Shown here piece by piece: positions 1 through 25,555 of a DNA stretch of 25,555 nucleotides. A program made the translations under genes and the position numbers. The notes below the pieces were generated by a model. It did no database searches and was not told where the DNA came from. It saw nothing but the letters and a program-made list of their open reading frames with translations. The stretch lies in IMG/VR virus record IMGVR_UViG_3300006875_000146, positions 1 to 25,555 of that record; one strand, 5' to 3'. This DNA comes from a virus. Position 1 is the stretch's first letter. Every line of letters starts with the position of its first letter.

Positions 1-614
1 GAAGAGAAGAACTTCTTGAGGGCAATGTTTCAAAAAATAACACTGCCAAACAAAATTATACTGCTCTTAGATATGGTAATGATCATGGATCAATAAGTTT
101 TGGACACATTCATAAGCAAGGTGAAACTACTGCTGATGTAATGCTTCAAGCGAGTGATGGTAGACATTCTATTATTCTTGATAAAGATGGTCCAAGAAAA
201 GCATGTACGCAAATTACTGCTCCTGGTAGAATTTCTATAGATGCTGGAATAGATAAAGAAGAAGAACCGGAAAGTCTTTTTATTCACGCTCACAATGGCA
301 ATATTGCTATTATTGCATCAAATGGGAAAATAAGACTTCAAGGAACTGATATTGAATTAATTGCTGTTGGGGAAGGAGGATCTAAAGGTAATGTTAGAAT
401 AAAAGCAAGTGAAAATATTGAACTTGATGCAGATAATAAAGTTCTTATAAATGCTAAGACTGCATATAAATTAGCAAGTCCAGGAACGGCTGAAATCGTT
501 GCCAATAGTGTTATGAAAGTATATGCGCCAATGATTCGTGGAGTTACTGATGCTGTAGCAAACAAAGATTCTAAGGTTGGTGGAAGAAATATTCAAAAGA
601 AAAACAACAAATAA
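1..614 (+). CDS. Tail/baseplate structural protein, C-terminal part (5' truncated)
   Basis: The reading frame is open from the first complete codon at position 3 to the TAA at 612-614, so the gene begins outside the window; 203 residues are visible. The ATG at 141 is only an internal methionine, because the frame upstream encodes sensible protein (REELLEGN..., then FGHIHKQGE). The second half is made of short alternating beta-strands with regular I/V spacing (for example GNIAIIASNGKIRLQGTDIE and NVRIKASENIELDADNKVLI). This resembles the beta-helix of gp5/VgrG-type spike proteins. It ends in a basic Lys/Asn-rich tail. The stop codon overlaps the Shine-Dalgarno of the next gene, so it is cotranscribed with the structural genes that follow. 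A role as a central-spike or baseplate protein is inferred from this resemblance and from context; I do not recognise the exact family. Confidence 0.75.
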   Translation, partial: REELLEGNVSKNNTAKQNYTALRYGNDHGSISFGHIHKQGETTADVMLQASDGRHSIILDKDGPRKACTQITAPGRISIDAGIDKEEEPESLFIHAHNGNIAIIASNGKIRLQGTDIELIAVGEGGSKGNVRIKASENIELDADNKVLINAKTAYKLASPGTAEIVANSVMKVYAPMIRGVTDAVANKDSKVGGRNIQKKNNK

Positions 615-625
615 GGAGAAAACAA

Positions 626-1288
626 ATGGCATTTTTAATGGACGATGTAGCTAGTGGTGGTCAAATGGTTGTTGGTGCTGGAGTTCCAAAAGCACTTGGA
701 TTGGGTCCATCCAAAATTAATGGTTCTGCATATGTAGAGGGACCATTTCAAACTGGACAAGCAGGAGCACATAATTCTTGTAAAGCAACCTTAATGATTG
801 GCCCATTGACTAATCCTGATGCGAAAACCTCACCATTATATTCTTTATGGTGTAGGTTGTATTCAAGGTTTCAGAGTTTTGTAAGAGTTGATTTGCTACT
901 TAAATCAACTTATATTGAAGCAAAGGTTGTAAGAACAAAAGTTCTTCAAGCGACGATTAAAAACTTTGTAATTAACCATCCAACAAAACCAGGAAAAAAA
1001 TTAGTTCATACGTGCCTTGAAGGTCCTGAAAATGGAGTTTATGTTCGTGGAAAGTTGTTAAATAACTCTGAAATAGAACTTCCAGAATATTGGTCTAATT
1101 TAGTTCATGAAGATTCTATCAGTGTATCAATTACACCAATTGGAGCTCATCAGGATATTATTGTAAAGAGAATAGGCGATAATAAAGTTTATCTTCAAGC
1201 AAAACCTGGAATTCCAATTCATTGTTTTTATCATGTTTTTGGCACAAGAAAAGATGTACCTAGATTAATTACGGAGATTGAAGAATAA
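626..1288 (+). CDS. Virion structural protein with HPTK/EGPE domain (copy 1)
   Basis: 220 aa. A strong Shine-Dalgarno (AAGGAG, 613-618) lies 7 nt before the ATG and fixes the start. Residues 1-60 are Gly/Ala-rich with no recognised fold. From about residue 110 the protein carries a domain with the signature HPTKPGKKLVHTCLEGPENG, then VYVRG and IELPEYW, ending in a beta-rich segment (SVSITPIG...). Similar 'HP...K.L.H...E.PE..VY.G' domains occur at the C-termini of many phage and bacterial tail-fibre-like proteins; that is from family memory. The function is probably structural or fibre maturation. The stop TAA and the next ATG overlap by one base (TAATG), suggesting translational coupling with the next gene, which carries the same domain. 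Confidence 0.85.
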   Translation: MAFLMDDVASGGQMVVGAGVPKALGLGPSKINGSAYVEGPFQTGQAGAHNSCKATLMIGPLTNPDAKTSPLYSLWCRLYSRFQSFVRVDLLLKSTYIEAKVVRTKVLQATIKNFVINHPTKPGKKLVHTCLEGPENGVYVRGKLLNNSEIELPEYWSNLVHEDSISVSITPIGAHQDIIVKRIGDNKVYLQAKPGIPIHCFYHVFGTRKDVPRLITEIEE

Positions 1289-1998
1289 TGGCATTTACAT
1301 TTCAGCAATATGGAACTTTTACTGGACCAGGAACTCCAATTGAATTTAGAGATAATGATGATTTTGCATTAGATCCTTTTGATGGTTCTTTTACTCTTAA
1401 TGATGTTTCAATGGTTCTTGCAAATACGACATCATCTCCTGCAGATTATGTCTATTTTCATTTAAAAGGATCTGACACGAAAGATGTAACTTTAGAAGCT
1501 AGTTACGGACCTATTAAGAAGGTTAGTGTTCTAGTTGAAAATCTTATCGTTACTGGAATGGTAAAAGCTGATTTGGTTAAAGCAACTCAGTTTGTTGGAG
1601 ACATTAATGTTCAAGGTTGGAAACACTTTGATGTTCAACATCCTACGAAAAAAGGATATCGATTAAGGCATAGTTGTCTTGAAGGTCCTGAAAATGCTGT
1701 TTACCATAGGGGTAGATTAGTCAACAATAATACTATTGAATTACCCGAATATTGGCAGGGATTTATTGACCCCGAAACAATCACTGTAAATTTAACTCCT
1801 CATGGAGTTTATCAAGAATTGTTTGTTAAAAATATAGAATGGGGAAGAAAAGTAACTGTTGTCAATAATTCTGGAGGTCCTATTGATTGTAGTTATGTTA
1901 TATGTGCTGAAAGAATAGACGGGGAAAAATTAATCGTTGAATATGAAGGTGATTCTCCTTCAGATTATCCTGGAAATTATAATACAAGTGTGAGTTAA
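1288..1998 (+). CDS. Virion structural protein with HPTK/EGPE domain (copy 2)
   Basis: 236 aa. It starts at the ATG that shares one base with the preceding stop codon, and no separate Shine-Dalgarno is obvious. Residues 1-100 differ from copy 1. From about residue 110 it repeats the same domain: HPTKKGYRLRHSCLEGPENA, VYHRGRL, IELPEYW, then TVNLTPHG. This makes it a paralogue or tandem module of the upstream gene. Cys residues near the C-terminus (DCSYVICAE) align with HCFYHVFGT in copy 1. It is probably a tail or baseplate component; the exact position in the virion cannot be inferred from sequence. The next gene starts 1 nt after the stop. Confidence 0.85.
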   Translation: MAFTFQQYGTFTGPGTPIEFRDNDDFALDPFDGSFTLNDVSMVLANTTSSPADYVYFHLKGSDTKDVTLEASYGPIKKVSVLVENLIVTGMVKADLVKATQFVGDINVQGWKHFDVQHPTKKGYRLRHSCLEGPENAVYHRGRLVNNNTIELPEYWQGFIDPETITVNLTPHGVYQELFVKNIEWGRKVTVVNNSGGPIDCSYVICAERIDGEKLIVEYEGDSPSDYPGNYNTSVS

Positions 1999-1999
1999 A

Positions 2000-2989
2000 A
2001 TGACAAGTGTATCAGATGTTAAAGCATTAAATGCTGAACAGTTAACCAATATTTCAATATCGAATTCTGCTTTAGATGCAACACTTGGTGCTGCAACTTC
2101 ATCCTTGACGACATACTTATATCCTTGTGTTGGATATGATAATTTGATTGTTGATGGGATTGATCAGATTAATATTAAAAAGAATCAAATTGTATCTCTA
2201 TTGACTTCCAATTATGATAAATTAATTTTAAATTGTGGAATAGCAACAAAATCACCTGGTGTAGCAGGAGTCTCTTCTGGATATTTTGTTTCTGCTGGAT
2301 TTGCTACAGTCAGACTTGATGCATGTTTATTAGAATCTAATATTATAAGTATCGCATCATCTGTAGTTGTTTCTGGAACTTTGACGACTTTTAATTATAA
2401 TTGCCAAACCTTTATTGATGGTTCAGAAGGAGTTGGATTAGGAACGACTACACAATGTAACGTTGGTATCAAGGGAGAAGTTAGGAAAGAAACTTTATAC
2501 TCTTTTGTTCGCCCTTATCTAGAAAATTTTACAATCAGTGCTAATGACTGGACTGGGATTAGTCCAAAGGATGGTCTTGCATTGGAAAATCAATCAGGAC
2601 CTGTCGGTGTTTTTACTTATGTTGGTATTGGAACAACAACTCCAAGAAATGATTTAGGAATAGGTCTTTCTGTATCTCAATTCACTGATGTTTTTGATCC
2701 AATGGAGGTTCATAAAAAACAATCTGAACTTATTGGTTATTATTATCCTATTAATGATCCTCTTGGATGTGGAGTTACAATTATGACGGCCGTTCAAACA
2801 TTAGAAAACGAAATTTTGACTATCCGAGCAGGAATTTCTACATTAATCACAGTTACAAATGGTGCTAGAACTCTAAAGGTTGAGTCTCAATCTGATAAAT
2901 GGTGGATTATGAAAACACAATCCAAAAAATCAGCTGCTGCATCAAATATAAATTCATTTAATGATAATTTAGACAGCATCCCGTTCTGA
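2000..2989 (+). CDS. Virion structural protein, unrecognised family
   Basis: 329 aa, starting 1 nt after the previous stop and so part of the same operon. The composition is Ser/Thr/Gly/Ile-rich and beta-prone, with motifs such as VGIGTTTPRNDLGIGLSVSQ that recur in the fibre proteins further downstream. Near the C-terminus are a short helical stretch (TAVQTLENEILTIRAGISTL) and then a basic WWIMKTQSKKSAAASN segment. I do not recognise a named domain. Position and composition suggest a tail or baseplate protein. The stop is followed at once by the sigma70-like promoter at 3000, so this gene closes the structural operon. Confidence 0.8.
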   Translation: MTSVSDVKALNAEQLTNISISNSALDATLGAATSSLTTYLYPCVGYDNLIVDGIDQINIKKNQIVSLLTSNYDKLILNCGIATKSPGVAGVSSGYFVSAGFATVRLDACLLESNIISIASSVVVSGTLTTFNYNCQTFIDGSEGVGLGTTTQCNVGIKGEVRKETLYSFVRPYLENFTISANDWTGISPKDGLALENQSGPVGVFTYVGIGTTTPRNDLGIGLSVSQFTDVFDPMEVHKKQSELIGYYYPINDPLGCGVTIMTAVQTLENEILTIRAGISTLITVTNGARTLKVESQSDKWWIMKTQSKKSAAASNINSFNDNLDSIPF

Positions 2990-2999
2990 CCATTGCCCA

Positions 3000-3028
3000 T
3001 TGACACGGGCACCTGACCGTGCTACTAT
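3000..3028 (+). promoter_or_regulatory. Consensus sigma70-type promoter (early-type)
   Basis: TTGACA (3000-3005), a 17-nt spacer and TACTAT (3023-3028). The -35 is perfect and the -10 is near-consensus, so host sigma factor should recognise it without a phage factor. It lies in the 65-nt gap after the structural operon and just upstream of the 60-aa ORF. An inverted repeat CCCATT (2996-3001) / AATGGG (3030-3035) brackets it and could be an operator. It differs clearly from the late-type motifs used elsewhere in the window. Confidence 0.7.
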
Positions 3029-3054
3029 GAATGGGTAATCACGGAACGAACTGA

Positions 3055-3237
3055 ATGCAAGATGAGTACCTGACGCGATGTGTCGTTGATCCAATCAAAC
3101 GAACCGTGTATCTTTACTCCAATGAGGGGTCAGAACGTGAAGTGGTCTGTGATACGGTTGATGAGTTTATGAACGTGCTAGAATTTGTACGTGCCACAGT
3201 GGATGAAGAAACACTCTCATACGCAAATCCACTTTAA
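3055..3237 (+). CDS. Small hypothetical protein, 60 aa
   Basis: Starts at ATG 3055, about 27 nt after the -10 box of the sigma70-like promoter; there is no clear Shine-Dalgarno. The acidic protein MQDEYLTRCVVDPIKRTVYL... has an alternating beta/alpha pattern (TVYLYSNEGSEREVVCD, then TVDEFMNVLEFVRATVDEE). The base composition is less AT-rich than the flanking structural genes. No domain is recognised. Position downstream of an early-type promoter suggests an early or host-takeover role rather than a virion component; this is inference. Confidence 0.75.
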   Translation: MQDEYLTRCVVDPIKRTVYLYSNEGSEREVVCDTVDEFMNVLEFVRATVDEETLSYANPL

Positions 3238-3242
3238 AATCC

Positions 3243-3274
3243 ATTTTTGGGGGAAAAATTTTCCCGGTAAAAAT
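3243..3274. terminator. Palindromic hairpin after the 60-aa ORF
   Basis: Perfect inverted repeat GGGAAAA (3251-3257) / TTTTCCC (3259-3265), extended by ATTTTT (3243-3248) / AAAAAT (3269-3274). It begins 5 nt after the stop codon. No U-tract follows on the + strand, so it may be a processing or partial termination hairpin, or a protein-binding palindrome. Confidence 0.45.
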
Positions 3275-3294
3275 TGCCCTTATTACTTTTTTAA

Positions 3295-3501
3295 ATGAAC
3301 CCTTATCGTATTAACTACAAAGCACTGAAAGAAGAACCGGTGAAAACTACACCACAAAATGTAAAAGAAGCAAATGAGGGTTTGTTTTATTCTAAAATGA
3401 ACCTTCCTGAAGCAGCAAAACACTGCGGAATGTCACAAAAAGAAATGAAGTTGACATTCTTTGAGTTCTTGAAGTATAATCCTATTACTTACAAATCGTA
3501 A
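3295..3501 (+). CDS. Small hypothetical protein, 68 aa
   Basis: ATG 3295, stop TAA 3499-3501. The basic protein begins MNPYRINYKALKEEPVKTTP. The C-terminal half (residues 28-60) looks like a helix-turn-helix: NEGLFYSKMNLPEAAKHCGM followed by SQKEMKLTFFEFLKY. The 'LPEAAKHCGMSQKEMK' segment resembles the helix-turn of small regulators or sigma-region-like HTH domains, which could mean DNA binding; this is inference. It ends 8 nt before the tRNA-Leu gene and probably shares its transcript. Confidence 0.7.
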   Translation: MNPYRINYKALKEEPVKTTPQNVKEANEGLFYSKMNLPEAAKHCGMSQKEMKLTFFEFLKYNPITYKS

Positions 3502-3509
3502 GTTTTTAT

Positions 3510-3791
3510 GCGAGTATGGTGGAATCGGTAGACACACCAGACTTATGAAAATTGAGCCTCATTTGAGAAACCTTATGAGTGTAACTCCTCAAATTCGGTG
3601 AAACCTGTAAAATGGCAATACCGAGCCAAGCATCGTAAGATGAAGGTGTAGAGACTAGACGGGGAGCACCTAAACTGAAAAGTATGGTGAAGGTATAGTC
3701 CAGACCACAAACCGAAAGGGTAGTGAAAACTATAGTGGTACGAAAATCTGTTGGGCGTATGCCCGTGCCAGTTCGACTCTGGCTACTCGCA
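3510..3791 (+). tRNA. tRNA-Leu(UAA), interrupted by a group I intron
   Basis: The 5' exon is 3510-3544 and the 3' exon 3743-3790, with discriminator A at 3791. Joined, the exons fold as a complete class II tRNA. The acceptor stem GCGAGTA/TACTCGC pairs fully. The D stem is GTG/CAC. The anticodon arm is CAGA-CTTAAAA-TCTG with anticodon TAA (one C.T mismatch at the base). The long variable arm is GGGC-GTAT-GCCC, and the T arm is GCCAG-TTCGACT-CTGGC. A73 and the variable arm are leucine identity features. CCA is not encoded. The intron lies after the first anticodon base, the same place as in cyanobacterial and plastid tRNA-Leu(UAA) genes. Confidence 0.93.
3545..3742 (+). ncRNA. Group I intron (IC3-like) in tRNA-Leu(UAA)
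   Basis: 198 nt, ending in the terminal G expected of group I introns. P1 pairs exon CTT (3542-3544) with GAG (3554-3556), giving U.G at the splice site. P2 is ATTTGAG (3561-3567)/CTCAAAT (3588-3594). P4 is TCGGT (3595-3599)/ACCGA (3620-3624). P6a is CATC-GTAA-GATG (3631-3642). P7 is GACTA (3653-3657)/TAGTC (3696-3700). P8 is CACC (3667-3670)/GGTG (3686-3689). P9 is CCAC (3705-3708)/GTGG (3735-3738), with a GAAA-capped hairpin at 3721-3732. The core strings GGCAATACCGAGCCAAGC and AGAGACTAGACGG closely resemble cyanobacterial tRNA-Leu introns. It encodes no complete ORF and should self-splice. Confidence 0.9.
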
Positions 3792-3793
3792 CT

Positions 3794-3828
3794 TTGGGTT
3801 ATAAATATCATTAGATACTTGAACCCAA
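3794..3828 (+). promoter_or_regulatory. Start-codon-sequestering hairpin with embedded late promoter
   Basis: TTGGGTT (3794-3800) pairs with AACCCAA (3822-3828), whose last base is the A of the HNH start codon; an inner TATC/GATA pairing may extend it. RNA read through from the tRNA operon would hold the start codon in the stem. RNA started at the late promoter lacks the 5' arm. Confidence 0.55.
3800..3807 (+). promoter_or_regulatory. T4-type late promoter TATAAATA (HNH gene 1)
   Basis: Exact T4 late consensus, 20 nt before the ATG at 3828 and 9 nt after the tRNA-Leu. The expected start is about 6 nt downstream (near 3813), between the arms of the inverted repeat 3794-3800 / 3822-3828. Confidence 0.75.
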
Positions 3829-4163
3829 TGCCTTACAAAGATAAAGAAAAACAAAAAGAATATCAACGCAAGTGGCATTCTGAACACAAACTTCCCAAAA
3901 CAAAACAAACCTCTCATAATAAGAGAAAAGCAATGGTTGAGGAAGCAAAAGATAAACCTTGTGCTATATGTAAGGTTAAATATCCTCCGTGTGCTATGGA
4001 TTTGCACCATATTGACCCTCTAACAAAAGATATGGGTGGTATAAGTGGTATGATGAGAATAGGTTCCTATCAAAAACTTCAAGAAGAAATTGATAAGTGT
4101 GTCCCTCTTTGTGCTATTTGCCATAGATTACTTCATAATGACTTAGTACAATTAATTTTTTAA
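3828..4163 (+). CDS. HNH homing endonuclease, 111 aa
   Basis: The N-terminal 40 residues are very basic (MPYKDKEKQKEYQRKWHSEH). The HNH zinc-ribbon core follows: C45-x2-C48, MDLHHIDP (57-64), then C95-x2-C98-H99 and H103-N104. HNH enzymes of this type nick or cut DNA and act as free-standing homing endonucleases. I chose ATG 3828 because it follows a late promoter. The frame is open upstream from 3699, through the intron end and the tRNA 3' exon, so a GTG at 3723 is a theoretical longer start, but it would encode tRNA sequence. The gene lies directly behind the intron-containing tRNA and is flanked by a TCGCACT direct repeat. It may promote spread of the intron or of itself; this is inferred. 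Confidence 0.88.
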   Translation: MPYKDKEKQKEYQRKWHSEHKLPKTKQTSHNKRKAMVEEAKDKPCAICKVKYPPCAMDLHHIDPLTKDMGGISGMMRIGSYQKLQEEIDKCVPLCAICHRLLHNDLVQLIF

Positions 4164-4178
4164 TTTAATATTCGCACT

Positions 4179-4191
4179 GAGGTTCAACCTC
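4179..4191 (+). terminator. Short palindrome after the HNH gene
   Basis: GAGGTT-C-AACCTC is a perfect 6-bp inverted repeat, directly followed by the late motif CTAAATAA. It could end or process the tRNA-Leu/HNH transcript. There is no U-tract, so termination is uncertain. Confidence 0.35.
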
Positions 4192-4198
4192 TAAATAA
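4191..4198 (+). promoter_or_regulatory. Late promoter variant CTAAATAA
   Basis: Lies 23 nt before ATG 4222. The CTAAATA form recurs in five intergenic gaps of this window at similar spacing from starts, which supports it as the phage's late-promoter variant. Confidence 0.6.
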
Positions 4199-4221
4199 AC
4201 AAAAGTATAAGGAACTATTCT

Positions 4222-4491
4222 ATGAAATACAGAATAGATGCCAGATATGTTTGGTACAACAGAGGAACACAACTTGTTCTGATGTATTTTATCCAAAATA
4301 TTCCTTTTACTTTTGATGATGTTCCAGATAGTCTTATGTATGATTTGGAACTCATAGAACTAGCAGACAACGAAAGACGCTTTGAACCAGAGGATTTATA
4401 CAAATCATCATTCTATTTGATTGATGAAGAGTGTCATCCAATGTTATTTGAAGTTGAACTGGAAAATCCAGAAATGATGCCTGCGGATTAA
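4222..4491 (+). CDS. Small acidic hypothetical protein, 89 aa
   Basis: Starts MKYRIDARYVWYNRGTQLVL, with AAGGAA (4209-4214) as a Shine-Dalgarno 7 nt upstream and a late-type motif before that. The protein is acidic, with a beta-rich N-terminus and a Glu/Asp-rich C-terminus (VELENPEMMPAD). No domain is recognised. Its stop TAA (4489-4491) is separated by a single base from the tRNA-Thr, so mRNA and tRNA are almost certainly cotranscribed and separated by RNase P-type processing. Confidence 0.78.
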   Translation: MKYRIDARYVWYNRGTQLVLMYFIQNIPFTFDDVPDSLMYDLELIELADNERRFEPEDLYKSSFYLIDEECHPMLFEVELENPEMMPAD

Positions 4492-4492
4492 T

Positions 4493-4564
4493 GCCGAAGT
4501 AGCTCAGTGATAGAGCAGGAATTTTGTAAATTTCAGGTCGCAGGTTTGATCCCTGTCTTCGGCT
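4493..4564 (+). tRNA. tRNA-Thr(UGU)
   Basis: Acceptor stem GCCGAAG/CTTCGGC; D arm GCTC-AGTGATA-GAGC; anticodon stem GGAAT/ATTTC with loop TTTGTAA (anticodon TGT, reading ACA); short variable loop; T arm GCAGG-TTTGATC-CCTGT; discriminator T at 4564. CCA is not encoded. The T loop has T where C56 is expected (TTT rather than TTC), an unusual substitution at a tertiary-contact position. The gene starts 1 nt after the stop of the 89-aa ORF. Confidence 0.88.
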
Positions 4565-4567
4565 TAA

Positions 4568-4575
4568 CTAAATAA
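4568..4575 (+). promoter_or_regulatory. Late promoter variant CTAAATAA
   Basis: Three nt after the tRNA-Thr. No start codon lies at the usual 18-30 nt; the RNA would run straight into the structured 4579-4652 leader. Possibly the original promoter of the 56-aa ORF before HNH gene 2 arrived (inference). Confidence 0.45.
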
Positions 4576-4604
4576 TATCACCTGGATGTCTGCAAACTTC
4601 AGGT

Positions 4605-4627
4605 GGAGGGTGGAAGTCCCTCCTTTT
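4605..4627 (+). terminator. Intrinsic terminator-like hairpin
   Basis: GGAGGG (4605-4610), loop TGGAAGT, CCCTCC (4618-4623), then TTTT. It would end the transcript of the 89-aa ORF and tRNA-Thr ahead of the HNH gene. Confidence 0.55.
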
Positions 4628-4630
4628 CAA

Positions 4631-4638
4631 TATAAATA
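4631..4638 (+). promoter_or_regulatory. T4-type late promoter TATAAATA (HNH gene 2)
   Basis: Exact consensus 26 nt before ATG 4665, within the loop of the 10-bp inverted repeat 4585-4594/4643-4652. Confidence 0.72.
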
Positions 4639-4664
4639 GAAATGCAGACATCTAGAGTAGAACT

Positions 4665-5276
4665 ATGCCTAACTGGACAGAGGAAGGTTTCCAGCGTATT
4701 ATTGATGCTGGACAAAGAGGTGGTTTAACAACAAAAGAAAAATTTAAAAAAATTAAAGAAGAATACTATAAAAATCCTAAATTATGTTTAAACTGTAATA
4801 AAGGAATATTATACGAAAGAAAAAACGAAAATAAATTTTGCAGTAGTTCTTGTTCTGCTAAATTTTTTAACACTAAAAGAAAAAAAGAAAAAAATTGTTT
4901 AGTCTGTGATAATGAAGTTAAGAAAGGAGCATCAAAATATTGCTCACTTAAATGTCAAAAAACATATCATTTTAACCAAAGATTATCTGATTGGATAAAT
5001 GGAGATTCTACAACAAAATCAAGAGATTTTTTTAGAAGATATTTAACAGAAACTTACGGATACAAATGTTCTTGCTGTCATATTACTGAATGGAATGGAA
5101 AATCAATTGTTTTGGAGATAGATCACATAGATGGAAATTCTGAAAATAATAGACCAGAAAATTTAAGATTTATTTGTCCAAACTGCCATTCACAAACTGA
5201 CACTTACAAAGGAAAAAATGTTGGTAAAGGAAGACATTATAGAAGAGAAAGATATGCGGCTGGACAGAGTTACTAA
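4665..5276 (+). CDS. HNH homing endonuclease with tandem zinc-finger knuckles, 203 aa
   Basis: Residues 1-40 are basic and helical (EGFQRIIDAGQRGGLTTKEK). Two zinc-knuckle motifs follow: C41-x2-C44...C59-x3-C63 and C78-x2-C81...C93-x3-C97. The HNH core comprises C135/C138, EIDHIDGN (151-158), NRPENLRFICPNCHS (162-176) and C171-x2-C174-H175. The tail is basic (YKGKNVGKGRHYRRERY). This is the usual build of phage free-standing HNH homing endonucleases, where the zinc knuckles add DNA contacts. It sits between the tRNA-Thr and a 56-aa ORF, under an exact late consensus within a hairpin. Codon use is very A-rich (many AAA and AAT) compared with neighbours, consistent with independent mobility. 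The target site cannot be told from the sequence. Confidence 0.9.
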   Translation: MPNWTEEGFQRIIDAGQRGGLTTKEKFKKIKEEYYKNPKLCLNCNKGILYERKNENKFCSSSCSAKFFNTKRKKEKNCLVCDNEVKKGASKYCSLKCQKTYHFNQRLSDWINGDSTTKSRDFFRRYLTETYGYKCSCCHITEWNGKSIVLEIDHIDGNSENNRPENLRFICPNCHSQTDTYKGKNVGKGRHYRRERYAAGQSY

Positions 5277-5309
5277 ATTAAGTTAGAATGATAAAAGAAT
5301 AGAATTATT

Positions 5310-5480
5310 ATGAAGATAAATCTCTGGTACTGCAAAGAAATGCAGCAATGGCGTTGGACCCTTACCGACGACTCAAGACCTATTCTTAAACAAGAATCTG
5401 GACAGCAACCAGATCTTCGTGCAGCAATGAATGATGTTGCAACAACCGTAGAATATATGATGAAATCCTCACAAGAATGA
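5310..5480 (+). CDS. Small hypothetical protein, 56 aa
   Basis: A short ORF from ATG 5310 to TGA 5478-5480, beginning MKINLWYCKEMQQWRWTLTD and ending in a helical acidic stretch (AAMNDVATTVEYMMKSSQE). Its stop overlaps the start of the next gene (ATGA, 5477-5480), the classic arrangement for translational coupling. It is Trp-rich at the N-terminus and Glu/Met-rich at the C-terminus. No domain is recognised; the overlap and sensible composition support it as real. Confidence 0.78.
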   Translation: MKINLWYCKEMQQWRWTLTDDSRPILKQESGQQPDLRAAMNDVATTVEYMMKSSQE

Positions 5481-6124
5481 GTAAAAATACTCAGTACTTT
5501 ATAGATAGAGTAAGTAAAGAAGAAATCAAAAATCTTCTTTACAATTTTCACTATCTAAAAGACGAATCAAAGGACTTTAAAAGTGGATATAATTACGGGT
5601 TATTTTCCTCTTCCTCTACTGATGTTCTCCGTGTGGGTGGGTGTCTCGCTTGTTGTGTGTTTACTAAGATCCCCGTCCCAGAAATAGCAGTTGGGGCATT
5701 TGGATTACAAAGACATGAGCAAGAAGGACTTTATGAACTATCAAGATTGTGTGTTCATCCGGATATTCAGAAAACAGAGTATAACATTACCTCTTGGTTC
5801 GTCAGTCGTTGTATAAAGAGGTTCCGAAAAGATGCCTGCGTTCGTGCTATTCTTAGTTACGTTGATGCTAATCACCACTCTGGAGTTATATACAGAGATT
5901 GTAATTTTACTTACTACGGTCTAACAGCACCTAAAAAAGACTTTTACTATGCTGATGGTACAAAGCATTCAAGGGGAAGTGTGAAGGGTGCTGAAGGTGA
6001 GTGGAGAGAAAGAAGTCGTAAACACAGATATTTGATGATCTTTGATAAAGAACTCAAGAAACGCTTGACTTGGAAAGAGGAAAGTGGTATAATAAAAAAG
6101 ACGATACTGAAATCGTTACAGTGA
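5477..6124 (+). CDS. Mom-like GNAT-fold protein (possible DNA-modification enzyme), 215 aa
   Basis: The motif order matches what I recall of the phage Mu Mom family: a conserved ELSRLCVHPD (87-96), a helix TSWFVSRCIKRFRK (105-118), and ILSYVDANHHSGVIYRDCNF (125-144) followed by TYYGLT. Mom proteins are GNAT-like and modify adenine in phage DNA to evade restriction; cyanophage relatives have not, as far as I know, been shown to do so. The basic C-terminus (RSRKHRYLMIFDKELKKRL) fits nucleic-acid binding. An alternative is a generic GNAT acetyltransferase. It overlaps the 56-aa ORF by 4 nt and is followed by a strong terminator. Its product would act in the cytoplasm on phage DNA; this is inferred. 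Confidence 0.65.
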   Translation: MSKNTQYFIDRVSKEEIKNLLYNFHYLKDESKDFKSGYNYGLFSSSSTDVLRVGGCLACCVFTKIPVPEIAVGAFGLQRHEQEGLYELSRLCVHPDIQKTEYNITSWFVSRCIKRFRKDACVRAILSYVDANHHSGVIYRDCNFTYYGLTAPKKDFYYADGTKHSRGSVKGAEGEWRERSRKHRYLMIFDKELKKRLTWKEESGIIKKTILKSLQ

Positions 6125-6144
6125 CCCAAAAAGTGTGACTTCAG

Positions 6145-6166
6145 AACCCTCTTTAGAGGGTTTTGT
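6145..6166 (+). terminator. Intrinsic terminator after the Mom-like gene
   Basis: AACCCTC (6145-6151), loop TTTA, GAGGGTT (6156-6162), then a T-rich tail (TTGTTG). It closes the accessory island ahead of the giant structural gene. Confidence 0.8.
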
Positions 6167-6171
6167 TGTAT

Positions 6172-6179
6172 GATAAATA
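6172..6179 (+). promoter_or_regulatory. Late promoter GATAAATA
   Basis: Fits NATAAATA, 30 nt before ATG 6210 and just downstream of the terminator; probable promoter of the 2004-aa gene. Confidence 0.68.
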
Positions 6180-6209
6180 ATCCATAACGGAACTATAAGC
6201 ACTAATAAA

Positions 6210-9200
6210 ATGGGATTAAGTCGTCTAGATAATTTTCTGAAATCCACTAGAGGGACAATTCTTTATGTAGATCCTAATAGTCTTGATTCTACGGATAGTA
6301 TTGAAAATTCTGGAAATAGTTTAACAAGACCGTTTAAAACTCTTCAAAGAGCGTTGATTGAATCGGCAAGATTTTCATATCAACGCGGTTTAAATAATGA
6401 CAGATTTAATAAAACAACAATTCTTCTTTATCCTGGGGATCATATTGTAGATAACCGTCCCGGTTATATTCCAACTGCTTCAGGCACATATTCTGCAAGA
6501 AGTGGTGCTACTGGTCTTACTGATTTTGTTCAATGGGATCTTGACTCTAATTTTGATCTTGCAACTCCGGATAACGATTTATATAAACTTAACTCAATTT
6601 ATGGTGGAGTAATAGTTCCAAGAGGAACTTCAATTGTTGGTATGGATCTTCGTAAGACTAAGATTCGTCCATTATATGTACCAAATCCACAAAATAATAA
6701 TATAGAAAGATCTTGTATTTTTAGAGTTACTGGTGGGTGCTATTTCTGGCAATTTACTATTCTGGATGCAGATCCAAATGAAAATTGTTACAAGGATTAT
6801 ACAGAAAATTTATTTGTTCCTAATTTTTCTCACCACAAACTTTCTGGTTTTGAGTATGCAGATGGAGTAAACTCTGTTTCAATTGAGGACGACTTTTTAA
6901 CGTATTCTACAACCAGAACTGATCTGGATATGTATTATGAAAAAGTTGCTGCAGCATATGGTGCTTCATCTGGAAGAGAAATTTCTCCAGATTATGGTGC
7001 AGGAACTGTAGATATTCAACCAGTAATTGATGAATATCGTATTGTAGGTCCTAAAGGTGCTTCTGTGGGAATCAGCAGTATCCGTGCAGGAAATGGAGCC
7101 ACTTCTACATCTACAATTACAGTCGATTTAATAGAAACAGTTGAAGGATTAAGTGTAGATAGTCCAATTCAAATTAGCGGTGTTGGTGCAAGTGGTTATG
7201 ATGGTCAGTATGTAATTGCAACTGTTCCAAGTAGCACTAGAATTACGTATCAGGTACAAAATCCACCAACAAATCCACTACCACCTGTTCCTGGTTCGTC
7301 TTTAAACCTTGTTGTTGATACAGTAACCTCAGCATCTCCATATATTTTCAACTGCTCTTTACGTTCTGTTTACGGAATGTGTGGATTACTTGCTGATGGT
7401 GACAAAGCAACAGGATTTAAGTCAATGGTTGTTGCACAATACACAGGTATTGGTCTACAAAAAGATGATAATGCGTTTGTAAAATACGATACTAGTTCAG
7501 GAAATTATAGAGATTCAACGTCTATTATTGATCTTCATACTAATTCCAGAGCAAGATTTAAACCAGAATATGAAAACTTTCATATTAAAGCAACCAATGA
7601 TGCTTTCTTACAGTTAGTTTCTGTTTTTGCTATTGGTTATGCCCAACATTTTGTAACTGAAAATGGTGGCGATATTGCACTCAATAATTCAAACTCCAAC
7701 TTCGGTGCAAAGGCATTAGTTTCTTCTGGATTTAGAAAAGATGCATTTTCTCAAGATGATTATGGATATATCACTCATATTATTCCACCAAAAGAAATTG
7801 ACTCAGAAGAAATTACCCTAGAATTTGAATCTATTGATGTTGGATTAACCACATCCAAGTCTGCTGGTGCAGGAACAACAGATAGACTCTATCTTTACAA
7901 TCAAATAGATCAAAATAATCCACCAAATGTAATTGTTGATGGATATTCTATTGGCGCAAAAAGTAATGAGATATTGAATATTCAATCTTACCAGAGTGGT
8001 TCTGTTACAACTTATTCTTCTAGAGTTGTAATGCCATATGGTCCTTATGATTCCACTCAATCATCATCTCGGAAATCATTTGCTGTTGGAAGAAGTGCTG
8101 TAGGCATCAATAGTATTAACACTTCAGATTATACTCTTACATTAACACAACCTCACTCTTTTATAAATGGTGAATCAATTCGTATTGTCTCTGATAATGG
8201 TCATTTACCTGATGGATTAGAGCAGGATCAGATTTATTATGCAATTACTAAAGAATCTGCAACTGGAATTGGAACAAATCAAATTCGCATTGCAAAGTCA
8301 CTAAATGATGCAATTAATGGTGGAGTTACTGGAAGTGCAATACAAATTAATAATAAAGGTGGAACACTAAACATTGTAAGTAGAGTATCTGATAAAAAAT
8401 CAGGAGACATTGGACATCCAGTTCAGTGGGATCTTTCTGGAAATTGGTATATTAATGTTTCTACTTCATCAAATGGAATTTATAATGCAATCAATTCCTT
8501 AGGAACTGGTGGTATAGGAAATGCAACTAGCAGATCTTATGCAACTCGAAAACCAGATAATAGAAGTTTGATTGATACTCTATACAGAATTCGTTATGTT
8601 CTTCCAAAAACTTCTCCAGTTAAAGCAAGACCACCTCTTGATGGATTCATTCTACAAGAATCAAATAATATTGTTGGTACAGGTGCAACCGAAATTTCCC
8701 AACTTTACAGCGACTCTGGAGCAATTACTGGTTTAGGACAATTAAGAAATCCAAAGTTCATTGCAAGTGCATCTTGGAGTTCTAATGCGGTAACAATTAG
8801 AACTGAACTTCCTCATGGATTAAAAACCGGAGATCAAGTTGAGATTGTAAATGTAAATCCAACAGGATACAATGGTACATATACTGTAACATCAATTCCA
8901 AGTCTAAAAGAATTTAAATATTCTTTAAATTCAAATCCAGGATTATTTGCAAATGATACATCTACAAGAGATGGGAACCTCCCTTATTTTGGAAGAAAGA
9001 AATATAATAAAACATATCAAGTTTATAAATCACAAGAAATTCAATCATACATTTCTGGTGTTCAGGATGGTATCTATTATCTAACTTTAGTCAATCATTC
9101 GAATGCTCCAACAGTAACTCCATTTACTCAAGAGTATTTTTCTCAACCAATTGAAAATCTTTATCCACAACTTAATAAAGATAATTCAAATTCGGATCCA

Positions 9201-12200
9201 AATGCATCTAGATCATATGCATTGCCAAGTCTGATTGGTAAGGTAACTGTAAACGATCCGCAAAATAGTATTACAAAAGAAACATTAGAATCTTTTGTTG
9301 TCGGTTCTGGTATTACAGACATTCATTCTTCAAGCGGAACTACACATACAATTTACACCTCAGTAGACCACGGACTGTCTGGAATTACAAGCGTAAGTAT
9401 TGTAACTGGTGGTAGCAATTATGGGTCTGGAACTGGACCTACCAATCTATATAATGCACAATTAGTTGGATTTGCTGGTTCAACAACTGGATCAAATGCA
9501 ACTGCAGTAATTGCAATTGATGGTTCTGGAACCATTACATCTGTCAAAATCATTGACGGTGGTTCTGCATATGGAATCGGAAATACGTTAAGAGTTGTTG
9601 GTGTTGCTACAACTACTGGATTTGTTCAAGGTGTAGTAAGAGTTGAATCTATTTCGGACAATATTGGTGATGCAATTAAAGTCTCTGGAATCACATCTGC
9701 ACTGAATTCAGGATATAATACACTTTATAGAATTACTGGTATTACCACATCAAATCAAATTGATGTCGTTTCTTCTGAATCTATTTCTAATACAACTCCT
9801 CTTGGATTAGATTCAACTGTAACTATAAATTCTGGGTATGTTCCTACAGGAAAAGTTTTAACAGTCTCTTCATTCAGTTATACTCCAACCTCAGGAATTG
9901 CAACAGTTGGATTTACAACAAGTCACGGATTCTTGGTTGATAATAAGATCAGAATTTCTGGAGCGAATGAATCTGCATTCAATGGAGATTTTATTGTTAA
10001 TAGAATCAATAGTCTAGTCTCCTTACAAATTAATGTAGGAGTTTCTGCAACAACTTCCACAAGTGCAACCGGAACGTTATATGGATATAGATCATATCTA
10101 ACATCTTTTGGCGGCAATCTTCTTGCAGAATCAGAAAATATTTCTGGTCGTGTGAGTTATGAGTATGCTGGAATTACAACAACAATTTCATCACAATATC
10201 TGACTTCTTATTCCGATCTAACAAATAATTTAAGCATTCCAAATGCAGTTTCTCTTGGTCTGCAATTGGGTGATTATCTACTTATCAATAGTGAAATTTT
10301 CAGAGTTAGAACTGCAGTTACATCAAATTCAGTTTCTGTCTTTAGATCAGTTTTAGGAACTAGAAGGCAAACTCACGATGTTGGATCAGTTGTTCGCAGA
10401 ATTAAGGTAACTCCGGTTGAACTTCGCAGAAATTCTATTATTCGTGCTTCTGGTCATACTTTTGAGTATCTTGGTTATGGTCCAGGTAACTATTCAACTT
10501 CACTTCCAGACAAACAAGATCGCTTAATTTCAAGAGAAGAAAAATTCTTAGCACAAGCAACAAAAACTGATGGTGGTATTGTTGTTTACACTGGAATGGA
10601 TAGTGAAGGAGCATTCTACGTAGGAAACAAAAAGATCAATTCCACAACTGGTCAAGAAGAAACTTATGATATTCCAATTCCAACAGTTACTGGAGATAAT
10701 GATTCAAATAATCTTATCAACATTTCAGAATCTCAAAAAGTATTTGTAGAATCTTCAATTAAGGTTGAAGGTGGTCAAGATAAAAATTCTATCTCAGAAT
10801 TTAATGGACCAGTTATCTTCAACAGTAAAGTTACTGCAAACTCAGAATTAGAAGTAGAATCTTTGTTCTTACAAGGACAAGAAGAAATTTCTAGAAAAAT
10901 AAGTATTGGTTCAGAAAAACCAACCATCTCCGGAAACTATGGTGATATTGAATTTAATTCAATACCAGTAAGTGGTAGTAATGCCGGATGGATTTATACA
11001 ACAAATAACGAATGGAAATCATTTGGTTTTATTGGAGATGTTGGAGATTATTCCTATGGTGTTGGAATTTCTTCTGGAGGAAATTACGTAGGATTCTCCA
11101 CATTAATAAACATTACTGGAACTGGATTAACAATTACTGCAATTAATGATGCAACCTCTGGAATAACTACAGTAAACTTTAATGCAACTCCGCAGTCACA
11201 GACAATTGGTGTTTCTAGTGGACCATTTAATACTTTTATAGGTCTTGCCACACAATTTAATTTTGTAGGTTATGGAATAACAGTTACCACTGATTACAGT
11301 AGCATAACTGGTATTGCTACAGTAAGTATTATTGGAACTGCATCAACTGGTATTGGTACAACATCAAGTCCAGGATTACCTAATAAATCTATTCAATACA
11401 ATAATTCCAGTGTATTCTCTGGAGTTCCAATTTTCTTTTATAATGATACAAATAATAGTCTTGCAATTGAAGGTTCTTCTTCAAATTCTTTATTAAGAAT
11501 TTCGCAAACCGGTGCAGGAAATGCTCTTATAGTTGAAGATGAAATTTCGGATCAAACTTCTTTTGTAATTACTAATAATGGTTCTGTTGGTATTGGAAGT
11601 ACTATTCCAACCTCTAAATTAGAAATTGATGCTGGCACTCAGCAAGCTGTTTATATTAAATCATCAAGTGGTTCTGGAAATATTATTCGCGTTGATGACA
11701 GTGTTGGAGATACTTCACCTTTAGTTTATACTACTACTGGATCTCTTGGACTTGGAACAGCAACATCGATTAATGAAAAACTTGATGTTATTGGAAATAT
11801 TGGACTGAATGGTGCATTAAGACTTTATAATCCCAACAGAACCGCATACTCTGCTATCAAAGCGCCAACAGGACCAGGAAATCTGCTATTCACGCTTCCA
11901 AACTCTTATGGAACTAATGGTCAAGTATTAACCTCTAACGGATCTGGTGGTTTATCTTGGACTACTGTTTCTACTGGTAGTGGTGGAGGGACTATTTCTC
12001 AACTTCTTGCCGGGTCTGGAATTAATATTACAAGTCCATTCGGTCCAATATCAACCATAACAAATACAGGTATTCTTGATGTTGTTGCTGGACTTAATGT
12101 TTCTATAACCAAGACAAATGGAGTTGCAACAATTAGTGCAACAGGTACTGGTGGAGTAGTTATTGGAACCTTTAACGGAGCACTTTATCCATTTACTACT

Positions 12201-12224
12201 CGCGGATTTAGTATTCCTATTTGA
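6210..12224 (+). CDS. Giant virion structural / tail-fibre protein, 2004 aa
   Basis: Residues 12-90 (LDSTDSIENSGNSLTRPFKT, LQRALIESARF, TTILLYPGDHIV) match the start of a right-handed beta-helix of the pectate-lyase type. They begin a domain that runs to about 560 with SIVGMDLRKTKIRP and VTENGGDIALNNSNSNFG (482-499). The middle is a long run of Ser/Thr/Gly-rich beta repeats, including VSIVTGGSNYGSGTGPT and VKIIDGGSAYGIGNTLRVVG. Around residue 1415 a 'HTFEYLGYG...GGIVVYTGMDSEGAF' module also found in the 929-aa fibre appears. Near 1790 lies a VGIGSTIPTSKLEIDAG motif. Proteins with this N-terminus are common large virion proteins of cyanomyoviruses, from memory. It is probably an extended tail or baseplate fibre. 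Its TGA directly abuts the stop of a minus-strand gene. Confidence 0.92.
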   Translation: MGLSRLDNFLKSTRGTILYVDPNSLDSTDSIENSGNSLTRPFKTLQRALIESARFSYQRGLNNDRFNKTTILLYPGDHIVDNRPGYIPTASGTYSARSGATGLTDFVQWDLDSNFDLATPDNDLYKLNSIYGGVIVPRGTSIVGMDLRKTKIRPLYVPNPQNNNIERSCIFRVTGGCYFWQFTILDADPNENCYKDYTENLFVPNFSHHKLSGFEYADGVNSVSIEDDFLTYSTTRTDLDMYYEKVAAAYGASSGREISPDYGAGTVDIQPVIDEYRIVGPKGASVGISSIRAGNGATSTSTITVDLIETVEGLSVDSPIQISGVGASGYDGQYVIATVPSSTRITYQVQNPPTNPLPPVPGSSLNLVVDTVTSASPYIFNCSLRSVYGMCGLLADGDKATGFKSMVVAQYTGIGLQKDDNAFVKYDTSSGNYRDSTSIIDLHTNSRARFKPEYENFHIKATNDAFLQLVSVFAIGYAQHFVTENGGDIALNNSNSNFGAKALVSSGFRKDAFSQDDYGYITHIIPPKEIDSEEITLEFESIDVGLTTSKSAGAGTTDRLYLYNQIDQNNPPNVIVDGYSIGAKSNEILNIQSYQSGSVTTYSSRVVMPYGPYDSTQSSSRKSFAVGRSAVGINSINTSDYTLTLTQPHSFINGESIRIVSDNGHLPDGLEQDQIYYAITKESATGIGTNQIRIAKSLNDAINGGVTGSAIQINNKGGTLNIVSRVSDKKSGDIGHPVQWDLSGNWYINVSTSSNGIYNAINSLGTGGIGNATSRSYATRKPDNRSLIDTLYRIRYVLPKTSPVKARPPLDGFILQESNNIVGTGATEISQLYSDSGAITGLGQLRNPKFIASASWSSNAVTIRTELPHGLKTGDQVEIVNVNPTGYNGTYTVTSIPSLKEFKYSLNSNPGLFANDTSTRDGNLPYFGRKKYNKTYQVYKSQEIQSYISGVQDGIYYLTLVNHSNAPTVTPFTQEYFSQPIENLYPQLNKDNSNSDPNASRSYALPSLIGKVTVNDPQNSITKETLESFVVGSGITDIHSSSGTTHTIYTSVDHGLSGITSVSIVTGGSNYGSGTGPTNLYNAQLVGFAGSTTGSNATAVIAIDGSGTITSVKIIDGGSAYGIGNTLRVVGVATTTGFVQGVVRVESISDNIGDAIKVSGITSALNSGYNTLYRITGITTSNQIDVVSSESISNTTPLGLDSTVTINSGYVPTGKVLTVSSFSYTPTSGIATVGFTTSHGFLVDNKIRISGANESAFNGDFIVNRINSLVSLQINVGVSATTSTSATGTLYGYRSYLTSFGGNLLAESENISGRVSYEYAGITTTISSQYLTSYSDLTNNLSIPNAVSLGLQLGDYLLINSEIFRVRTAVTSNSVSVFRSVLGTRRQTHDVGSVVRRIKVTPVELRRNSIIRASGHTFEYLGYGPGNYSTSLPDKQDRLISREEKFLAQATKTDGGIVVYTGMDSEGAFYVGNKKINSTTGQEETYDIPIPTVTGDNDSNNLINISESQKVFVESSIKVEGGQDKNSISEFNGPVIFNSKVTANSELEVESLFLQGQEEISRKISIGSEKPTISGNYGDIEFNSIPVSGSNAGWIYTTNNEWKSFGFIGDVGDYSYGVGISSGGNYVGFSTLINITGTGLTITAINDATSGITTVNFNATPQSQTIGVSSGPFNTFIGLATQFNFVGYGITVTTDYSSITGIATVSIIGTASTGIGTTSSPGLPNKSIQYNNSSVFSGVPIFFYNDTNNSLAIEGSSSNSLLRISQTGAGNALIVEDEISDQTSFVITNNGSVGIGSTIPTSKLEIDAGTQQAVYIKSSSGSGNIIRVDDSVGDTSPLVYTTTGSLGLGTATSINEKLDVIGNIGLNGALRLYNPNRTAYSAIKAPTGPGNLLFTLPNSYGTNGQVLTSNGSGGLSWTTVSTGSGGGTISQLLAGSGINITSPFGPISTITNTGILDVVAGLNVSITKTNGVATISATGTGGVVIGTFNGALYPFTTRGFSIPI

Positions 12225-12548
12225 TTATCCCGCCTCAGGAATAATTATAATATTGTAAGTTGTAGTTCCTGAGACAGAAAACACTTGTCCAGGTGCAAGC
12301 ATGACTTCCGTAGGTAATGCATCTGCAATAGATATTACTGCATTATTTGAACCGTTAGGTGATGATGATGTATATGCTAAATTTCTACCCACGGTTCCAC
12401 TGGATGTTGTAGTTACTGACATACTTCCTGCGGTCATAGTAGCAGAACCTGAATACCTCAAATAATTAATTATAACTCTCACATTTTGACCCGTAGAATT
12501 TGTGTAAGTTAAACTTGTATTAGTTCCGCTTAAAACTTGTGACGCCAT
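12225..12548 (-). CDS. Inverted small beta-rich virion protein, 107 aa
   Basis: This is the only convincing minus-strand gene: MASQVLSGTNTSLTYTNSTG begins a coherent beta-rich protein with hydrophobic strands (NVRVIINYLRYSG, PTEVMLAPGQVFSV, TTYNIIIIPEAG). Its 'tip protein' look (short, Ser/Thr/Gly-rich, hydrophobic C-terminal strand) resembles the 113-aa protein at 15405 in style, not clearly in sequence. Its stop (TAA on the minus strand, 12227-12225) directly abuts the TGA (12222-12224) of the giant gene. Its promoter is the minus-strand half of the palindromic late promoter at 12573-12586, 25 nt before its ATG. A 9-bp direct repeat flanks it. It is probably a fibre or capsid decoration component; function unknown. 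Confidence 0.85.
   Translation of the reverse strand: MASQVLSGTNTSLTYTNSTGQNVRVIINYLRYSGSATMTAGSMSVTTTSSGTVGRNLAYTSSSPNGSNNAVISIADALPTEVMLAPGQVFSVSGTTTYNIIIIPEAG
12234..12273. repeat. 8-bp inverted repeat inside the 3' end of the minus-strand gene
   Basis: CTCAGGAA (12234-12241) / TTCCTGAG (12266-12273) with a 24-nt loop. It lies just past the stop of the giant + strand gene and could limit read-through from either direction, but it has no U-tract. Confidence 0.3.
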
Positions 12549-12572
12549 ATAAATTACTTAAAAGACTTTTGA

Positions 12573-12586
12573 TTATTTATAAATAA
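12573..12586. promoter_or_regulatory. Palindromic bidirectional late promoter
   Basis: TTATTTATAAATAA is a perfect 14-bp palindrome carrying TATAAATA on both strands: + at 12578-12585 and - at 12574-12581. It is 26 nt from the + start (12612) and 25 nt from the - start (12548), so the two divergent late promoters overlap by 4 bp and are nearly symmetrical. Confidence 0.75.
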
Positions 12587-12592
12587 CTAGAA

Positions 12593-12611
12593 AGGTTGGC
12601 GCTCTCCACCT
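12593..12611 (+). promoter_or_regulatory. Leader hairpin abutting the start of the 929-aa fibre gene
   Basis: AGGTTGG (12593-12599) can pair with CCACCT (12606-12611) through one bulged T; the 3' arm ends at the base before ATG 12612. It lies downstream of the expected late start (near 12591), so it would be present in the gene's own mRNA. It holds the only purine-rich Shine-Dalgarno candidate (AAAGG) in or next to its 5' arm. Confidence 0.35.
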
Positions 12612-15401
12612 ATGGCAGTACAAAAGAATTTTGTCGTCAAAAACGGCATAGAGATTAACAATAATCTTATTTTTGCTGATGCGAATTCAAATAAGGTAGG
12701 TATTGCAACAACTAATCCACAATATACTCTACACGTTAATGGTGGTATTGGTGCTACAAATCTTACAGTAGGTGTAGCAACATTCAGCAATTTATATGCG
12801 TCAAATGCATATATCAATTCTGGCGTTATAACTGCGACTAACTTAGAAGTAACAGGAATATCTACGTTTAATAATATTTTTCTTAATGGTTATGTAAGTA
12901 TTGGAGATACTACAGGAAAAGATGGTCAAGTATTAGTATCCACAGGTACAGGAGTTACTTGGTCCAAACTTTCAAAGAATTCTATTTTAGCAATTGCTTC
13001 ACCTGGACAGGATACTTTTTATTTTCCATACGAACCTGGAGCTGTAGAGGTTTATATTAATGGCGTAAGACTTACGACGAATGAATTTACCGCAACTGAT
13101 GGATCTACAATTATATTAAATGATCCTTGTTTCGGTGAGGAAAGTGTAGAGATTATTGTTTCGCAGACATTGCCAGTATCCGAACCAGTTATTGTATCAA
13201 TTGGAATTACCGTTCAGGATGAAGGAAACACTGTTGGTACTGCAAGTTCAATTAAATTACTTAATTTTACTGGAACTGGAGTAACAGTAACAAGTATAAA
13301 CGATTATGGAGTAGATGTTCTTATTAATGGAGTTAACAACCCTCCAGGAAAAACAATATATGTTGCAATGAATGGAAGTGATTTAAATGATGGTTTGTCC
13401 TTAAATTTAGCAAAGAGAACTATTAAGGCAGCAGTAGGAATTGCAAGCACTGGAGATACTGTAAAGGTTTCACCTGGAGATTATCAGGAAAATAATCCAA
13501 TTGTTCTTCCAGAAGATGTTTCAATAGAGGGTGCGGAACTCAGAAACTGTATTGTAAGGCCATCAAACACCGGATCAGATTTATTTCACGTTACTAATGG
13601 AAATCATTTAACAGATTTATCTTTCCAGGGTCAAGCAGCAACTTCAGGTGCATCTGTTGTCGCATTTAAACCATTGCTTGGTGTTTCTTCAGATCGCTAT
13701 TTTGATGCAGCAAGAATGATTCGTTACAATCTTGATTTTATTGCATCAGAGGCAGTTGGATTCTTAACCAGTATTGATTATCCAAATGGTCCATTTTCGC
13801 TTACAAGTGGAGATTATACTTCTTGTAAAGATGACATTAAAGATATTTTTAGAGCAGTATGCCACGATATTACACGAGGTGGAAATTCAAAGTGTGTAGG
13901 TGCAGGATTATCATATTATAACGGTCCTACACTTCAACATATTGTTGGAGTCAAAACAGAAACAATTGATACTATTCATTATGCTGCAGGTATTGCACAG
14001 TCTTGTATTAATAACGTTCTTTGGGACGGAAATTATCAATCAGAGTTTACTCAGATTAGGGATCTAAGTATCCAACCAGATCCCGCAACTGGTTCAAATA
14101 TTAATAATAATTCTTGTGCGAATGTAGTATCTGCGATTTACTCTTGTGTTGGAGTTGTAACTACAATTATTGATCAAGGTCCAAGTGTTGTTGGAACATC
14201 CTTTAATATAATGTATCCAGGTAATGCTGGAATTGGAACTACAAATCCAAATCATATTCCATCTCAGGGAGTTGGAAATGTAATTAAAGGTCCTTATATT
14301 CGCAACTGCACTAACTTTATTCCAGACAGTATTGGAATGAAAGTTGATGGTTTCCACGCAGATCCCGGTGATAAGGACGATATGGGAATTACTGGTATGA
14401 TGAGTGTTGACTCTTATACTCAATATAATCAGGGAGGAATTGGAGTTGAAGTTTCCAATGGAGCATATGCACAGTTAGTTTCTATCTTTACAATTTGCGA
14501 TAACAAAGCAATTGTAACAAAGAATGGTGGGCAATGTGACATTACAAACTCAAACTCTTCTTTTGGTACTTACGGATTAGTTTCTGAAGGAATTGCTGGT
14601 ACTACTTCAAAATCATCATATCGTTACACTGGAAGTGTTGCAGCAAATGCTTCAGAAGGTGATTTAACTGTTGTTCTTAGTGGAATTGGAAATGAAAAAC
14701 CATATTCGGGGCAAGTTATTTATTTTGGAGAATTGTTCTATGAGATTGTTGGTGTTACAATTAATAGTGGTGGTTCTGGATATACTGAACCACCAAATAT
14801 TATATTCTTAGGAGATCCTTCAGGACCATCTGCAATTAAGGCAGAAGCGATTGCGGAAATATCTAGTAGTGGTTCTATAAGCGCAATTAATATGATTGGT
14901 AATGGTAGAAATTATACTGAGGCAGATAAAAATACTGTTACTGCTACAATAAGTCCTTCTCCTCCATCAGGAACAGTATCAATATCTCCTATTTTTAGAC
15001 CACTTTATTATCAAGTTCGTACAGCAACAACTCCATCTGCAGGAGTTTCTACAGTTACTTTTGCACAAACTTTAAATAATGATGTTGGAATTGGAACAAC
15101 TGCATATCTGTTTAGGCAAAGTTTACAGATAGTTTCCTCACATTCGTTTGAATATATTGGAGCAGGAAATGCAATTGAATTTGCTAGACCATCAAAAGGT
15201 GGGGTAACTATTCAAGCAAATGAGGTTGTTAAACTTGATGGTGGGGAAGTTGTCTATACAAGTACAGATCAAGACGGAAACTTTGCAATTGGTGATGATT
15301 TAGTCATTGATCAAGCAACTGGAACGATTCGCGGAAGAGCTTTTGAGCGTAGTTTGCTAAATACAGTAACACCATTTATTATCGCATTAGGGGCAAAATA
15401 A
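12612..15401 (+). CDS. Beta-helix tail fibre / structural protein, 929 aa
   Basis: The N-terminus MAVQKNFVVKNGIEINNNLI leads into a fibre repeat VGIATTNPQYTLHVNGG (29-45). Around 125-180 is a small beta domain (DTFYFPYEPGAVEVYINGVR). From about residue 245, GKTIYVAMNGSDLNDGLSLN, then KRTIKAAV and GDTVKVSPGDYQEN, start a pectate-lyase-like beta-helix. Around 637 it has NGGQCDITNSNSSFGTYGLV, parallel to the NGGDIALNNSNSNFG of the 2004-aa protein. From about 843, HSFEYIGAG...GGEVVYTSTDQDGNFAIGDD again matches that protein. The two are therefore mosaic paralogues. It heads an operon with the 113-aa and collagen-like genes (gaps of 3 and 4 nt). Probable tail-fibre or baseplate-attached adhesin. 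Confidence 0.9.
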   Translation: MAVQKNFVVKNGIEINNNLIFADANSNKVGIATTNPQYTLHVNGGIGATNLTVGVATFSNLYASNAYINSGVITATNLEVTGISTFNNIFLNGYVSIGDTTGKDGQVLVSTGTGVTWSKLSKNSILAIASPGQDTFYFPYEPGAVEVYINGVRLTTNEFTATDGSTIILNDPCFGEESVEIIVSQTLPVSEPVIVSIGITVQDEGNTVGTASSIKLLNFTGTGVTVTSINDYGVDVLINGVNNPPGKTIYVAMNGSDLNDGLSLNLAKRTIKAAVGIASTGDTVKVSPGDYQENNPIVLPEDVSIEGAELRNCIVRPSNTGSDLFHVTNGNHLTDLSFQGQAATSGASVVAFKPLLGVSSDRYFDAARMIRYNLDFIASEAVGFLTSIDYPNGPFSLTSGDYTSCKDDIKDIFRAVCHDITRGGNSKCVGAGLSYYNGPTLQHIVGVKTETIDTIHYAAGIAQSCINNVLWDGNYQSEFTQIRDLSIQPDPATGSNINNNSCANVVSAIYSCVGVVTTIIDQGPSVVGTSFNIMYPGNAGIGTTNPNHIPSQGVGNVIKGPYIRNCTNFIPDSIGMKVDGFHADPGDKDDMGITGMMSVDSYTQYNQGGIGVEVSNGAYAQLVSIFTICDNKAIVTKNGGQCDITNSNSSFGTYGLVSEGIAGTTSKSSYRYTGSVAANASEGDLTVVLSGIGNEKPYSGQVIYFGELFYEIVGVTINSGGSGYTEPPNIIFLGDPSGPSAIKAEAIAEISSSGSISAINMIGNGRNYTEADKNTVTATISPSPPSGTVSISPIFRPLYYQVRTATTPSAGVSTVTFAQTLNNDVGIGTTAYLFRQSLQIVSSHSFEYIGAGNAIEFARPSKGGVTIQANEVVKLDGGEVVYTSTDQDGNFAIGDDLVIDQATGTIRGRAFERSLLNTVTPFIIALGAK

Positions 15402-15404
15402 GAA

Positions 15405-15746
15405 ATGGCAGGAGCATTAGCACTTAATACATATAAAACTTATAGAGCACCAGTTACAACTGGAATCACCACAGTCTATACTGTTCCCAATGGAGTTTCT
15501 GCAATTCATTTATTTTCAGTCATATCAAATATATCATCTGGAATTGCAACGGTAACTGTCTACCATAATCGAGGTGATATTTATGGATCAGTTGAACTAA
15601 TTAAAAATGCAAGAATACCTACGACAGATGCATTAAGTCCAATTGGAGGAAGTCTTGTTTTGGAAGTTGGAGATAAAATCGAAGTGGCAGGTTCTGCAAA
15701 TAATGTTATGAACTTTACTATTAGTATTTTAGAATCAGCAAAGTAA
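15405..15746 (+). CDS. Small beta-rich virion protein, 113 aa
   Basis: Begins MAGALALNTYKTYRAPVTTG, 3 nt after the stop of the 929-aa fibre. It has regular beta-strands (TTVYTVPNGVSAIHLFSVIS, GIATVTVYHNR, SLVLEVGDKIEVAGSANNV) and the look of small trimeric tip or decoration proteins of cyanomyovirus fibres. No catalytic motif is present. It is cotranscribed with the flanking fibre genes, so a structural role at the fibre tip is likely but not proven. Confidence 0.82.
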   Translation: MAGALALNTYKTYRAPVTTGITTVYTVPNGVSAIHLFSVISNISSGIATVTVYHNRGDIYGSVELIKNARIPTTDALSPIGGSLVLEVGDKIEVAGSANNVMNFTISILESAK

Positions 15747-15750
15747 GTAA

Positions 15751-18210
15751 ATGGCAGATTTAACTAGCGGACAGGTTGTTGGTGCAGACGGTCAATTTAT
15801 TTCTCTAGACCAAACAGAGAGATATCTTGGAGTTCCTGATGAAGATGGAAAAATATTAGCATCTTTAGTTGATGGAACAAGATATTGGACTCAAAACGGT
15901 GCTCAAGGTGTTCAAGGTTCTCAAGGACCTCAAGGTATTCAAGGTTCTGGCGGTGCTCAAGGTTCTGTAGGTGCTCAAGGTATTCAAGGTGCTGCGGGAG
16001 CTCAAGGTTCTGGAGGTGCTCAAGGATCCGCAGGAGCTCAAGGTGTTCAAGGTACTTCAGGTCCACAAGGAGCTCAAGGTGTTCAAGGTGTTCAGGGATC
16101 TGAAGGAACTCAAGGATCTGCTGGTGCTCAAGGTGTTCAGGGTTCTGGAGGTACTGCAGGAGCTCAAGGTGTTCAAGGTTCTTCAGGACCTCAAGGTGTT
16201 CAAGGTTCTGTAGGAGCTCAAGGTTCTTCAGGGCCTCAAGGTGTTCAAGGTTCTGTAGGAGATCAAGGAGTTCAAGGTCGTCAAGGTGTTCAAGGATCTG
16301 TAGGTGCTCAAGGTGTCCAAGGGGCAACTGGACCTCAAGGTGCTCAAGGATCTAAAGGTAATGATGGAACATCTGTCGTTATTATTGGTTCCGTTGATAC
16401 AGTAACAATATCATCTCCACAAACATATTTACTTGGAAATCAAACAAACGATACTAATGCTGGTGTATATCCACGTTCAGCGGGAAATGGTGTAATTGAA
16501 ACAAGTAGTGGAGACCTTTGGGTTTTTGATGGTACTGTTTGGAATAATGTAGGTCCATTTGTAGGACCACAAGGCCCTCAAGGTGTCCAAGGTGCTTCAG
16601 GAACTCAAGGATCATCAGGTGCTCAAGGTGTTCAAGGTTCTATAGGAGTACAAGGTGTTCAAGGTTCTATAGGAGCACAAGGTGTTCAAGGTGTTCAAGG
16701 TCCTCAAGGACGCCAAGGTGTTCAAGGTACTGCAGGACCTCAAGGTGTTCAGGGTACTGTAGGAGCACAAGGAGTTCAGGGTTCTGGAGGTGCTCAAGGG
16801 TCCGCTGGTGCTCAAGGTGTTCAAGGACGCCAAGGTGTTCAGGGTACTGTAGGAGCACAAGGAGTTCAGGGTTCTGGAGGTGCTCAAGGAGTTCAGGGTG
16901 CCGGAGGTGGTTCTGGTGCTCAAGGTGTTCAAGGTGTTCAAGGTGCTGCGGGAGCTCAAGGTGTTCAGGGTTCTGGAGGTACTGCAGGAGCTCAAGGTGT
17001 TCAAGGTGTTCAGGGTTCTCCAGGACCTCAAGGAGTCCAAGGTGTTCAGGGTTCTGGAGGTGGTTCTGGTGCTCAAGGTGTTCAAGGTGCACAGGGTGCA
17101 CAAGGTTCTCCTGGTGCTCAAGGCGATGTAGGATCACAAGGAGTTACTGGTTCTTCAGGACCACAAGGTGTTCAGGGTTCTCCAGGTGCTCAAGGACCAG
17201 AAGGTGTTCAGGGTTCTCTAGGTGCTCAAGGTATTCAAGGTGTTCAAGGTTCTGTGGGAACTGGAGCTCAAGGTGCTCAAGGATCCGCAGGACCTCAAGG
17301 TGTTCAAGGTGTTCAAGGTGTTCAAGGAACTCAAGGACCTCAAGGAGTTCAAGGTCGTCAAGGCTCTCCAGGACCTCAAGGGGTTGCTGGTGGTACAGGT
17401 CCTCAAGGTGTCCAAGGTACAGCAGGTCCTCAAGGAGTTCAAGGTCGTCAAGGTGTTCAAGGTTCTGAAGGTGCTCAAGGAGTGCAGGGTAGAACAGGTC
17501 CTTCTAATCTTATTAATGCAGCAGAACTTGGAACCACTGGTGGATTCTTTTACCCTGTTATGGTCACAGCAACTGGCGATACAAGTCCCTATGTTGATGG
17601 AACTGGACCATCTGCTCCAGCAGTTAGATACCAACAAAGCGTGATCCATCCTGGAGGATCGTCTGCTGGCGGATCTGTATCGAGTGGATCTTTTGTGGCA
17701 AGAGGTGATACTGCATCATCTATTACTACATCAGATGCTGCATTAATGAGTAATATTGGAACGTTTTATAGTTTTTTCTCATCAACTGGTGGTTATACTC
17801 ACAGAGTATATGTATCAGGAGGTACAATAGCATATAATGAATATGTTTCAAATGCTCAGACTCAATTCCAAAGAGGGTCCAACGGTGATATATCGATTGA
17901 GTCACTTGGAGCTGGTTATTATGTAAAAGCTAAGCATGGTTCAGATGCTGCTTCAGCTGTTGTATGGACAAGCAATTATTTTCCAAATTTAAGTTCAACA
18001 ACTGCTGAAGTAGGATGTTATGCTATGTGTTCTCGTGACAACACTGCAACTTCTTTTGGTGCAACAACCGCAGGATCTAATTTACGATATTCGAATGCAG
18101 CTGGATCTGAACCTACCAATACAACACCACCAGGAACTTGGAGATGCATGGGAGATATTAGTAGTGCAACAGGGGATGCGAGTGCCACAGTTTGGTTAAG
18201 AATCGCATAA
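15751..18210 (+). CDS. Collagen-like tail fibre, 819 aa
   Basis: Residues 1-49 form an N-terminal cap (MADLTSGQVVGADGQFISLD). Uninterrupted Gly-X-Y triplets, chiefly GAQ, GVQ, GPQ and GSx, run from about 50 to 206. A non-collagen insert (207-267) contains GVIETSSGDLWVFDGTVWNN, a motif often found between collagen blocks in phage fibres. A second Gly-X-Y block covers about 268-584. The C-terminal 235 residues form a Ser/Thr/Gly-rich globular head ending TVWLRIA, with two Cys (CYAMCS). A trimeric triple-helical fibre shaft with a receptor-binding head is the natural reading. The Y position is largely Gln rather than hydroxyproline, as usual in phage collagens. It is followed by a tail-fibre assembly chaperone gene. 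Confidence 0.92.
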   Translation: MADLTSGQVVGADGQFISLDQTERYLGVPDEDGKILASLVDGTRYWTQNGAQGVQGSQGPQGIQGSGGAQGSVGAQGIQGAAGAQGSGGAQGSAGAQGVQGTSGPQGAQGVQGVQGSEGTQGSAGAQGVQGSGGTAGAQGVQGSSGPQGVQGSVGAQGSSGPQGVQGSVGDQGVQGRQGVQGSVGAQGVQGATGPQGAQGSKGNDGTSVVIIGSVDTVTISSPQTYLLGNQTNDTNAGVYPRSAGNGVIETSSGDLWVFDGTVWNNVGPFVGPQGPQGVQGASGTQGSSGAQGVQGSIGVQGVQGSIGAQGVQGVQGPQGRQGVQGTAGPQGVQGTVGAQGVQGSGGAQGSAGAQGVQGRQGVQGTVGAQGVQGSGGAQGVQGAGGGSGAQGVQGVQGAAGAQGVQGSGGTAGAQGVQGVQGSPGPQGVQGVQGSGGGSGAQGVQGAQGAQGSPGAQGDVGSQGVTGSSGPQGVQGSPGAQGPEGVQGSLGAQGIQGVQGSVGTGAQGAQGSAGPQGVQGVQGVQGTQGPQGVQGRQGSPGPQGVAGGTGPQGVQGTAGPQGVQGRQGVQGSEGAQGVQGRTGPSNLINAAELGTTGGFFYPVMVTATGDTSPYVDGTGPSAPAVRYQQSVIHPGGSSAGGSVSSGSFVARGDTASSITTSDAALMSNIGTFYSFFSSTGGYTHRVYVSGGTIAYNEYVSNAQTQFQRGSNGDISIESLGAGYYVKAKHGSDAASAVVWTSNYFPNLSSTTAEVGCYAMCSRDNTATSFGATTAGSNLRYSNAAGSEPTNTTPPGTWRCMGDISSATGDASATVWLRIA
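15898..17510 (+). repeat. CAAGGTGTTCAAGGT-type tandem repeats coding Gly-X-Y
   Basis: Nine-base units (one Gly-X-Y triplet) in two blocks, 15898-16374 and 16557-17510, interrupted by the non-collagen insert. Longer exact copies exist: 59 nt at 16741-16799 recur at 16831-16889 (offset 90 nt, 30 codons), and a block around 16126-16179 recurs around 16957-17010. The same units appear in the partial gene at 25380-25555. Confidence 0.9.
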
Positions 18211-18216
18211 TAAATA
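18209..18216 (+). promoter_or_regulatory. Late promoter AATAAATA
   Basis: Fits NATAAATA, overlapping the stop of the collagen gene and lying 21 nt before ATG 18238. Confidence 0.55.
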
Positions 18217-18237
18217 TAAAAAATAATATTATAAAAT

Positions 18238-18624
18238 ATGTCAGTAGTTCAAGAAATTCGTAATCCCAAATATAATCGTGATGGTATCACAATTGATTGC
18301 GAAGTTTTGCATCATGACCTTGGTTGGATTCCTTTTACAGCGCACCCAAATGATTCTTCCGAGTATGGAAGAGAATGTCACCAAAGAATATTAGATGGAG
18401 AAGCAGGTGAAATTGCTCCTTATGTAGTTGATTTGGATTATGAAGCACTTTTGATTAGAGGTAAAAGAGATCAATTATTAAAAGAAACAGATTGGACTCA
18501 ACTTCCAGATGTTCCACAGGAAACAAAAACTCTTTGGGAACCTTATAGGCAATCACTTAGAAATATCACAGAACAACCCGAATTTCCTTTAAACGTCGTT
18601 TGGCCAGTTAAACCAACTCAATGA
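18238..18624 (+). CDS. Tail-fibre assembly chaperone (Phage_tail_APC-like), 128 aa
   Basis: The C-terminal half carries the family signature: a helix (LIRGKRDQLLKETDWTQLPD, residues 76-95) followed by YRQSLRNITEQPEFPLNVVW. In this family the protein binds tail-fibre ends and helps trimerisation or attachment. The N-terminal half (GITIDCEVLHHDLGWIPFTA) matches the small cap domain often fused to it. A paralogue with the same C-terminus is at 21976. It follows the collagen-like fibre, its probable client (inferred). A late motif precedes it. Confidence 0.82.
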   Translation: MSVVQEIRNPKYNRDGITIDCEVLHHDLGWIPFTAHPNDSSEYGRECHQRILDGEAGEIAPYVVDLDYEALLIRGKRDQLLKETDWTQLPDVPQETKTLWEPYRQSLRNITEQPEFPLNVVWPVKPTQ

Positions 18625-18638
18625 TTTTAATCAAAAAT

Positions 18639-18646
18639 CTAAATAA
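18639..18646 (+). promoter_or_regulatory. Late promoter variant CTAAATAA
   Basis: Lies 18 nt before ATG 18665, just upstream of a strong AAGGAGAA Shine-Dalgarno (18653-18660). Confidence 0.62.
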
Positions 18647-18664
18647 TAATATAAGGAGAAGTCA

Positions 18665-20185
18665 ATGTCTATTATAAGAAATAGAGAATTATCACAATTT
18701 GGTTCTTTTATATACATTGATAATGTCACCGGAAATATTGGCATTGCAACTGAAACAAATCCTTATATTGGTATAGGAACACCAGATCCTACAGTTAAAC
18801 TTCATGTAGTTGGTGACACCAATCTTGATGGAAATTTAACAGTTAATAATGGCAATATTGAGGCATCATCTTTTACTCTAAATGGAAATCCACTTGTAGA
18901 AGCATCAATTGCACAATGGGTTTTTGGTACAGGTGGAGAGGATGTTTATAGATTAGATGGCAGTGTTGGTATAGGAACCTCCACTATTTCTCAAAGACTT
19001 ACAGTTAGCGGAAATGTATCTGCAGGACAATTTATTTCTACAGTCACTTCTGGAACTGCTCCTTTAGTAGTATCTTCAGATACTCAAGTTACCAACTTAA
19101 ATGCATCATTCTTAAGAGGTAAAACTCCACCTTCAGGATCTATTGTAGGTACAACAGATTCTCAAACATTATCAAGTAAAACTTTAACTTCTCCAACCAT
19201 TAATGGTGGTTTTATTAATTCTTCTGGAATTAGTTTTAATGGATCATCTTCTGGGTCAACCAATTTAAGAGCATCTGCAACTGCTTTAGGTATATTAACA
19301 CTTCCTGCAGCAACTGATACCTTAGTAGGAAGAGAAACCACAGAAACTCTTACAAATAAAACAATTTCGGCAGGAGTTAATACTATTACTGGACTGACAA
19401 ATTCTAATCTGTCTGGTTCAGCAGGAATTACAAATGCAAATCTAGAGAACTCTACAATTTCTGGAGTTTCTCTTGGTAGCACTCTTGCAAACTTGACGAG
19501 AGGATCATTTATTAATTATAGCAGTGGAACGACTTATAATGGATCTGCTGCTATCACGGTATCTGTAGCGGCAACAACTGCAAATACTCCAAATACTTTA
19601 GTTGCAAGAGATATTAGTGGAGATTTTACTGCAGGAACTATAACTGTAACTAACTTAAACGTATCAAATACACTTCAAGCAGGAAGTTTTAATATTGAAT
19701 ATTTAACTGGTACAGATGCAAATTTTGTTGGAGTCATAACAGCAACAACATTTGTAGGTTCACTCGATGGAACATCTACTGGATTGAGTGGAAGTCCTAA
19801 TATTGATGTTACTGATATTACTGCAAGACACGGAAGTTTTAGTGGAATTGTAACTGCAACCAATATTATTGCAACAAATGGATCTTTTAGTGGAATTGTA
19901 ACTGCACTTAATTTTAATACTCCTTCAGATTTAAATCTAAAGGAAAATGTAAAAACAGTAGAAAATTCTTTGGATATAGTTTCTAATCTTCGCGGAGTAT
20001 CTTTTGATTGGAAAGAAGACGGAAAAAAATCTTACGGTATAATCGCACAAGAATTAGAAAGTGTATTACCAGATCTTGTCAGTAATGGAGAAATAAAAAC
20101 GGTAAATTATAATGGAATAATTGCGGTATTGATTGAATCAATTAAAGAACTCAAAAAAGAAATGGAAGAATTAAAAAATAACTAA
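18665..20185 (+). CDS. Tail fibre with C-terminal S74 intramolecular chaperone, 506 aa
   Basis: AAGGAGAA at 18653-18660 fixes the start. The shaft consists of beta repeats: IGIGTPDPTVKLHVVGD (36-52), VGIGTSTISQRLTVSGN, and TLTSPTINGGFINSSG with LTNKTISAGVNTITGLTNSN. The last 86 residues are an S74 intramolecular chaperone domain of the endosialidase type: PSDLNLKENVKTVENSLDI, GVSFDWKEDG, YGIIAQELESVLPDL, KTVNYNGIIAVLIESIKELK. The family cleaves itself before Ser of an S-D motif; S421-D422 fits this. The chaperone drives trimerisation, then is released. It ends in a Lys/Glu coiled coil. Probably a host-recognition fibre. Confidence 0.92.
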   Translation: MSIIRNRELSQFGSFIYIDNVTGNIGIATETNPYIGIGTPDPTVKLHVVGDTNLDGNLTVNNGNIEASSFTLNGNPLVEASIAQWVFGTGGEDVYRLDGSVGIGTSTISQRLTVSGNVSAGQFISTVTSGTAPLVVSSDTQVTNLNASFLRGKTPPSGSIVGTTDSQTLSSKTLTSPTINGGFINSSGISFNGSSSGSTNLRASATALGILTLPAATDTLVGRETTETLTNKTISAGVNTITGLTNSNLSGSAGITNANLENSTISGVSLGSTLANLTRGSFINYSSGTTYNGSAAITVSVAATTANTPNTLVARDISGDFTAGTITVTNLNVSNTLQAGSFNIEYLTGTDANFVGVITATTFVGSLDGTSTGLSGSPNIDVTDITARHGSFSGIVTATNIIATNGSFSGIVTALNFNTPSDLNLKENVKTVENSLDIVSNLRGVSFDWKEDGKKSYGIIAQELESVLPDLVSNGEIKTVNYNGIIAVLIESIKELKKEMEELKNN

Positions 20186-20189
20186 ATAT
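20182..20189 (+). promoter_or_regulatory. Late promoter variant CTAAATAT
   Basis: Overlaps the stop of the S74 fibre and lies 27 nt before ATG 20217. Confidence 0.55.
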
Positions 20190-20216
20190 AACTAAACGCC
20201 GAGTGGAGACACGAAG

Positions 20217-20600
20217 ATGGCAATTCAAATTTCAGGAACTACTGTAATTGACAACAGCCAAAATTTTATTGGTGTTGGGTTAACTCTTACAGGTTCATAT
20301 AGGCAATCAGTAGTTGCAGTTGGTGCTTTAGATATTGATTGTAGTAGTGGAAATTATTTTACAAAAACTATAAATGGTGCAAGTACATTTACGGTATCAA
20401 ATGTTCCGACATCAAGAGCTTATAGTTTTACTTTAGAATTAACTCATACTAGTGGTGCTATTACTTGGTTTAGCGGTGTGCAGTGGCCAGATGGTGTTGC
20501 GCCAGCTCTAACTACAGGAAAAACTCATTTGTTTATGTTTGTTACCGATGATGGTGGAACTAGGTGGAGAGCTTCCAGTCTAATCAATTATACGAACTGA
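20217..20600 (+). CDS. Small beta-rich virion protein, 127 aa
   Basis: Starts MAIQISGTTVIDNSQNFIGV. The segments TINGASTFTVSNVPTSRAYS, FTLELTHTSGAITWFSGVQW and GKTHLFMFVTDDGGTRWRAS give a beta-sandwich-like pattern. I recall similar proteins annotated as virion structural proteins in cyanophages. GAG/GGAG in GAGTGGAGAC upstream may serve as the ribosome site. It leads an operon with the propeller, coiled-coil and chaperone genes. Probable tip or connector protein. Confidence 0.82.
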   Translation: MAIQISGTTVIDNSQNFIGVGLTLTGSYRQSVVAVGALDIDCSSGNYFTKTINGASTFTVSNVPTSRAYSFTLELTHTSGAITWFSGVQWPDGVAPALTTGKTHLFMFVTDDGGTRWRASSLINYTN

Positions 20601-20602
20601 TT

Positions 20603-21718
20603 ATGGATCCAACAACACAAAGATTATTATCATCTAGTTCTGTAAGCAATGGACAAACACAACTTGCAGCAACTTTTGGTTCAAGTCCTTATGTAGCAGT
20701 TTTTCCATTTTCTTATAATAATGGATTTGGAACTAAATATTCTAATCCATCAACTCTTCCTGCAGGAACAAGATATGGTTCCTGTTGGACTAGTTCTTAT
20801 TCACAAAAAGCTCTTGCATTATGTGGAACAGGAACTCCTATAATTGATGCTTATAGATGGACTGCATCTGGATTCGGTGCAAAATATAGTGATCCTGGAG
20901 GAGGAACAGTATTTGGTGGAGGTCGGGATGTTAGATTTATAGGAAATGTAGGTTCTCCTGATTATGCCATCGCTCTAGTTACTGATTCTCCGGATATTGC
21001 GGTATGGGCATGGAATCATAGTACTGGATTTGGAGCAAAATATTCAAATCCAGCCTCAGGATATCCTCCTCCAAGTTTTGGATATAGTGTTATTCATCAT
21101 ACTGATAACTTTGGTGGCGGTAGTGAATATCTCATTTTTGGTCACGCGGGAAGTCCATATATAAGTGCATGGGATTGGTCATCATCCACGGGATTTGGTA
21201 GTAAAAAATCAGATCCTGCTTCTGCACTAAATAGCACAACATTTGGATTGACTTCTACTTATAACGGTCAAATATTTACAGCAAATTTGGCTTCACCATA
21301 CATAAACGCATATAATTTTAGTAATGGATTTGGATCTAAATGGTCAGATCCCGGAACTTTGCCGACAGGAACTGGTTCTGGTGTATCTATTAATACTGGT
21401 ATCAATCCGTCAACTGTATTTATTGCACACACGACATCACCCTATATTACCGCTTATTCTTTTGGATTTAGTTCATTTGGATCTAAGTGGGCAAATCCGG
21501 GAACACTTCCAGCGGGAAATGCTAATTGCGTTACTGCTAGATCATTTTCTAGCGGATATTCCGTTGTAGTTGGTCACTCAAATACTCCATTCATTACTGC
21601 TTATCAATTTAGCCTCAGTACTGGTTTTGGATCTAAATATTCAGATCCCGGAACACTTCCTCCTTCAGACGTGATATCGGTTAGTTTTTCAGATCGTTAT
21701 TCAACAAGTAGAAATTAA
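20603..21718 (+). CDS. Probable seven-bladed beta-propeller adhesin, 371 aa
   Basis: I chose ATG 20603, 2 nt after the previous stop, rather than an upstream in-frame ATG (20564) that would overlap the end of the preceding gene. Seven repeats of 'S/T-G-F-G-x-K-x-S-D/N-P' start near residues 40, 89, 141, 196, 241, 290 and 340, so the spacing is 45-55 residues. Each is preceded by a variant of SPYIxAYxF and often followed by GTLPAG. Seven repeats of this length and spacing fit a WD40-like closed propeller, a common ligand-binding scaffold. The protein probably sits at a fibre tip. No enzyme motif is visible. The fold is inferred. Confidence 0.8.
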   Translation: MDPTTQRLLSSSSVSNGQTQLAATFGSSPYVAVFPFSYNNGFGTKYSNPSTLPAGTRYGSCWTSSYSQKALALCGTGTPIIDAYRWTASGFGAKYSDPGGGTVFGGGRDVRFIGNVGSPDYAIALVTDSPDIAVWAWNHSTGFGAKYSNPASGYPPPSFGYSVIHHTDNFGGGSEYLIFGHAGSPYISAWDWSSSTGFGSKKSDPASALNSTTFGLTSTYNGQIFTANLASPYINAYNFSNGFGSKWSDPGTLPTGTGSGVSINTGINPSTVFIAHTTSPYITAYSFGFSSFGSKWANPGTLPAGNANCVTARSFSSGYSVVVGHSNTPFITAYQFSLSTGFGSKYSDPGTLPPSDVISVSFSDRYSTSRN

Positions 21719-21727
21719 TTAAAAATT

Positions 21728-21979
21728 ATGGACAAATTAGAAATTTTAAAGCAAAATTTAAAAGCAAGAGTTGAAGAAATTCAAAATTATCAAATTAATA
21801 TTGATAATTTTGAACGCGGCATTAAAAAAATAGATGAAAAATATTTAGACAATCAAAAAATGATTGACTTTAAGAATCGTCTCATAGAATTATTAGAAGA
21901 TAATAGAACCGAACAGTTAAAAGCAATTATCATTCATGATGTAATTCAAGATCAAATTCAAGAAATGGAGGATCAATGA
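21728..21979 (+). CDS. Small coiled-coil protein, 83 aa
   Basis: Almost entirely helical and charged: MDKLEILKQNLKARVEEIQN, then IDNFERGIKKIDEKYLDNQK and LIELLEDNRTEQLKAIIIHD. Heptad spacing of Leu/Ile suggests a coiled coil. It starts 9 nt after the propeller stop, and its own stop overlaps the next ATG (ATGA). It probably acts in fibre assembly or as an adaptor between propeller and chaperone; no family recognised. Confidence 0.75.
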   Translation: MDKLEILKQNLKARVEEIQNYQINIDNFERGIKKIDEKYLDNQKMIDFKNRLIELLEDNRTEQLKAIIIHDVIQDQIQEMEDQ

Positions 21980-22434
21980 TGTTTTACGTAAAGCTTGACT
22001 CAAATGGAAATATAGAGAAATATCCATATACATTAACTGATTTGAGATTTGATAATCCAAATACAAGTTTTCCAGATATCATCACGAATGAAGATGCTGC
22101 TTTCTTTAATGTTTTTCCAGTAACTCCATCTGAACAACCAGAAGAAACTTATGATATTAATTTGGTAAGAAATGCAAAGTTTGAGAATGGAAAATGGGTT
22201 GAATTTTGGACTTCTTCTCCAGCAACAGAAGAGCAAAAGCAAGAAAGAATTCAAGCAAAATCCACTCAAATAAGAAATCTTAGAAATGAACTTCTAAAAG
22301 AATCTGATTGGACTCAATTGCCCGATGTATCAAATACAATTAGCACTAACTGGTCAAGTTATAGACAGTCTCTAAGAGACATTACCAACCAACCAGGGTT
22401 TCCTTGGAGCGTTACTTGGCCAACGGAACCGTAA
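21976..22434 (+). CDS. Tail-fibre assembly chaperone, second copy, 152 aa
   Basis: It overlaps the coiled-coil gene by 4 nt. GGAGG (21967-21971) lies 4 nt before the first ATG; a second ATG at 21979 is almost as good. Residues 1-80 form a cap domain (MMFYVKLDSNGNIEKYPYTL). The C-terminus has the same signature as the 18238 gene: RNELLKESDWTQLPDV, then YRQSLRDITNQPGFPWSVTW. It is a paralogue assigned to a separate fibre or tip module, probably the propeller. The sequence has diverged in the cap, so the client specificity may lie there (inferred). Confidence 0.84.
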   Translation: MMFYVKLDSNGNIEKYPYTLTDLRFDNPNTSFPDIITNEDAAFFNVFPVTPSEQPEETYDINLVRNAKFENGKWVEFWTSSPATEEQKQERIQAKSTQIRNLRNELLKESDWTQLPDVSNTISTNWSSYRQSLRDITNQPGFPWSVTWPTEP

Positions 22435-22442
22435 TATAAATA
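22435..22442 (+). promoter_or_regulatory. T4-type late promoter TATAAATA
   Basis: Exact consensus right after the chaperone stop and 20 nt before ATG 22463. Confidence 0.75.
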
Positions 22443-22462
22443 CTTAAAAATCCTCAAGAAAA

Positions 22463-22798
22463 ATGGCAGTTGCTGAAATTACAAATGTTGTAATTGAAAA
22501 AGGAACTTACTTTGAAGCAATTTTTAGTCTTTTTGATCCAGATCAATCATCATCTATTCTTAGTGGACTAACTACATCATATGCAAGTATTCGTAAGTAT
22601 CCTACTGCAACTGCTTATGAAGAATTCTCAAAAACAATCACTGCAGGTACTGGAACTATCAAACTTTCTTTAACTGACGAACAAACATCAAGATTAATAG
22701 AAGGTAGAAATTATTTTGATGTAGTTTTAACAATTGAAGGAAAGAAAACAAAAGTTATTAGAGGAACTGCAATAGTAGTAGAGAGTGCATCTGTATGA
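22463..22798 (+). CDS. Virion structural protein, 111 aa
   Basis: Begins MAVAEITNVVIEKGTYFEAI. The pattern EKGTYFEAIFSLFD..., ASIRKYPTATAYEEFSKTIT, GTIKLSLTDEQTSRLIEGRN and YFDVVLTIEGKK is an Ig-like or baseplate-type beta-sandwich, reminiscent of phage BppU N-terminal domains. Its stop TGA overlaps the next ATG (ATGA), so the two are coupled. A role as a small baseplate or fibre-attachment protein is inferred; I do not recognise a named cyanophage gene. Confidence 0.8.
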   Translation: MAVAEITNVVIEKGTYFEAIFSLFDPDQSSSILSGLTTSYASIRKYPTATAYEEFSKTITAGTGTIKLSLTDEQTSRLIEGRNYFDVVLTIEGKKTKVIRGTAIVVESASV

Positions 22799-23181
22799 AA
22801 TATAAGGTTGTTTTTTCATCAGAGGATAATTACGCTGTCAGATTTTCTCCTTCAGTAAAACCAAAGATTACCTTCTCATCGGAAAATAACTATTCAGTTA
22901 AGCGTTCTCAAACATTCAATCCAAAAGTCACATTCGGATATAACCTAGAAATTATGCCACAAAACTTAGACGATTTATTTGATGTGGAAATCAGTGGACA
23001 AAATGATAAGTATGTTTTAATGTATGATGCGCCATCAGGTAAGTGGAGAGATGTTAATCCGGATGCAGTTCTTTCTGCATCAGTTTCTGAACCAATTCAA
23101 CCAGGATTACCAAATGATTTTGAAAACCAACTTGATATTGATTTAGATAATAGAATTGATCTTGATGCGGGTAACTGGTAG
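22795..23181 (+). CDS. Virion structural protein, 128 aa
   Basis: Overlaps the preceding gene by 4 nt. The N-terminal half has three short beta repeats: YKVVFSSEDNYAVRFSPSVK, PKITFSSENNYSVKRSQTFN and PKVTFGYNLE. The C-terminal half is acidic, with DLFDVEISGQNDKYVLMYDA and GKWRDVNPDAVLSASVSEPI, ending in an Asp-rich stretch (DIDLDNRIDLDAGNW). The 'YVLMYDAPSGKWRDVNP' phrase resembles the 'DxLxYD...WxNV' spacers of phage fibre proteins, so a fibre connector is likely; inferred. Confidence 0.78.
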   Translation: MKYKVVFSSEDNYAVRFSPSVKPKITFSSENNYSVKRSQTFNPKVTFGYNLEIMPQNLDDLFDVEISGQNDKYVLMYDAPSGKWRDVNPDAVLSASVSEPIQPGLPNDFENQLDIDLDNRIDLDAGNW

Positions 23182-23185
23182 TATT

Positions 23186-23221
23186 TTAGTTAATCTAAAT
23201 ATTACTAAAGATTAGTACTAA
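23186..23221 (+). promoter_or_regulatory. Start-proximal inverted repeat with embedded late promoter
   Basis: TTAGT-TAATCT (23186-23196) pairs with AGATTA-gt-ACTAA (23209-23221), 11 bp with a 2-nt bulge; the 3' arm ends 4 nt before ATG 23226. Confidence 0.5.
23195..23202 (+). promoter_or_regulatory. Late promoter variant CTAAATAT
   Basis: Lies 23 nt before ATG 23226, overlapping and extending past the 5' arm (23186-23196) of an imperfect inverted repeat whose 3' arm is at 23209-23221. The expected start is near 23208, so its own RNA lacks the 5' arm. Confidence 0.55.
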
Positions 23222-23225
23222 AAAA

Positions 23226-24707
23226 ATGCCTGCACCAGTACTTCAGTTTAAAAGAGGTAATGCAGGAGTAGCAGGAACAGTACCAGCACTCCGTCCAGGT
23301 GAACCAGCAATTTCATTAAATAACTTTGACTTTTTTATTGGTATTGATACCTCAGTAGCAAACAATAAATTCTTCGGTTCTCATCGTTACTGGACCAGAG
23401 AAAACGGAACTAATTCATTAAAACTCAATTTAGTTGATAAAGACGGTTCTAATTATGTTTCAATTGCATCATCAGACACTCTTGCAGGAATTGCAACATA
23501 TCGTCTTCCAAATACAAATAATGGAAGTACAGGAGATTTTTTAAAGGTTAAATCTGTTGCTGGTGGATATTATGATTTGGAGTGGGCACCAGTTCCTTCT
23601 GGAAGTTTTTCAATCTCAGGCGATAGTGGTACTGATACTTTTACAACTGGCGAAACTTTAACATTTGAAGGCGGTGAAGGTATTGATACCTTAGTTACAA
23701 ACAATAAAGTTACAATTTCTGCAGAACTTGCAAGTGATACAAACGCAGGTATTGCATCCTTTAATAGTGGAGATTTTACTGTTACTTCAGGTAATGTAGT
23801 TCTTGCCGATAGTGTTAATGGTGCTGTTCTTACAATTGATGGAACTGTAAATGAGGTAGAAGTTTCTAGAACAAATGGTACTGTTACCATTGGACTTCCT
23901 AATGCAGTAAGTATTGGAAATACATTAACTGTTGGTACTGGAGTTGGTATCACACAATTTTCTAATACTTTATCTACAGGGGTAGGTACTTCAGAAACTT
24001 CTATTCCAACATCATCTGCAGTAGCAAGTTATGTTGCCGCTGCAGTTGTAAATACTGACGACAATTTAACAATTGCTGGTGATACTGGTGGAAATCTTAC
24101 TATTGATTTTGATACCGAAACTCTTACTATTGCAGGTGCTGCAAATCAAATAGTAACAAACGGATCAGGAAATACGATTACAGTTGCTCTTAGAAATGAT
24201 GTTATTGTTGGAACTTCTTTAAGTGCTCCAACAATTGAAGCAACAACTATTGAATCTAGCGGTGGTACTACTGCGATTACTTTATCTGGCGCAAATGTAA
24301 CTGTTGCTGGAGATCTTTATGTAAATGGATCTACAACACAGGTTAATACCACAACATTAAATGTCAAAGATACTTTAGTTGATTTGGGTCTTATTGATAC
24401 TGGTGGTGGTGTTTTAGACGTACCAACATCAGATACTAATAAAGATATTGGATTGCTTTTAAATTATTATACTGGTTCTTCTGCAAGAAAGGCATCTGTA
24501 TTTTGGGACGATTCTACTCAAAGAATTGGTATTGCATCTAGCATCACTGAAAATTCAAGTGTTCTTGAAAATGTAGTATATGCTGGACTCGAAATCGCTG
24601 AATTGTACATTAATAATGGTTGTTCTGGTGGTTCACAACCAGTTATTCAATGTTCTGGAAATGAACTTCAATTGCAAAATATTGTAATTGATGCTGGCGG
24701 TTTCTAA
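23226..24707 (+). CDS. Tail-fibre-like protein with KRG N-terminal module, 493 aa
   Basis: The N-terminus (MPAPVLQFKRGNAGVAGTVP, ALRPGEPAISLNNFDFFIGI) is a module that starts many phage tail fibres; the partial gene at 24999 begins similarly (FKRSSVPGK..., [15 protein letters not shown]). A beta segment (LVDKDGSNYVSIASSDTLAG) and Ser/Thr/Gly-rich repeats (GDSGTDTFTTGETLTFEGGE, GIDTLVTNNKVTISAELAS) follow. Further along are a VTVAGDLYVNGSTTQVNTTT segment and VDLGLIDTGGG, then a C-terminal beta domain (TSDTNKDIGLLLNYYTGS, then ARKASVFWDDSTQRIGIAS). It is terminated by the hairpin at 24725-24750. Probably a tail fibre or baseplate-attached structural protein. Confidence 0.87.
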   Translation: MPAPVLQFKRGNAGVAGTVPALRPGEPAISLNNFDFFIGIDTSVANNKFFGSHRYWTRENGTNSLKLNLVDKDGSNYVSIASSDTLAGIATYRLPNTNNGSTGDFLKVKSVAGGYYDLEWAPVPSGSFSISGDSGTDTFTTGETLTFEGGEGIDTLVTNNKVTISAELASDTNAGIASFNSGDFTVTSGNVVLADSVNGAVLTIDGTVNEVEVSRTNGTVTIGLPNAVSIGNTLTVGTGVGITQFSNTLSTGVGTSETSIPTSSAVASYVAAAVVNTDDNLTIAGDTGGNLTIDFDTETLTIAGAANQIVTNGSGNTITVALRNDVIVGTSLSAPTIEATTIESSGGTTAITLSGANVTVAGDLYVNGSTTQVNTTTLNVKDTLVDLGLIDTGGGVLDVPTSDTNKDIGLLLNYYTGSSARKASVFWDDSTQRIGIASSITENSSVLENVVYAGLEIAELYINNGCSGGSQPVIQCSGNELQLQNIVIDAGGF

Positions 24708-24721
24708 TTTAAATAGCAGTT

Positions 24722-24729
24722 CATAAATA
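24722..24729 (+). promoter_or_regulatory. Late promoter CATAAATA
   Basis: Fits NATAAATA, 25 nt before ATG 24755, overlapping the 5' arm of the terminator hairpin, so that the expected start (near 24735) falls in the loop. Confidence 0.68.
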
Positions 24730-24754
24730 CTCTCAGAAATGGGAGTATTTTTTT
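24725..24754 (+). terminator. Terminator that also covers the Shine-Dalgarno of the next gene
   Basis: AAATACTC (24725-24732) pairs with GAGTATTT (24743-24750), 10-nt loop, followed by a T-run to 24754. The only Shine-Dalgarno of the 62-aa gene, GGGAG (24741-24745), lies in the loop and 3' arm, and ATG 24755 follows the T-run directly. Confidence 0.8.
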
Positions 24755-24943
24755 ATGGGAGAAGAAGATTATAAAGCAATAATTGCAACTTATCAGCAGA
24801 GATCTTTTGAATTATTCACAAAAAATATTGTTTTAGAGACTCAAGTAGGAACTTTAAGAAATCAGGTAGAACAACTTTCATCCGAACTCGAAAAAATTAA
24901 AAATAATAGAACAAGAAAAAAATCAGAGGAAGATTTTCAATAA
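24755..24943 (+). CDS. Small coiled-coil protein, 62 aa
   Basis: ATG 24755 lies 9 nt after GGGAG. The protein is helical: MGEEDYKAIIATYQQRSFEL, then LETQVGTLRNQVEQLSSELE with clear heptads, and a basic-acidic tail (KIKNNRTRKKSEEDFQ). No domain is recognised. Its start signal is embedded in the preceding terminator, so translation is probably limited to RNA made from the promoter inside that hairpin. A chaperone or adaptor role for the neighbouring fibres is inferred. Confidence 0.8.
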   Translation: MGEEDYKAIIATYQQRSFELFTKNIVLETQVGTLRNQVEQLSSELEKIKNNRTRKKSEEDFQ

Positions 24944-24946
24944 ATA
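24939..24946 (+). promoter_or_regulatory. Late promoter AATAAATA
   Basis: Fits NATAAATA, overlaps the stop of the 62-aa ORF; 52 nt before ATG 24999, longer than the other spacings because a palindrome lies between. Confidence 0.55.
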
Positions 24947-24950
24947 ATAG

Positions 24951-24970
24951 GAACTCTTATATAAGAGTTC
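24951..24970. repeat. Perfect 20-bp palindrome
   Basis: GAACTCTTAT / ATAAGAGTTC at 24951-24970. It lies between the late motif and the start of the partial collagen-like gene. As RNA it folds into a hairpin in that gene's leader; it could also end the previous transcript. Confidence 0.6.
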
Positions 24971-24998
24971 TTACGGTTTCTACCAACAATAACATTGA

Positions 24999-25555
24999 AT
25001 GGCTGACCCAAAAGTTAGATTTAAAAGGTCTTCTGTACCTGGCAAAATTCCCAATGAGACGCAGATTCCTCTTGGCGAAATAGCTATCAATACATATGAT
25101 GGAAAAGTTTTTGCATCAAAAAATGTAGGGGTTGGTACTACAGTATATGTTGTTAATCCTTGGGACGTTGGATTAGGAACTAATGCTTATGACATTAATT
25201 TTAATGTAGGAAATGTTGGTATTGGGACAAGTTTACCAACACAAAAACTTGACATTGTTGGTGGATTAAGAATTAGAGGTAATGTTCAAGATTTTTATGG
25301 AAATGTAGGAACTGCTTCATCAGTTCTTATATCTACTGGTGCTGGTGTTTCTTGGGCAAATGTTCAACAAGTTTCACTACAAGGACCTCAAGGAGTTCAG
25401 GGTGCTCAAGGTGTTGTGGGAGCACAAGGTCCTTCAGGACCTCAAGGTACTGCAGGAGCACAAGGAGTTCAAGGTTCTTCAGGACCTCAAGGTACTGCAG
25501 GAGCACAAGGAGTTCAAGGAGTTCAAGGTTCTTCAGGACCTCAAGGTACTGCAGG
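24999..25555 (+). CDS. Collagen-like tail fibre, N-terminal part (3' truncated)
   Basis: The frame is open from ATG 24999 to the window end, 185 complete codons. The N-terminus [20 protein letters not shown] matches the KRG-type module of the 493-aa fibre, followed by [20 protein letters not shown]. Residues 69-86 carry [17 protein letters not shown], the motif shared by three other fibres here. The segment [20 protein letters not shown] resembles VLVSTGTGVTWSKLS in the 929-aa fibre. From about residue 127 the Gly-X-Y block begins ([20 protein letters not shown]) and runs to the edge. It is a second collagen-like fibre, with a different cap from the 819-aa one. Confidence 0.88.

Follow-up and report, generated by a model that had tools for sequence, protein, structure and literature searches.

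A group I intron in phage tRNA-Leu(UAA) genes and its probable spread by homing with HNH nucleases

Here, we describe a group I intron that interrupts the tRNA-Leu(UAA) gene of a cyanophage and that, in the reading we favor (probability of roughly 60%, based on comparative sequence analysis), represents a group of mobile introns spread among phages by homing, with HNH nucleases encoded within the intron or next to it. After transcription, the intron would splice itself out with a guanosine cofactor, by way of the U-G pair of P1 and the terminal G, to yield a working tRNA-Leu that reads UUA. On co-infection, intronless tRNA-Leu alleles would be cut by a nuclease whose gene lies within the intron or immediately 3′ of the tRNA, and repair of the cut allele would copy the intron across; the intron splits the nuclease target and would thereby spare its own genome. 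The DNA analyzed (hereafter, the window) is a 25,555-base IMG/VR virus record, a fragment of a T4-like cyanophage, and its intron is an ORF-less member of this putatively mobile group.

All features of the locus are encoded on the + strand. The 5′ exon of tRNA-Leu(UAA), up to U34, occupies positions 3510–3544 and has the same sequence in two intronless relatives (L231 and L317); it is followed by the 198-nt intron (3545–3742), inserted between U34 and A35, and by the 3′ exon (3743–3791), which extends from A35 to the discriminator base A73, with the CCA not encoded. An HNH endonuclease ORF assigned to phrog_3106 by PHROGs (HNH1, 3828–4163) starts 36 bp 3′ of the tRNA-Leu gene. Next comes p89 (4222–4491), an 89-aa protein of phrog_4134 (PHROGs) that is the usual next gene in cyanophages and was used as a host-group marker: of the 80 phage records it matches, 78 are named Synechococcus, Prochlorococcus or cyanophage. 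Downstream lie an intronless tRNA-Thr(UGU) (4493–4564; ARAGORN and Rfam) and, 3′ of it, a second HNH endonuclease ORF (4665–5276; Pfam HNH_3, PHROGs and phylogenetic tree). The Kyanoviridae isolates S-8S29 and S-CREM1 share this gene order, in which gp5 is followed by a small group of tRNAs. In the window, the tRNA cluster is adjoined by a gene for a Mom-like DNA modification protein (5477–6124), and further downstream (15751–18210) lies the gene for a probable tail fibre of 819 aa that is rich in collagen-like GAQG/GVQG repeats.

ARAGORN in its default mode misses the split gene and lists tRNA-Thr alone in the window. When the two exons (3510–3544 and 3743–3791) are joined, however, the same program reports an 84-nt tRNA-Leu(taa), a cloverleaf with a UAA anticodon, a long variable arm and A73. 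The claim of the earlier note that the exon halves form a full tRNA-Leu(UAA) was thus borne out, but not its statement that all stems are paired: pair 27-43 of the spliced tRNA is a C-U mismatch, which recurs in phage tRNA-Leu genes that have these exons but no intron. UUA is the most frequent leucine codon in the window (41%), so that a tRNA reading it could plausibly help the phage.

The insert matches the Rfam group I intron model RF00028 at positions 3535–3724 (+ strand) with 64.2 bits, above the gathering score of 50 (E = 2.2e-14), and, together with the tRNA recovered from the joined exons, this match upholds the proposal of a tRNA-Leu(UAA) split by a group I intron. The boundaries are fixed by relatives with empty sites (L231, L317 and the isolate DSL-LC02) that have the same exon junction, and the insertion point, U34|A35, is indeed the classical cyanobacterial/plastid position. 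The structure was evaluated on 18 non-redundant, divergent phage introns, using a group I structure with P7 as a pseudoknot. P1 pairs CUU of the exon (3542–3544) with GAG of the intron (3554–3556), coordinates that were read from the row of the window in this alignment; its three splice-site pairs are invariant, and in all 18 introns the last base of the 5′ exon, a U, forms a pair with a G of the intron. P3 (3585–3590 with 3661–3666), P4 (3595–3600 with 3619–3624), P6 (3625–3627 with 3645–3647), P7 (3651 and 3653–3656 with 3697–3701, forming the pseudoknot with P3) and P8 (3667–3670 with 3686–3689) are each 100% paired, with two-sided changes in five of the six pairs of P3, two pairs of P4 and three of the four pairs of P8. 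P7 is invariant except for one compensatory change, G-C to A-U, in L051.

Across the 18 introns, 93.3% of cells are paired, compared with 79.4% in shuffled alignments, 29 pairs show two-sided changes, compared with 20.7, and the covariation score is 0.418, compared with 0.147, with none of 500 shuffles scoring as high; versions of the structure with slid partners reached at most 0.086. The covariation of the group I core (P3, P4, P6, P7 and P8) is far beyond chance, and the pairings noted earlier from the single sequence (P1, P4, P7 and P8), along with the terminal G (3742 in the window), hold up when homologous phage introns are aligned. A pairing of exon bases 6–9 with the 3′ strand of P7, proposed by RNAalifold, was rejected because this strand is used by P7; structure model R1 retains that pairing, though in invariant columns.

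Pattern scans detected the same arrangement in 102 IMG/VR contigs (64 and 38), although some of those that do not belong to the cyanophages may be bacterial DNA assigned to viruses in error. A similarity search added two huge-phage genomes from GenBank (735 and 595 kb) that share the insertion. Almost all of the fully extracted viral genes (92 of 93) splice in silico to tRNA-Leu(taa). In three records of cyanophage size (153–175 kb), the tRNA-Leu intron is the sole RF00028 match; a phage record of 149,876 bp (G002, the contig of L192) has five group I intron matches, one of them in tRNA-Leu. Cyanophages also encode tRNAs that combine a UAA anticodon with a short variable loop, which sets them apart from normal tRNA-Leu (positions 1816–1888 of L348, from isolate S-CREM1, as well as L384, L386, L387, L400, L421 and others); some of these carry the intron, and many adjoin the HNH gene considered below.

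The distribution of the intron among related phages is patchy. At least 120 contigs contain the same exons without the intron, and the isolate DSL-LC02 likewise has an empty site. In the pair L038 and L231, the exons are identical and the next 900 nt are 99.7% the same, but the two differ by an entire 260-nt intron; their DNA on the upstream side of the tRNA is unrelated, and therefore recombination has acted at the tRNA-Leu gene. Mapped on the p89 tree, intron presence requires 18 changes, five of them forced by well-supported branches; p89 is a short protein, many forks are unresolved, some of the 18 changes fall on weak branches, and the presence/absence clusters are partly dependent on each other. 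The intron has been gained or lost recurrently among related cyanophages.

A clade of HNH nucleases (phrog_10822) is closely linked to this gene. In many phages, its members are located 35–66 bp 3′ of the intron-bearing tRNA-Leu and, in others, inside the intron, in either orientation. A search of IMG/VR with this clade placed 75 of the best 80 hits at the tRNA-Leu(UAA) locus, 37 beside an intronless gene and 38 beside or inside an intron-bearing one; of the remaining five, three lie next to tRNA-Ile, one is truncated at the end of its contig and the last is ambiguous. The locus is accordingly found in three states, with the nuclease beside an intronless gene, beside an intron-bearing gene, or inside the intron. 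The last state is represented by at least 16 loci, and all 16 HNH-split introns tested rejoin to tRNA-Leu(taa). Genes for HNH nucleases lie antisense within the intron at L189, L226, L409, L430, L441, L452 and L457; as they occur in the sense orientation as well, the intron has been invaded in both orientations.

Among clusters with the common cyanophage exon sequence (joined at 85% identity and partly non-independent), the HNH clade adjoins 7 of 28 with the intron and none of 72 without it (Fisher p = 7e-5), leaving 21 of the 28 intron-bearing clusters without an adjacent member. This pattern is as expected if the nuclease cleaves that exon junction and is kept from doing so by the intron, as in the F-CphI/psbA system. 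An initial version of the comparison (14 of 55 versus 0 of 72 clusters) was set aside, given that its intronless sample had been drawn by an exact-exon pattern and the clade was later seen to adjoin tRNA(UAA) genes that lack the intron and differ in their exons; since this emerged from the reverse search, we restrict the claim to the common exon sequence. Alteration of the tRNA D-stem as self-protection of HNH-bearing intronless phages is kept as no more than a lead: it was partly an artefact of the background pattern, the minimum spacing of which left no room for tRNAs whose variable loop is short, and the altered tRNAs carry introns too. Within the window, HNH1 is not supported as the partner of the intron. 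While many relatives have a free-standing nuclease beside the intron-bearing tRNA-Leu, the neighbor here is HNH1, which belongs to a family other than the phrog_10822 clade and the closest relatives of which adjoin intronless tRNA-Leu genes with near-identical exons, and the second HNH ORF falls outside the tRNA-Leu-linked clade in the tree.

The strongest competing explanation, which we nevertheless consider rather unlikely, is that the intron is, or once was, mobile and the HNH genes are unrelated passengers, with the tRNA clusters of phages being hot-spots for both. In cyanophages, the region of gp5 and the tRNAs is known as a hot-spot of variation (PMC3037559), and the tRNA-linked HNH clade does occur beside intronless tRNA(UAA) genes. 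Furthermore, HNH1-type nucleases lie beside several tRNAs, mostly intronless: those in L476–L514 include neighbors of tRNA-Asn and genes that start about 355 bp ahead of the start of tRNA-Ser(UGA), so that tRNA genes look like general homing neighborhoods in these phages. Against unrelated passengers, the phrog_10822 clade is almost confined to the tRNA-Leu(UAA) locus, occurs within the intron in sense as well as antisense orientation, and does not accompany intronless tRNA-Leu genes that have the common exon sequence. These observations favor homing of the intron with intron-borne or neighboring HNH nucleases.

It is also conceivable, and in our assessment improbable, that the cyanophage acquired the intron along with the tRNA-Leu gene of a cyanobacterial host and has passed it on passively ever since, the intronless relatives being losses. 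The shared insertion site would fit such an origin, as would the observation that roughly half of the cyanobacterial genomes sampled contain a match to the intron model, located in tRNA-Leu or in a different tRNA. However, in an IQ-TREE phylogeny of 104 introns (198 columns; supports read after re-rooting), a single clade with a support of 99 and a long stem unites the 31 canonical cyanobacterial tRNA-Leu introns and contains no phage introns; the deep nodes are weak, including those between the cyanophage and cyanobacterial clades, which leaves some room for a host origin. Those of phages occupy scattered positions among the alphaproteobacterial and other lineages, some of them grouped with introns from podovirus capsid genes. 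In BLAST comparisons restricted to extracted genes, the window intron scores higher against tRNA-Leu introns of alphaproteobacteria (best 145 bits) than against the canonical cyanobacterial ones (best 111 bits); summed whole-locus scores (L002–L005 and L350–L379) were inflated and were not considered. A second, more phage-like type of tRNA-Leu intron, with a higher score under the phage model, was found in 5 of 291 sampled cyanobacteria (L350–L354). The 1.6–1.9 Mb genomes of the sampled cyanobacterial class, which to judge by their size are probably Prochlorococcus-like, have tRNA-Leu without an intron, and phages have identical exons both with and without it. The host lineage that the earlier note had assigned to the intron, and proposed to examine by phylogeny, is therefore not supported: judging from these comparisons, "cyanobacterial-type" suits the insertion site of the window intron and not its sequence. 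Phages may, all the same, ferry the tRNA-Leu intron between cyanobacteria.

That the intron is catalytically dead and the split tRNA a dead gene, as the mismatched 27-43 pair might suggest, is highly improbable, given that the core pairs are kept with compensatory changes, the splice-site pairs and terminal G are invariant, a proper tRNA-Leu results from in silico splicing of all but one of the 93 viral genes, and the same mismatch occurs in intronless phage genes with the same exons.

Several known systems resemble the one described here. The cyanobacterial/plastid trnL intron resides in the same gene and at the same site, with the same overall fold and a similar size, whereas the present introns are phage-borne, fall outside the canonical clade, are often linked to HNH genes and have a patchy distribution. 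The tRNA-Leu(UAA) introns of proteobacteria and other bacteria share the site, and most of them outscore the canonical cyanobacterial introns with a phage-built model, but they come from bacterial genome records and not from phage records. In the T4-like cyanophage S-PM2, the gene for the nuclease F-CphI lies beside the intron-bearing psbA (PMC6083498); this collaborative homing system combines, as many relatives of the window do, an intron-bearing gene with a free-standing nuclease next door, the differences being that, here, the target is a tRNA gene, the nucleases are of the HNH and not the Endo VII type, they are also found inside the intron, and cleavage is inferred. The group I introns in the capsid genes of pelagiphage-like podoviruses (HTVC120P and KM23-C739) have a closely similar core but interrupt a protein-coding gene.

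A 2014 review of bacterial group I introns observed that all phage introns then known were in protein-coding genes, despite the many tRNA genes of phages (PMC3984707); the tRNA-Leu introns contradict this as a general rule. Our literature search, which took in few subscription journals, retrieved no description of a group I intron in the tRNA genes of phages, in agreement with the earlier impression that this is not a well-described feature of cyanophages; a report elsewhere is possible. The word "intron" does not appear in the main text of the huge-phage paper (PMC7162821).

More broadly, and with somewhat less than even confidence, we propose that phage tRNA-Leu(UAA) genes are home to a two-part mobile element, a self-splicing intron and an HNH nuclease targeting the same gene, with stages of its formation preserved side by side at one locus and with phages as possible vectors of tRNA-Leu introns in several bacterial phyla. 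The findings suggest an overlooked mobile element living in phage tRNA genes, and at this locus it could be tested directly how an intron lacking an ORF and a separately encoded nuclease come to form one mobile intron, and whether the tRNA-Leu intron passes between bacteria by way of phages.
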